Below, one piece after another: positions 1-64,000 of a stretch of DNA of 64,000 nucleotides (within the stretch, counting starts at the first letter, position 1; each line of letters starts with the position of its first letter). A program made the position numbers and the translations under genes. Origin of the DNA: Deltaproteobacteria bacterium (lineage in GTDB: Bacteria > Myxococcota > Myxococcia > Myxococcales > Anaeromyxobacteraceae); contig JACRMN010000023.1 of the NCBI GenBank assembly GCA_016214955.1, positions 62,001 to 126,000 on the forward strand, written 5' to 3'. A model generated the notes under the pieces. That model made no database searches, was not told the DNA's origin, and saw only the letters and a list, made by a program, of their open reading frames with translations.

Positions 1-29
1 GGAAAGCGGCTGCCGGCGCGGGATCGCGC

Positions 30-58
30 ACGGTAGGGCGAGGCGGGGCGGCTGTCAA
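30..58 (-). promoter_or_regulatory. Leftward sigma-70-type promoter
   Basis: On the minus strand a perfect -35 TTGACA (53-58) is followed after 17 nt by TACCGT (30-35). TACCGT also occurs as the -10 upstream of the tetR gene at 43.2 kb. Transcription would start near position 23 and run off the left edge, so the target gene is outside the window. Confidence 0.6.
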
Positions 59-75
59 ACAGACGAGCAATGCGG

Positions 76-176
76 TCCGACCCCGACCCCGACCCCGACC
101 TCGCGACCCCGACCCCGACCTCGACCTCAACCCCGACCTCGACCCCGACCCCGACCCCGACCCCGACCCTCGCCTC
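76..176. repeat. Imperfect GACCCC/GACCTC hexamer array
   Basis: About 100 bp of tandem 6-bp units, mostly GACCCC with some GACCTC variants, lie in the spacer left of recO. Shorter arrays of the same unit occur at 15.9, 34.9, 38.3 and 40.8 kb. Here it is intergenic; an open frame across it is only a compositional artefact. Confidence 0.85.
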
Positions 177-192
177 GGCCGCGACCGGATGT

Positions 193-209
193 CCTCCACT
201 GAGTGGAGG
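193..209. terminator. Hairpin after recO
   Basis: CCTCCAC (193-199), loop TGA and GTGGAGG (203-209) form a perfect 7-bp stem 7 nt beyond the recO stop codon. There is no T-tract, so it may act as a processing or pausing hairpin rather than a strong intrinsic terminator. Confidence 0.45.
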
Positions 210-216
210 CCACTCG

Positions 217-972
217 CTACCGCAGGAAGGGGCCCACCTCGTCGAGGAACTTCCGCGAGGGGAGCTTGCCGCCCACCTGCTGCTCGATGAAGCGGGCGAG
301 CAGGTCGCGCACCTCGCCACCCACCCCGGGCGGCAGTGCGCCCGCGGCCAGCCCCTCGGCCGAGAGCGCCAGGAGGGCGGCGGCGGCGGCGGGCGAGCAG
401 GGCACGGCGAGCGGCAGCCCCGTCCGGCAGGAGCCGCAGACCAGCCCGCCCTCCGGGCTCCAGGCCAGGCTGCCGTGCGCGCCGGGGAGCGGCGCGCCGC
501 AGCGGGCGCAGGCGTCGAGGCGCGGGGAGAGGCCGGCATCGCGCAGCGCCAGGAGCTCGAAGGCGCGCAGGGTCTCGGGCCGGGCCGGGGCGCCGTCCAG
601 CAGCGTGAGCAGGGCCACCAGATCCGCGAAGAGCTCGGGGTGGGGCTCGTGGTCGCGCACCAGCGCCCGGCTGAGGTCGCAGGCGTAGCCGGCGCAGGCG
701 ATGCGCGAGAGGTCGCCGCGGATGGCGCCGAAGCCGCGCTGCACCGACACCGACTCCAGCCCCCAGAGCTCGGCGCCCGGCTTCTCGCGGAGCTCCGCCG
801 ACAGCAGCGTGAAGGGCTCGAGCGCACCGCCGAAGCGCTTGCGCGAGGCCCGGGCGCCGCGGGCGAAGGCCGAGAGCCGCCCGTGCTCCTCTGAGAGCAG
901 GGCCACCACCCGGTCCGACTCGCCGTAGTCGGTGGTCCGGAGGACGACCGCCTGGAGCTTCCGGTGACCCAT
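217..972 (-). CDS. recO: DNA repair protein RecO
   Basis: 251 aa. RecO binds single-stranded DNA, anneals strands and with RecR loads RecA in the RecF pathway. The N-terminal OB-fold is recognisable, and the C-terminal part has a zinc-type Cys set (C155, C158, C179, C182). The open frame runs 61 codons further upstream, but the family N-terminus starts at 972 (MGHRKLQAVVLRT). The start has no Shine-Dalgarno; TACAAC sits 6 nt before the ATG (979-984), so the message may be leaderless. It is divergent from the lipoprotein gene at 1070. Confidence 0.93.
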   Translation of the reverse strand: MGHRKLQAVVLRTTDYGESDRVVALLSEEHGRLSAFARGARASRKRFGGALEPFTLLSAELREKPGAELWGLESVSVQRGFGAIRGDLSRIACAGYACDLSRALVRDHEPHPELFADLVALLTLLDGAPARPETLRAFELLALRDAGLSPRLDACARCGAPLPGAHGSLAWSPEGGLVCGSCRTGLPLAVPCSPAAAAALLALSAEGLAAGALPPGVGGEVRDLLARFIEQQVGGKLPSRKFLDEVGPFLR

Positions 973-1069
973 GGAGGGGTTGTACCGCGGGGGGAGGACG
1001 CGGGCGAGGCGCCCGCGGGGCCTCGCCGCGATCGCCAGCGCACCGAGGAGGTGAGAGGATCGCCGGCGC

Positions 1070-2629
1070 ATGGCCCGAGCCCGCGCCGCCTCCTGCCCCC
1101 CGTTGCTCGCGGCCGCCGCCGCCCTGGCCCTGGCTGCCTGCGGCGAGGGGCGCAAGCGGCCGCCCCCGCCCGACCCGCCCGACCCGCTCGCCTCACCGGT
1201 TCGCGCCAGCGGCGCCTCGCCCTACCCCGGCGGCTGCAACCCGCCGGTGGGCGGCGCGCGCCTCTACCTCGGGGCGGAGGTGGAGCCGCACCTGGCGGTG
1301 CACCCCTCCGACGACCTCCGCCTGGCAGCCGCCTGGCAGCAGGACCGCTGGACGGCCGGGGGCGCCAATGGCATCGGCGCCGCTGCCTCGACGGACGGCG
1401 GGCACACCTGGATCGCCGCCTCGCCGCCTCTCACCGGCTGCTCCGGGGGCGACGCCGACAGCCACGACCGGGCCACCGACCCGTGGCTCTCCTTCGCGGC
1501 CGACGGCACGCTGCACCTCGTCTCCCTGGTGTTCGACGACCCCTGGAAGACGGCGCGCCAGGCGGTGGTGGCCAGCCGCTCCACCGACGGCGGCCTCACC
1601 TGGAGCACGCCGGTGGCGCTGGCCACCGAGACCAGCACCGACGCGGCCCTCGACAAGTGCACCCTCACCGCCGACCCGGTGCGGGCGGGCCACGTCTACG
1701 CCGTCTGGGACCGGCTCACCGGCCTCTCCGGGCCCGCCGCCCAGGTCGCCGGCCCCACCTGGCTGGCGCGCAGCACCGACGGCGGCGCCACCTGGGAGGC
1801 GGCGCGCGCCATCCACGACCCCGGCGCCAACGCCCAGACCATCTCCGGCCAGATCGCGGTCCTGCCCGGCGGGACGCTGGTCTGCTTGATCGTGGTCATC
1901 ACCTCGCTCGACGCGCCCCGCTCGCCGGCCAGCCTGGTGGTGATCCGCTCCGACGACGCCGGGGTCACCTGGTCGGCACCCATCGCCGTCGCCGACCTGC
2001 AGGCGGCGGGCACCGTGGACCCCGCCACCGGCCAGGCCGTGCGAGACGGCGCCATCGTCCCTCAGATGGCGGTCGACAGGGCCAGCGGCGCGCTGCACGT
2101 GGTCTGGCAGGACGCGCGCTGGAGCGGCGGCGCGCGGGACGCCATCGCCCTCTCCTCCTCCGCGGACGGCGGCCTCACCTGGACGGCGCCGGCACGGGTG
2201 AGCCAGGCGACGGCCTTCACGCCCTCCGTCGCCGTGGCGGCCAGCGGCCGGCTCGGCCTCTCCTACTACGACCTGCGCACCGCCAGCCCGGCGCCGGGCC
2301 TGTGGACGGTGCGCTGGCTCGCCACCTCCGCGGACGGCGGGGCCACCTGGGAAGAGGCACCGGTGGGCGGGCCCTTCGACCTGCGCCGGGCGCCGGAGGC
2401 GGGCGGGTACTTCGTCGGCGACTACCAGGGGCTGGTCGGGCTCGCCGACGGGTTCGTGCCGCTCTTCGCCATGTCCGGGGCGGCCACCGACGTCTTCGCC
2501 ATGCCCGCCGCGGCGGCGGCCATGGCCCCGGCCCGCACCGGGGAGGCTCCCCCGCCGGCCGCGCTCCCGGGCCCATCGCTGGCCGCGCGCGCCCGGATGC
2601 GGCTCGAGGCGCGCTACCGCGGCTGGTAG
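1070..2629 (+). CDS. BNR/Asp-box repeat lipoprotein, sialidase-like fold
   Basis: 519 aa. A lipoprotein signal peptide ends in LAAC (C24), so the protein is probably anchored to a membrane. It has at least five Asp-box motifs of the form S-x-D-x-G-x-T-W (STDGGHTW, STDGGLTW, STDGGATW, SDDAGVTW, SADGGLTW, SADGGATW), the signature of sialidase-type beta-propellers. Asp-boxes are structural; I did not find the catalytic Arg triad, so enzymatic activity is unproven. Family: BNR-repeat or exo-alpha-sialidase-like. The 3' end overlaps the convergent RodZ-like gene by 16 bp. Confidence 0.8.
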   Translation: MARARAASCPPLLAAAAALALAACGEGRKRPPPPDPPDPLASPVRASGASPYPGGCNPPVGGARLYLGAEVEPHLAVHPSDDLRLAAAWQQDRWTAGGANGIGAAASTDGGHTWIAASPPLTGCSGGDADSHDRATDPWLSFAADGTLHLVSLVFDDPWKTARQAVVASRSTDGGLTWSTPVALATETSTDAALDKCTLTADPVRAGHVYAVWDRLTGLSGPAAQVAGPTWLARSTDGGATWEAARAIHDPGANAQTISGQIAVLPGGTLVCLIVVITSLDAPRSPASLVVIRSDDAGVTWSAPIAVADLQAAGTVDPATGQAVRDGAIVPQMAVDRASGALHVVWQDARWSGGARDAIALSSSADGGLTWTAPARVSQATAFTPSVAVAASGRLGLSYYDLRTASPAPGLWTVRWLATSADGGATWEEAPVGGPFDLRRAPEAGGYFVGDYQGLVGLADGFVPLFAMSGAATDVFAMPAAAAAMAPARTGEAPPPAALPGPSLAARARMRLEARYRGW

Positions 2630-3048
2630 GGAGCGCGCTCCATCTGCCGCGGCGGGTGCTGCAGCTCCAGCGCCCGCTTGCGCGGCCAGAGGGCGTAGGC
2701 GACCAGCGCCCCCAGGAGCAGGAGCGCCAGGGCCGCGAGCGCCACCCGGCGCGGCGGGATGCGCCGGCGCGGCGACGGCCCGGCCTCCACGGCCTGGCCG
2801 TCGGCCTCCTGCCAGCGCAGGACCAGGTCGTCGGGGTCGAGCCCCACGGCGGTGGCGTAGGAGCGCAGGTAGCCGAGCAGGTAGGCGCGCGGCGGCATGC
2901 GCCCGGCCTCGCCCGACTCCAGGGCCTCCACCACGCCCGGTGCCAGCCGCGTGAGCCGCGCCACCTCCTGGCGCGACAGGTCCCGGAGCTCCCGCTCCTG
3001 GAGCAGCCAGCGCCCGAAGGCGGCGACGCGAGCGTCCCGCGGGTCCAA
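2614..3048 (-). CDS. RodZ-like HTH protein with one membrane span
   Basis: 144 aa. An N-terminal Cro/RodZ-type helix-turn-helix (about residues 10-80, containing LSRQEVARLTRL and YLLGYLRSYA) is followed by a basic stretch and one transmembrane segment (about 100-122), then a short tail. That order matches the RodZ core, which links MreB to the envelope, but the usual large C-terminal periplasmic domain is missing. The start used is TTG, 6 nt after the tgl stop; a GTG seven codons downstream is an alternative. It is probably the last gene of the tgl operon. Confidence 0.7.
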   Translation of the reverse strand: MDPRDARVAAFGRWLLQERELRDLSRQEVARLTRLAPGVVEALESGEAGRMPPRAYLLGYLRSYATAVGLDPDDLVLRWQEADGQAVEAGPSPRRRIPPRRVALAALALLLLGALVAYALWPRKRALELQHPPRQMERAPYQPR

Positions 3049-3054
3049 GGCGCC

Positions 3055-3798
3055 CTACTTCAGGAGGTCGCGGCTGCGGCGGCACTCGGTGCCGAGCTCG
3101 CTGTTCCCGGCCAGCTCCTCGCACCGGGCGAAGGCCTCGCGTGCGCCGCCGGCGTCGCCGGTGCGCAGGTAGGCCAGGCCGAGCTGGTACGGGGCGTCCG
3201 GCTCCTTGTCGCAGAGCTGGCCGTAGCGCTGCAGCGACTGGAGCGCCTCCTTGGTCCGGCCGGTCTCGAGCTGCGCCAGGCCCAGGGCCCGGTGGCCGGC
3301 GCAGTACCGCGGGTTCTGGGTGGTGCAGGCGCGGAGCTGCTCCAGCCCCTCCTCGCGCCGCCCCATGGCCGCGAGGGCCTGGCCCTTGTTGCAGCGGGCC
3401 ACGAAGGGCTCGCGGTAGTACATGTTGGAGAGCGCCAGGTCGAACTGCACCAGGGCCTCGGCGTGGCGGCCGCGGCGTGCCAGCAGCTGCCCCAGGTTGT
3501 TGTGGGCCTCGGAGAAGTCGGCCTTGAGGGCGATGGCCTTGCGGTAGTCCTTCTCCGCCTCCTCGGCGCGCCCGAAGCTGTCCATCACCAGCCCGTGCCC
3601 CAGCCAGGCCTCGGCCAGGTCCGGGTTGTTGGCCAGCGCCAGGTCGAACTCGCGCAGCGCCTCCTGGGTGCGGGCGGCCCGCAGGGCCTCGAGCCCCAGG
3701 TTGGTGTGGATCTCGGCCCCTTCGCGCTGCTTGGCGGTGGGGGCCCCGGCGCAGGCGCCCAGGAGCGCGAGCAGGATGGCAAGGGTCGGCATCTTCAT
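3055..3798 (-). CDS. tgl: TPR lipoprotein, Tgl/PilW-type type IV pilus pilotin
   Basis: 247 aa, close to the roughly 250 aa of Myxococcus Tgl. The lipoprotein signal ends LGAC (C16). Several tetratricopeptide repeats follow, for example ALREFDLALANNPDLAEAW and ALVQFDLALSN. In Myxococcus, Tgl lets the PilQ secretin assemble in the outer membrane and is needed for social motility. The same fold (PilF/PilW) serves other pili, so the role is inferred from length, lipobox and TPR number. The stop is 6 nt before the RodZ-like gene and the start is 3 nt after the preceding gene, indicating one operon. Confidence 0.8.
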   Translation of the reverse strand: MKMPTLAILLALLGACAGAPTAKQREGAEIHTNLGLEALRAARTQEALREFDLALANNPDLAEAWLGHGLVMDSFGRAEEAEKDYRKAIALKADFSEAHNNLGQLLARRGRHAEALVQFDLALSNMYYREPFVARCNKGQALAAMGRREEGLEQLRACTTQNPRYCAGHRALGLAQLETGRTKEALQSLQRYGQLCDKEPDAPYQLGLAYLRTGDAGGAREAFARCEELAGNSELGTECRRSRDLLK

Positions 3799-3801
3799 GG
3801 C

Positions 3802-4239
3802 CTAGATCCCCGCCAGCAGCCGCGCCAGCGCCTGCCGCGGGCCGGACTTGGCCTCTCCCGCGGCAGCCGCAGCCGGGCGGGGCCGGGAAAAGATCGGCAC
3901 CCGCCGCAGGATCTGCTCCTGCGCCTCGGGGGCCTGGTTCCGGAAGTGGGTGTTGTCGAGCATGAAGCCCATCGACTCCAGGAACTGCAGCGCCTCGTGC
4001 TCCAGCTCGGGGTAGGACTCGACCGGGATCTCGCGCCGGTCGTGGGAGTAGATCACGTTCTCGCCGGTCTGGCGCAGGAACAGCCCCACGTAGATCGAGA
4101 AGGTGCCGTTGCCGTTGCGCAGCCCCACCAGATGGGCCTGGGCCGCCTGCGGCACCTTGGTGGGGATGGAGATCTGCGGCTGGTTGATCGACTCCACCAC
4201 CGCCACCACCTGATCGCGGGAGGCGGGGACGTGGGTCAT
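3802..4239 (-). CDS. Conserved unknown protein upstream of tgl
   Basis: 145 aa, cytoplasmic by appearance, with no signal peptide. The first 110 residues are compact and alpha/beta in character (AHLVGLRNGNGTFSIYVGLF). The last 35 are Ala/Pro/Arg-rich and likely disordered. I do not recognise the family. The start ATG at 4239 was chosen because the protein-like composition begins at MTHVPASRDQ; the open frame continues upstream without sense. Only 3 nt separate it from tgl, so a role with the pilotin is possible but is only inferred. Confidence 0.65.
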   Translation of the reverse strand: MTHVPASRDQVVAVVESINQPQISIPTKVPQAAQAHLVGLRNGNGTFSIYVGLFLRQTGENVIYSHDRREIPVESYPELEHEALQFLESMGFMLDNTHFRNQAPEAQEQILRRVPIFSRPRPAAAAAGEAKSGPRQALARLLAGI

Positions 4240-4271
4240 CGTTGGATCGGGTCTGTACAAGGCGCCCCCCG

Positions 4272-4937
4272 CTACCTGGCCACCAGGTTGTGCTCCTCGG
4301 AGAAGGTCTCGGTGTCGGCCGCGGTCCGGGTCATGGAGACGAGCGGCGCCTCCAGGTAGACCGTCCCCCCGCCGGCGCTCCCCTCGCCCAGCAGCACCCG
4401 CAGCGTGGCCTCGCGGGAGGTGCTGCGGCGGGTGTTGCCGGTGATCCGCTTGGTGGCCACCAGCGTCACCTTGTTCGGTCCGGGGTTGAGGAAGCGGGTG
4501 ACCTCGAAGGGCTCGCTGTCGCCGTCGGACCTGATCTCCCGCACCCAGCGCCCGTTCACGAAGACCGAGACGTCGTACTCGGTGATGCCGGGCTCGCTCT
4601 GTTCGGCCACCACGAAGTAGCGGCGCGCCAGGCGGGGCTCGGCTGCGGGCGCGGCCGAGGCCAGCGCCCCTGCGGCCGGCGGGCGCGGCGGCGGGGCCGA
4701 GGTGACCGGAGCGGACGGAGCGGGTCCGGCCGCGGGCGCGGCGTCGGGGCGGGCCACGGCGTAACCGCGGGCGACGATGTTCAGGTTGCCCTGGTCGTCG
4801 ATGACCACCGAGACGTTGTCGAAGCGCTGCGAGACCACCCCGTCGATGGGCACGCCGTTGAGCGAGATGGTGGGCGCGGCCCGGCCTGCCCCCGGGATCA
4901 GCAGGAGCGCCGTCGTCATGGCCGCAAGTACTCGCAT
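4272..4937 (-). CDS. Exported unknown protein
   Basis: 221 aa. A Sec signal peptide (MRVLAAMTTALLLIPGAGRA) precedes a short beta-rich segment (about 22-60), a Pro/Ala linker (about 65-105) and a second folded domain (about 108-221) containing FEVTRFLNPGPNKVTLVATK. That part resembles a beta-sandwich for presenting or binding at the surface, but I recognise no named family. Start at 4937 rather than 4976 because the signal peptide begins there, with AGG about 8 nt upstream. It is probably the first gene of the small group leading to tgl. Confidence 0.65.
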   Translation of the reverse strand: MRVLAAMTTALLLIPGAGRAAPTISLNGVPIDGVVSQRFDNVSVVIDDQGNLNIVARGYAVARPDAAPAAGPAPSAPVTSAPPPRPPAAGALASAAPAAEPRLARRYFVVAEQSEPGITEYDVSVFVNGRWVREIRSDGDSEPFEVTRFLNPGPNKVTLVATKRITGNTRRSTSREATLRVLLGEGSAGGGTVYLEAPLVSMTRTAADTETFSEEHNLVAR

Positions 4938-4999
4938 TCGCTCGCCTTGGTAGCGCCCTCGCGGGCGCCGCGTCAAGAATCACATCCACCGCAGCCGGG

Positions 5000-5632
5000 C
5001 TACACGCCGCGGGCGTCCGATCCCCAGACGATCTTGTGGAGCTGCAGATTCAGGCGGGCCTCGACCCCGGCCTCCAGGATCCAGCGCGCCACCTCCCGGG
5101 GCTCGACCTTGCCCTGCACCGGGGAGACCAGCACCGCCACCCTCCGCTCCAGGCGGTGGCGCCGGATCACCTCCAGCGACCAGCGCCAGTCGGCCTCCGA
5201 GTCCACCACGAACTTGACCTCGTCGTGCGGCTGCAGCTCCTCGAGCCAGGCGAGGTCGGTGGCCTGCTCCCCGGAGCCGGGGGTCTTCACGTCGGCGATG
5301 CGGATGACCTCGCGGGGCAAGTCCCCGAGCGGCCGCTGCCCGTGGGTCTCCACCGCCACCTCGAAGCCCTGCGCCAGCAGGTCGCGGCAGAGCTCGGGCA
5401 GCTCGGGCTGCAGCAGCGGCTCTCCGCCGGTCAGCAGCGCGAAGCGGCAGGGCCAGGCCCGCAGCCGCTCGACGATGCCCTCCCGCGAGATCTCCTCGCC
5501 GCCGTGGAAGGCGTAGGTGGTGTCGCACCAGACGCAGCGCAGGTCGCAGCCGGTGAAGCGCACGAAGGCGCAGGGGCGCCCGGCACGGGTGCCCTCGCCC
5601 TGGATGCTGAGGAAGATCTCCGTGACCCGCAC
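5000..5632 (-). CDS. queE: 7-carboxy-7-deazaguanine synthase QueE
   Basis: 210 aa. QueE is a radical-SAM enzyme that contracts 6-carboxy-tetrahydropterin to CDG in queuosine biosynthesis. The iron-sulfur cysteines are C29-x3-C33-x2-C36 (GCDLRCVWCDT), followed by the SAM-binding GGEPLLQ. The N-terminal FLSIQGEGTRAGRP is typical of QueE. The start is GTG at 5632. No other queuosine gene is in the window. Confidence 0.92.
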   Translation of the reverse strand: MRVTEIFLSIQGEGTRAGRPCAFVRFTGCDLRCVWCDTTYAFHGGEEISREGIVERLRAWPCRFALLTGGEPLLQPELPELCRDLLAQGFEVAVETHGQRPLGDLPREVIRIADVKTPGSGEQATDLAWLEELQPHDEVKFVVDSEADWRWSLEVIRRHRLERRVAVLVSPVQGKVEPREVARWILEAGVEARLNLQLHKIVWGSDARGV

Positions 5633-5673
5633 GGCGCGGTTCTAGACGAGCGGCCCGCCCCGGGCAACCCGGG

Positions 5674-6354
5674 CTAGCGCATTGCGGTGCGCGGTGCGCC
5701 GCCCGCCAGGGCCACGCGCCGCTCGCCGCGCAGGCGCCGGAGCTCGGCGTCCACCCGGCGCGGGTAGGCGCGGTAGCGCTCGGGGATGCCGCCGTCCTCC
5801 CGCCGCAGCTTGCTGATGCGCTGGGGACCGGCGTTGTAGGCCATCAGGGCCAACTCGTGGTTCTGGCGGAAGTCGTGGAGCAGCCGGGCGTAGTAGCGGA
5901 CGCCGGCGCGGACGTTGACCACCGGGTCCTCGGGATCGCCGGCGCCGAGGCCGTGGCGCTCCACCTCGCGCTGGAAGGTGGCGGGTCGCAGCTGCATCAG
6001 GCCCCGGGCGCCGCGGTGGCTCACCGCCTCGGCGTCGAAGCCCGACTCCACCTCGATGAGGGCCAGCACGAAGAGCGGGTCGAGCCCGGCCTCGGCCGCC
6101 TCGCTGGAGATGACGGCCGCCAGGCGGAGGCGCTCTCCGGCCTCCGCCTCCATGCGCTCGTCCAGCAGGTCGGAGAGCCGGCGCACCTCCTGCCACCGCT
6201 CACAGGGCTCGTCGCCCCCGCAGGCCTGGCTGATCCAGGCCTCGGCCTGGGGCAGCCCGGGCGCCTCGCCCGCGGTGCGGGGCAGGAGCACCCCGCAGAA
6301 GCCGAGCACCGCCAGCGTCGCCGCCGCCATCCCCCTCGCGCTCGGTCTCCTCAT
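5674..6354 (-). CDS. Lytic transglycosylase, SLT family
   Basis: 226 aa, exported. A signal/anchor segment (about 8-28) is followed by a Slt70-type lysozyme-like domain (about 80-200). Catalytic Glu is E101 in ALIEVESGF; the flanking motifs HRGARGLMQLRP and LALMAYNAGP complete the family signature. It cuts peptidoglycan to 1,6-anhydro-muropeptides in the periplasm. A strong ribosome site (AAGGAGG) precedes the ATG, and only 16 nt separate it from the upstream phasin-type gene, so it probably shares the promoter at 7.2 kb. Confidence 0.88.
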   Translation of the reverse strand: MRRPSARGMAAATLAVLGFCGVLLPRTAGEAPGLPQAEAWISQACGGDEPCERWQEVRRLSDLLDERMEAEAGERLRLAAVISSEAAEAGLDPLFVLALIEVESGFDAEAVSHRGARGLMQLRPATFQREVERHGLGAGDPEDPVVNVRAGVRYYARLLHDFRQNHELALMAYNAGPQRISKLRREDGGIPERYRAYPRRVDAELRRLRGERRVALAGGAPRTAMR

Positions 6355-6370
6355 CCATCCTCCTTGCCCG

Positions 6371-6706
6371 CTATCCGGCGGGACGGTTGCGCTCCTGCGC
6401 CAGGGCCTCCACCTGCCTCGTCAGCGCGTCCACGCGCTCGCGCAGCTGGTCGACCTCGCCCCTGCTCGGGAAGCGAAACCGCTGGGTGGCCTTCTTGACC
6501 GCGTCGTCGATCCCCTTCTCCACCTCGCGTCGCTGCTGCTGCAGCCTGTCGCCGAACTCGCGGGCGTGCTTGCGCACGTCCTCGGGGGTGAAGCCGGCGG
6601 CGTCGGCGATGCGCCCCAGCACCCGCTCGGCCTCCTGCTCGGCGGCGTTGATGCCGACGAGCGCCTGCGACCACGCATCCTTGAACAGCGTCTGGAGGTC
6701 CGGCAC
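6371..6706 (-). CDS. Phasin-family protein
   Basis: 111 aa, almost entirely helical with a C-terminal coiled coil rich in E/R/Q (EVDQLRERVDALTRQVEALAQ). The N-terminal pattern LFKDAWSQALVGINAAEQEAERVL resembles the PhaI/PhaF-type phasin domain that coats polyhydroxyalkanoate granules. Start is GTG at 6706, 2 nt past the preceding stop codon, with GGGGAGG about 8 nt upstream. The family assignment rests on overall pattern, not on a unique motif. Confidence 0.7.
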   Translation of the reverse strand: MPDLQTLFKDAWSQALVGINAAEQEAERVLGRIADAAGFTPEDVRKHAREFGDRLQQQRREVEKGIDDAVKKATQRFRFPSRGEVDQLRERVDALTRQVEALAQERNRPAG

Positions 6707-6708
6707 GG

Positions 6709-7143
6709 CTAGACCTCCCCTGTCCTGCGCACCGGGCCCTTCCGGGCCTTGCCCTTCTCCAGCTTGCGGGAGAGGCGGGCCAGCTCCTTCGACAGCTCCT
6801 CCACCTGCTCGCGGCTGGCGACGCCCAGGAAGGAGATCGCCTTGGCCTGCAGCTCCACCAGCCGGCCGGCCGCCTCGGCGCGCGCCCGGTCCGCATAGTC
6901 CGATGCCAGCTCCTTGCCCTGGGCGCGCAGCTTCTCCAGGCGCCCGCGGAGCTCGTCCAGGGTCCAGTCCTGCTTGGCGAGGCGCTGGACCATGTCGGTG
7001 AGCTCGCGCCGGCTGGCCTTGCCCCGGTGGACGAGGTCCTTCACCACCCTCTGCGTCTCCTCTTCCAGCGTCTCCAGCCGGGCCTGCGCCGCCTCCAGGG
7101 GCTCGCGCAGGAACTCGGGGACCTTCGTGTTCTTCTCGGCCAC
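6709..7143 (-). CDS. Helical phasin-like or coiled-coil protein
   Basis: 144 aa, no signal peptide, strongly amphipathic and helical, with heptad-like leucines near the C-terminus (EELSKELARLSRKLEKGKARKG) and a basic tail. It pairs with the phasin-type gene directly downstream (2-nt gap), a common arrangement for granule-associated proteins. No PHA synthase or depolymerase gene is in the window, so PHA function is inferred from the partner only. It is the first gene after the promoter at 7214-7241. Confidence 0.65.
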   Translation of the reverse strand: MAEKNTKVPEFLREPLEAAQARLETLEEETQRVVKDLVHRGKASRRELTDMVQRLAKQDWTLDELRGRLEKLRAQGKELASDYADRARAEAAGRLVELQAKAISFLGVASREQVEELSKELARLSRKLEKGKARKGPVRRTGEV

Positions 7144-7213
7144 GGATGGCCTCCTCTCGCTCCACCCGGATGGGAAACTTCAGCCGAGTCGCCGGTGCGA
7201 CATCGGCCCACCC

Positions 7214-7241
7214 ATCTTAACGCATCGCGTTATGACGTCAA
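7214..7241 (-). promoter_or_regulatory. Phasin operon promoter with embedded palindrome
   Basis: Minus strand: -35 TTGACG (7236-7241), 16-nt spacer, -10 TAAGAT (7214-7219). A perfect inverted repeat TAACGC-GAT-GCGTTA (7218-7232) fills most of the spacer and touches the -10, the classic position for a repressor operator. The expected start is near 7207, leaving a leader of about 60 nt before the first phasin-type gene. Confidence 0.65.
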
Positions 7242-7383
7242 GCGACGCGCTGCGTTGCGCCCCAAGTCTGCCGTCCTTCTAGTGGTTCCGTCCCGGTCTG
7301 GCACCCCCTCGTTCCGGGGACACCTGTACAGGACCCGTCTGCTACCTACCAGGACGCGCGCCAGCCCGCTTTGTGACTTCGGG

Positions 7384-8460
7384 TCAAGGCCGGGCGTCGG
7401 CTCCCACCGCGTCGCCGACGGACGAGAAGCCGTCGCGGCGCAGCAGCGCGGCGAGATCGCGCAGGAGGCGAGCCGGCAGGGCCGGGCCGCCGTAGATGAA
7501 CCCCGTGTAGAGCTGCACCAGCGTCGCACCGGCCCTGATCTTCCGGTAGGCGTCCTCGGCACCGAAGACCCCGCCCGCGCCCACGATGGACAGGCGCCCG
7601 GCCGCGCGGCGATAGGCGCGGCGCACCACCTCGGTGGCCCGGGCCTCGAGGGGCGCGCCCGAGAGGCCGCCGACCTCCTCGGCGCGCGGGTGGCCGGCCA
7701 CCGCCTCCCGGGAGACGGTGGTGTTGGTGGCGATGAGGCCCGAGGCGCCACAGGCGACGGCCACGTCCACCGCCTCGTCGAGCGCCTCGTCGGTGAGATC
7801 GGGGGCCAGCTTCACCAGCAGCGGCCTGGGCACGGGCAGCTCGCGGGCTCGCCTCACGCAGGCGCCCAGCAGGCGCTGCAGCGCCTCCTTGCCCTGCAGC
7901 TCCCGCAGGCCCGGGGTGTTGGGCGAGGAGATGTTGACCACCAGGTAGTCGGCGTGGGCGTGGAGCCTGTCGATGCAGAGGAGGTAGTCCTCCTCGGCCC
8001 GCTCGTTGGGCGTGTCCTTGTTCTTGCCGACGTTGACGCCCACCAGGCCGGGCCTGCCGGCGGCCGGCAGGGCCGCGAGCCGCGCTGCGCACACCTCCGC
8101 GCCGTCGTTGTTGAAGCCCATGCGGTTGATGAGGGCGCGGTGCTCGGGCAGGCGGAAGAGTCGCGGGGCCGGGTTGCCAGCTTGGGGGCGCGGCGTGATG
8201 GTGCCGATCTCCACGTGGGAGAAGCCCAGGGCGAGCAGTCCCGGGGCCAGCACCTGGCCCTTGTCGAAGCCGGCGGCCAGGCCGAGCGGGCTCTCGAAGG
8301 TGAGGCCGAAGGCCTTCACCTGCAGGAGCGGGTCGGGGCGCGGGCGCACCAGCCTGGCCACCGGACCCCAGCCCAGCAGGCGCAGGCCACCCATGCCCAG
8401 GTGGTGGGCGGTCTCCGGGTCGAGCCGGAAGAGCAGGCTGCGGGCGATGGGCCAGAGCAT
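7384..8460 (-). CDS. pyrD: Dihydroorotate dehydrogenase (quinone), class 2
   Basis: 358 aa, the usual length for membrane-associated class 2 enzymes, with the N-terminal amphipathic quinone-binding helices (LWPIARSLLFRLDPETAHHL). It oxidises dihydroorotate to orotate using FMN and passes electrons to the quinone pool. Landmarks: GLAAGFDK, NRMGFNN, VNISSPNTPGL and KLAPDL. TAGAAC lies 9 nt upstream of the ATG (8470-8475), suggesting its own promoter with a very short leader. It is monocistronic by spacing. Confidence 0.94.
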   Translation of the reverse strand: MLWPIARSLLFRLDPETAHHLGMGGLRLLGWGPVARLVRPRPDPLLQVKAFGLTFESPLGLAAGFDKGQVLAPGLLALGFSHVEIGTITPRPQAGNPAPRLFRLPEHRALINRMGFNNDGAEVCAARLAALPAAGRPGLVGVNVGKNKDTPNERAEEDYLLCIDRLHAHADYLVVNISSPNTPGLRELQGKEALQRLLGACVRRARELPVPRPLLVKLAPDLTDEALDEAVDVAVACGASGLIATNTTVSREAVAGHPRAEEVGGLSGAPLEARATEVVRRAYRRAAGRLSIVGAGGVFGAEDAYRKIRAGATLVQLYTGFIYGGPALPARLLRDLAALLRRDGFSSVGDAVGADARP

Positions 8461-8549
8461 GGGCGCGGCGTTCTACAACAGGCGATGGGCGGCGTCGACC
8501 CCCGGGAGTCCGTTCGCCCCGTAGCAGTCCGGCGGCGGCCCGGGGCGCC

Positions 8550-9014
8550 CTACAGCGCCAGCTCCATCACGATGGCGTCCTCGTTCTCCTCGGCGTAGTA
8601 GCGCGGGCGGACGGCCACGTCGCGGTACCCCAGCTGCCGGTAGAGGGCGATGGCGGGCGCATTGCCGGCCCGGACCTCCAGCGTCACCAGCCGCGCCTTG
8701 CGCGCCCTGCCCCGCTCCGCCGCCTCCACCATCAGCGCCCGGGCGATGCCGCGGCGCCGGTGCTCGCGGGCCACGGCCACGTTGAGGACGTGCACCTCGT
8801 CGTGGATGAGCCAGAAGACGATGAAGCCCAGCAGCACCTCGCCCTCGGCCCCCTCCTCCACCGCCAGCAGGATGGTGGACCAGTCGTGGAGCAGCTCCCT
8901 GCGGATGAGGTCCGCCGACCAGGGGTGGGCGAAGGACTGGTGGTTCACCACCATCACCCGGTCGAGATCGCTCCGCCGCATGGGGCGGAACTGGATGGGC
9001 GGCGGCGTCGCCAC
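8550..9014 (-). CDS. rimI: Ribosomal-protein N-acetyltransferase, RimI/GNAT
   Basis: 154 aa GNAT protein. Acetyl-CoA motif A is visible as VAREHRRRGIARALM, followed by APAIALYRQLGYRDVAVRPRYY, the typical RimI ending. RimI acetylates the N-terminal Ala of ribosomal protein S18; close homologues have other protein substrates. Start GTG at 9014, 2 nt after the stop of the SurA-like gene, so the two genes are probably translationally coupled. Confidence 0.82.
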   Translation of the reverse strand: MATPPPIQFRPMRRSDLDRVMVVNHQSFAHPWSADLIRRELLHDWSTILLAVEEGAEGEVLLGFIVFWLIHDEVHVLNVAVAREHRRRGIARALMVEAAERGRARKARLVTLEVRAGNAPAIALYRQLGYRDVAVRPRYYAEENEDAIVMELAL

Positions 9015-9016
9015 GC

Positions 9017-9715
9017 TCAGCCCTTCCCGCCGGTGGCGCCGCCGAAGGTCTCGAGAACGCGGATGGTGGCGCGCGAGCGCAGGTCGGCCAGCAGGGCCTT
9101 GACCTCCCGCTCGGTGCGCCGCTCGGCCAGCTCGGCCCGCACCGTGTTGCGCACCGCCGCCCGCTCGGAGGCCCTCGGGTCGACCTTGCGCTCCTGCAGG
9201 TAGCGGTCGACCTCGGCCTCCCGCACCCGGCCCGCGGCCGAGACCCGGCTGTCCACGTAGCGCTGCACCCGCAGCGTCCGGCGCAGCACCACCAGCAGCT
9301 CCTCCTCGGTGATGTCCACGCGGCCCAGGAAGGCCCGGTAGGCCTGGGGCGAGGCGAAGCGCCCCTGGAAGCGGCGCAGCTCCTCCAGCACGTCGCTGCG
9401 CTCCACCTCGAAGACCTGGAGCCGCACCACCTCGTCGAGGAGCAGGATCTGGTCGATGAGCCACTCCAGCCCGGCCCGCAGCGCCGCGCCGTCCAGCTCT
9501 CCGTCGGCAGCGCCGGTGCCGCCGCGGGAGACGAGCGCGATGCGGGCCTCCTCCTGCAGCCGGGTCAGGGTGATGACCCGCGGCTGGGTCGAGGCCGGCG
9601 TGCGCACCACCGCCACCACCTGCTCGACGATCCGTGGATCGGCGCCACCCGCTCCGGCCCGGGCAGCCAGGGGAAGTGCCAGGAGCAGGAGCGCGAGCGT
9701 CGGCCGCGGGAGCAC
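9017..9715 (-). CDS. Exported SurA-N-like protein without a PPIase domain
   Basis: 232 aa. A Sec signal (LALLLLALPLAARA) is followed by an all-helical region like the SurA/PpiC N-terminal chaperone domain (IVEQVVAVVRTP..ITLTRLQEEARIAL..LEWLIDQILLLDEVVRLQV). The parvulin domain that normally follows is absent. It probably binds envelope proteins in the periplasm rather than isomerising prolines; that is inference from domain content. It is divergent from the DnaJ-type gene. Confidence 0.65.
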   Translation of the reverse strand: MLPRPTLALLLLALPLAARAGAGGADPRIVEQVVAVVRTPASTQPRVITLTRLQEEARIALVSRGGTGAADGELDGAALRAGLEWLIDQILLLDEVVRLQVFEVERSDVLEELRRFQGRFASPQAYRAFLGRVDITEEELLVVLRRTLRVQRYVDSRVSAAGRVREAEVDRYLQERKVDPRASERAAVRNTVRAELAERRTEREVKALLADLRSRATIRVLETFGGATGGKG

Positions 9716-9753
9716 GCGTGCATTCTAACCGCGGCCCGGGCGCGCGTCCCACG

Positions 9754-9781
9754 TTGACGCGGGCTCCGGGTGCGTTACCTT
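9754..9781 (+). promoter_or_regulatory. Promoter of the DnaJ-type gene
   Basis: TTGACG (9754-9759), 16-nt spacer, TACCTT (9776-9781). The GTG start at 9788 is 6 nt after the -10, so transcription should begin at or next to the start codon, giving a leaderless message. No Shine-Dalgarno is visible. Confidence 0.55.
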
Positions 9782-9787
9782 CCCCCC

Positions 9788-10729
9788 GTGCCCCCGCGCG
9801 ACCTCTACTCCGTGCTCGGCGTCCCCCGCGGCGCCTCGGCCGACGAGATCCGCAAGGCCTACCGCCGGCTGGCGCACAAGTACCACCCCGACAAGAACCC
9901 CGGGAACAAGCAGTCGGAGGAGAAGTTCAAGGAGGTCACCGCCGCCCACGAGGTGCTCTCCGACCCCAAGCGGCGCAAGCTCTACGACGAGTTCGGCGCC
10001 GACTCGCTGCGCACCGGCTTCGACGCCGCGCGCGCCGACCAGTACCGGCAGTGGAGGCAGCAGGGCAGCGGGGGCGGTGGCTCCCCCTTCGACTTCGGCG
10101 GCTTCGGGGGCGGCGGGGCCGGCGGCGGCGGGAGCTTCGACTTCGGGTCGATCTTCGAGCAGATCTTCGGCGGCGGCGCGGCGCGGACGGCCCGGGCCCC
10201 GTCCCGCGGCGAGGACGTGCGGGCCACCGTCGACGTCGAGCTGGCCGACGCGGTGCGGGGCGCCGAGCGCGACCTGCGGGTGGACGGCCGCACCCTGCGG
10301 GTGAAGATCCCGCCCGGCGTCACCGACGGATCGCAGATCCGGCTCACCGGCCAGGGCAACCCCGGCGGCGGCGCGCCCGGCGACCTCTACCTCGAGGTGC
10401 GACTCCGGCCCCACCCCCTGGTGCGGCGCGAGGGGCGCGACCTGTACCTCGACCTGCCCGTGACGGTGCCCGAGGCGGTGCAGGGCGCCGAGGTCACGCT
10501 GCCCACGTTCGAGGGGCCGGTGCGGCTGCGCGTGCCCCCCGGCTCCCAGTCCGGCACCAGGCTCCGCCTCAAGGGCAAGGGGCTCCCCGAGCTGCGCGGC
10601 GGCGAGCGCGGCGACCTGTACGCCGTGCTCAAGCTGGTGCTCCCCCAGGCCGGGAAGGCCCTGGAGGAGGCGGTGAAGCCCCTGGCGGACCTGTACAAAG
10701 ACGATCCCCGGGCCGGCATCTCGTTGTAG
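9788..10729 (+). CDS. DnaJ/CbpA-type J-domain chaperone
   Basis: 313 aa from the GTG at 9788 (an in-frame GTG at 9770 would lie inside the promoter). J domain at about 1-70 with the HPD motif ([10 protein letters not shown]), a Gly/Phe-rich region (about 85-130: [24 protein letters not shown]), then two DnaJ C-terminal substrate-binding domains (about 140-300). The Cys-rich zinc finger of true DnaJ is absent, so this is the class B CbpA type. It stimulates a DnaK/Hsp70 partner in the cytoplasm. Confidence 0.9.
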
Positions 10730-10762
10730 ATACGGGGCGGCCTTCGCTGGCCCGGAGGAAAC

Positions 10763-11530
10763 GTGGGACTCTTCGATCTCTTCGGCTCCAAGGAGGAGCG
10801 CGACAGGAACGCGCTCCGCAAGCTCGGACAGAAGATCACCGAGCGCTACGGCCCGGCCGAGAACCGGCAGAAGGCCATCGACCAGCTCGCCTCCCTGGGC
10901 ACGCCCGCTGCGCTCAAGACCCTGTGCCTGCGCTTCACCGTCCGCTCCGAGGTGGGCATCACCGACGACGAGGAGAAGGAGTCGGTGCGGCGCCACCTGG
11001 TGGCCGCCGGCACCGGCGCCCTCGCACCGGTGAAGGAGTTCCTGGCCGAGCAGGAGGGCGGCAGCTCCTGGGGCCTGCGGGTGCTGGCCGAGCTCCTGCC
11101 CGACGCCGAGGTGCGCTCCACCGCGGTGGCGCTGCTGGCGGAGGCCGGCCGGCGCTACACCCGCGACCCGGAGAAGAAGCTCACCCTCCTCGCCTGGCTC
11201 ACCGAGCACCACGGCGGATCCGCGGCCGCCGGCGCCGGGGCCGACGCTGCCACCGAGGCCGCCATCCTGCCGCTCCTCGAGGACTTCGCCGACGACGTCC
11301 GCATCCGCGCCACCAGGGCCCTGTCGCGCCTGGGCGCCGGCGAGGCCGGGCGCGAGGCGCTCATCCAGCTCCTGCTGCGCGACACCGACAACGCGCGGGT
11401 GCGCGGCGAGGTGCTGCAGGCGCTTTGCGACCTCGCGGCCGACGTCAAGGGCCACCGCCCCTCGGTCGAGCCGCTCCTCGTCGAGCCCTTCTTCCTGGAT
11501 CGCGAGGGGCGCGTGAAGAAGCGCGGCTAG
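10763..11530 (+). CDS. HEAT-repeat protein
   Basis: 255 aa, cytoplasmic, helical, built of HEAT/PBS-lyase-type repeats (QKAIDQLASLGTPAALKTLCLR, DDVRIRATRALSRLGAGEAGREALIQLL, ARVRGEVLQALCDL). Such scaffolds mediate protein contacts and carry no catalytic residues. The GTG start is preceded by GGAGGAAAC. It lies 33 nt after the J-domain gene and may be cotranscribed with it. Confidence 0.75.
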   Translation: MGLFDLFGSKEERDRNALRKLGQKITERYGPAENRQKAIDQLASLGTPAALKTLCLRFTVRSEVGITDDEEKESVRRHLVAAGTGALAPVKEFLAEQEGGSSWGLRVLAELLPDAEVRSTAVALLAEAGRRYTRDPEKKLTLLAWLTEHHGGSAAAGAGADAATEAAILPLLEDFADDVRIRATRALSRLGAGEAGREALIQLLLRDTDNARVRGEVLQALCDLAADVKGHRPSVEPLLVEPFFLDREGRVKKRG

Positions 11531-11624
11531 CGCGCGGCGTGACTTGCCGCGTCATCCACGGGCTCGCAACCCATCCCCCGCGGGCCCTACGTCGGAAGTC
11601 CCCTTCCCGCTACACTCCGCCGCG

Positions 11625-14162
11625 GTGAGCCCGGCCTCCTCCTCCGCGTCCCCGCGCGCCCCCCGCCCGAGCCTCCGCGACCGCTGGTTCAAGGACGTGA
11701 AGCTGCCCCACCAGGCGGCGGCCGATCTCGCCGAGTTGCAGGCGCGCGGCAGCGTCGTCTTCGTGATGCGCTCCGCGGCCATCCTCAACTTCCAGTTCCT
11801 GGCCTGGGCCAGCCGCCACCTCGACCTGGCGCCGCTGAGGGCGGCGCTGGGGCTGCGCGGCCTCCTCCCCTGGCTCTTCCGCGTTCGCGGCTCGCCCCGC
11901 GCCCTGGAGAGCGCGCTCGCCAGGGGCCACTCCGGGCTGGTGTTCCTGACGCGCGCCGATGGCCCCGACCCCTTCCCCCTGCTTTGCGACCTGCAGCGGC
12001 GCCTGGGCCGGCCCATCTTCCTGGTGCCGGCGCTGCTGGTGTGGAGCCGGCGGCCCCAGAAGCTGCGGCGCACCCTCGGCGAGATCCTCTTCGGCCACCC
12101 CGAGGCGCCCAACCGGCTCGCGAACGCCATCTCCTTCCTCACCAACCGCAAGCGGGCGCTGCTGCGGCTCGGGGCCCCCACCGAGATCTCGGCGGTCCAG
12201 CAGCAGTCGCCCGGCGAGCCCGACGCCATCACCGGCCGCAAGCTGCGCAGCGCCCTGCACCTCCACCTGGCCCGCAACTTCCGGGCGGCGGTGGGCCCGC
12301 CCCTCAAGAGCGCGGTGCGGGTGCGCGAGCAGGTGCTGCGCGACAGGGGGCTGCGTGCGGCGCTGGCCCGGGTGGCCGGCGACCGCGGCGTGGCCGTGGA
12401 GGCCGTGCAGGCCGAGGCACGCCACGACCTCGACGAGCTGGCCAGCCGATACAGCCAGGGGTTCATCGAGCTGGTGCGCCCCCTCTTCGCCTGGTTCTTC
12501 CGGCGCAAGTACGAGTCCATCGAGGTGGACGAGGCCGGGCTGGAGGTGGTGAGGCGGGCCGCCGCCGAGGCGCCGCTGGTGGTCTGCCCCAGCCACAAGA
12601 GCTACATCGACTTCCTCTTCCTCTCCTGGCTCTTCTACGAGAACGGCCTCACGCCGCCGCACATCGCCGCCGGCATCAACCTGGCCTTCTGGCCCTTCGG
12701 CAGGCTGCTGCGGATGGGCGGCGCCTTCTTCATCCGCCGCACCGTCAAGGGCGACCGGGTCTACACCGCGGTGCTGCGCGCCTACGTGAAGCAGCTCCTG
12801 CGCGACCGCTTCCCCCAGGAGTTCTTCCTGGAGGGCGGCCGCAGCCGCACCGGCAAGCTGCTCTTCCCCAAGACCGGCCTCTTCTCCATGGAGGTGGACG
12901 CCTGGCTCGACGGCGCCGCCGAGGACGTGCGCTTCGTGCCGGTGGCCATCGACTACGAGCACCTCATGGAGGCCGGCAGCTACGCCCGCGAGCTGGCGGG
13001 CGGCGAGAAGCAGAAGGAGGACCTGCGCGGCCTGTGGAAGGCGCGCAACGTGCTGGGCGGCCGCAAGTTCGGCCGCATCTACGTGCAGTTCGGCGCCCCG
13101 GTGTCGCTGCGGGCGGTGGCCAGCCACCGGCTGGGCGAGCGGACCGCGGGCCTGGCGCTCGACGAGGAGATGGCGCCCATCGAGGCCTCGCCGGCGCCCA
13201 GCCCGGCCCAGGGCGGGGCCCGGGCCGACAAGCGGGAGCTGGTGCAGCACCTGGCCAACACCATGGCCTTCGGCATCGCCGAGGTCATCACCGTCACGCC
13301 CACCGGCCTGCTGGCGGCGGCGCTGCTCTCCCACGTGCGCCGCGGCCTGGCCGCCGACGACGTGGCCCACCGGGTCGACCTGCTCCGCGGGCTGGCGGTG
13401 GCCGACGGCGCCCGGCTGGGCCGCGGGCTGGCCGAGTCGCCCGCCGATCCGCGCCGCCCCGGGGCGCTGGCCGACGCCCTGGCCAAGCTGGCGACCGATG
13501 GCCTGGTGAAGATCGAGGAGGCGGCGGGCGAGGTCATCTACCAGGTGCCGGAGGAGAAGCGGCCCGAGCTCGACTTCCACCGCAACGCCGTGCTCCACCG
13601 CTTCGTGGGCCTCTCGCTGGTGGCGGCGGCGCTGCGGGCCGGCGCGCCGTGGGCGCCGGAGGAGGACGTCAAGGCGCGGGCCCGCTTCCTCTCCCGGCTC
13701 CTCAAGCTGGAGTTCATGTACCGGGTCGGCGTCACCTTCGACGAGACCTTCGCCGCCCAGCTCGCCACGCTCCTGCGGCTCGGGGCCGCCACGCGCGAGG
13801 GGCAGGGGCTTTCGGCGGGACCGGACCGCGCCACCCTCGACCTCTTCGCCGACCTGACCCGCGCCTTCGTCGAGGCCTACCGGGTCTCGTCCGATGCCCT
13901 GGCGGCGGCCTTCCCCGGCGACGAGTCGCTCGACCGCAAGGCGCTGGTGCGCCTGGCGCTGGAGCGGGGCCGGGCCGCCTACCTCGCCGGCCGGGTGGCC
14001 CACCGGGAGGCCCTGTCCAAGGCGACCCTGGAGAACGCCCTCGAGTGGCTGGTCCAGCAGGGGGCCCTGCTCGAGGCCGAGGGAAAACTCACGCTCTCCC
14101 CCGAATGGCGGGCCGGGCGAGTCTCCCGGCACCTGGCCGATCTAGACCACTTGCTCCGTTGA
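11625..14162 (+). CDS. plsB: Glycerol-3-phosphate 1-O-acyltransferase PlsB
   Basis: 845 aa, matching membrane-bound PlsB. It acylates sn-glycerol-3-phosphate, the first step of phospholipid synthesis, at the inner membrane. The acyltransferase motif H-x4-D is H324-D329 (PSHKSYIDF), followed by GAFFIRR, FLEGGRSRTGK and VPVAIDYEHLMEAGSY. The open frame extends to 11544, but GTG at 11625 is preferred: TACACT (11611-11616) lies 8 nt upstream and there is no ribosome site, suggesting a leaderless transcript. Confidence 0.9.
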   Translation: MSPASSSASPRAPRPSLRDRWFKDVKLPHQAAADLAELQARGSVVFVMRSAAILNFQFLAWASRHLDLAPLRAALGLRGLLPWLFRVRGSPRALESALARGHSGLVFLTRADGPDPFPLLCDLQRRLGRPIFLVPALLVWSRRPQKLRRTLGEILFGHPEAPNRLANAISFLTNRKRALLRLGAPTEISAVQQQSPGEPDAITGRKLRSALHLHLARNFRAAVGPPLKSAVRVREQVLRDRGLRAALARVAGDRGVAVEAVQAEARHDLDELASRYSQGFIELVRPLFAWFFRRKYESIEVDEAGLEVVRRAAAEAPLVVCPSHKSYIDFLFLSWLFYENGLTPPHIAAGINLAFWPFGRLLRMGGAFFIRRTVKGDRVYTAVLRAYVKQLLRDRFPQEFFLEGGRSRTGKLLFPKTGLFSMEVDAWLDGAAEDVRFVPVAIDYEHLMEAGSYARELAGGEKQKEDLRGLWKARNVLGGRKFGRIYVQFGAPVSLRAVASHRLGERTAGLALDEEMAPIEASPAPSPAQGGARADKRELVQHLANTMAFGIAEVITVTPTGLLAAALLSHVRRGLAADDVAHRVDLLRGLAVADGARLGRGLAESPADPRRPGALADALAKLATDGLVKIEEAAGEVIYQVPEEKRPELDFHRNAVLHRFVGLSLVAAALRAGAPWAPEEDVKARARFLSRLLKLEFMYRVGVTFDETFAAQLATLLRLGAATREGQGLSAGPDRATLDLFADLTRAFVEAYRVSSDALAAAFPGDESLDRKALVRLALERGRAAYLAGRVAHREALSKATLENALEWLVQQGALLEAEGKLTLSPEWRAGRVSRHLADLDHLLR

Positions 14163-14175
14163 CGCTAGCTCGAAG

Positions 14176-14227
14176 GAGGCAGCACGCGCCAGATGGGGCG
14201 CGTGCCCCTTTCCTCGGCGCGTGCCTC
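14176..14227 (+). terminator. Terminator with two alternative right arms
   Basis: GCACGCGCC (14182-14190) can pair with GGCGCGTGC at 14197-14205, giving a 9-bp stem followed by CCCCTTTCC. It can also pair with a second copy of GGCGCGTGC at 14216-14224, where the pairing can extend with GAG/CTC. The first form is a plausible plsB terminator; the second is mutually exclusive with it. Both lie in the leader of the CoA-transferase gene. Confidence 0.55.
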
Positions 14228-14304
14228 TAGGGTACTGTGCAACCCCCTCGCATCACCCACATTTCGAACGCGAAGCGCTTTCCTTCCCAGTCCGAGGTGC
14301 TCCC

Positions 14305-15837
14305 ATGGCCGGAAGAGTCCTGAACAAGCAGCTGCAGAGCAAGATCATGCCCGCCGAGGCGGCTGCCAACCTCATCCCCAGCGGCGCCGTGGTCGGCATG
14401 TCCGGGTTCACCGGCGCCGGCTACCCGAAGGCCGTGCCCATCGCGCTCGCGAAGCGGGCGCTCGACGAGCGGCTCAAGGGCAAGGCCCTCAAGCTCGACG
14501 TTCTCACCGGCGCCTCCACCGGCCCGGAGCAGGACACGATGATGTCCATCGTCGAGGCCCAGCGGTTCCGCTTCCCCTACCAGGGCGACGCCGCCACGCG
14601 CGAGAAGATCAACGCCGGCCTGATCGAGTACCAGGACATGCACCTCAGCCACGCCGGCACGCTGGTCCGGTACGGCTACTACGGCAAGGGCAAGAACAAC
14701 ATCGACTTTGCCCTCATCGAGGTCACCAAGATCCTCGAGGACGGCACCGCCATCCCCTCCTCCTCCTGCGGCGCCAACAACGTCTACCTGGAGCACGCCG
14801 ACAAGATCATCCTCGAGGTGAACAGCTGGCAGGACGAGCGGCTCGAGGGCATGCACGACATCATCTCGGTGAACTCGGTGCACGGCGAGCGGCAGCCGAT
14901 TCCCATCATGGCCGCCGACGACCGCAAGGGCTCCAAGTACTGGAAGTTCGACCTCTCCAAGGTCGTGGCGGTGGTCGAGACCAACAACCCCGACCGCAAC
15001 GCCCCCTTCAAGGCCCCCGAGGAGATCCACAAGAAGATCGCCGGCCACATCATGGATTTCTTCCAGGGTGAGGTGAAGGCCGGCCGCGTCTCCAAGCACC
15101 TGACCCCGCTGCAGTCGGGCGTCGGCAACATCGCCAACGCGGTGCTGGTGGGCCTGAACGAGGGCCCCTTCGAGCGCATGCTCAGCTACACGGAGGTGAT
15201 CCAGGACGGCATGCTCGACATGCTGGACTCCGGCAAGCTGATCGCCGCCTCGGCCACCGCCTTCTCGGTCTCGCCCGAGGGCCAGGTCCGCTTCAACAAG
15301 AAGATCGACCAGTACCGCAAGCAGATCATCCTGCGGCCGCAGGAGATCTCGAACAACCCCGAGGTCATCCGCCGCCTGGGCTGCATCGCCATGAACGGGT
15401 TCGTCGAGGCCGACATCTACGGCCACGTGAACTCCACCCACATCGCCGGCAAGGGCATCGAGAACGGCATCGGCGGGTCGGGCGACTTCGCCCGCAACTC
15501 GGCCTACACCATCTTCATGTCCCCGGCGACCGCCAAGGACGGGAAGATCTCGGCCATCGTTCCCTTCGCCAGCCACATCGACCACACCGAGCACGACGTC
15601 TCCGGCATCGTCACCGAGTTCGGCTTCGCCGACCTCCGCGGCCGCAGCCCCAAGGAGAAGGCCAAGGAGATCATCGAGAAGTGCGCCGCTCCCGAGTTCC
15701 GCCCGGTCCTGTGGGACTACGTGAAGCGCGCCATGAAGAAGCCCTCGGCCGGCCTGCATTCGCCGCACATGTTCGAGGAGGCCTTCAGCTTCCACACCCG
15801 GTACCTGCAGACCGGGTCGATGATGCCGAAGAAGTAA
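14305..15837 (+). CDS. Acetyl-CoA hydrolase/transferase, succinyl-CoA:acetate type
   Basis: 510 aa, the length of the Ach1/AarC class of class I CoA-transferases. It moves CoA between acyl donors and acetate, for example succinyl-CoA plus acetate, linking acetate use to the TCA cycle. Typical motifs: GMSGFTGAGYPK near the N-terminus, TPLQSGVGNIANAVL in the middle and GGSGDFARNSA with FASHIDHTEHDV near the C-terminus. Start ATG at 14305 is preceded by GAGGTG. Exact substrates cannot be read from sequence. Confidence 0.88.
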   Translation: MAGRVLNKQLQSKIMPAEAAANLIPSGAVVGMSGFTGAGYPKAVPIALAKRALDERLKGKALKLDVLTGASTGPEQDTMMSIVEAQRFRFPYQGDAATREKINAGLIEYQDMHLSHAGTLVRYGYYGKGKNNIDFALIEVTKILEDGTAIPSSSCGANNVYLEHADKIILEVNSWQDERLEGMHDIISVNSVHGERQPIPIMAADDRKGSKYWKFDLSKVVAVVETNNPDRNAPFKAPEEIHKKIAGHIMDFFQGEVKAGRVSKHLTPLQSGVGNIANAVLVGLNEGPFERMLSYTEVIQDGMLDMLDSGKLIAASATAFSVSPEGQVRFNKKIDQYRKQIILRPQEISNNPEVIRRLGCIAMNGFVEADIYGHVNSTHIAGKGIENGIGGSGDFARNSAYTIFMSPATAKDGKISAIVPFASHIDHTEHDVSGIVTEFGFADLRGRSPKEKAKEIIEKCAAPEFRPVLWDYVKRAMKKPSAGLHSPHMFEEAFSFHTRYLQTGSMMPKK

Positions 15838-15865
15838 GCCGGAACCTTCGAGACGCTTCACCCGG

Positions 15866-15892
15866 CGGCCGCCCGCGAGGGCGGCCGTCGTG
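15866..15892 (+). terminator. Terminator of the CoA-transferase gene
   Basis: CGGCCGCCC (15866-15874), loop GCGA and GGGCGGCCG (15879-15887) form a perfect 9-bp stem about 30 nt after the stop codon, followed by TCGTG. The T-tract is weak, as is usual at this GC content. Confidence 0.7.
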
Positions 15893-15898
15893 TTCCTG

Positions 15899-15932
15899 GC
15901 GGTCGGGGTCGTGGCGGCGGTCGCGGTCGGGT
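15899..15932. repeat. Short GTCGGG/GTCGCG hexamer array
   Basis: About five degenerate units of the same GGTCGx family seen at the left end of the window, here read on the other strand, lie between the CoA-transferase terminator and the start of the phosphatase gene. Confidence 0.6.
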
Positions 15933-15945
15933 TATAGAGGTCTCC

Positions 15946-16728
15946 ATGCCCCTCGACCTCCCCCTGGCCATGGCCACCGCGCGGCGCGCCGCCGAGGCCG
16001 CCGCCGCGGCCGCTCTCCCCCACTTCCGCCAGGGCGTGCGCGTGGAGGTGAAGCCCGACCGCTCGCCGGTCACCGTCGCCGACCGCGAGGCCGAGGCCGC
16101 AGCGGTGACCGCCATCCGCGCCGCCTTTCCCGGCCACGCCATCCTCGGCGAGGAGAGCGGCGCGCACGCCGGCAGCGAGGCGCGCTGGGTCATCGACCCC
16201 ATCGACGGCACCCGCGGCTTCACCCGCGGCGGCAGCTTCTGGGGGCCGCTCATCGCCCTGGAGGCGGGGGGCACCGTTGTCGCCGGCGCCATGGCGCTGC
16301 CGGCGCTCGACGAGACCTACTGGGCGGCGAAGGGGCTGGGCTGCTGGCAGGCCGTGGGCGGCGGCGAGCCGCGCCGGCTCCAGGTGAGCGGGATCTCCGA
16401 CTGGGCCGAGTCCACCCTCTCGCTCGGCGAGATGCGCTTCCTGCTCGCCCCGCCGCTCGACCTGCACATCGGAGCGCTGGTGCGCAGCGCCGCCTCCACC
16501 CGCTGCTACGGCGACCTGGCGGGCGCCGCCATGCTCCTCACCGGGCGCTGCGAGGCGTGGCTCGAGGCCGGCGTGCAGCTCTGGGACATCGCCGCCCTGC
16601 AGGTGCTGGTGGAGGAGGCCGGCGGGCGCTTCACCGACTTCGAGGGGCGGCCGTCGGCGGCAGGTGGCCGCTGCGTGGCCAGCAACGGCCGCGTCCACGA
16701 GCGGGTCCTGAGCGCCCTGCTCGGTTGA
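15946..16728 (+). CDS. hisN: Inositol-monophosphatase-fold phosphatase, HisN-type
   Basis: 260 aa. The metal-binding motifs of the family are all present: GEESG, DPIDGTRGFTRGG and WDIAALQVLVEEAGG. DPIDGTRGF with the following Gly-rich run fits histidinol-phosphate phosphatase (HisN) better than a general inositol phosphatase. HisN dephosphorylates histidinol phosphate in histidine synthesis. TATAGA ends 7 nt before the ATG, hinting at a leaderless or very short leader. No other his biosynthetic gene is adjacent; hisZ is 24 kb away. Confidence 0.8.
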   Translation: MPLDLPLAMATARRAAEAAAAAALPHFRQGVRVEVKPDRSPVTVADREAEAAAVTAIRAAFPGHAILGEESGAHAGSEARWVIDPIDGTRGFTRGGSFWGPLIALEAGGTVVAGAMALPALDETYWAAKGLGCWQAVGGGEPRRLQVSGISDWAESTLSLGEMRFLLAPPLDLHIGALVRSAASTRCYGDLAGAAMLLTGRCEAWLEAGVQLWDIAALQVLVEEAGGRFTDFEGRPSAAGGRCVASNGRVHERVLSALLG

Positions 16729-16730
16729 GG

Positions 16731-16779
16731 CAGGGCCGGGCCCCCGCCTCCGCCGGGGCCGCCGCTGCCGTCGGCCCTG
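16731..16779. terminator. Hairpin between convergent genes
   Basis: CAGGGCCG (16731-16738) and CGGCCCTG (16772-16779) enclose a further GC-rich stem (GGCCCC/GGGGCC). It lies between the ends of the phosphatase and Ycf46-like genes and may stop transcription from both sides. Confidence 0.5.
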
Positions 16780-16819
16780 CTGCTCCAGGGGAGGGCCGGG
16801 CGGCGGGGCCGGCCGAGCG

Positions 16820-18307
16820 TCAGCCGCCGGCCCGCCGGAAGAGGTCCACCACCGCGCCCTCGCGGCCCGCGATGCGCGCCCGCCCGCGCGCCCACTCGCG
16901 CAGCGCCTTGATGCTCTCCTCGTAGGTCCGGTAGAGCGGCACCAGGTCCTGGGCCACGCGCCGCAGGTCCTGGGGGTCGAGGGGACGCTGCAGCGCGTAG
17001 GCGCGGTGGAGCCCGCCCACCACCACCTGTTCCAGCTCGGCGCCGGAGAAGTCGGCGCACTGCTGCGCCAGGGCGGGCAGGTCGAGCCCCTCGGGGTCGC
17101 GCCCGCGGCGGCGCAGGTGCACCGCCAGGATGGCCCGGCGCGCCTCGGCGTCGGGCAGGTCCACGAAGAAGAGCTCGTCGAAGCGGCCGCGGCGCAGGAG
17201 CTCGGGCGGCAGCCGGGTGACGTCGTTGGCGGTGGCCACCACGAAGACCGCCCCCTGGCGCTCCTGGAGCCAGGTGGAGAAGGCCCCCAGCAGCCGCGCG
17301 GCACGGGCATCGCCCCCCTGCCCCGGGGCGCTCCCGGCGAATGCCTTCTCGATCTCGTCCACCCACAGCGCCAGCGGGGCGTTGGCCTCGGCGGCCTCCA
17401 GGGCCCGGGCCAGGTTCTCCTCGGCCCCCTCCCCCGCGCCCAGCACCCGCGGCAGGTCGAGGCGCAGGAGCGGCACACCCAGGGTGGCGGCCGCCACCTT
17501 GGAGGCCAGCGACTTGCCGCAGCCCTGCACGCCCAGGAGCAACACGCCGCGGGGCGCCTGCAGCCCGAAGGCGCGCGCTCCGGGCTGGAAGGCCATGGCC
17601 CGCTCCGCCAGCCAGGCCTTGAAGCCGTCGAGGCCGCCCAGGTCCTCGGGCCGGGCCACCGCCTCCACCAGCGTCAGCCCCAGGTCGGTGGCCAGCAGCC
17701 GGACCTTCTCCTCGACCACCGCCGCCACGCCGGCCTCGCCCATGGCCGGGTCGAGCCGCAGCGCCCGCAGGAAGGCCCGGCGCGCCTGCACCTCGCCCAG
17801 CCCCAGCGCCGCCGCCACCGCCTTGTGGCGCCGCCCGGCGTCGAGCGCCCCGCCCACGTGGGTCACCGCCAGGTCGAGGATGGCCGAGAGCTCCTCCTCG
17901 CCGGGCAGCGGCAGGCGCAGCACCGAGACCTGCGGCGACAGCCCGGGAGGCAGCTCCAGCCGCGGGCCGATGATGGCCAGGCAGCGCCCCTCGGCCGAGA
18001 GCCGGCCGGCGACGTCGCGCAGCCGCCGGGCCACCTGCGGGTCGCGCAGCGCCTGGTGGAAGTCGAGGGCCGCCACCAGGAGCGGGGCCGGCGCCTTGAG
18101 CAGAGCTTCCAGCAGCGCCAGCGGCTCACGGGCCGCAGGGGCCATGGGGGTGAGGCCGCGCTGGCTCGACCAGACGCCGGCGGTGGCCTGGAAGCTCTGG
18201 GCCGCCGCCTGGCACAGGGCCACGGCCCGCTCCTCCTCCTCGGTCACCAGGAAGACGACGGCGGCGCCGGCCGACCAGAGCTCGGCGATCTCGCGCGCGG
18301 TCTTCAC
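16820..18307 (-). CDS. Ycf46-like AAA+ ATPase
   Basis: 495 aa. An N-terminal non-catalytic region (about 1-230) precedes one AAA+ module: Walker A GVQGCGKSLASK, Walker B ALWVDEIEKAF, and a sensor/arginine-finger region with LPPELLRRGRFDELFFV. This layout and the LRLDLPRV segment match the cyanobacterial/chloroplast Ycf46 (slr0374) family, whose exact function is unclear. The GTG start at 18307 overlaps the stop of the PilB/GspE gene by 4 nt (GTGA), so the two are translationally coupled. Confidence 0.8.
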   Translation of the reverse strand: MKTAREIAELWSAGAAVVFLVTEEEERAVALCQAAAQSFQATAGVWSSQRGLTPMAPAAREPLALLEALLKAPAPLLVAALDFHQALRDPQVARRLRDVAGRLSAEGRCLAIIGPRLELPPGLSPQVSVLRLPLPGEEELSAILDLAVTHVGGALDAGRRHKAVAAALGLGEVQARRAFLRALRLDPAMGEAGVAAVVEEKVRLLATDLGLTLVEAVARPEDLGGLDGFKAWLAERAMAFQPGARAFGLQAPRGVLLLGVQGCGKSLASKVAAATLGVPLLRLDLPRVLGAGEGAEENLARALEAAEANAPLALWVDEIEKAFAGSAPGQGGDARAARLLGAFSTWLQERQGAVFVVATANDVTRLPPELLRRGRFDELFFVDLPDAEARRAILAVHLRRRGRDPEGLDLPALAQQCADFSGAELEQVVVGGLHRAYALQRPLDPQDLRRVAQDLVPLYRTYEESIKALREWARGRARIAGREGAVVDLFRRAGG

Positions 18308-20130
18308 CTGTCCTCCCCGGAGTCGGCGGTGGCGCGCATCGCCTCCTCGAAGGAGGTGGCCCCGGCCGCCACCTTGCGGATGGCGTGGGCCCGGAGCGAC
18401 TGGAGGCCGTCCTGGCGGGCGGTGCGCTGCAGCACCTCGGGCGTGGCCCCCTCGGCCACCAGGTGGCGCAGCCGGGAGTTCACCTCCAACACCTCGAAGA
18501 GGCCGGTGCGCCCGTAGTAGCCGGTGTAGCGGCACTTGGCGCAGCCCTGGCCGCGGCGGGCGATGAGCTTGCCGGCGTGGTCCTCGGGGTGCTTCACCCC
18601 CAGGCCCGCCACCTCGTCGGCGGTGAGCGGCACGTCCTCGGCGCAGCCCGGGCACACCTGGCGCACCAGCCGCTGGGCCACCACGCCGGTGAGGGTGGCG
18701 CCGATGAGGAAGGAGGGCACGCCCAGGTCGCGGAGCCGGGCCACCGCGCCCACCGTGTCGCTGGTGTGCAGGGTGGTGAGCACCAGGTGGCCGGTCAGCG
18801 CCGCCTGGACCGCCTGGGAGGCGGTCTCGCCGTCGCGCACCTCGCCCACCATGATGACGTCCGGGTCCTGGCGCAGCACGTGGCGCAGCGCCTCGGCGAA
18901 GCCGGTGCCGGTCTTGGGGTTGGCGGCGATCTGGTTGAAATCCTCGTGCACCATCTCGATGGGATCCTCGATGGTGATGACGTTGACCTCGGGCGAGGTG
19001 ACCGCCTGCAGCGCCGAGTAGAGGGTGGTGGTCTTGCCCGAGCCGGTGGGGCCGGTGACCACCACCAGGCCGTGGGGCCGCATCAGCCACTTCTCGAAGA
19101 GCTCGCGCTCCTCCGGCAGGAAGCCCAGCTCCGACAGGTCCCGCACCAGGACGTTGGGGTCGAGGACGCGGATGACGATCTTGTCGCCGAAGGCGGTGGG
19201 CACCGTGGAGACGCGCAGCTCCATCTCGGTGTCGCCGCGGGCGGTGCGGATGCGGCCGTCCTGGGGCCGCTTCTGGGCGATGTCCAGGCGGCTCATGATC
19301 TTGAAGCGGTTGGCGATTGCCGGGTGGACGCCCTTGGGGATGCGGTAGACGGGGTGCAGCACCCCGTCGATGCGCATGCGGATGATCGACTCCTCGCGCC
19401 GCGGCTCCACGTGGATGTCGCTGGCCCGCTGCTCGAAGGCGTAGTGGAGCAGGTACTCGACGGCGGCGATGACCGGCTCGCTGGAGGCCTCCAGCGAGTC
19501 GAGGCCGGAGAGGTCGACGAACTGCTCCAGGTTGCCGACGTCGGGCCCGGTGGTGCCGAGCTGGGTCTGGGCCTCGCGGATCTGCTGGCGGAAGCCGTAG
19601 ACCTCGGCGATGGCCCGGTGGATGTCGGAGGGGCCGGAGAGCACCGGCTCCACCTCGCTGCCCGTCAGGCCGCGCAGGTTCTCGACCAGCTCCCTGTCGA
19701 AGGGGTTGGCCACCGCCACCAGCAGCACCCCGTTCTTGCGCTCCAGGGGCAGCACCGCGTGCTTGCGGGCGTAGGGGCGCGAGAGCGTGCGGGTGATGAG
19801 CTGGGCGTCGAGCTTGAGCGGGTCGATCTTGCGGTAGGGGACGCCCAGGGCCTCGGCCACCGTCCGGGTGGCCTTGTCCTCGTCCACCGTCTCGCCCTCG
19901 CGGGCCGAGTCGGGGAAGCCGAAGCTGGCCAGCAGCTCCACCGGCGACAGCTCGGCGCGGCGCAGCGCCCGGCCCCCGGCCCGGCTCGACTGCTCCCGCA
20001 GCAGCTTGGCCCGCTGCAGGTGCTCGCGGGCGAAGGCGGTGCGGCGGGCGTCGTCGGTGATGAGCCCCTTGCTGGCCAGCAGCGAGGCGACGAGCTCGAG
20101 GTTGAAGTCGGCGGCCCTGCGGGTCGGCAC
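18304..20130 (-). CDS. PilB/GspE-family secretion or pilus assembly ATPase
   Basis: 608 aa. An N-terminal helical segment and an MshEN/GspE-N domain (about 95-170) are followed by the hexameric ATPase core. Walker A is GPTGSGKTTTLYSAL; the Asp box is ITIEDPIEMVHEDFNQI; the His box is LVLTTLHTSDTVGAVARL. A zinc tetracysteine is present (CPGC and CAKC), as in PilB and GspE. It powers assembly of type IV pili or type II pseudopili. No pilin, secretin or PilC gene is near. The GTG start has TAGACT 6 nt upstream (20137-20142), suggesting leaderless expression. Confidence 0.88.
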   Translation of the reverse strand: MPTRRAADFNLELVASLLASKGLITDDARRTAFAREHLQRAKLLREQSSRAGGRALRRAELSPVELLASFGFPDSAREGETVDEDKATRTVAEALGVPYRKIDPLKLDAQLITRTLSRPYARKHAVLPLERKNGVLLVAVANPFDRELVENLRGLTGSEVEPVLSGPSDIHRAIAEVYGFRQQIREAQTQLGTTGPDVGNLEQFVDLSGLDSLEASSEPVIAAVEYLLHYAFEQRASDIHVEPRREESIIRMRIDGVLHPVYRIPKGVHPAIANRFKIMSRLDIAQKRPQDGRIRTARGDTEMELRVSTVPTAFGDKIVIRVLDPNVLVRDLSELGFLPEERELFEKWLMRPHGLVVVTGPTGSGKTTTLYSALQAVTSPEVNVITIEDPIEMVHEDFNQIAANPKTGTGFAEALRHVLRQDPDVIMVGEVRDGETASQAVQAALTGHLVLTTLHTSDTVGAVARLRDLGVPSFLIGATLTGVVAQRLVRQVCPGCAEDVPLTADEVAGLGVKHPEDHAGKLIARRGQGCAKCRYTGYYGRTGLFEVLEVNSRLRHLVAEGATPEVLQRTARQDGLQSLRAHAIRKVAAGATSFEEAMRATADSGEDR

Positions 20131-20208
20131 GGGCGGAGTCTACCCCGGGGCCTGCCACCCCCCAACTCCGCGGACGGGCCGGGTGGTGAAGGGTGGGAGC
20201 TCTGCGAT

Positions 20209-20226
20209 ACCGCGCGACCGCGCGGT
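20209..20226 (-). terminator. Terminator after the FmdB-type gene
   Basis: ACCGCGCG (20209-20216), loop AC and CGCGCGGT (20219-20226) form a perfect 8-bp stem 10 nt past the FmdB-type stop codon and upstream of the PilB/GspE promoter. Confidence 0.55.
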
Positions 20227-20236
20227 GCTAGATGGC

Positions 20237-20446
20237 TCAGCCGACGGGGCCGCAGCCCGGGCCCGCGCCGCCGCCACCGCCACCGCCGGCCGCGCCGCCG
20301 GAGAGCGACGAGGAGCGGGACATGAGGCGCGAGACCTTGCGCCCCTTGCAGGCCGGGCAGGCCACCTCGGCCTCGTCGGAGCGCCGGATGATCAGCTCCT
20401 CGAAGGCCTTGCCGCAGACGTCGCAGGCGTACTCGTAAATGGGCAT
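20237..20446 (-). CDS. FmdB-family small zinc-ribbon protein
   Basis: 69 aa. The N-terminal MPIYEYACDVCGK and the two Cys pairs C8/C11 and C30/C33 define the FmdB putative regulatory zinc ribbon. The C-terminal half is a Gly-rich tail. FmdB proteins are widespread, and their role (regulation or zinc handling) is not settled. It follows ppa by 46 nt on the same strand. Confidence 0.88.
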   Translation of the reverse strand: MPIYEYACDVCGKAFEELIIRRSDEAEVACPACKGRKVSRLMSRSSSLSGGAAGGGGGGGAGPGCGPVG

Positions 20447-20492
20447 GGCGCCGGGTGGGAGCCGGGCGGGCCGGAAAGGGTTCGGCCCTGCC

Positions 20493-21068
20493 CTACCGGG
20501 CCCGGCGCCGGGCCGCTCCGGCGCTGCCGCCGAGCCGGACGCGCTCCCGCTGGTAGAGCTTCATGGCGTCGCGCAGCGCCACCAGGGCCTGCTTGCGCCC
20601 CTGGGGCTCGCGGACCAGCACCTTCTTGTTCTCCAGGGCCTTGTAGTCCTCGAAGAAGCGGCGCAGCTCGCGCATGCGGTGCGAGGGCATGTCGCCGATG
20701 TCGGTGTAGTCGGCGTACTCCGGGTCGTCGGCGTGGACGGCGATGAGCTTGTCGTCGTCCCCCTTGTCGTCCCGCATCTTCATCACGCCGATCACCCGGG
20801 CGCGCATGATGGAGAGCGGTGCCACCGGCTCCTGGCAGTAGACGAGGACGTCGAGCGGGTCGCCGTCGTCGCAGTAGGTCCGGGGGATGAAGCCGTAGTT
20901 GGCCGGGTAGTGGACCGCCGAGAAGAGGATGCGGTCCACCAGCAGGAGGCCGGTGGCCTTGTCCAGCTCGTACTTCACCTTGGAGCCGGCGGGGATCTCC
21001 ACCACCGCCGGGATGGGCTCCTCCACGTAGCGGGGCAGCTCGACGTCGTGCCAGGGATGGGTCGACAT
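20493..21068 (-). CDS. ppa: Inorganic pyrophosphatase, family I
   Basis: 191 aa. It hydrolyses PPi to phosphate in the cytoplasm, pulling biosynthetic reactions forward. Active-site landmarks: [33 protein letters not shown] and the later DDKLIAV. The basic C-terminal tail ([11 protein letters not shown]) is an extension beyond the core. TAGTCT (21077-21082) lies 8 nt before the ATG with no ribosome site. Confidence 0.95.
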
Positions 21069-21093
21069 GGTGCGCGAGACTACTTCGGCTGCC

Positions 21094-21153
21094 GGCTACG
21101 GGCTACGGGCTTCAGGTGTGGCCTCTGGAGGCCGGAGCCCGATACCCGTAGCC
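21094..21153 (-). terminator. Nested palindromes between cysE and ppa
   Basis: GGCTACGGG occurs twice, overlapping (21094-21102 and 21101-21109), and can pair with CCCGTAGCC (21145-21153). Inside lies a second perfect hairpin, GGCCTC-TG-GAGGCC (21120-21133). The position, just after the cysE stop and before the ppa promoter, fits a terminator; the doubled arm is unusual. Confidence 0.6.
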
Positions 21154-21186
21154 CCAGCCTCCCCGGGTCGCGAGCGGCCTTCCCGT

Positions 21187-22106
21187 CTAGATGCCGCCGC
21201 CGTGCTCCAGCCGCAACTCCCGGGTCTCGGCCTGGGTGATCCGGCTCCCGGGCGGCACGCCGTGGGTGAGCCAGACGTTGCCGCCGATGGAGGAGCCCTT
21301 GCCGATGACCACGCGCCCGAGGATGGTGGCACCGGAGTAGACGACCACGTCGTCCTCGAGCACCGGGTGGCGATCGATCCCCTTGATGGGGTTGCCCTTC
21401 TCGTCGAGCGGGAAGCTCTTGGCCCCCAGGGTGACGCCGGCGTACATGCGGCAGTTGTTGCCGATGCGGGCGGTCTCGCCGACCACCACGCCGGTGCCGT
21501 GGTCGATGAAGAACTTCTCGCCGATGTCGGCGCCCGGGTGGATGTCGATGCCGGTGAGCGAGTGGGCGTGCTCGGTGATGATCCGCGGGATGAGCGGCAC
21601 GCCCAGGGCGTAGAGCTCGTGGGCGATGCGCTGCTCGGTGACCGCGAAGACGCCCGGGTAGCTGAAGATCGCCTCCTCCTTGATGCGAAGCGCCGGATCG
21701 CCCTCGAAGGCGGCCTGGACGTCGGAGAAGAGCAGCCGCTGCACCTCGGGCAGGCGGGCGAGCAGCTTCTGGGTGGCGGCCTCGGCCGCCTCGCGGCAGT
21801 GGGCGCAGGTGGCGAAGTCGTGCCGCTCGGCGAAGGCCACCGCCCGGGTGATCTGCTTCTCCAGCTCGTGGAGGACCCGATCGAGGTTGGCGCCCACGTA
21901 GTAGTGCAGGCTCCTCTCGTGCAGGTCGGTGTCGGCGAAGTACCCGGGGAAGAGGACCCGGCGGATGCCCTCGACGCACTCGATGACCGCGTCGCGCGAC
22001 GGGAGCACGATGCGCCCGTCCTGGCCCCGGCCCTCGCCCTGCAGGGCCGCGTGGACCAGCGCGTCCACCACCGGCGCAAGCGCCGCCTCGTGGTTGCCGT
22101 TCCGTT

Positions 22107-22110
<4 letters not shown>
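21187..22110 (-). CDS. cysE: Serine O-acetyltransferase
   Basis: 307 aa. It acetylates L-serine to O-acetylserine, the substrate of CysK. The C-terminal half is a left-handed beta-helix with hexapeptide repeats ([35 protein letters not shown]). The long N-terminal helical domain fits the EpsC/SATase form. Start GTG at 22110 overlaps the cysK stop by 4 nt (GTGA), so synthesis of the two partners, which form the cysteine synthase complex, is coupled. Confidence 0.92.
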
Positions 22111-23039
<929 letters not shown>

Positions 23040-23062
23040 GGCCGCCCTCCTGGGGGTATCCG

Positions 23063-25144
23063 TTATAGCGGATCGGAGCCGCCGCGCAACGGCTCGCCGC
23101 CCTCGGCGCCGCCTTCCGCCGCGGCCTCTGCCCCCTCGTCGCCCGGCGCGCCCTCGCCCGCTCCCGGCCCGGAGAAGGAGGGCGCCCCGGGCGGATGGAA
23201 GAAGGCGTGCACCGCCCGGGCCTGGGCCGGCCCCAGCCCCTCCACCGACGCCAGCTCCTCCAGCGAGGCCTCGCGGACGCGCCGCAGCGAGCCCAGCTGC
23301 CGCAGCAGCGCCCGCCGCCGCACCGCCCCGATGCCCGGGATCTCCTCCAGCACCGAGCGCAGGTTCTGCCGCCCGCGCAGGGAGCGGTGGAACTCGATGG
23401 CGAAGCGGTGGGCCTCGTCGCGCAGCCGGGTGAGCAGGAACAGCTCCGCCGAGTTCTGGCGCAGCACCACCGGGTCCTTGCGCCCCGGGAGGAAGACCCG
23501 CTCCGGGCTGCGGGCCGCCTCGGCCACGAAGCCGCGCTCCGCGGTCTCGGCCAGCCCCGCGAGCCTCTCGGCCGGAGCGCGGCGGCCCACCACCCGGCGC
23601 GTGCCCAGGGCGCCGGCGTCGAGGGTGCGGCTCTTGGCCAGGCCCACCATCTCCACGATGGGCAGCCCGGGGTTGCCCGGCACCGGCCGGGTGGCCACGC
23701 CCAGGTCGCGCGCCGCCGCCAGCGCCGCCTGGAGCTGCCCCTTGCCGCCGTCGATCACCAGGAGGTCGGGCAGGGCGCCCTCCTGCAGACCCCGCCGCAG
23801 CCGCCGGCCGACGACCTCGTGGAGCATGGCGAAGTCGTCCTGCCCAACCACGCCCTTCACCCGGTAGCGGCGGTAGTTGGCCTTGTCGGGCTCTCCGTCG
23901 CGGGCCGAGACCCCCGAGCCCACCGCCATGCCGCCCTGCAGGGTGGAGATGTCGTAGCACTCGATCCAGCGCGGCTCCCGCGAGAGGTGCAGCGCCCGCG
24001 TCAGCGCCGCCAGCGCCTCCTCGCGCCGCTCGGCCTTCTGGTGCCAGTCGCGGAAGGACTGCTCGGCGTTGCGAGCGGCGGTCTCCAGCAGGTCGGCCTT
24101 GGCGCCGCGCTGCGGGGTGAGGAGCCGCACCTTCTTGCCGCGCCGCTCCGAGAGCAGCTCGCAGAGCGCCTCGGCCCCCTCGGGCTCGATGGGCAGGAGC
24201 AGCTCCTCGGGGGGCGGCTCCTGCTCGTAGTGAAGCACCAGGAACGAGGCCAGCAGGTCGGCGGCCGGGAACTCGCTTCCGGCCACCGGGTGGGCGCGGC
24301 TGTCCTGGAGCTTGCCTCCGCGCATCACCAGGAGCTGGATGCAGAGGTCCGGTCCCTCGCGGTAGATGCCGATCACGTCGCGGTCGGCCTCGTCGCCCAT
24401 GAGCACCCGCTGCTTCTCCAGGCTGCGCTCGACCGCCCGGAGCTGGTCCCGGAGCCGGGCCGCCTCCTCGAAGCGCAGGGCCGCCGCCGACTCCCGCATC
24501 CGGCCGCGCAGCCGCTCCGAGAGCTCGCTCTCCCGCCCGCGCAGGAAGGCGACGGCGTCGTCGACGCTGCGCCGGTACTCCTCGGGCGGCACCTCGTAGA
24601 CGCACGGGGCCGGGCAGCGGTGGATCTGGTAGAGGACGCAGGGCCGCTTGCGGTGATCGAAGACGTGGTCGGTGCAGGTGCGGAGCTGGAAGTACCGGTT
24701 CACCACCCGCAAGGTCTCGCGGATGCTGCTGGCCGAGCTGTACGGGCCGAAGGTCTCGGCCCCGTCGTCGCGCCGCTCCCGGGCCCGCCGCACCTCCAGC
24801 CGCGGGAAGGGGTGGCTGCGATCGAGCCGCAGGACGATGAAGTCCTTGTCGTCGCGCAGCCGGACGTTGAAGCGCGGCCGGTGCTTCTTGATGAGCTGGT
24901 TCTCGAGGAGCAGCGCCTCCTTCTCGGTGCGGGTGACGATGACGTCGAGGCCGGCCAGCAGCTCGTCCAGCAGCGGGACGAAGATGCGGTCGTCGCCTCG
25001 CCCGCCGTCGAAGTACTGGCGGACCCGGGCGCGGAGGTTGGCGGCCTTGCCGACGTAGAAGATCTCGCCGGCCGCGTCCTTCATCAGGTAGCAGCCGGGC
25101 TCGGTCGGAAGCCCCTGCAGCTTGTTCTTGAGCCCGGCGTCCAT
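23063..25144 (-). CDS. uvrC: Excinuclease ABC subunit C
   Basis: 693 aa. UvrC makes both incisions in nucleotide excision repair. In order: GIY-YIG nuclease ([20 protein letters not shown]), Cys-rich region ([13 protein letters not shown]), UVR motif, RNase H-like nuclease ([29 protein letters not shown]) and C-terminal helix-hairpin-helix ([13 protein letters not shown]), then an acidic tail of about 50 aa. Start ATG at 25144 is preferred over 25225 because [13 protein letters not shown] is the family N-terminus; TACACT is at 25158-25163. uvrB is 3.5 kb away. Confidence 0.95.
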
Positions 25145-25269
25145 GCGCGTGCCCCCAAGTGTATGCGAGGTGCCGTCTCGGCGCTCGCTTACACCCCCGG
25201 TGGAGTCTTGAACCGGTGCGCGCACGGCAGCACGCTGCGCCCTTCCCGCAGCACCCCGTGGAGGAACGC

Positions 25270-27243
<1,974 letters not shown>

Positions 27244-27304
27244 CGTGGGGCCGGAGGGGGATCGGGCGTGCCGCCGCCTGGTCCCTCTCCGGTGCAGCGC
27301 CCGG

Positions 27305-27350
27305 CTCAGCGCCGCCGGCGCCTCGCCTGGGGGTGCGGGTGCCGGACATG
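27305..27350. repeat. Left direct copy of the uvrB 3' end
   Basis: Positions 27305-27329 are identical, base for base, to 28648-28672, which contain the uvrB stop codon. After an 11-nt unmatched gap (12 nt at the other copy) both continue with GCCGGACATG (27341-27350 and 28685-28694). The shared order and spacing exclude chance. Confidence 0.85.
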
Positions 27351-27576
27351 GGGGGTGCGGGTGAGGGTGCGGGTGCCGGAGGGTGCGGGTGCCGGGGGCG
27401 GGCGGGGGGTGCGGGGCGGGGGCGGGTGCCGGACATGCGGGGTGCGGGTGCCGGACATGTGCCGGGGGCGCGTGGGTGCGGGTGCCGGACATGGGGCGGG
27501 GGGGCGGGTGGGGGGCGGGTGCCGGACATGGTGCCAAGGGTGCGGGGGATGGCTTGGATGGCTTGTGCCGGACATG
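27339..27576 (+). repeat. Six GTGCCGGACATG repeats in a G-rich tract
   Basis: Exact copies lie at 27339-27350, 27426-27437, 27448-27459, 27482-27493, 27519-27530 and 27565-27576, with truncated copies near 27373, 27389 and 27460. They sit in a strongly G-rich + strand with many runs of three or more G, so the tract could form G-quadruplexes. Spacing is irregular (22-87 nt), unlike a CRISPR. The 27244-27608 interval holds no gene. Confidence 0.85.
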
Positions 27577-27608
27577 CTTGGCCCGGCCGTTGCTTTCCCT
27601 CGCGACCA

Positions 27609-28292
27609 ATGCCCCGCGTTTCGCGCGCGATGCTCGTCGAGGCCGGCTCGACCAACCACTGCACCTGGCGCAGCCACGGCTTCTCCTTCGTCCTCGACTC
27701 CGATGGAGCCCGCCGCCATTTCCTCGGACTCCTCCGGAAGTACAAGGAGAAGTTCGGCATCGAGGTCCAGTCCTACTGCCTGATGGGCTCGCACCCACAC
27801 CTCATGTGCCGGTCCACCAAAGGGCAGGCTGCGTTCAGCTCCTTCTGGAAGCTCGTCAACTGGGGCTTCGCCTACTGGTACAACCGGCGGACCAGGGGCC
27901 GCGGACAGGTCGTCATGGAGCGCCTCCGCTCGCCTCGCATCCAGGACGGCCGGCATCAACTCGCCGTCATGCGCTACGGCGACCTGAACCCCGTCCGGGC
28001 CGGGCTCGCTTCGAGCGCCGGCGACTGGAGGTGGTCGAGTCACCGGCACTACGCCTACGGTGAACCCGACGACCTGGTCACCGACGCGCCCGAGTACCTG
28101 GCGCTGGGCGGGACTGCTGCCGAGCGCCGCAGGGCGTACCTGCACCTCTTCGCGGTCCCGCTGGTGGAGGCGCTGCTGACGCGCCGGCGGGACCTGGTCG
28201 ATGCGCCCTTCATCGGCGAGGAGCGCTGGGTGGCCAGGCGGCTTCGCGCCTGCGGGCTCTCCCCTCCGGGCGAGCTCGTTGCGCGGGCCTGA
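27609..28292 (+). CDS. REP-associated tyrosine transposase (RAYT, IS200-like)
   Basis: 227 aa, Transposase_17/Y1 family. The metal-binding HUH motif reads HPH (MGSHPHLM). The C-terminal part has the RAYT signature YGDLNPVRAGL followed by DWRWSSHRHYAYG. The middle segment, where family members usually have FQGRF, reads VMERLRS. Candidate catalytic Tyr is in FAYWYNRR. RAYTs cut and join single-stranded REP hairpins; the GTGCCGGACA clusters on both sides are the likely substrate. Start ATG at 27609 follows the last upstream repeat by 32 nt. Confidence 0.82.
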   Translation: MPRVSRAMLVEAGSTNHCTWRSHGFSFVLDSDGARRHFLGLLRKYKEKFGIEVQSYCLMGSHPHLMCRSTKGQAAFSSFWKLVNWGFAYWYNRRTRGRGQVVMERLRSPRIQDGRHQLAVMRYGDLNPVRAGLASSAGDWRWSSHRHYAYGEPDDLVTDAPEYLALGGTAAERRRAYLHLFAVPLVEALLTRRRDLVDAPFIGEERWVARRLRACGLSPPGELVARA

Positions 28293-28498
28293 GCTCCTCT
28301 TCGCCGCCTCCGCTGGCCCGGCGCTGCCGGTGGCTCGCCTTCGACCGGCCAGGCGCTACCTCGACGAGGCTCCTTGGAGCCGGGACGCCCGGCCTCCGCC
28401 CGTCTACACGGCGTGACCGTCCCCGCCGGGTGATGGTTCGCGCCGCCGACGTCGATCACCGCGCGTCAACCTCCGCAAACACGCGACGACTCCTGCGC
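28293..28498. other. Gene-free flank of the RAYT module
   Basis: About 200 bp between the RAYT stop codon and the right-hand repeats. I see no convincing gene, promoter or conserved element here apart from a small GGCTCC/GGAGCC hairpin near 28370. Confidence 0.5.
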
Positions 28499-28575
28499 TA
28501 TCACTGCGGTTCTTGTCCGGCACGCCCCCCCCTATCACTGCGGTTCTTGTCCGGCACGCCCCCCCTCTCGGCACG
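28499..28575 (-). repeat. Two tandem 34-bp units with inverted core
   Basis: A 34-bp unit beginning TATCACTGCGG starts at 28499 and again at 28533. Each carries TGTCCGGCAC (28514-28523 and 28548-28557) followed by a run of C, and a third partial copy (CGGCACGCCCCCC) follows at 28569. TGTCCGGCAC is the reverse complement of the left-hand core GTGCCGGACA. The interval 28576-28647 is C-rich and has no gene. Confidence 0.85.
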
Positions 28576-28648
28576 CCCCCCGCGCCCCCCGCCCCCCCGC
28601 CCCCCCCAGACGCACCCCCAGTCGTCCGGGCCGGTGCCGGGCCTGCCC

Positions 28649-30739
<2,091 letters not shown>

Positions 30740-30789
30740 GGGGAGGAATCTAGCGCGGGGCCCCGACGGCTGCCGGGCGCGGAACGGCA

Positions 30790-30818
30790 GCGGGGAGCGC
30801 CCGAGGGACGCTCCCCGC
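30790..30818 (-). terminator. Terminator of the small exported protein gene
   Basis: GCGGGGAGCG (30790-30799) and CGCTCCCCGC (30809-30818) form a perfect 10-bp stem with a 9-nt loop, 20 nt beyond the stop codon at 30839 and ahead of the uvrB promoter. Confidence 0.7.
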
Positions 30819-30838
30819 TCGAATCCGCCGCGCCGGGG

Positions 30839-31120
30839 CTACTTCTTCTTGGCGGCCTTCTCGGCCTTGGCCTCGATGCTCTTGGCGCTGAGGGTGTACT
30901 CCACCGTCACCTTGGAGCCCTTCTTCAGGTCGCCCGACACCTTGGTGGAGGCGTCGCGGGCCATCTCGAACTTCTCGCCCTTGTTCTTGCCCTTCTCCTG
31001 CACCACGGTGATCGAGGTGTCGGAGAGGTCCTTCACCTCGCCGGTCACCTGGTAGGCCAGCGCCTGCCCGGCCGCGGCCACCGCCAGGATCGCCAGGATG
31101 CTGCGGATCGCGTTCGCCAT
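30839..31120 (-). CDS. Small exported protein, OB-like
   Basis: 93 aa. A Sec signal peptide (IRSILAILAVAAAGQALA) precedes a short beta-rich domain (YQVTGEVKDLSDTSITVVQE..SKVTVEYTL) and a Lys/Ala tail ending KAAKKK. It resembles small DUF1344/DUF5666-type periplasmic proteins, but I cannot name a function. GGGAGGAGTC precedes the ATG, so unlike many neighbours it has a strong ribosome site. Confidence 0.7.
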   Translation of the reverse strand: MANAIRSILAILAVAAAGQALAYQVTGEVKDLSDTSITVVQEKGKNKGEKFEMARDASTKVSGDLKKGSKVTVEYTLSAKSIEAKAEKAAKKK

Positions 31121-31179
31121 GACTCCTCCCGCCTCGGTTGTGGGGATTGCCGCTCCTTCTTACCCGAAAGCGAGGGCCC

Positions 31180-32625
31180 CTACTCCACCTTCCACGACGT
31201 ACCTTGTGGGCCGTCCATCAGCACCACCCCCTGCGCCAGGAGTGCATCGCGGATGGCGTCGGAGCGGGCGAAGTCCTTGTCCTTGCGGGCCTGGGCCCGC
31301 TCGACGATGCGCCGCTCCACCTCGGCGCCGTCGACGCCCCGCCGCAACGCCGCCCTGTCGCGCAGCGCCCGCAGCGCCTCCGCCGGCGCCCGGGACAGGA
31401 GCCCCAGCAGACCGGCGACGGCGCGGGCGTCGCGCGCGAAGGCGGCCAGCCGCGCCCTGTCGGCCGGGCTCTTCTTCCCCTTGGCGTCGCAGAGGGCGTT
31501 GGCCTCGGTGAAGACGTCGGCCAGGATGCCCAGCACCCGCGGGGTGTTGAAGTCGTCGTCGAGGGCGGCCCGCGCCTCCCCGGCGAAGGGAGCCTCGGCG
31601 GCGGGTTCGGCGCCGGCCCCGATCCGGTCGGCCTTCTCCAGCGTCTCGTAGAGGTAGGCGAGCCGGCGCTCGGCTTCGGCCAGCAGCGCATCGGAGAAGT
31701 TGAAGTCGTTGCGGTAGTGGGTGCCGAGCAGGAAGAGCCGGAGCCCCTCGGCGTCGTGGCGCGCCAGCACGTCGCGGATGGTGAAGAAGTTGCCGAGCGA
31801 CTTCGACATCTTCTCGTCGTCGATCTCCACGAAGCCGTGGTGCATCCAGTGGCGGGCGAAGGTCTCGGCATGCACCCCGTCGCCCACCGCCCCCACCGAC
31901 TGGGCGATCTCGTTGGTGTGGTGCGGGAACACCAGGTCCTTGCCGCCGCCGTGCAGGTCGAAGGGTGCGCCCAGGTGCTCCAGCGTCATCGCCGAGCACT
32001 CGATGTGCCAGCCCGGCCGCCCCTTGCCCCAGGGCGAGTCCCAGGCCGGCTCGCCGGGCTTGGCGCCCTTCCAGAGGGCGAAGTCGAGCGGGTCCCGCTT
32101 GGCCTCGCCGGGGTCGACGCGGGCGCCGGCCTGCAGGTCGTCGAGGTTGCGGCGCGAGAGGCGGCCGTAGTCGGGGAACCGGCGCACCGCGTAGTAGACG
32201 TCGCCGTTGCCGGGGGCGTAGGCGAACTCCCGTTCCACCAGCCGCTCGATGAGGGTCACGATCTGCGGGATGTGCTCCGAGACCCTGGGCGCCGCCTCGG
32301 GCCGCAGGTTGCCGAGCGCGTCCATGTCGGCCAGGTACTCGTCGGCGAAGCGGGCCGCCAGCGCCACGGGGTCCTCGCCCCGCTCGTTGGCGCGCTTGAT
32401 GATCTTATCGTCCACGTCGGTGAAGTTGCGGACGTACTTCACCGTGAGGCCGCGGGCCCGCAGGTGGCGCACCACCACGTCCCAGACGATGTAGCTGCGG
32501 GCGTGGCCCACGTGGGACATGTCGTAGACCGTGGGGCCGCAGGCGTAGAAGCCGATGCGCCCGGGGGCGATGGGCTCGAGCGCGACCTTCTTGCCGGCGA
32601 GGGTGTCGTGGATGTGGATGGCCAA
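31180..32625 (-). CDS. cysS: Cysteinyl-tRNA synthetase
   Basis: 481 aa class I synthetase. The HIGH motif appears as SHVGHARS, the KMSKS motif as EKMSKSLGN. The zinc ligand Cys is in FYACGPTVYD with the partner region WHIECSAM and HHTNEIAQS. The start is a TTG at 32625 (TTG GCC ATC CAC), supported by AAAGGAA 7 nt upstream and by the family N-terminus; no ATG or GTG fits. It is 35 nt downstream of ispDF. Confidence 0.93.
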   Translation of the reverse strand: MAIHIHDTLAGKKVALEPIAPGRIGFYACGPTVYDMSHVGHARSYIVWDVVVRHLRARGLTVKYVRNFTDVDDKIIKRANERGEDPVALAARFADEYLADMDALGNLRPEAAPRVSEHIPQIVTLIERLVEREFAYAPGNGDVYYAVRRFPDYGRLSRRNLDDLQAGARVDPGEAKRDPLDFALWKGAKPGEPAWDSPWGKGRPGWHIECSAMTLEHLGAPFDLHGGGKDLVFPHHTNEIAQSVGAVGDGVHAETFARHWMHHGFVEIDDEKMSKSLGNFFTIRDVLARHDAEGLRLFLLGTHYRNDFNFSDALLAEAERRLAYLYETLEKADRIGAGAEPAAEAPFAGEARAALDDDFNTPRVLGILADVFTEANALCDAKGKKSPADRARLAAFARDARAVAGLLGLLSRAPAEALRALRDRAALRRGVDGAEVERRIVERAQARKDKDFARSDAIRDALLAQGVVLMDGPQGTSWKVE

Positions 32626-32660
32626 GTGCGTTCCTTTCGTCTCCGCCGGGTCGAATGGCC

Positions 32661-33809
32661 TCAGGCGGCCCGGAAGAGGAGGGCCACGGCGTGGGCGGCG
32701 ATCCCTTCGCCGCGCCCCACGAAGCCCAGCCCCTCGCCGGTGGTGGCCTTCACGTTCACCTGCGCCGGGAGCACACCCAGCGCCTCCGCCAGCCGGGCCC
32801 GCATCTCCTCGGCCCGGGGCGCGATCTTCGGGCGGCGCGCCGCCAGGGTGACGTCGCAGTTGCCCACCCGCCAGCCGCGGGCCGCCGCCCTGGCGGCGAT
32901 CTCGCGGAGGAGGAGGAGCGACGAGACCCCCTTCCACTGCGGGTCGGTGTCGGGGAAGTGGCGGCCCAGGTCGCCCAGGCCCGCCGCGCCCAGGATGGCG
33001 TCGCCGATGGCGTGGGCGCAGATGTCCGCGTCGGAGTGGCCGAGGAGGCCGTCCCCCTCGAACTCGGCGCCGCCGAGGACGAGCCTCCGCCCGGGGGCGA
33101 AGGGGTGGACGTCGTAGCCCACGCCCATGGCCACCGGCGCCTCGAGCCGGGCCCGGGCGCGCTCCACGTCCTCGGGGCTGGTGATCTTGATGTTGGCGGT
33201 CTCGCCCGGCACCAGCGCCACCGGCAACCCCAGCTTCTCCACCAGCTGGCACTCGTCGGTAGCCTCGGCCGCGGTAGCCCCCGCCGCCTCGAAGGCGCGC
33301 CTCAAGACCGCGGCCCGGAAGCCCTGCGGCGTCTGCGCCAGCCAGATCGCTCGCCGGTCCAGCGTCTCGGCGGCGCGGCCGCCCTCGGCCCGCTTGACGG
33401 TGTCGGTGGCCTGCAGCGCCGCCAGGGCCGCGCCGTCGCGGGCCGCCGCAGCCAGCACCGCGCCCGCCAGGGCCGGGGAGGCGAAGGGGCGGGCGGCGTC
33501 GTGCACCAGCACCAGGCCGCAGCCCGGCAGGGCGGCGAGGCCGTTCTTGACCGAGTCGGCGCGAGCCGCGCCGCCAGCCACCGCCGCCGCCGGCTTCTCC
33601 AGCCCGGCCAGCTCCTCCCGGGCGCGGGCCTCCTCGCCGGGCGGGACCACGGCCACCAGCTCGTCGACCGCGTCGCAGCCGGCGAGGGCACGGGCCGAGC
33701 GGCGCAGCACCGATTCGCCGCCCAGCACCAGCCATTGCTTGGCCAGGCCGGCGCGCTGCCCCGATCCGCCCGCCGCCAGGATGGCCCCGACCCGCTCTCC
33801 TGCGATCAT
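32661..33809 (-). CDS. ispDF: Bifunctional IspD-IspF isoprenoid enzyme
   Basis: 382 aa fusion. IspD (about 1-220) makes CDP-methylerythritol: GAILAAGGSGQRAG, VLVHDAARPF and QTPQGFR. IspF (about 226-382) makes the cyclic 2,4-diphosphate: GVGYDVHPFAPGR, LLGHSDADICAHAIGDA and the zinc-site HFPDTDPQWKG. They are steps 2 and 4 of the MEP pathway. Start ATG at 33809 is preceded by GGAGGAGAGG. IspE is not in the window. Confidence 0.93.
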   Translation of the reverse strand: MIAGERVGAILAAGGSGQRAGLAKQWLVLGGESVLRRSARALAGCDAVDELVAVVPPGEEARAREELAGLEKPAAAVAGGAARADSVKNGLAALPGCGLVLVHDAARPFASPALAGAVLAAAARDGAALAALQATDTVKRAEGGRAAETLDRRAIWLAQTPQGFRAAVLRRAFEAAGATAAEATDECQLVEKLGLPVALVPGETANIKITSPEDVERARARLEAPVAMGVGYDVHPFAPGRRLVLGGAEFEGDGLLGHSDADICAHAIGDAILGAAGLGDLGRHFPDTDPQWKGVSSLLLLREIAARAAARGWRVGNCDVTLAARRPKIAPRAEEMRARLAEALGVLPAQVNVKATTGEGLGFVGRGEGIAAHAVALLFRAA

Positions 33810-33999
33810 CCTCTCCTCCGCTGCCTGCCCGGGGCTCGGGCCCCGGCCTCGCTCGACCACCTGCACCCCACGCCGCGCTGGCACCGCGGCTGCACCCTGC
33901 CGCCGCGCGTGCCCACCGCCACCACCGCACCGCAGGGTTCTACCCCGAAACGCGACCGCCGCGCGGACGGGGGTCCGCACGGCGGCTGCTGGCGCCTCG

Positions 34000-34017
34000 C
34001 CCGGCCCGGAGGCCGGG
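34000..34017 (-). terminator. Terminator of carD
   Basis: CCCGGCC (34000-34006), loop CGGA and GGCCGGG (34011-34017) form a 7-bp stem 9 nt beyond the carD stop. A second hairpin, GCGGAC/GTCCGC with flanking GCCGC/GCGGC, lies at about 33957-33985. The rest of the 216-nt spacer shows nothing else. Confidence 0.5.
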
Positions 34018-34025
34018 GGGCGGGA

Positions 34026-34541
34026 TCAACAGTTGAAGATCTTCTTGAGGTCCATCTCCACGTCCTGCTCGTCGCAGTCCTTGGCGATGGCCAGCTCCTT
34101 GATCAGCAGGCTGCGGGCGGTGTCCAGCATCTTGCGCTCGCCGAAGGAGAGGTCCTTGTCGGAGCGGAGCAGGTACAGGTCGCGCAGCACCTCGGCGATC
34201 TCGAACACCGAGCCGGTCTTGATCTTGTCCATGTACTCGCGGTACCGGCGGTTCCAGGTGGTGGAGTCGACCGAGACTTCCTTCTCGCGGAGGATGGTGT
34301 AGACGCGGCGGACGTCCTTCTCGCCGATGATCCCGCGCAGGCCGACCTGGTTCACCTTGTTCATCGGGATCATGATCTTCATCCCGTTGTCGAGGATGCG
34401 GAGCACGTAGAAGGACTGCCGCTGGCCGGCGACCTCCTTGTGCTCGATCCCCATCACCTCGCCGACCCCCTGTCCGGGGTAGACGGCCTTATCCCCCACC
34501 TTGAAATTGGTAGGGGTTGCGCTAGTCTGCGTACCAGGCAT
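34026..34541 (-). CDS. cdnL: CarD-family RNA polymerase-binding regulator CdnL
   Basis: 171 aa. It nearly repeats the Myxococcus CdnL N-terminus (NFKVGDKAVYPGQGVGEVMG) over the TRCF/RID-like domain (about 12-75), then a helical DNA-binding domain with the conserved Trp in STTWNRRYREYMDKI. CdnL binds the RNA polymerase beta subunit and stabilises open complexes at sigma-A promoters, including rRNA; it is essential in Myxococcus. It has its own promoter at 34635-34663 and a leader of roughly 85 nt. Confidence 0.92.
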   Translation of the reverse strand: MPGTQTSATPTNFKVGDKAVYPGQGVGEVMGIEHKEVAGQRQSFYVLRILDNGMKIMIPMNKVNQVGLRGIIGEKDVRRVYTILREKEVSVDSTTWNRRYREYMDKIKTGSVFEIAEVLRDLYLLRSDKDLSFGERKMLDTARSLLIKELAIAKDCDEQDVEMDLKKIFNC

Positions 34542-34634
34542 CCGTTCCTCTGCCTTTCCGGGCTGTCTTCGGGACCCAGCGACCCTCGGGCTCAGCGTTC
34601 AGGGTGGTCGCAGGGTAGAAGTGCAAGTTCGGGG

Positions 34635-34663
34635 ACCCTACCACGAATCGCTAACCGGGTCAA
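34635..34663 (-). promoter_or_regulatory. carD promoter
   Basis: Minus strand: TTGACC (34658-34663), 17-nt spacer, TAGGGT (34635-34640). The start would be near 34628. This is one of the better sigma-70-type matches in the window. Confidence 0.6.
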
Positions 34664-34717
34664 TAGGCTCGGCTTTTTGTCCGCCGCACCCCCTGGACGG
34701 GGCTGCCGGGGCGGGCA

Positions 34718-37042
34718 ATGACGCGACGCACCCCGCTCCTGCCGCTCGCCGTAGGCTTCGCCGCCGGGGCGCTCTTGCGCATCGCGGCAGGGCCCTCCCT
34801 GCCGGTCTGGCCGGCGGTCCTTCTCGCGCCCTTCCGCTCCCTGGCGCCGGTCGCAATGGCGGCGGCCGGGTACCTCGGGATTGCGACCGCGACCGCGACC
34901 CCGACCCCGGCCCCGGCCCCGATGGAGCAACTGGAGGGGACGGTGGCGAGCGTGCCGGAGCGCTTGGAGGGGAGGGTCCGGTTCCTGCTGCGCGAGCCCT
35001 CGGGGCGACTCGTGCAGGCAAGCGCACCCCCGTCCGCATGGCCGATCGCGTGGGGAGACCGGGTCCGCTTCCAGGCGCGCACCTGGGCGCCGGACGGCGC
35101 CCGCAACCCGGGCGGCCGCGACGGAGCGCTGCTGCTCGCCCTCCGCGGCGTCGCCACCCAGGCCTCCGCAACCACCCCTCCCCTGCGCACCGCGCCACCG
35201 GCGCCGCTCTCCTGGCTGGAGGCGGGGCGGACCCGCTTCGCCGAGGCGGCCGGCCGCGCCCTCCCGCCGGCCGAGGCGGCGCTCCTTCGCTCCATCGGCG
35301 CCGGCGACCGCTCGGCCCTCGAGCCCGCCACCACCGAGGCCTTCGCCCGCAGCGGCCTCATCCACCTGCTCTCGGTCTCGGGCCTCCACCTGGCGGTGGT
35401 GGCCCTGGGCGGCTACCGCCTGCTGCGCGCGCTGCTGCTCTGCAGCGACTGGGTCTCGGCCCGCGCCGATGCCCGGCGGACCGCGGCCGCACTGGCGCTC
35501 CCCCTCACCGGCGCCTACGCGCTCGCCACCGGCGCCGACGTGCCCGTGGTGCGGTCTGCCCTGGCGGCCGGGCTGGGCTTCGCCGGCGTGCTGCTGGACC
35601 GCGAGTCGAGCGCCCTCGGGGCGCTCTCCCTCGGTCTCCTGGCCGTGCTGGCGGTGGAGCCGGGCGCGGTGCTCGACGTGTCGCTGCAGCTCTCCTTCGC
35701 CTCGGTGGCCGGCCTCGCCCTGCTCACCCGGCCACTGCGGGAGTGCGTTCCCTGGCAACCCGGGCCGGGGCGCGCCGGGCGGGCGGTCGAGTGGGTCCTC
35801 ACCGGGCTCGCCGCCGGCGCTGCGGCTGGTCTGGCGACGGCGCCGCTCGTGGCCTTCCACTTCCGGCGGCTTTCCCTGCTGGCGCCGGCTGCCAACCTGG
35901 CCGGCGTCCCGCTGGGCTCGGCGATCACCGTCCTCGGCGCCCTGGCAGCGCCGCTCTCGGCCATCGCGCCCGCCCTGGCCCTGCCGCTCCTGTGGGCCGC
36001 GTGGCCCTTCGCTTGGCTCCTGCTGCGGGTGAACTCGCTCTTCGCGGCACCCGGCATCGCCGCCGTGGGCGTGGCCTCCCCCGGGCCCCTCGGGCTCGCC
36101 GCCTGCGGGGTCGGGCTCTGGGGGGCGGTGGCGCTCCAGGGGCGCTGGCGGGCCGCCGCCGCCTTGCTGGCCGCCGTCGGCCTGCTCCTCCCCGGGCCGC
36201 TGCGGGCGCGGGCGGCCGCCGGGCGCGGCCTCCTGGAGGTGGTCTTCGTCTCGGTCGGCCAGGGGGACTCCACCTTCCTGCGTCTTCCCGACGGCGCCGC
36301 GGTCCTGGTGGACGGGGGTGGCGATCCCTTCGGCCACCAGGACCCGGGCCGCCGCGACGTGCTGCCCATCCTGCGCGATGCCGGTGTGCGCCGGCTCTGG
36401 CTGGCGGCGCTCTCCCACCCCCACCCCGACCACCTCGCCGGGCTCGCCTCCGTGGCCTCCGAGCTGGAGGTGGAGCGGCTGGCGACCGGCCCCCTCCCCT
36501 CCGACCTGCTGCTGCCTGCGGCCCGGGAGCACCGGGTCCTTCGCCCCGGCGATGCGCTCGAGCGCGCCGGCGTTCGCCTCCGCGCCCTCGGGCCGCCGCC
36601 GGGCGCCGAGGCCTGGTCGGAGAACGACGCCTCGCTGGTGCTGCGGGTGGAGCACGGAGGGGTGGCGATCCTGCTCCTCGGCGACGTCGAGGAGGAGGGG
36701 GAGGCGGCACTGCTTGCCAGCGGTGCGCCGCTGGGCGCGCAGGTGGTGAAGGTGCCCCACCACGGCGCTCGCACCAGCTCCACCCCGGGCCTGGTGGCGG
36801 CCACCCGCCCGGACCTGGCGGTCATCTCGGTGGGCCGGCGCAACCGGTTCGGCTTCCCGGCGCCGGAGGTGGTGGCGCGCTGGGAGGCGGCAGGGGCTCA
36901 GGTGCTGCGGACCGACGGCGGCGCGGTGCGGCTCCTCTCCGACGGCGAGCGCATCTGGCAGGCGCCGGCGGAGGGAGCGCTGGACGCGTGGGCGCTGTGG
37001 AGGGAGGGGGCAACCCCGACTTCGGCCTCGGAGGAGCCATGA
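34718..37042 (+). CDS. comEC: DNA internalisation protein ComEC/Rec2
   Basis: 774 aa. In order: N-terminal membrane spans and an OB-like DUF4131 region (about 1-160), a multi-span competence domain (about 200-490, with LIHLLSVSGLHLAVVALGGY), and a C-terminal metallo-beta-lactamase domain (about 500-750, with VSVGQGDSTFL, SHPHPDHLAGL and KVPHHGARTSS). It forms the inner-membrane channel for transforming DNA. Residues about 55-68 (ATATATPTPAPAP) are encoded by a hexamer array. The C-terminal TGA overlaps the ATG of the FHA gene. Confidence 0.92.
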   Translation: MTRRTPLLPLAVGFAAGALLRIAAGPSLPVWPAVLLAPFRSLAPVAMAAAGYLGIATATATPTPAPAPMEQLEGTVASVPERLEGRVRFLLREPSGRLVQASAPPSAWPIAWGDRVRFQARTWAPDGARNPGGRDGALLLALRGVATQASATTPPLRTAPPAPLSWLEAGRTRFAEAAGRALPPAEAALLRSIGAGDRSALEPATTEAFARSGLIHLLSVSGLHLAVVALGGYRLLRALLLCSDWVSARADARRTAAALALPLTGAYALATGADVPVVRSALAAGLGFAGVLLDRESSALGALSLGLLAVLAVEPGAVLDVSLQLSFASVAGLALLTRPLRECVPWQPGPGRAGRAVEWVLTGLAAGAAAGLATAPLVAFHFRRLSLLAPAANLAGVPLGSAITVLGALAAPLSAIAPALALPLLWAAWPFAWLLLRVNSLFAAPGIAAVGVASPGPLGLAACGVGLWGAVALQGRWRAAAALLAAVGLLLPGPLRARAAAGRGLLEVVFVSVGQGDSTFLRLPDGAAVLVDGGGDPFGHQDPGRRDVLPILRDAGVRRLWLAALSHPHPDHLAGLASVASELEVERLATGPLPSDLLLPAAREHRVLRPGDALERAGVRLRALGPPPGAEAWSENDASLVLRVEHGGVAILLLGDVEEEGEAALLASGAPLGAQVVKVPHHGARTSSTPGLVAATRPDLAVISVGRRNRFGFPAPEVVARWEAAGAQVLRTDGGAVRLLSDGERIWQAPAEGALDAWALWREGATPTSASEEP
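34881..34921. repeat. Hexamer array inside comEC
   Basis: GCGACC units passing into CCGACC and CCGGCC units code for the Ala/Thr/Pro linker near residues 55-68 of ComEC. Same repeat family as 76-176. Confidence 0.7.
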
Positions 37043-37518
37043 CCACCTCGAAGCCTCCGGAAGGAACGCGCACGGTGGCGAGCAGGGCGCTCCGCGCCGC
37101 GGCCCGGGGCGAACGCGAGCCGCCGGCCCGGCTCCAGGTGCTCGACGGCCCGATGGCCGGACGGAGCCTGCCACTCGGCGAGGAGGAGACGGTCGGGCGC
37201 GGGAGCGGCGCCAGCCTGGCACTGCCCGACCCGGCCGCCTCGCGCCTCCACCTGCGGCTCCGGCTCGGCGACGGCGTGGTGACCGCCGAGGACCTGGGCA
37301 GCAAGAACGGCTCGCTCGTCAACCGGCGGCGGCTGCGGAGGGTGCGGCCGCTCCGGCCGGGCGACGAGCTGACGGTGGGCACCACGCGGCTGCGGTTCGA
37401 GGCGGCTCCCCCGGCCGCCGCTCCGCCCTCGCCCCGGCCGGCGCCCGGGACCCCGCTGCTGGCGGGCGCCGCGGTGGCGCTGCTGGCCGCGGCCGCTGCC
37501 CTGCTGGCGCGCGGCTGA
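37039..37518 (+). CDS. FHA-domain membrane protein
   Basis: 159 aa. An FHA phosphothreonine-binding domain spans about 30-115, with the hallmark GRGSGASLALPDPAASRLHLRL in part and the GSKNGSLVN loop. A Pro/Ala linker follows, and one C-terminal hydrophobic helix (about 138-157) would anchor it with FHA in the cytoplasm. The ATG overlaps the comEC stop (ATGA), so the two are translationally coupled, an unusual partner for a competence gene. Confidence 0.82.
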   Translation: MTTSKPPEGTRTVASRALRAAARGEREPPARLQVLDGPMAGRSLPLGEEETVGRGSGASLALPDPAASRLHLRLRLGDGVVTAEDLGSKNGSLVNRRRLRRVRPLRPGDELTVGTTRLRFEAAPPAAAPPSPRPAPGTPLLAGAAVALLAAAAALLARG

Positions 37519-37537
37519 GGCGCGGCCCGCGGCGCCG

Positions 37538-38404
37538 TCAGGGCCGGAGCTCACCGACGCGGCGCTGGGCCTCGGCCTTGAGGTCCTCCCGCACGTCGGC
37601 GGAGCTGCTCTGCAGGTACCGGGCGTAGTGCTCCGCCGCTCCCTCCCGCTGTCCCAGCAGCCGGTAGCACTCCCCCAGGCCGAAGAGCGGCGTCGCCTGC
37701 GAGGGGTCGAGCGCCAGCGAGGTGCGGTAATCGCCCGCCGCCTCCACGTAGCGCGCCAGGCCGAACAGCGCGCTGGCGCGCGCCGTGTAGGCGACCGACA
37801 GCCGCGGGTCGCGCCGCACGGCCTCGTCGAGGCTGGCGAGCGCCTCTCCGTACTGCCCCCTGGCGATGAAGGCCACGCCCGCCTCGTAGGCCGCGGCCCC
37901 CGGGGTGTCGGTCGTGGGGGTCGGAGGAGCGGGGGCAGCCGGCTCGGGCGCCGGCATCTTCCCGTCCCGGAGGGCGCGCGCCCGCTCGGCCCGCTTCAGG
38001 GCAGCGGTGCCCGGTGGGTCGAGCGCGGCGGCGAGCTCGTACTGGCGCACCGCCTCGTCCCAGAAGGTCAGCCGCTCGTACACCTCGCCCAGCTTCAGGC
38101 GGAAGGGGGCGTGGGCGGGCGCCAGGTTGGCCGCCTCCTGCCAGACGAAGAGGGCCGTCCGCCACTCCCCCGCCAGAGTCGCCTCTTCCCCCTGCTGCGC
38201 CTTGCGCTGCGCCGCGGCCGATGGCCCCGGGGCGGCAGGCTTGGGAGCCGGAGGGGTCGAGGTCGACGTCGGGGTCGAGGTCGAGGCTGCGGTCGAGGTC
38301 GAGGTAGCGGTCGGGAGCCGGGTCGAGGTCGGCGCGGTCGCCGGCCCCTGCGCGGAGGCAAGTCCCCACGCCAGGAGCGCCCCCAGCACCACCTTCCGGC
38401 GCAT
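37538..38404 (-). CDS. Exported TPR protein
   Basis: 288 aa. Signal peptide (VVLGALLAWGLASA), then a Ser/Thr/Pro-rich linker (about 20-60) written by hexamer repeats, then two TPR groups separated by a second Pro-rich linker: about 75-140 (WRTALFVWQEAANLAPAHAPF, WDEAVRQYELAAALDP) and 175-280 (YGEALASLDEAVRRDPRLSVAY, ATPLFGLGECYRLLG). It is probably a periplasmic or envelope scaffold; the partner is unknown. It follows purA by 8 nt on the same strand. Confidence 0.8.
   Translation of the reverse strand: MRRKVVLGALLAWGLASAQGPATAPTSTRLPTATSTSTAASTSTPTSTSTPPAPKPAAPGPSAAAQRKAQQGEEATLAGEWRTALFVWQEAANLAPAHAPFRLKLGEVYERLTFWDEAVRQYELAAALDPPGTAALKRAERARALRDGKMPAPEPAAPAPPTPTTDTPGAAAYEAGVAFIARGQYGEALASLDEAVRRDPRLSVAYTARASALFGLARYVEAAGDYRTSLALDPSQATPLFGLGECYRLLGQREGAAEHYARYLQSSSADVREDLKAEAQRRVGELRP
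38251..38340. repeat. Hexamer array inside the TPR gene
   Basis: About 14 GGTCGA/GGTCGG/GTCGAG-type units in a 90-bp stretch encode a Thr-Ser-Thr-Pro linker. Same family as 76-176, here in coding DNA on the other strand. Units are a multiple of 3 nt, so gain or loss keeps the frame. Confidence 0.8.
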
Positions 38405-38412
38405 CACCCGCC

Positions 38413-42463
<4,051 letters not shown>

Positions 42464-42497
42464 TCGGCACGCTCCAGGGTGGAAAGACGGGCGTCCT

Positions 42498-42526
42498 GAC
42501 GTAGCGGCGCCATGCCGCCCCGTCAA
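42498..42526 (-). promoter_or_regulatory. serA promoter
   Basis: Minus strand: TTGACG (42521-42526), 17-nt spacer, TACGTC (42498-42503), about 35 nt upstream of the serA ATG. It begins just after the tetR stop codon. Confidence 0.55.
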
Positions 42527-42539
42527 CGGATCCTGACGA

Positions 42540-43208
42540 TCAGCGGTCGGCGCGAAGCCCCTGGAGCACGAAGGCCACCACCTGCTGCTTGGCCCGCTCC
42601 ACCTCGGCCTCCGTCCCGCTGGGGACGGTGCCGAGCACCATGGCGGTGAGGGAGAGCTCGAGCGCCCCGAGCAGGCCGGCGGCACCCACCACCGGGTCGA
42701 TCTCGCGCCGGATCTCGCCGGCCCTCTGGCCGTCGGCGATCATCTCGGCCACGAGGTGGAGCGCGTCCTCGAAGGTCTGGCGGGTGTGGCCGGCCCGCAC
42801 CACGTTGGGCGTCCGGGCCATCTCCAGGAGCAGCACCCGCACCGCCGCCGGCGCTGTCTTGAGCACGTCGACGGCGAAGCGGCAGACGCCCGCCAGCCGC
42901 TCGGACGAGCTGCCCGGCCCCTCGCGGATGGCCCGCACCGCCGCCAGGAAGATGGCCCACTGCTCCTCGAAGACCTTCTCGAGCAGCGCCTCCTTGTTGC
43001 GGAAGTAGTGGTAGACGAGCCCGTAGGCCACGCCCGCCTGCCGGGCCACGTCGGCGATGCGGCAGCCGTGGTAGCCCTTCTCGGCGAAGACGCGGACGGC
43101 AGCGTGGAGGATGGCACGGCGCTTCTCCGGCTCGCCCAGCACGTCGGCCGCCGGGGCCCGGGGACCGGGCCGGGCAGCGGCGCGCGCGCGTCTCGGATGG
43201 GCTGGCAC
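42540..43208 (-). CDS. TetR/AcrR-family transcriptional regulator
   Basis: 222 aa from GTG at 43208. HTH at about 30-65 (RAILHAAVRVFAEKGYHGCRIADVARQAG in part, then VAYGLVYHYFRNKEALL), a clear TetR_N domain. The C-terminal ligand domain is helical; the ligand is unknown. An open frame continues to a TTG at 43247, but that TTG is the -35 of the promoter found here, so the shorter form is preferred. It is upstream of serA on the same strand. Confidence 0.85.
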   Translation of the reverse strand: MPAHPRRARAAARPGPRAPAADVLGEPEKRRAILHAAVRVFAEKGYHGCRIADVARQAGVAYGLVYHYFRNKEALLEKVFEEQWAIFLAAVRAIREGPGSSSERLAGVCRFAVDVLKTAPAAVRVLLLEMARTPNVVRAGHTRQTFEDALHLVAEMIADGQRAGEIRREIDPVVGAAGLLGALELSLTAMVLGTVPSGTEAEVERAKQQVVAFVLQGLRADR

Positions 43209-43218
43209 GGACGCCGTG

Positions 43219-43247
43219 ACGGTACGACCCGGTTGCCTCACCGTCAA
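43219..43247 (-). promoter_or_regulatory. tetR promoter
   Basis: Minus strand: TTGACG (43242-43247), 17-nt spacer, TACCGT (43219-43224). The GTG start follows the -10 by 10 nt, so the transcript has almost no leader. Confidence 0.55.
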
Positions 43248-43278
43248 CGCCCCCGGTGGCGGCGCGGCCTCTGGCCGC

Positions 43279-45822
43279 TCAGGAGCCCCCGACCACCGGC
43301 CCCAGGTCGAACGTCAGCCCCACCGTGGGCAGCTTGTCCTTCTCCCGGAGCCGCGCCGAGACGCCCAGCTTGAAGCAGCGGCAGGGCGAGTCCCAGCCCA
43401 GCCGGGCGGTGTGCTGGAAGACGTGGGGGTCGAGCGTCCCGCCCTCCACCAGCGGCACCGCCAGCTTCCGCGCCGTGTAGTCGAGGTCGTAGGCCAGGGT
43501 GGCCGCCGACCAGCGCACCCGGAAGCCGGCCGAGCCCTGGGCCACCGGGTCGAGCCCCAGCGGCCTCGGATCGAAGAGCGGATCCTCGCCCGCCGCCAGC
43601 CGCTGCGACCCACCCGGCCCGAAGGCCAGGAAGGAGGCGTGGACCTCGGCGCGCGGCCCGCCCACCGTCACCACCGCCCGGAGCTCACCCAGCCTGTCGA
43701 GCCCCGAGGGGAACGGGGCGGCGGGCGCGCCCGGGGGCCGCCCGGCCCCGAGGGAGTAGAAGCGGCTCTCGACGTCGCAGGTGACGGGGCCGGCCCGAAG
43801 CGACAGGCCGGCGAAGGACTCGGCGCGCCGGCCGTTGCCGAGGTCGAGATCCTGGCCCAGCGAGAGCGAGCCCGCGGCTCCGCCCGGCAGCCCGGAGAGG
43901 CGGCTGCGCAGCTCCAGGCGAAGCTGCTGGTAGCCGGAGGGCGGCGCGGCCGAGAGGCTGCGCGCCGGGGCGGTGGGGTCGCCGGAGCCGGCCGGCGCCA
44001 GGTCGGCCCCGTCGAAGGCCAGGCCCGAGGGCAGCACCGGCCCGCTGGCGCGGCTGCCGAAGCGCCACTCGGCCCGCGGCTCCCAGGCGTGGAAGAGCCG
44101 GCCGTCGCCGCTGCCGAAGGTGCGGGCCAGCTCGGTGGAGAGGGCCAGGCCGCCGGACAGGCGCGCGCTGCCGACCCGCTCGGCGCGCCGCGCCCCGCTG
44201 CCGTCGAACGCGTAGGCCGAGGCCGAGGCGGCGAGCCAGGGCTCGACGGCGAGGAAGCGGCCCGCGGCCACCGGCGCCGAGAGCTCGGCCCGCAGGTGGG
44301 CCCGGGTGGCCGCCAGCCGCTCACCCAGCTCCCAGACCCCGTCCCGCTCACCGGCGTCGGGTCCACGCCAGCTCGCCTGGCGGTCGGCGCCCACCGCGGC
44401 CGCGCCCCAGCCGCGGCCGCCGGCGCCGATGCCATCGGCCCCCTCGTCACCGCTTGCGCCGCGCAGCGCGCCGAAGCGCGCCAGCTCCAGCAGCCCGCCG
44501 AGCCGCAGCGGCCCGGCCAGGGGGCGCGGCAGGAGCCGCAGCGCCAGCGAGGGCAGCCGGTGGAAGGTCGAGAGGTCGGTGCCGAACCGGCCGAAGGGTG
44601 CCCGCCCGGCGGGTGCCGGACGGCCCGGGAGGCGCGGGTCGGAGCCGTCCACCGAGAGCGGCTCCAGGTAGCCAGCCTCGGCCGAGAGCCACAGGTCGCT
44701 CCCGCGCAGCCCGGCCCAGAGGGCGCTGCGCCGGTAGGAGGCGCCGCGCAGCATGACGTCGCCGGTGAAGTCGGCCACGTAGAAGGGGTCGCCCACCGCC
44801 GAGAGGTCGGCCACCAGGGTCCCGTCGTCCCCGAGCCGCTGGGCGTGGCGCAGCTGCAGGCCGATCCGGTCCATCCCGGGCGGACGCCAGACGCCCTCGG
44901 GCCATGCGGAGTAGGTGGAGTGGAGCAGGTGGACCCGCAGCAGGCCGGAGGCGCCGGCCGCCGGCGCCCAGCGCAGCTCCAGCGCCAGGCCCGGCCCGCG
45001 GACCCCGCGCCCGCTCAGCGCCCGGAAGCGGTCGTCGGAGCCGGTGATCCACTCGGGCGCGATGGTGGCGTCCCAGCTCCGGGACAGGGCCAGGAAGACC
45101 GGGAGGCGCACCGTGAAGCCGTGCTCCAGCCGCAGCTCCGGCGGCAGGAGGCCTGTCTGGCGGTCGCCGAGCGGCAGGTAGCCCCAGGGCAACGCCAGCA
45201 CCGGCACCGGCCGCTCCAGGCCCAGGAAGCGCGGGGTGACGTAGAGCACCGGCCACTCCAGGGTGACGCCCTTGCCCTGCTCGATGTCGGCGCGGCGCGC
45301 CCGGATCTCCCAGGAGGGCGGGCCGCCACCGCAGTCGCAGAGGGTCAGGCGCGCCCCGGTCAGCCGCAGCGCTTCCTCCGGCCCGCTGGCCGAGAGGCTG
45401 TCGCCCGCGAAGGTGAAGCGGCTGCGGCCGCTGCGCTCCACGTCGCCGGCGTCGCGGCACGCGGAGAGGTCCACCGCCCCCTCCTTGGTCCAGGCGCGGA
45501 CGCCCTGGGCCTCGAAGGCGCCGCCCCCGCCGAGCCGGAGCCGATCGGCGAGCAGGGCGCGGCCGGGGCCGGCGAGGAGCACGTTGCCGCGGGCCCGCAG
45601 CTCCTGGCGGGCGGGATCCCAGTGGGCTTCCTCGGCGCGGAGGGTGAGCTCCTCGCGGCGCAGCCTCACGCCGCCACGCAGCGAGGCGGCGCCCGTGCCC
45701 TTCTCGTAGGAGAGCTCGCCGACCTCGAGGATCTCGACGGCGGGCCGCTCGGCGGGGACGTCGGCGCGGGCCGCGGCGCCGAGGGCAGCCGCGGCCAGGC
45801 AGGCGCGAAGGAGCCGGCTCAC
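43279..45822 (-). CDS. lptD: LPS-assembly protein LptD
   Basis: 847 aa. A signal peptide (LLRACLAAAALGAAARA) is followed by a periplasmic OstA/LptA-like beta-taco (about 25-190: ASLRGGVRLRREELTLRAEEA) and a large C-terminal beta-barrel. Two Cys pairs, CDC near the end of the N-domain and CRC near the C-terminus, could form the LptD disulfides. It inserts lipopolysaccharide into the outer leaflet with LptE. GTG start overlaps the AMIN gene stop (GTGA), so it is translationally coupled. Confidence 0.85.
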   Translation of the reverse strand: MSRLLRACLAAAALGAAARADVPAERPAVEILEVGELSYEKGTGAASLRGGVRLRREELTLRAEEAHWDPARQELRARGNVLLAGPGRALLADRLRLGGGGAFEAQGVRAWTKEGAVDLSACRDAGDVERSGRSRFTFAGDSLSASGPEEALRLTGARLTLCDCGGGPPSWEIRARRADIEQGKGVTLEWPVLYVTPRFLGLERPVPVLALPWGYLPLGDRQTGLLPPELRLEHGFTVRLPVFLALSRSWDATIAPEWITGSDDRFRALSGRGVRGPGLALELRWAPAAGASGLLRVHLLHSTYSAWPEGVWRPPGMDRIGLQLRHAQRLGDDGTLVADLSAVGDPFYVADFTGDVMLRGASYRRSALWAGLRGSDLWLSAEAGYLEPLSVDGSDPRLPGRPAPAGRAPFGRFGTDLSTFHRLPSLALRLLPRPLAGPLRLGGLLELARFGALRGASGDEGADGIGAGGRGWGAAAVGADRQASWRGPDAGERDGVWELGERLAATRAHLRAELSAPVAAGRFLAVEPWLAASASAYAFDGSGARRAERVGSARLSGGLALSTELARTFGSGDGRLFHAWEPRAEWRFGSRASGPVLPSGLAFDGADLAPAGSGDPTAPARSLSAAPPSGYQQLRLELRSRLSGLPGGAAGSLSLGQDLDLGNGRRAESFAGLSLRAGPVTCDVESRFYSLGAGRPPGAPAAPFPSGLDRLGELRAVVTVGGPRAEVHASFLAFGPGGSQRLAAGEDPLFDPRPLGLDPVAQGSAGFRVRWSAATLAYDLDYTARKLAVPLVEGGTLDPHVFQHTARLGWDSPCRCFKLGVSARLREKDKLPTVGLTFDLGPVVGGS

Positions 45823-47459
45823 CGGCCCGGCGCGGGCGCCTCGGCCGGAGCCTCGGGCTCGACCGGAGCCCCGGGCTCGGCGGGGGCCTCGCCGGCGGGC
45901 ACTGCAGCCGGCGCGGAGCGGAGCGAGGCCGGCCGCTCGAAGTCGATGGCCAGCAGGTCCCCCTCGACGCTCTGCTGGTAGGGGACCTTCTGCTTCAGCC
46001 GGATCTCCACCACGTAGCTCGAGCCCTGCCGGCGCGGCGCGACCATTGCCACCGCCGAGGCGAAGAAGGAGGTGTCGAGTTGGCGGGTGTCGTTGCGGCG
46101 CGTGGCCCGGGTGTTGGCCAGCTCCACCTGGATGACGTTCTCGCCCAGCTCCGAGATCTGGAAGCTGGGGGCGTCGCTGAGCCGCACGAAGACCCGCGAG
46201 CTCTCCGGGTTCTGCTGGAAGCCGATCTCCTTCACCTGGCGGGCCTTGCCCGGGGCCGCGAGCCGCTCCTGGCGCGGCGGCGCCGGCGCCGGCTCCACGG
46301 CGGCCAGCCGCTCCGGGGCGCTGCGGGCGGGCGCCGGCGTCGGCTCCACGGCGGCCAGCCGCTCCGGGGCGCTGCGGGCGGGCGCCGGCTCGGCGGCGGG
46401 CGCGGCCTGCTCCGCCTGGGCCTGCTCCGCCGGCGAGGCCACCGCCGGAGGCGGGGTCACCGGGGCCGGGACGGTGGCGGTCTCGCGGGCGCGGGCCACG
46501 CGCTGGCGGGCCTCCTCGGCGGCGCGGTCGCGCGCCGCCTGCTCCTCGCGGGCCTTGGCCTCGGCCTCGGCCTTCTGGCGGTTGAGCTCGTCGAGGCGCG
46601 TCACCTGCACCCGCGCCTCCTCCTCCTGCTTGCGCCGCGCGGCCTCCGCCTCCTCCTGCTCCTTGCGCTGCCTCTCCTTCCAGGCGAGCAGCTCCTCGTT
46701 CTCCTTCTCCTGGCGGGCCCGCTCGGCGGCCAGCGACTCGGGCGTCCGGGCGGCCTCGCCTCCGGCCGCCGCAACGCCGGCGGCGCCGGCTGCTCCGGCG
46801 GCCAGCGCCCCCTCGGCGGTGGAGCTGGAGCGGACCGCGGCCTTGGAATCGGCCGCCTGGCGGGTCTCCTGCTCGGCGCGGGCGCGTGCCTCCAGCTCGG
46901 CCTTGGCCTGGGCGTCGGCCTCGGCCTGCTTGGCCTCGAGCGCGGCGCGCTCGCGGGCCGCGGCGGCGGCGCGGGCGTCGGCGGCCGCCTGGGCCTCGGC
47001 CTGGGCGCGAAGCTCGGCCTCCGTCGGCTGCGGCGGCGCCGGCTTGGCCTGGGCCACGGCCGGGGCGGCGGCGGGGCGTGGGATCCGCACCACCAGCGCC
47101 GTGCCGCTCGACTGCACGTCGGGCGGGTCCACGTCGCGGTTGAAGGCGATCATCACCCGGGCGATGGAGGTCTCGGCGCTGCCGTAGGAGAGGTTCTTCA
47201 CCACGTTGATGGTGTCGTCGCCGATGACCAGGTCCTCGGGGACGCCCTTGAACTGGCTCTCGGACAGGTCGATCACGAACCGCGGCGGGTCCATCATCGA
47301 GAAGGTGGTGAAGTTGGGTGGGCGGGAGCCCTGGATGGTGACCAGGACGGAGCCGCCCTCGCTGCGCACCTCGACGGCGGTGATGGTGTTGAGATCCACC
47401 GCCCGCGCCGGGGGCGCGGACAGCAGGAGGGCAGCGAGAAAAGCGAGTCCAAGTCGCAT
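45819..47459 (-). CDS. Exported protein with two AMIN domains
   Basis: 546 aa. Signal peptide (LGLAFLAALLLSAPPARA), an AMIN domain (about 22-125: ITAVEVRSEGGSVLVTIQGS), a long Glu/Ala/Arg/Gln coiled coil with TolA-like character (about 140-350), a Pro/Ala linker with a tandem duplication of 17 residues (ARSAPERLAAVEPTPAP), and a second AMIN domain (about 420-510). AMIN domains localise PilQ and AmiC to the envelope. The coupling to lptD suggests an outer-membrane role. Confidence 0.78.
   Translation of the reverse strand: MRLGLAFLAALLLSAPPARAVDLNTITAVEVRSEGGSVLVTIQGSRPPNFTTFSMMDPPRFVIDLSESQFKGVPEDLVIGDDTINVVKNLSYGSAETSIARVMIAFNRDVDPPDVQSSGTALVVRIPRPAAAPAVAQAKPAPPQPTEAELRAQAEAQAAADARAAAAARERAALEAKQAEADAQAKAELEARARAEQETRQAADSKAAVRSSSTAEGALAAGAAGAAGVAAAGGEAARTPESLAAERARQEKENEELLAWKERQRKEQEEAEAARRKQEEEARVQVTRLDELNRQKAEAEAKAREEQAARDRAAEEARQRVARARETATVPAPVTPPPAVASPAEQAQAEQAAPAAEPAPARSAPERLAAVEPTPAPARSAPERLAAVEPAPAPPRQERLAAPGKARQVKEIGFQQNPESSRVFVRLSDAPSFQISELGENVIQVELANTRATRRNDTRQLDTSFFASAVAMVAPRRQGSSYVVEIRLKQKVPYQQSVEGDLLAIDFERPASLRSAPAAVPAGEAPAEPGAPVEPEAPAEAPAPGR
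46291..46392. repeat. 51-bp tandem duplication in the AMIN gene
   Basis: Copies 46291-46341 and 46342-46392 are identical for the first 48 bp and differ only in the last three. They encode two 17-residue units of the linker. The near-identity implies recent origin or ongoing exchange. Confidence 0.85.
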
Positions 47460-47563
47460 GGTACGCTCCGTCGAGGGACCGCGGCGAGGATAACACGCGA
47501 CCATGGGGCCCCGAAGAATCCGGCCCCACGCGCGGTGTGCGATTGCGCCCGATTGCTCCGACA

Positions 47564-48781
47564 TCACCCGGCGCGCTCGCCGAGGAGCGCCCGGGCCTCG
47601 CCCACCAGGTAGAGAGAGCCGGCCACCACCGGCAGTCCGCCCCCCACCGCCCGCTCCCGGGCACAGGCCAGGGCCTCGGCCAGCGAGCCGTGCAGGTCCA
47701 CCCGCGGGAAGAGGGCCTCGGCCTGGACGCGGTAGCCGGCCGGCAGCCGGGCGCGCGGCGAGGCCGGCGCAACGAGGTGCAGACCGCGCACCGCCGGCGC
47801 CAGCGCCTGGAGCATGCCCAGGTGGTCCTTGTCGGCCAGCACCCCGAAGCAGAGCTCCACCGGCCTGCCCGGGTAGAGCGCCGGGAGCGCCGCCGCCAGC
47901 GCCGCGGCGCCGTCGGGGTTGTGCGCCCCGTCGAGCACCACCCCTGCGACCTCCTCCAGCCGGCCCGGCCAGCGGGCCTGGGCGATGCCCGCGGCGATCG
48001 CCCCGGCGGGCACCGGGACGCCGGCGCCGTCGAGCCGGCGCAGCGCCGCGGCGGCGAGGGCGGCGTTGCCGCGCTGGTGCGGGCCGCGCAGGGCCACCGG
48101 GCCCTCGTACGTGGCCGGCGCCACCTCGAAGGGCGCGCCGCGCCGGGACGCCTCCTCGCGCAGCGCTTCCATGGCCTCGGCCGGCTGGGCGTGCGCGACC
48201 AGCGCCGGCACGCCGGCCTTGAAGATGCCGGCCTTCTCCCGGGCGATGGCGCCGAGGGTCTTGCCCAGCATCTCCACGTGGTCGAGCCCGATGCGGTTCA
48301 CGGCGCAGACCAGGGGGCGCACTGCGTTGGTGGCGTCGAAGCGGCCGCCCAGCCCCACCTCCAGCACCACGGCACCGGCCCCCACCTCGGCGAAGTGCAC
48401 GAGGGCAAGGAGGGTCGCGAACTCGAAGTAGGTGAGCCGGTCGTCGCCCCCGGCCTCGTGCCAGGGGCAGGCGCGCCGCACCTCCTCGATGCGCCGCGCC
48501 AGCGTCTCCTCGGAGATGGGCAGGCCGTCCACGGCGATGCGCTCGCGGAAGGAGACCAGGTGAGGCGAGGTGTAGAGGCCGGTGCGGTGGCCGGCCAGAC
48601 GCAGGGCCTCGGCGGCCATGGCACAGACCGAGCCCTTGCCGTTGGTCCCGGCCACGTGCAGCACCCGCAGGCCGCGCTCCGGGTGGCCCAGCGCCTCGAG
48701 CGCCCGCTCCATGCGCTCCAGCCCCAGCCGCATGGCCAGCGGCTGCAGCGAGTCGAGGTAGGCGATGGGGGCCGAGGGCAT
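47564..48781 (-). CDS. folC: Dihydrofolate/folylpolyglutamate synthase
   Basis: 405 aa Mur-ligase-type enzyme. P-loop HVAGTNGKGSV, omega-loop region TSPHLVSFRERI, TYFEFATLLALVHF and VLDGAHNP are all diagnostic. It adds glutamate to dihydropteroate and to folates. It follows accD on the same strand by 57 nt; accD-folC is a widely conserved pair. Confidence 0.93.
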   Translation of the reverse strand: MPSAPIAYLDSLQPLAMRLGLERMERALEALGHPERGLRVLHVAGTNGKGSVCAMAAEALRLAGHRTGLYTSPHLVSFRERIAVDGLPISEETLARRIEEVRRACPWHEAGGDDRLTYFEFATLLALVHFAEVGAGAVVLEVGLGGRFDATNAVRPLVCAVNRIGLDHVEMLGKTLGAIAREKAGIFKAGVPALVAHAQPAEAMEALREEASRRGAPFEVAPATYEGPVALRGPHQRGNAALAAAALRRLDGAGVPVPAGAIAAGIAQARWPGRLEEVAGVVLDGAHNPDGAAALAAALPALYPGRPVELCFGVLADKDHLGMLQALAPAVRGLHLVAPASPRARLPAGYRVQAEALFPRVDLHGSLAEALACARERAVGGGLPVVAGSLYLVGEARALLGERAG

Positions 48782-48838
48782 GGCGGCGGGCCCCGGGTGC
48801 CGCGGCGCGGCCCCGGGACGGAGGGGTCGGCGCGGAGC

Positions 48839-49690
<852 letters not shown>

Positions 49691-49696
49691 GGTCAC

Positions 49697-50461
49697 CTAG
49701 AAGTGGAACTCATCCCCCATCGCGAGGATGCGCACGTTGTCGAGCGCGAGCTTCCTGAGGTCGCGCCGGAGCTCGGCCTCGTAGGCCGGCTTGAGGTGGT
49801 AGAGATACACCGGATAGCCGTTCCGGTTCACCTTGGCGAGCTCCCGGGCGAGGGTGTTGGGGGTCAGGTGGCCGGAGACGTCGGCCAGGCGCTGCAGCGC
49901 GTTGGGAAAGCTCATCTCCACCAGCAGGGCCACGAGGTCCCGCTCGGCGTTGATCCGCTTCCAGAAGGCGGTGGTGGGCCCGGTGTCGCCCGAGACCCCG
50001 ATGGTGGCCTTGCCGTCGGAGAGCACGAAGCCCACCGACTCGACCGGGTGGTGCACCGCCACAGGGTCCACGGCGTAGCGGCCGGCCTTGAACCTCTTGC
50101 CCGGGGTGAAGGGCCGGATCTGCAGCACCGGGTTCTGCCGGGTGGGGAGGCGGGTGAAGTCGGGCCAGAGCCGGCCGTTGAAGATGCTGTCGCGCAGCGT
50201 GGCGGCGCACTCGCTGGAGGCGTGGACCCGCAGCGGGGTCTTGCGGTGCCCGATGAGCAGGTCGGCGGCCAGCGGCACGTCCTTCACGTGGTCGAAGTGG
50301 CTGTGGGTGAGGATGATGTCGTCCACCCGCGCCAGCTGCCGCAGGGTGAGGGTGGCGGTCAGGGCGCCGGCGTCGATGGCCAGGCGGCCGTCCACCAGGA
50401 AGCAGGTGGTGCGGTGGCGGGGCAGCTCTCCGCCGGAGCAACCGAGGATCCGGAGCCTCAC
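49697..50461 (-). CDS. Metallo-beta-lactamase-fold cyclic-nucleotide phosphodiesterase
   Basis: 254 aa. The zinc-binding HxHxDH is THSHFDHVKD; further metal ligands sit in VHHPVESVGF, VSGDTGPTTAFW and LYHLKPAYE. The N-terminus MRLRILGCSGGE and overall layout fit the class II (PDE1-like) 3',5'-cyclic nucleotide phosphodiesterases. Other MBL hydrolases share the fold, so the substrate is inferred mainly from its partner: the GTG start overlaps the stop of a CRP-like gene (GTGA), and an adenylyl cyclase gene lies just beyond. Confidence 0.78.
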   Translation of the reverse strand: MRLRILGCSGGELPRHRTTCFLVDGRLAIDAGALTATLTLRQLARVDDIILTHSHFDHVKDVPLAADLLIGHRKTPLRVHASSECAATLRDSIFNGRLWPDFTRLPTRQNPVLQIRPFTPGKRFKAGRYAVDPVAVHHPVESVGFVLSDGKATIGVSGDTGPTTAFWKRINAERDLVALLVEMSFPNALQRLADVSGHLTPNTLARELAKVNRNGYPVYLYHLKPAYEAELRRDLRKLALDNVRILAMGDEFHF

Positions 50462-51099
50462 GGCGTGCCCCCCTCGCTGCCGCGCAGCTGCAGGAACTCC
50501 AGGAAGTGGCGCAGCTTCCCGGGCTCGGCCACCGTCAGCCCGCCCTCGCCGCGCTCCAGCAGCCGGGCCCGCTCGAGCGTCGCGAGCACCTCCTGGATCC
50601 GGTCCGGTGCCACCCCCACCTGCCGCGCCAGCTCCTCGGGCGCCACCGCCACCCGCTGCGGGCCGGGGCCGAGCCGCTCCACCTGCCGCGCCAGCCAGTG
50701 AACCACGCGGCTGGAGGCGTCGGGGTGCAGGAGCAGCTCGATCTGGTCGTCGGCGGCGTGGAGCCTGTCGGCCAGCTTCTTGATCATGCGGACCGCGATC
50801 TCGGCGTTGCCGCGGATCATGGCGTCGAAGGTGCGAGGGTCGATGACCAGGAGCCTGGCGTCCTCGGCCACCGTGGCGGTGGCCGAGCGCGGCCGGCTGG
50901 AGAGCAGCGACATCTCGCCGAGGAACTCCCCCTGCCCCAGCAGCGCAACCACCTTCTCGCGCCCGCCGGCGCCCAGGGAGATGGCCACCTTGCCCGACTG
51001 GACCACGAACATCTCCCGCCCCGGCTCCCCCTCGCGAAAGAGGACGGTGCCGCGCGGGAACTCCTTCGAGAACCGCTGTGTCAGTGGCTCCTCGGCCAT
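50458..51099 (-). CDS. CRP/FNR-family cyclic-nucleotide-binding regulator
   Basis: 213 aa. Cyclic-nucleotide-binding domain (about 12-125) with a phosphate-binding cassette GEFLGEMSLLSSRPRSATATV holding the key Glu and Arg. The dimer helix (AEIAVRMIKKLADRLHAADDQ) leads to a winged-helix DNA-binding domain (about 145-205: PEELARQVGVAPDRIQEVLATLE). The recognition helix departs from E. coli CRP, so target sequence may differ. A promoter and CRP-like palindrome lie upstream at 51114-51175; GGGGAGCGC precedes the ATG. Confidence 0.87.
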   Translation of the reverse strand: MAEEPLTQRFSKEFPRGTVLFREGEPGREMFVVQSGKVAISLGAGGREKVVALLGQGEFLGEMSLLSSRPRSATATVAEDARLLVIDPRTFDAMIRGNAEIAVRMIKKLADRLHAADDQIELLLHPDASSRVVHWLARQVERLGPGPQRVAVAPEELARQVGVAPDRIQEVLATLERARLLERGEGGLTVAEPGKLRHFLEFLQLRGSEGGTP

Positions 51100-51113
51100 G
51101 CGCTCCCCGGGTG

Positions 51114-51142
51114 ATCTGGCCCGCAGACTCCCAGCCTGTCAA
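51114..51142 (-). promoter_or_regulatory. Promoter of the CRP-like gene
   Basis: Minus strand: perfect TTGACA (51137-51142), 17-nt spacer, CCAGAT (51114-51119) as a weak -10. A weak -10 with a good -35 is compatible with activator control. The predicted start is near 51107. Confidence 0.45.
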
Positions 51143-51159
51143 ACAACACGCCGCCCGGA

Positions 51160-51175
51160 GGTGACGGGCGTCACA
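51160..51175. promoter_or_regulatory. CRP-like palindrome
   Basis: The minus strand reads TGTGA-CGCCCG-TCACC, matching the E. coli CRP consensus TGTGA-N6-TCACA at 9 of 10 positions; GTGAC/GTCAC arms are perfect. Its centre (51167.5) is about 60 bp upstream of the predicted start, the usual class I activator position. A competing view: GGGCG-TGTGA-CGCCC could be a weak terminator hairpin of the cyclase gene. Confidence 0.5.
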
Positions 51176-51184
51176 CGCCCTTGC

Positions 51185-53515
51185 TCACTTGTGCGAGAGC
51201 TCGTACACACCATCCCACCCCGGCCCGGGCGGGTTGCGCTGCATGGCCTCGCAGCGGGCCAGGTACATCTGGGCGCAGCCGTCCTGGCCGCGCAGGGCGA
51301 TGGCCGAGCGGAAGTGGGCCATGGCCTCGTCCCAGCGCTGTCCCTTGTAGGCCGAGAGGCCCCACTCGAACTCGCCCAGGAACGCGGCCTGGTCCCTCGC
51401 CGGCCGGCCCATCCCCAGCAGCTCGTGGATGACCACCGGCTCGCGCTTGCCCTTGACCCGCACCGCGTCCAGCTCCCGCGCCACCACCTGGCCGCGCACC
51501 CGGGAGAGCGTGCTGTGGGAGATGAGGATGCGGGTGCCGTACTCGCGGTTGGTCCCCTCGAGCCGCGCGGCCAGGTTCACGGCGTCGCCCAGCACCGTGT
51601 AGTTGTAGAAGCGGTCCTGGCTGCCGACGAAGCCCACCGACATCGGGCCGGTGTTGATGCCCACCCCGATGTCGATCTCGGGCAGCCCGCGCTCCCTCCA
51701 GCCCTGGCGCAGCTCCTCCAGCCGGGCGGTCATCGCCAGGGCGGCCTGGCAGGCCCGCAGGGGGTGGTCGGGCTGCTCCTGGGGCGCGCCCCAGAAGGCC
51801 ATGATGGCGTCGCCGATGTACTTGTCGAGGGTGCCGCGGTGGTCCTGGACGATGATGTCGGTCATCGGCGTCAGGTACTCGTTGAGCAGCTCGATGAGCA
51901 CGCGCGGGTCGAGCTTCTCCGAGAGCGTGGTGAAGCCGCGGATGTCGGCGAAGAGCACCGTCAGGTCCCGCTTCTCGCCGCCGAGCCGGAGCTGGCCGCT
52001 GGTCCCCAGCAGGTCCTCGACCACCGCCGGCGCCAGGAAGCGGGAGAAGGTCTCGCGGGCGCGCCGCTTCTCGCGCTCCTCCACCACGAAGCGCCAGGAG
52101 GTGGCCGCCACGAACATCACCACCAGCTGGAGCAGCGGCAGGCCGGTGGAGACCACCGCGTGGAAGCGCAGGTAGGCGACCGCGGCCAGCGCCATCCAGC
52201 CGGCCATGGCGCCGAGCAGCAGCGGCCAGGCCAGCATGCTGCGCACCCGGGCGAAGAGGCGGGCCAGCAGGAACGCCATGGCGGCCATCGCCAGGAGCTC
52301 CCCCACCAGCACCACCGCCGAGCGGGTCAGCAGTCGGCCCTGGAGCGCGTTCTCCAGGAAGGTGGCGTGGGTGATGACGCCGGGGGCGATGTCGTCGAAG
52401 GGGGTGACCCGCTGGTCCCAGGTGCCCTGGGCCGTGGCCCCCACCACGGCGATGCGCCCCTCCATCCGTTCCCGCGGGACGCGGCCTGCGAGGACGTCGG
52501 CCGCAGACCAGGTGGGGAAGTCGAGGTAGTGGCCCTGGTAGTCGAGCCCGACGCGGCCGGCGGGGTCCACGTCGATGGTCCGCTCGCCCACCAGCACCAG
52601 CTCCAGCCCGCCGCCGGCCGAGCCCACCGGCACCACCCTCGCCGCCACCCCGCCCTGCCGCTCGGCCTTGGCGAGCGTGGCCACGCCCAGCGAGGGGAAG
52701 ATGGACTCGCCGGCGCGGGCCACGACGGTGTAGCGGCGCAGCGCGCCGTCGGGATCGGGGAACACCTGGAAGAAGCCGCCGGCGTCGGCCACCGCCAGGA
52801 GCTCGTCCACCGGCACCAGCAGCCCGGCGAAGGCCACGCCGGCCGCGGGCGCCCCCGGCGCCGGCACCAGCCGCCCCGAGGGTTCCCGGACGTGGAGCGG
52901 CTCGGTGCGGAGGAAGCGTGCCTTCTCCACGCTCTCCCGGAGCCGATCCGATCCGGCGTCGCCCGGGGAGAGGAAGGTGAAGCCCAGCACCACGTTGCCG
53001 GCCCGCTCGATGGCGGCGGCCAGCTGCTCGGTGGGGTCCACGTCGGCCGGGAAGCGGGTGTCGTCACCGCGCGCCGCCTCGGCCACCGCGGCCAGCTTCC
53101 CCTCGACCCCGGTCCCGGCCAGCAGCCGGTTGACCCGGGCCATGCGGCGCGGCAGCTCGTCGTCCTCGCTCCAGACGACGTCGAATCCGGCCGCCCGGAC
53201 GCCGCCCTCGGCCAGGCGGTCCACCAGCAGCGCCATCTTGGCGCGGCTCCAGGGCCACTTGCCCTCGGCCTGCACCGAGCGCTCGTCGATGGCCACGATC
53301 ACCACCCGCCCCGAGGCCGGGCGCGGACCCCGCAGCCGGGTGAGCGCCCAGTCCTGCACCGCGCTCTCGATGCGCCCCACCACCGGGAACTCGGCGTCTC
53401 GGGAGCGGGAGACCACCTGCACGAGGTGCAGGAGCGTCACCAGCAGTCCGGCATAGAGCGCGAGGTGGAAGGCATCCACCCGGAGGAAAGGACGCCTGGG
53501 CCGCTGGTCCGCCAT
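51185..53515 (-). CDS. CHASE2-domain class III adenylyl cyclase
   Basis: 776 aa. One N-terminal span, a large CHASE2 sensor outside the membrane (about 60-400), three further spans (about 405-480), then a class III cyclase domain (about 515-690) and a TPR-like tail. Metal-binding Asp D524 (FADIRGF) and D569 (YIGDAI), adenine-selecting K565 and D644 (VLGDAVNLAAR), and transition-state N647/R651 are all present, so it should make cAMP. TAGCAT lies 9 nt before the ATG. Likely senses an envelope signal. Confidence 0.9.
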   Translation of the reverse strand: MADQRPRRPFLRVDAFHLALYAGLLVTLLHLVQVVSRSRDAEFPVVGRIESAVQDWALTRLRGPRPASGRVVIVAIDERSVQAEGKWPWSRAKMALLVDRLAEGGVRAAGFDVVWSEDDELPRRMARVNRLLAGTGVEGKLAAVAEAARGDDTRFPADVDPTEQLAAAIERAGNVVLGFTFLSPGDAGSDRLRESVEKARFLRTEPLHVREPSGRLVPAPGAPAAGVAFAGLLVPVDELLAVADAGGFFQVFPDPDGALRRYTVVARAGESIFPSLGVATLAKAERQGGVAARVVPVGSAGGGLELVLVGERTIDVDPAGRVGLDYQGHYLDFPTWSAADVLAGRVPRERMEGRIAVVGATAQGTWDQRVTPFDDIAPGVITHATFLENALQGRLLTRSAVVLVGELLAMAAMAFLLARLFARVRSMLAWPLLLGAMAGWMALAAVAYLRFHAVVSTGLPLLQLVVMFVAATSWRFVVEEREKRRARETFSRFLAPAVVEDLLGTSGQLRLGGEKRDLTVLFADIRGFTTLSEKLDPRVLIELLNEYLTPMTDIIVQDHRGTLDKYIGDAIMAFWGAPQEQPDHPLRACQAALAMTARLEELRQGWRERGLPEIDIGVGINTGPMSVGFVGSQDRFYNYTVLGDAVNLAARLEGTNREYGTRILISHSTLSRVRGQVVARELDAVRVKGKREPVVIHELLGMGRPARDQAAFLGEFEWGLSAYKGQRWDEAMAHFRSAIALRGQDGCAQMYLARCEAMQRNPPGPGWDGVYELSHK

Positions 53516-53652
53516 GCGCCGGGAATGCTACCCCGCGGCCGCGGCAAACGGGAGCGGGGCGGCGGAACGGCTTGCGCCCCCGCCCTCCGCCGCGGTAAGC
53601 GGGGGCGCATGGCACGCACCTGTGGAGCAGTCGCCGCCGTCGGGGTGGCACG

Positions 53653-54321
53653 GTGATCCGGATCGCCGTGCTCGCCAGCGGTGGGGGCACCAACCTCCAG
53701 GCGTTGCTGGATGCCTGCGCCGCCGGCCGCATCGACGGCCGCGTCGAGGTGGTGCTCTCCAACGTGCCCGGCGCCATGGCGCTGGAGCGCGCCCGCAAGG
53801 CGGGGGCGGCCAGCGAGGTGCTGCCGTCGAGGGGGGTCTCCGACCGCGCCGCCTACGACCGCTCGCTGGTGGAGCGGCTCCTGCCCCACCGGCCGGACCT
53901 GGTCTGCCTGGCGGGCTGGATGCGGCTCCTCACCCCTGCCTTCCTCTCGGCCTTCGGCCCGGCGCCCGCGACCCGCGGTTGCCCGCGGGTGATGAACATC
54001 CACCCCGCCCTGCTCCCCGCCTTCCCCGGGCTGCACGTGCAGCGGGCGGCCCTGGACTACGGCGCCCGCTTCTCCGGCTGCACGGTGCACTTCGTGGACG
54101 AGGGCACCGACACCGGGCCCATCATCGCCCAGGCGGTGGTGCCGGTCCTGGCCGGCGACGACGAGGCGGCGCTGGCGGCCCGCATCCTCCAGCAGGAGCA
54201 CCGCCTCTACCCGCAGGCGGTCCAGTGGTTCGCGCAGGGGCGCCTCTCGCTCGAGGGGCGCATCGTCGTCGTCGAGGGAGCCCGCGGGGTCCCGGCGCCG
54301 CAGCTCCACCCCTGGGACTGA
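53653..54321 (+). CDS. purN: Phosphoribosylglycinamide formyltransferase
   Basis: 222 aa. It formylates GAR using 10-formyl-THF in purine synthesis. Motifs: VLASGGGTNLQALLDA at the N-terminus and the catalytic MNIHPALLPAFPG, plus HFVDEGTDTGPII with the catalytic Asp. Start GTG at 53653. Divergent from the cyclase gene and 9 nt upstream of the FAD oxidoreductase gene. Confidence 0.95.
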   Translation: MIRIAVLASGGGTNLQALLDACAAGRIDGRVEVVLSNVPGAMALERARKAGAASEVLPSRGVSDRAAYDRSLVERLLPHRPDLVCLAGWMRLLTPAFLSAFGPAPATRGCPRVMNIHPALLPAFPGLHVQRAALDYGARFSGCTVHFVDEGTDTGPIIAQAVVPVLAGDDEAALAARILQQEHRLYPQAVQWFAQGRLSLEGRIVVVEGARGVPAPQLHPWD

Positions 54322-54330
54322 GGCCGCGCC

Positions 54331-55857
54331 GTGGCCCTGACCTTTCACCCCCCCTCCACCCAGCGCGTCTTCGACGCCTGCGTCATAGGCTCGCAGCTCG
54401 GCGGGGTGGTGGCCGGCGCCCTCCTCGCCAAGCGCGGCTACCGGGTGCTGCACGTCGACCACGACGGCCTGGGGCCCACCTACGAGGACCAGGGCTGGCT
54501 CCTCCCCCACGGCCCGCTGCTCATGCCCTCGCCGCGGCTGCTGCCGGCCGCCGAGATCGCGCTCCAGGAGCTGGGGCTGCTCACCGACGTGCAGCGCGCG
54601 CTGGAGCCCTCCGCGCCCGACCTGCAGCTCATCCTGCCCCGGGCGCGCCTCGAGCTGGCCCGCGACCCGGTGCAGCGGGCCGCCGAGCTGGCGCGCGAGT
54701 GGCCCGCCGACGCCGCCCGCATCGAGGCGGCGCTGGCCGACCTGCACCGGCGCTTCGAGGCCATCTCTCCCTTCCTGCGGGCCCTGCCGCCGCTGCCGGC
54801 CTCCGGCCTGCTGGAGCGCTGGCGCCTCTCGCGGGCCCGCCGCACCTCCGGCGCGCCGGGCCAGGCGCCCCCACCTCTCGAGGAGGCCCCGCTGCGGGAG
54901 CTGGCCGATCACCCGCTGGGCCGGGCGCTGCAGGTGGTGGCCCGCTTCCTCGGCTACCTCGACGGCGAGCTGCCGCCGCTCTCGGCGGTGCGCCTCCTGG
55001 GGGCGGTCCTCAGGGGCGGCCACCGGCTGCCAGGCGGCGTCGAGGGGCTGCGGGAGACCGTGCGCCGCAAGATCGCCGAGTCGCGCGGGGAGCTGCTGGG
55101 CAGCGAGACGGCTCCGGCCATCGCCTCCGGCCTCGAGCTGGACGGGCACCGCATCGCCTCGGTGCGGGTGGCCGGCTCGCACGATGCCTTCACCGCCCGG
55201 GTCTTCCTGGCCGCCACCGACGCCATGGCGGTGCGCCGCCTGCTGCCCGAGGCGGAGCGCACCGGTCGCCGCGCCCGGCCACTGCAGGAGATGCGGGTCC
55301 ACCGGCAGGTGGCGACGCTCAACTGGGTGCTGCTGCCGGGCGGCCTGCCGCCGGGGCTGGGGGAGACCGCCATCTGCCTGCCCAGCGAGGGCGGCGAGTC
55401 GGAGGCGGTGCTGCTCCAGACGCAGCCGGCGCGGCGCAGCCCGGGCAAGGGGGAGAAGCGCGACGGCACCGTGGTGCTGACCGCCGCCACCTTCCTGCCG
55501 GCCGCGGCCCGCGATCAGGGGGAGTCGGGGCTGGCGGCCTGGGCCGCTTCGATCCGCGCCTCGGTGTCGGAGTTGCTCCCCTTCTTCGAGGGCCACGTGC
55601 TCCTGGAGTCGATGCCCCTCCTGGCGGCGCCGCGGGAGCGCCGCGGGTCGCGGCTCATGCCCCACCCGCTCTACGAGGTGGGGCTTCCGCGGACGCTGGG
55701 CGTCACCGGCCTCCCCACCCGCTCCCCCTGGAAGAACCTGATCTTCGCGGGGCGGGAGGTGGTGCCGGGGCTCGGGGTGGAGGGGGAGTTCCACGCCGGG
55801 CTGCAGGCGGCGGCCGCCGCCGAACGGCTGCTGGGGAAGAAGGATCGGCCGCGCTGA
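54331..55857 (+). CDS. FAD-dependent oxidoreductase, phytoene-desaturase-like
   Basis: 508 aa. The Rossmann FAD site at the N-terminus reads ACVIGSQLGGVVAGALLAKRGYRVLHVD, a variant of GxGxxG with Ser in place of the second Gly. The C-terminal flavin motif is NLIFAGREVVPGLGVEGEFHAGLQAA. The layout resembles carotenoid isomerase/desaturase-type NAD(P)/FAD proteins, but the substrate is unknown. No carotenoid genes are near. GTG start at 54331, 9 nt after purN. Confidence 0.75.
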   Translation: MALTFHPPSTQRVFDACVIGSQLGGVVAGALLAKRGYRVLHVDHDGLGPTYEDQGWLLPHGPLLMPSPRLLPAAEIALQELGLLTDVQRALEPSAPDLQLILPRARLELARDPVQRAAELAREWPADAARIEAALADLHRRFEAISPFLRALPPLPASGLLERWRLSRARRTSGAPGQAPPPLEEAPLRELADHPLGRALQVVARFLGYLDGELPPLSAVRLLGAVLRGGHRLPGGVEGLRETVRRKIAESRGELLGSETAPAIASGLELDGHRIASVRVAGSHDAFTARVFLAATDAMAVRRLLPEAERTGRRARPLQEMRVHRQVATLNWVLLPGGLPPGLGETAICLPSEGGESEAVLLQTQPARRSPGKGEKRDGTVVLTAATFLPAAARDQGESGLAAWAASIRASVSELLPFFEGHVLLESMPLLAAPRERRGSRLMPHPLYEVGLPRTLGVTGLPTRSPWKNLIFAGREVVPGLGVEGEFHAGLQAAAAAERLLGKKDRPR

Positions 55858-55858
55858 C

Positions 55859-55882
55859 GGGGCCCGCGGCAGCCCGGGCCCC
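55859..55882 (+). terminator. Terminator after the oxidoreductase gene
   Basis: GGGGCCCG (55859-55866) and CGGGCCCC (55875-55882) form a perfect 8-bp stem directly after the stop codon, just ahead of the rpmB promoter. Confidence 0.65.
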
Positions 55883-55889
55883 TCCCCGC

Positions 55890-55917
55890 TTGCTTTCTCC
55901 GGCGTTCTGCGTATATT
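55890..55917 (+). promoter_or_regulatory. rpmB promoter
   Basis: TTGCTT (55890-55895), 16-nt spacer, TATATT (55912-55917), the most AT-rich -10 in the window. Transcription should start near 55924, leaving a 20-nt leader with CGGAG before the rpmB ATG. Confidence 0.65.
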
Positions 55918-55944
55918 CCCGCGTCCTTTCGGAGTCCTAGACCT

Positions 55945-56166
55945 ATGGCACGCCGCTGCGACATCTGTGGGAAGGGGCCGCTCGTCGGCAACAACGTCTC
56001 CCACGCGAACAACAAGACCAAGACTCGCTCGCTCCCCAACCTGCGCTCCATCCGCGCGGTCGTGGACGGGTCGGTCGGCCACATCCGCGTCTGCACCCGC
56101 TGCCTCAAGGCCGGCAAGGTCCTCAAGGCCGCGCACGGCGGCAAGCGCCAGGCCGCCCAGGCCTAG
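55945..56166 (+). CDS. rpmB: 50S ribosomal protein L28
   Basis: 73 aa. The N-terminus [23 protein letters not shown] is the L28 signature. It is the zinc-binding (C+) form, with C5/C8 and a second pair in VCTRCLKAG. It binds 23S rRNA in the large subunit. It stands alone here; L33 or other ribosomal genes are not adjacent. Confidence 0.96.
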
Positions 56167-56220
56167 CGGGCGGGTGCTCGGGCCCGGGGCCGAGGGCCAG
56201 CCGGGCGAGAGGACCTGCAC

Positions 56221-57555
56221 GTGAGCCCCACGCCAGATGCGGGGAGCGGCGCGCCACCTGGCGCGTCGCTCGTGCACCTGCGGCAGGCGCTGGCTGCCGC
56301 CCGCGGCCGCCGCCGGCTCGACCTCGTCTACGAGGCGCCCGACCCGGCGGCCCTGGTGCGCTCGCTGCCGGCCGAGGAGCTGTACTTCACCATCCGCGAC
56401 ATCGGCCTGGCCGACGCCGCCGAGCTGGTGCGCTTCGCGACGCCCGGCCAGTTCCGCGCCCTCATCGACCTCGACGCCTGGCGGAAGGACCAGCTCGACG
56501 TCTCCCGGACCCTGCCCTGGCTGCGCGCCGCCCGGGCCGGCGCCCGCGGCGACGACCGGCTCGAGGCCGCCTGGCGGCGGAAGCTCACCGCCCTCGACAT
56601 GGAGGTGGTGGAGCTGGTGCTGCGCGACTCGCTGCGCATCCACGACCTCGCCGAGGATCCCGACCCCGAGATCGAGGGCGATCGGTTCCTGCGCACCACC
56701 GAGGGGAAGTTCATCGTCGAGTTCACGGTGGACGGCGCCGAGTACCTGGCCGTGCGCGGGCTGCTCGAGGACCTCTACGCCGAGGAGCCCCTGCGCGCCG
56801 CCCGCATGCTCACGGCGCTGCGGTGGGAGCTGCCCAGCGAGCTGCACGAGACGGCGCTGCGCTGGCGCACCGGTCGGCTGCGGGATCTGGGCTTCCCCGC
56901 CCTGGAGGAGGCCCTGTCCTGGTTCGCCCGCCCGGCCCGCGGCCCGGCGCCGTCCATGGCCGGCGGCCCGCCGCGCCCCTCCGGCTCCTCGCTGGCGCTG
57001 CGGCCGGCAGGCTCGCTGTTGGGGACGGCGGCCGAGGGGGTCTCGGAGGAGCGGCGGCAGGTGCTGGAGGTGGAGCTGGTGGCCGCGGCCAACGCCACGC
57101 TGGTGGCCGACGGCGTCGATCCCTCCGACCTCGAGGCCGTCCGGGGCGCCGTGGAGGCCTCCCGCGCCCTGGTCGAGCTGGGCCTCGCGGCCCGCGCCGG
57201 GGGCGACCCCGCCGGCGCGGTGGCCGCGCTGGAGGCCGCCCCGCTGAAGGTGCTCTTCCAGGAGGGCTTCGGCCGGTTGCTGCAGCTCAGGTGGCGGGCC
57301 GAGAAGGTGCGGGCCGCCCTGGCCGAGCGCAGCCTGGGCTCCCCCCTCGACGAGGCCTTGCAGGCCCTGGTCCGCAGGCGGCCCCGCTACTTCCCCGGCC
57401 TCGAGGCCGACCGCGCCGACTGGGACACCCCGGTGGCCGCCGCCTTCGAGTCGCGCCCGTTCCTCTCGGAGGCCGACGTGGCGCGCGCCGAGGCGGCGCT
57501 TGCCGAGGCCGAGTCCCGGGCCGCGAACCCCGGGCCAGGGCCAGCCCCAGCGTAG
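56221..57555 (+). CDS. DUF6178-type protein
   Basis: 444 aa, cytoplasmic, mostly helical, with a Pro/Ser hinge near 240-260. The N-terminal LPAEELYFTIRDIGLADAAELVRFATPGQFRALIDLDAW is typical of the DUF6178 proteins found in deltaproteobacteria and myxobacteria; no function is known. Start GTG at 56221. Its 3' end abuts the structured element at 57561; the stop TAG is at 57553-57555. Confidence 0.72.
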   Translation: MSPTPDAGSGAPPGASLVHLRQALAAARGRRRLDLVYEAPDPAALVRSLPAEELYFTIRDIGLADAAELVRFATPGQFRALIDLDAWRKDQLDVSRTLPWLRAARAGARGDDRLEAAWRRKLTALDMEVVELVLRDSLRIHDLAEDPDPEIEGDRFLRTTEGKFIVEFTVDGAEYLAVRGLLEDLYAEEPLRAARMLTALRWELPSELHETALRWRTGRLRDLGFPALEEALSWFARPARGPAPSMAGGPPRPSGSSLALRPAGSLLGTAAEGVSEERRQVLEVELVAAANATLVADGVDPSDLEAVRGAVEASRALVELGLAARAGGDPAGAVAALEAAPLKVLFQEGFGRLLQLRWRAEKVRAALAERSLGSPLDEALQALVRRRPRYFPGLEADRADWDTPVAAAFESRPFLSEADVARAEAALAEAESRAANPGPGPAPA

Positions 57556-57560
57556 ATCGG

Positions 57561-57959
57561 CTAGGAGCCTGTCCCCGTAACGCCTCGCCCGGCAGGGTCG
57601 AGCAAGGTGGCTCGCCCTGGCGCGCGGCGAGGCGAGGCGTGCTGACGAGTCGGTGGGCGGGGCCAGCGTCCGCTGCGCGGCCCACCCGACCGAGCGGAGG
57701 CGGGGCCTCACGCCGAAGCGCCAGCGGTCCGACCTCGATCTGCGTTGCCCCATCGGACCGCGGACCGGCGACGTTTGTGCCCTGCCCAGAAGCAGGACCG
57801 TCACCGGAGGGCGGAGCCGATGCCCTGCCTGCGCCACAGACGGTCCTCGAGCGTGGAGCCGCGTTGCCTCTTCGGCACCGACGCGGGCGTCGGCCGCCAG
57901 CGAGGCGTGAGGCCCCGCCGCAGCGCTGTCCCGGACCCCGTACTCGGACGCGCTCCTAG
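57561..57959. other. 400-bp multi-hairpin element with terminal inverted repeats
   Basis: Terminal arms CTAGGAGC (57561-57568) and GCTCCTAG (57952-57959); extended arms match at 12 of 14 positions. Inside, left to right: ACGCCTCGCC/GGCGAGGCGT (57580-57589/57631-57640) enclosing CAGGGTCGAGC/GCTCGCCCTG (57593-57603/57610-57619); GTCGGTGGGC/GCCCACCCGAC (57649-57658/57680-57690); then a 15-bp perfect stem 57700-57714/57904-57918. That stem encloses CGGTCCGA/TCGGACCG (57725-57732/57753-57760), GGACCGTC/GACGGTCC (57795-57802/57839-57846) and CCGACG/CGTCGG (57878-57893). All stems nest without crossing. No protein-coding signal. Either a structured RNA or a non-autonomous mobile element. Confidence 0.75.
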
Positions 57960-59518
57960 GCGCGCGCCAGCGCCTGCCGCGGTGCCGCGCTCGCGCGCGC
58001 CAGCGCCGGAGCAGGGCTGCCCTCGAGCTGGAAGCTCCCGGCCATCGTCCCGAGCTCCTGGGCCTCGACGGCCAGGTCGTCGGCAGCGGCCGCCGAGCGG
58101 CTGGCGTGGGCGGCGCTCGCCTGGACCACCGCGTCCACCTGCGTCACGGCGGCGTGCACCTTGTCCACGTCGGAGAGCTGGGCCCGTGCGGAGGTGGCGA
58201 TCTGCGAGACGATGTCGCTCACCTCGCCGACCGCCGAGAGGATCTCGGAGAGCTTCGCGGCCACGGCGCGCGAGGTGGCCTCGCCGTCGCCCGTCTGCTT
58301 CACCGACTCGCGGATCAGGCTCTCGGTCTTCTGGGCCGCCTGCTTGGAGCGCAGGGCCAGGTTGCGCACCTCGTCGGCAACCACCGCGAAGCCGCGGCCG
58401 GCCTCCCCGGCGCGGGCCGCCTCGACGGCGGCGTTCAGCGCCAGGAGATTGGTCTGGAAGGCGATGTCGTTGATGTCGCGGATGATCTGCGAGGTGCCCT
58501 CGGCCGAGGCGCGGATCTTCGCCATGGCGCTGCCCATGGCGTCGACGGCCTCGGTTCCGGCGCTGGCCGAGTCGCGGGCCTTGCGGGCCAGGCCGTCGGC
58601 GGCGGTGGCGCTCTCCACCGCCTTGCGGGTGGTGTCGGCCATGGCGTCGAGGTACCCGGTGGCCTGCTCCACCGTGACCGCCTGCTTTTCTGCGCCGTCG
58701 GCCACCTGCTGGCTGGCGGATGCGATCTCGGCGGCCGCCCCGGAGACCTTGGCGGCGGCGGCGGCCACCTGGCCGATGGCCTGGTGGAGCGCCCCCGCGG
58801 CGGCGTTGAGCGCCTGCTGGGTGCGGGCGTGGTCGCCGACGTGGCGCCCCTCCATGCGGGCCCGCAGGTCGCGGGCGGCGATGGCCTCGAGCACCCGGAC
58901 CGCGTCGCGGACGGGGTTGGTGAGGTCGTCGAGGAGCTTGTTCACGTTCTCCAGCATCTTGCCGTTGTAGCCGCTGTACCGGGAGGTGTCGGCGCGGTTG
59001 GAGAGGTTGCCCTTGGCGGCTGCCTCGAAGACGGAGGCCAGGTCGGCGTTGCGCATCCGGATCATGGCGGTGAAGGCGTTCATCTGCTTCACCGCCTCCT
59101 GGAAGTCGCCCTGGTACCGCTCGGGAATGGGCTCGGGCACCACGCCGCTGGCGAAGGTCACCGTCCAGTCGATGGCCACGCGGATGAGCTGGCCGAAGGC
59201 GTCGGCGGCCTCGTTGGTGGCGGCCAGCAGGCCGCGGAACTCCGGCGGCGCGGCACCGGTGTCCACCCGCACCTCGAGGGCGCCCTGGGCGATGCCCTCG
59301 GCGACCCGGCGCGTCTCCCGCTCCACCGCGCGGATGGCGAGCCCGACGTCGCGGGAGAGGAGCAGGCCGAGGACGGCGAGGCCGATGGACCCGGCCACGA
59401 GGAGCGCCACCTGCACGCCGGCGGGGACGCCGAGCAGCGGGCCCGAGGCCGCGCCGATCCCGAAGAGCACGGCGGCAGCGATGACGGTGGTCAGCTTGAG
59501 GCGAATGGAAACGTTCAT
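57956..59518 (-). CDS. Methyl-accepting chemotaxis protein
   Basis: 520 aa. Two close membrane spans (about 8-28 and 33-53) with almost no periplasmic loop, a HAMP-like segment (about 55-110), a helical region with a second HAMP-like unit (about 200-260), then the signalling domain with the conserved hairpin tip ([35 protein letters not shown] in part). It would sense a membrane or cytoplasmic signal and drive CheA. The TAG stop (57956-57958) lies inside the terminal repeat of the adjacent element. GGGAGG precedes the ATG. Confidence 0.88.
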
Positions 59519-59705
59519 GCCTGTCCTCCCGGACCCGTATGGCGGGTCGGATAGTTCAAGCCACGTGCCCTGGCGCGCACCCGGCCGGGCGAGGGGCAAG
59601 TGATGGATTCGCGGGTCTGTAGGCGTTCACTTGGCGCGCGGCCTGCCCCGAAGGGCGGGAGTGCGGAACGACCCGAGTCGCGGGCGTGCCGGTGCGCCCA
59701 GGCCT

Positions 59706-60149
59706 TCAGCGGCGTCCGGCTCGCCGCGTCACCCGGCGCCGCGCCTTCGGCTCCGGAAGCTCCTCGATGGTCTCCTTCTTCAGGTAGGCGAGCCCCTGGA
59801 AGGCGGCCACCAGGTCGCCGGAGGTGTCGGTGACCCGGACCTCGCAGGTGGAGATGCGGTGCGACCGGGCCACCTCGCTGGCCTCGGCGGTGAGGAGGCC
59901 GGTGCCCGCCTTGAGGAAGGAGATGCTCACCTGGAGCGCCACCGCCACCCTCCCGCGCGAGTTGGCGGCGGCGGCGAAGGCCAGGTCGGCGAGGGTGAAG
60001 ACCGCGCCGCCCATGGCCACGTCGAGCCCGTTGCGGTGCTGGTCCCCGATGCGCATCCGCGCCCGTGCGTAGCCGGGCCGGGTCTCCACCAGCCGTGCTC
60101 CCGTCAGCCGGGCGAAGCGGTCCCTGCGGAAGTAGCTCTCGAAGTCCAT
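59706..60149 (-). CDS. Hotdog-fold thioesterase, PaaI-type
   Basis: 147 aa. The N-terminal RDRFARLTGARLVETRPGYARARM and HRNGLDVAMGGAVFTLADLAFAAAANS carry the PaaI-type hotdog pattern, where HxNGxxxxGGAxFxLAD forms the active site. It hydrolyses acyl- or aryl-acyl-CoA; the exact substrate is unknown. GGGAGGGACC precedes the ATG. It is divergent from the POT transporter gene, with 41 nt between their start codons. Confidence 0.87.
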   Translation of the reverse strand: MDFESYFRRDRFARLTGARLVETRPGYARARMRIGDQHRNGLDVAMGGAVFTLADLAFAAAANSRGRVAVALQVSISFLKAGTGLLTAEASEVARSHRISTCEVRVTDTSGDLVAAFQGLAYLKKETIEELPEPKARRRVTRRAGRR

Positions 60150-60190
60150 GGTCCCTCCCGGCGGGTGAGCGCCGAGGATAGGATGCCGCC

Positions 60191-61735
60191 GTGATCGAGG
60201 CCAACCGCACCGCCGTCCTCACCCCGGAGCACGCCGCAGCCATCGACGACCGGGCCCTCCTCGGCCACCCGCGCGGCCTGGGGCTGCTCTTCGCCGTCGA
60301 GATGTGGGAGCGCTTCTCCTACTACGGCATGCGGGCCATCCTGGTGCTGTACCTGGTGAACGCGCTGCGCTGGGACACGGCCCGTGCCGCCGGCCTCTAC
60401 GGCACCTACACCTCGCTCGTCTACCTGACGCCGCTCCTGGGCGGCTACCTGGCGGACCGGTGGCTGGGGACGCGCCACTCGCTCGTCCTCGGGGGCCTGG
60501 TGATAGCCGCCGGCCACTTCGCGCTGGCCGTGCCCGGGCCGGCCGCCTTCCACGCGGGGCTGGGGCTGGTGGTGATCGGCACCGGCCTCTTCAAGCCCAG
60601 CGCCTCCACCATGGTGGGCCAGCTCTACCGCCAGGGCGATCCGCGCCGCGACGCCGGCTACACCATCTTCTACCTGGGCATCAACGTGGGCGCCTTCCTC
60701 GGCCCCATCGTCTGCGGCGGCCTGGCCCAGAGCGAGCGCTTCGGCTGGCACTGGGGCTTCGGCGCCGCCGGCGTGGGGATGGTGCTGGGCGTTCTGGTGA
60801 ACCTGTGGGGCCGGCGCCGCTACCTGGCCGGCATCGGCCTGCCCAGCCCGCCCGCGCCGCGCGCGGCAGGCCAGGCCGCCGTCGGCCGCCGCACGCTCCT
60901 CGACGGCGCCGGCGGCGCCGTGGCCGGTGGGCTCCTCACCCTCCTGGCCTCCGGGACCGATCCGCTGGCCCTCGCCATGGGCGCCACCGTGGGCGCGGCG
61001 CTGGCGGTGGCGCTCCTGGGCACGCAGGGCGAGGAGCGCAGGCGGGTGGTGGCGCTCTTCGTGGTGGTCTTCTTCGTGGTGTTCTTCTGGGCCGCCTACG
61101 AGCAGTCGGGCAGCTCCATGAACCTCTTCGCCGACCGGAACACCGATCTGCGGGTGGGCGGCCTCGAGGTGCCCTCGAGCTGGCTGCAGTCGGTCAACGC
61201 CCTCGCCATCCTGGTGTTCGCCTCGCCCTTCGCGGCGCTGTGGACGGCGCTGGGCCGCCGGGGCAAGGAGCCCTCCACCGCGCTCAAGATGGTGCTGGGC
61301 CTCTTCCTGCTGGGCGTGGGCTTCCTGTTCATGGTCGAGGGCGGGCGCCGCGCCGACCAGGGCGCGCTGGTGAGCCCGCTCTGGCTGGTGGGGGCCTACC
61401 TCTTCCACACCTTCGGCGAGCTCTGCCTCTCGCCGGTGGGGCTCTCGTACGTCTCCAAGGTGGCGCCGCCCCGCTTCGGCGGCCTGCTCATGGGCGCATG
61501 GTTCCTGGCCAACGCCGCCGCCAACAAGCTGGCCGGCGCGCTGGCGGCCTACACGCCGACGCCGGGCGCCGGGAAGGTGGCTCCCGCGGCCGGCCTGGGC
61601 GGCCTGGTGCAGCGCGCCGCCGAGACCAACCTCGGCTTCTACGCCATCTTCGTGGTCTCGAGCCTGGTGGCCGCGGCGGCGATGCTGCTCTTCGTCCCGC
61701 TGCTCCAGCGGCTCACCGCCTCGGTGCGGGCCTAG
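60191..61735 (+). CDS. POT/PTR2-family proton-coupled peptide transporter
   Basis: 514 aa, about 14 membrane spans. Family motifs: FSYYGMRAILVLYLVNAL, LGGYLADRWLGTR, and the PTR2 signature FYLGINVGAFLGP. The ExxER-type proton motif is seen as EMWERFSYYGMR. It imports di- and tripeptides with protons, fitting a proteolytic lifestyle. GTG start with TAGGAT 6 nt upstream (60179-60184) and no ribosome site, hence probably leaderless. Confidence 0.92.
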   Translation: MIEANRTAVLTPEHAAAIDDRALLGHPRGLGLLFAVEMWERFSYYGMRAILVLYLVNALRWDTARAAGLYGTYTSLVYLTPLLGGYLADRWLGTRHSLVLGGLVIAAGHFALAVPGPAAFHAGLGLVVIGTGLFKPSASTMVGQLYRQGDPRRDAGYTIFYLGINVGAFLGPIVCGGLAQSERFGWHWGFGAAGVGMVLGVLVNLWGRRRYLAGIGLPSPPAPRAAGQAAVGRRTLLDGAGGAVAGGLLTLLASGTDPLALAMGATVGAALAVALLGTQGEERRRVVALFVVVFFVVFFWAAYEQSGSSMNLFADRNTDLRVGGLEVPSSWLQSVNALAILVFASPFAALWTALGRRGKEPSTALKMVLGLFLLGVGFLFMVEGGRRADQGALVSPLWLVGAYLFHTFGELCLSPVGLSYVSKVAPPRFGGLLMGAWFLANAAANKLAGALAAYTPTPGAGKVAPAAGLGGLVQRAAETNLGFYAIFVVSSLVAAAAMLLFVPLLQRLTASVRA

Positions 61736-61749
61736 GCTCCGGAAACGGC

Positions 61750-61782
61750 GCGGGCGGCCCGGGCGCTGCCCGGGCCACCCGC
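61750..61782. terminator. Bidirectional terminator
   Basis: GGCCCGGGC (61756-61764), loop GCT and GCCCGGGCC (61768-61776) make a perfect 9-bp stem, extended by GCGGG/CCCGC outside. It sits between the convergent ends of the transporter and the Lys-rich protein genes. Confidence 0.7.
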
Positions 61783-61799
61783 TCCCCCGCTTCGACGCG

Positions 61800-62147
61800 C
61801 TACTTGGCGGCCGGGGCGGCCGGCTTCTCGGCGGGCTTCTGCTCCGCCTTGGGAGCGGGCTTCTGCTCGGCCTGCGGCGCCGGCTTCTGCTCCGCCTTGG
61901 GGGCGGGCTTCTGCTCCGCCTTGGGGGCGGGCTTCTGCTCCGCCTTGGCCTCCGCCTTCTTCTCGACCTTCTTCTCCTCGGTTGCGGCCACCTTGCGGTG
62001 GGCCTTCTTCTGCTTGTGCGCCTTGGCGGTCACCGCCGGCTTCTGCGCCGGGGTGGCCGTGGTGGCGGCGTCGGTGGTGGCGAGCGCCGGGAGCGAAAGG
62101 CCCAGGGCGGCGACGCCGACGGCGATGCGGCGGAACATGCTCTTCAT
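61800..62147 (-). CDS. Exported Lys/Ala/Glu/Pro repeat protein
   Basis: 115 aa. Signal peptide (RRIAVGVAALGLSLPALA), then a basic segment (KAHKQKKAHRKVAA) and 4-5 tandem copies of the octapeptide KAEQKPAP. No fold is expected; such tails often bind cell wall or nucleic acid. Start ATG at 62147 is preceded by a perfect AAAGGAG. The repeats are encoded by near-identical 24-bp units (61840-61940), so copy number may vary between strains. Confidence 0.75.
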   Translation of the reverse strand: MKSMFRRIAVGVAALGLSLPALATTDAATTATPAQKPAVTAKAHKQKKAHRKVAATEEKKVEKKAEAKAEQKPAPKAEQKPAPKAEQKPAPQAEQKPAPKAEQKPAEKPAAPAAK

Positions 62148-62251
62148 GTGCTTCTCCTTTGGCTGATCCGGCGTCGCCGGCAGCCGTCCGTTCACGTCGG
62201 GAGGACGGGCCGGCGGCGCGGCTATTCAACCGGGGGAGATCCCGGAGGGGG

Positions 62252-63256
62252 TCAGGCGGGCTCGGCGGGGATGAAGGTGGCCTCGCGGGCCCAGCGGAAG
62301 GTCTGCTCGATCTGCTCCTGCGCCAGCACCAGCCCGTCGTGCAGCATGGCCACCTCGCGCCGCATGCTGGTGTCGAGGAGGTAGGGGCCGTCGGTGTTGA
62401 TGGTGAAGCGCACCCCGCGCTCCCAGAAGCGCTGCAGGATCTCCTTGAGCTCCTCCAGCGAGGCCACCGCCCGCGTGGCCAGGTTGGAGCTGGGGCAGAT
62501 CTCCAGCACCACCCCGCGCTCCCGCAAGAGGTCCATCACCCGCTGGTCCTGCGCGGCGCGGATGCCGTGGCCGATGCGCTCCGGCTCGAGCTGCTCCACC
62601 ACCGCGCGCACCCCCTCGGCGCCGGTGCCGTGGGTCTCGCCGGTGTGGACCGTGGTGCGGAGGCCGGCGGCCCGGGCGCGGCGGAAGAGCTCGCGGTAGC
62701 GGGCCACCTCCTTCGGGTCCAGCTCCACCGCGTTCTTCTCGGTGCCCGCCAGATCGATGCCCACCACCCCGCGGCGCCTGTAGCGGGCCGCCTTGTCCAC
62801 CAGGATCTCGTTGAGCTCCAGGGGGAACTCGCGGGCCAGGCAGAAGATGAGGCCGGCGCGGACGCCGTACTCCAGCACCGCCCGGTCCATGCCGCGCAGC
62901 GCCGCGTGGATGATGTGGTCGAGGTCGCGCTGGCCGCCGACGTTGCGCTTCATGGGGTTGAAGCGCAGCTCGATGAGATCCACCCGCGAGGAGCGGTACT
63001 CCTTGCCGATGACCTCGTAGACACTGCGCTCGATGGCCTGGGGCGAGGACTGGATCTTCTCGGTCCAGGTGTGGAGAACGGCCAGGTACTCCTCCAGCGA
63101 CTTCACCTTGCCCGGGCGGGCCGAGACCAGCTCCTTGAACTCCCAGTAGCTGGCCACGGGCAGCTTGAAGCCCTGCTCGTGGGCGATGGACCAGAGGATG
63201 TGCGGGGCGACGGCTCCGCCCACGTGGATGTGGAGATCGGTGAGCTCGCGGGGCAT
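62252..63256 (-). CDS. Adenosine deaminase family amidohydrolase
   Basis: 334 aa TIM-barrel hydrolase. Zinc ligands: HIH in LTDLHIHVGG and the later His in TTVHTGETHG, with catalytic Glu in the same motif, and GHGIRAAQD. The usual final motif NTDDP reads NTDGP here, so the second Asp is Gly. It may deaminate adenosine, adenine or aminodeoxyfutalosine; the change in the last motif makes the substrate uncertain. Confidence 0.82.
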   Translation of the reverse strand: MPRELTDLHIHVGGAVAPHILWSIAHEQGFKLPVASYWEFKELVSARPGKVKSLEEYLAVLHTWTEKIQSSPQAIERSVYEVIGKEYRSSRVDLIELRFNPMKRNVGGQRDLDHIIHAALRGMDRAVLEYGVRAGLIFCLAREFPLELNEILVDKAARYRRRGVVGIDLAGTEKNAVELDPKEVARYRELFRRARAAGLRTTVHTGETHGTGAEGVRAVVEQLEPERIGHGIRAAQDQRVMDLLRERGVVLEICPSSNLATRAVASLEELKEILQRFWERGVRFTINTDGPYLLDTSMRREVAMLHDGLVLAQEQIEQTFRWAREATFIPAEPA

Positions 63257-63305
63257 GCTGGAGTCTAGTGGCCCGCCCCGACAGCTGCCCTGCCCTTACC
63301 GGTCG

Positions 63306-63782
63306 TCAGTGCTCGGCCTCGTCGGGCGCGGCCTCGGAGGGAGCCCCGAGCGAGAGGCCGCAGTCGGGGCACTCGGCCGAGCCGCCCGGGTGCGTGAAGC
63401 GGTGGCCGCAGGCCGGGCACTCGATCTCGCCGCCGGCGTCCAGGTCGACGCCCGCCAGGCCGCGGGCCGCCGCCTGGGCGGCGGCGCCGTCGCCCAGCAT
63501 GTCGGCCCAGTCCTTCTGCAGGAATCCGGTGGCCTGGGCGAGCTGATCGGCCGGGGCGTACAGGTTCCAGAGCGGGCGGTGCGCCTCCTCCGGCCGCCGC
63601 GGCGGGACCTGCTCCACCTCCGCGGCAACGCCCTGGGCCTCGAGCAGCTCCAGCATCTCCTTGATCGACGCGTAGCCGGAGCGGGAGAGCAGCTTCAGGC
63701 CGTCGGCCTCGGCGGCACAGGTGACGCACTCGTCCTCGATGTCGAGGGGGGTGTTGCACTTCTCGCAGACCCGGACGTCCAT
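63306..63782 (-). CDS. Protein with two zinc ribbons
   Basis: 158 aa, acidic. N-terminal ribbon with C6, C9, C19, C22; a central alpha/beta region (about 28-105) with YASIKEMLELLEAQGVAAEVEQV, reminiscent of a DUF2007-like signalling fold; and a C-terminal ribbon (ECPACGHRFTHPGGSAECPDCG in part). It likely binds protein or nucleic acid; function unknown. AGGAGG precedes the ATG. Divergent from folD. Confidence 0.72.
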   Translation of the reverse strand: MDVRVCEKCNTPLDIEDECVTCAAEADGLKLLSRSGYASIKEMLELLEAQGVAAEVEQVPPRRPEEAHRPLWNLYAPADQLAQATGFLQKDWADMLGDGAAAQAAARGLAGVDLDAGGEIECPACGHRFTHPGGSAECPDCGLSLGAPSEAAPDEAEH

Positions 63783-63917
63783 GGCGCCTCCTGGGGCCGT
63801 TGCCGCTCCCGCACCCAGTCTACCGCCCCCCGGGACCGGCGGCGGGCAAACCGGCGAGCTCCCCGGCGCCGCACCCGCCTGCCCGGCGTCACCGCGGTCG
63901 TGTAGACTGCGCGCCCC

Positions 63918-64000
63918 ATGATCATCGACGGAAAGGCCATCGCCGCGCAGGTTCGCGCCGAGGTGGCGAGAGACGTGGCGGAGCTGAAGGCCAGGGGCCA
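63918..64000 (+). CDS. folD: FolD N-terminus (truncated by window end)
   Basis: 27 codons visible: MIIDGKAIAAQVRAEVARDV matches the FolD N-terminus (methylenetetrahydrofolate dehydrogenase/cyclohydrolase), which supplies 10-formyl-THF for purN and one-carbon pathways. TAGACT (63903-63908) lies 9 nt before the ATG and no ribosome site is visible. Short but characteristic; the rest is outside the window. Confidence 0.8.
   Translation, partial: MIIDGKAIAAQVRAEVARDVAELKARG

Follow-up and report, generated by a model that had tools for sequence, protein, structure and literature searches.

A folded, non-coding repeat at gene 3' ends is probably an IS5-family MITE with an unusually branched core

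Location and anatomy of the element

The analysed window, a stretch of 64,000 nt from a bacterium of the Anaeromyxobacteraceae, contains a 399-bp element between a gene for a DUF6178 protein (+ strand) and a gene for a methyl-accepting chemotaxis protein (MCP, - strand), which confirms the convergent-gene setting given in a preliminary description of the locus. The features of this copy, here called W, are as follows (window coordinates):

57561..57959, unstranded: whole element (subgroup A copy W), CTAG at each end included, 399 bp; delimited by homologous copies and the inverted end match
56221..57555, +: neighbouring gene, DUF6178 protein, outside the element
57956..59599, -: neighbouring gene, methyl-accepting chemotaxis protein, its stop codon at the element junction
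57561..57582, +: left terminal inverted repeat CTAGGAGCCTGTCCCCGTAACG, agreeing at 16/22 positions with the right end once the latter is reverse-complemented
57938..57959, -: right terminal inverted repeat, CTAGGAGCGCGTCCGAGTACGG in - strand sense, resembling the C12 and C3 right ends
57562..57563, unstranded: left TA, presumed half of a 2-bp target duplication
57956..57958, -: right TA and first element base, which together form the stop codon (TAG) of the MCP gene; junction in 5/5 copies
57580..57640, unstranded: left hairpin 1, arm doubled (GGCGAGGCGAGGCG), found in the W copy only
57650..57689, unstranded: left hairpin 2, mostly W-only
57695..57924, unstranded: repeated core, 230 nt, common to four copies at 85-90% identity
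inside 57695..57924: 34-nt invariant block CGCCGAAGCGCCAGCGGTCCGACCTCGATCTGCG
57699..57714, +: closing stem (16-bp perfect), left arm; two neighbouring pairs differ between the subgroups by compensatory changes
57904..57919, +: closing stem, right arm
57724..57761, unstranded: core hairpin GCGGTCCGA...TCGGACCGC
57765..57807, unstranded: core hairpin CCGGCGACG...CGTCACCGG
57809..57869, unstranded: core hairpin GGGCGGAGCCG..., which in C4 has a perfect 11-bp pairing (GGGCGGTGCCG/CGGCACCGCCC)

The terminal arms read CTAGGAGC (57561-57568) and GCTCCTAG (57952-57959), and the former occurs only 38 times in the 5.3-Mb host genome (30 contigs, assembly 95.6% complete). These other sites were considered as further copies and rejected, many of them being a stop codon beside a Shine-Dalgarno sequence at a gene junction. 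The left 130 nt of W (57561-57693) are found in this copy only. No TA dinucleotide occurs between 57580 and 57940, so the interior of W offers no target for TA-directed insertion.

The inverted repeats previously noted here, comprising a terminal arm, two left hairpins with the first doubled and a set of inner hairpins, are real, and the perfect stem that had been put at 15 bp is present with a length of 16 bp. This is the longest perfect inverted repeat of the element and exceeds what was obtained from 60 dinucleotide shuffles (mean 9.2, maximum 14 bp). The minimum free energy of the 399 nt corresponded to z-scores of -4.39 (+ strand) and -5.19 (- strand), with 0/100 shuffles as stable on either strand. 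In the consensus structure of the core, built from four sequences, 97% of cells pair. Interior pairing in the RNA minimum-energy folds varies from copy to copy, and thus only the closing stem and some of the hairpins are robust.

Copies and distribution

Homologous copies, which the preliminary description had proposed to search for, exist in the host genome: with W counted, four copies carry the core, and one more, C3, is internally deleted. A covariance model of the core recovered exactly the four full cores. The copies measure 399 bp, about 265 bp or about 275 bp and encode no transposase. C12 is 87% identical to W over W positions 106-399, while the cores of C27 and C4 are 88% and 85% identical to that of W; C27 and C4 are 90% identical to each other across the entire 271-nt unit, ends included. 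C3 has kept both outer parts; an ordinary deletion between two GAGGCG repeats has apparently removed its core.

Outside the host, the element was not found in 146 related genomes or in the plasmids and phages searched, and 195 genomes of the phylum gave only short GC-rich matches. Scanning 84,980 genomes and IMG/VR for exact 18-mers yielded 37 and 2 matches, respectively; each spans only about 18-55 nt, and chance could produce such matches in GC-rich coding DNA. The element matched no Rfam family, a tRNA search found none in it, and a consensus scan revealed no promoter-like or terminator-like site. A coding reading (RSDLDLR frame) was rejected: a 7-nt deletion in C4 breaks the frame and the stops differ between copies. 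No frame is conserved across the copies, in agreement with the lack of coding signal noted earlier.

Two additional sites were inspected as possible element ends. TATGAGCCTGTCCCCG on contig C22 was rejected, as a cytochrome-oxidase-like gene starts there. At L065 (C27:161302), TAGGAGCCATCCGAGCACC directly follows an apparent TAG stop codon and may represent a lone end of an element of this class.

One core with two sets of ends

The copies fall into two subgroups according to their ends. In subgroup A (W, C12 and C3) the right end, read inward, is TAGGAGC[CG]CGTCSGAG, and the left end of W carries the inverted matching repeat TAGGAGCCTGTCCCCG, 16/22 identical. The terminal repeats TAGGAGCCYGTCCNNG are found at the left and right of W and in C12 and C3; allowing at most one mismatch, no further site in the host genome retains the TAG. 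Subgroup B (C27 and C4) has the right end TAGRAGCCATTYMA and the left end AGGAGGCYGRCGTAGG. Between the subgroups the cores are 85-88% identical, and the ends are unalignable past about TAGRAGC.

C12 and C3 are missing a recognisable left end, and a 31-nt module takes the place of the left 130 nt of W; in these two copies the left end is lost or exchanged. A conserved core between two end types is not what a simple MITE predicts. It is possible that ends were exchanged by recombination, or that the core was nested into two carriers.

The 31-nt palindromic module (GGCGGCTCCGGCCGGCGCGCCGGC) is also part of a second, unrelated dispersed repeat, which is intergenic, about 500 bp long and 72-79% identical between copies:

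L070, C12:49.8-50.4 kb: second-repeat copy
L072, C13: second-repeat copy
L073, C27:124.6 kb: second-repeat copy
L069, C30:133.5 kb: second-repeat copy

Insertion at TA and stop-codon junctions

Two copies, W and C4, show TA on the left as well as on the right; the ends of C4 are short, and the left end of C27 reads TGA. Immediately before the right TA, C3 has G where the other copies have C, so the shared unit begins at TA (usually within CTAG) rather than at CTAG.

Each of the five copies ends on the right in the TAG stop codon of a neighbouring gene; the codon is rebuilt from the target TA and the first base of the element, a G. The five genes encode a chemotaxis receptor and a pyruvate phosphate dikinase (PPDK), both Pfam-tested, and a TorD-like chaperone, a small protein and a glycerate-kinase-like protein, named from a reading of their sequences. 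GC3 stays at or above 0.9 right up to the TAG codon, which marks these as genuine gene ends. By an approximate gene call, the window has 78 TAs that are non-coding or belong to stop codons, and 24 of them are stop-codon TAs; if the copies are independent, five stop-codon junctions out of five have a probability of about 0.003. Left ends do not have this pattern. An orientation effect at the right end is accordingly possible, with few copies to judge from. An empty site was sought among MCP orthologues (a paralogue family, uninformative) and in the PPDK neighbourhood (relatives too diverged), and none was found.

A candidate mobiliser in a related genome

Profile searches of the host genome with PF13340 and PF13358 gave 0 matches: neither a DUF4096-type IS5 gene nor an IS630-type DDE_3 gene was found, and no autonomous partner in this 95.6% complete assembly. 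For a MITE derived from IS5/IS427, having the cognate transposase in the same genome is the usual situation but no requirement. A complete IS5 element with CTAGGAGCC ends may have been lost from the host assembly. A genome of the same genus (G002) contains one DUF4096/IS5-type gene, whose transposase matches NCBIfam IS5 and has a broken frame:

L185:1051-1846 (genome G002): degenerate IS5-family insertion sequence, 796 bp, ends CTAGAAGC...

A blind inverted-repeat search around this gene delivered the ends CTAGAAGCAGCTTCAAAACC and CTAGAAGCCATTTCAAGACC. In ungapped comparison, the second of these G002 ends (CTAGAAGCCATTTCAAGAC) is identical to the C27 end CTAGGAGCCATTTCAACAC at 17/19 positions and to the C4 end at 15/19. 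When the C27 end was shuffled or reversed, no score above 15 was reached anywhere in the 30 loci compared. The match is limited to one end of the insertion sequence and one of the two element end types: neither the left end of subgroup B nor the subgroup A ends match the G002 element specifically, and the latter have only the general IS5 form that is also seen at other loci, e.g. CTAGGGGCTGTCCCTGAT. The G002 insertion sequence has GCGC on both sides, which suggests a palindromic target, GCGCCTAGGCGC.

Elements of the IS427 group have inverted repeats of 13-21 bp and 2-bp duplications in nearly all cases (PMC3281130). The copies described here share with this group of the IS5 family the CTAG/TA target, the short terminal inverted repeats and, at one end of subgroup B, the 17/19 identity with the G002 end; they differ in having no transposase and in their length of about 265-400 bp, compared with about 830-865 bp for the insertion sequences.

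An IS5-family MITE as the best explanation

Bacterial MITEs are 100-400 bp long, have terminal inverted repeats and end in TA; when transcribed, they fold into stable stem-loops (PMC5896051, PMC2229807). The generic features are present here: dispersed copies, terminal inverted repeats within the 4-30 bp range and with TA, no coding capacity and a length within the 100-400 bp range. We consider it probable that the element is a non-autonomous MITE of the IS5 family, of an IS427-like group, with an unusually branched core. Subgroup B can be placed in the IS5 family with good confidence, subgroup A by analogy. A G002-type IS5-family transposase is the likely kind of mobiliser, judging by the similarity of the ends.

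On this explanation, an IS5-family transposase acting in trans would have recognised the terminal repeats, and the element would have inserted into TA, usually in CTAG, with duplication of the TA. In a genome of 74% GC, where TA is rare, the TAs of TAG stop codons would be among the few harmless targets; as the element begins with G, the TAG would be restored, and insertions at gene 3' ends would be silent and survive. The source of the transposase was presumably lost later from the host genome, in which no DUF4096-type IS5 gene was found.

The IS630/Tc1-mariner family could supply a MITE with the same target, as TA with a preference for CTAG is the published target of IS630 (Tenzen and Ohtsubo 1991, as quoted in PMC2170065). 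This origin is nevertheless very unlikely, since the host genome has no DDE_3 gene and the sole specific end match, among the 30 loci compared, is to an IS5-family element. Mobilisation of a REP/BIME-like palindromic repeat by the host's Y1 (REP-associated tyrosine) transposase has to be weighed as well, because a gene of this type (RAYT-like) is present in the window, another copy adjoins the C4 element, and subgroup B has GTAG ahead of its closing stem:

27609-28292, +: REP-associated-tyrosine-transposase-like gene (NF047646, below cut-off)
27330-27580 and 28510-28570: GTGCCGGACATG repeats around the RAYT-like gene

Contigs C4 and C29 carry similar RAYT-like copies at their ends. We regard this route as extremely unlikely. 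Subgroup A has GGAG in place of GTAG, the RAYT-like gene is flanked by its own, different repeat (GTGCCGGACATG), and terminal inverted repeats with TA ends fit a DDE-type insertion, not Y1. Nor is the element a GTAG followed by a single short palindrome, as 189 nt separate the two arms of the closing stem.

A functional structured RNA, either a 3' UTR element or a small RNA with a selected core that was spread by transposon ends, would account for several observations: the core is 85-90% identical though the ends differ between subgroups, every copy lies directly 3' of a gene, the + strand of C27 folds with a z-score of -7.1, and two neighbouring compensatory pairs (CCTCACGCC/GGCGTGAGG vs CCTGGCGCC/GGCGCCAGG) preserve the closing stem. 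However, double changes affect 2/82 pairs, a value equalled in 205/500 shuffles (four sequences only), and homogenisation of the inverted-repeat arms could yield the same compensatory pairs; either this or selection explains them. Across copies, the fold z-scores favour neither strand steadily, and the negative Rfam and promoter/terminator searches, as well as the absence of copies from the 146 relatives, also speak against an RNA. We therefore judge it unlikely. A functional, selected RNA or DNA hairpin held between two unrelated IS5 end sets and delivered to stop codons is likewise improbable; if true, the selected core would give genes a new structured 3' end. We take the folded interior to be mainly the self-complementarity typical of MITEs, with any RNA role secondary.

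The preliminary description had offered a large structured RNA or a MITE. The outcome that it had set as a refutation, in which homologues, covariation and an excess of inverted repeats over shuffled sequence would all be lacking, was not observed. The latter, folded mobile DNA, is borne out by the dispersed copies, the terminal inverted repeats with TA and the end shared with an IS5-family partner; for the former there is nothing beyond the two compensatory pairs in the closing stem, as no other excess of covariation was seen. Its statement that no named family fits holds literally, but a known kind does fit: the MITE family is new, and the kind of element is well known.

Several characterised MITEs provide a frame for comparison. 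RUP of Streptococcus pneumoniae (partner IS630-Spn1) is also small and non-coding with a terminal TA, and mobilisation in trans is thought likely; it differs in sequence, is smaller (107 bp), has more than 100 copies and an IS630 partner. ERIC and Correia/NEMIS resemble the present element in form: they are intergenic MITEs, imperfectly palindromic, with TA ends and transcripts that fold extensively. The core described here differs in being multi-branched and about twice as long. At one locus of Coxiella burnetii, QMITE2 lies at a gene 3' end with a stop codon at the junction (PMC5896051), an arrangement found here in all five copies.

A literature search for this bacterial group turned up no description of a MITE. 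The element provides an example of how a transposon may spread harmlessly in a compact, GC-rich genome: TA is rare there, a good share of its non-coding TAs belongs to stop codons, and the initial G of the element rebuilds TAG. With one non-coding core on two end sets, modular exchange of MITE ends becomes testable.
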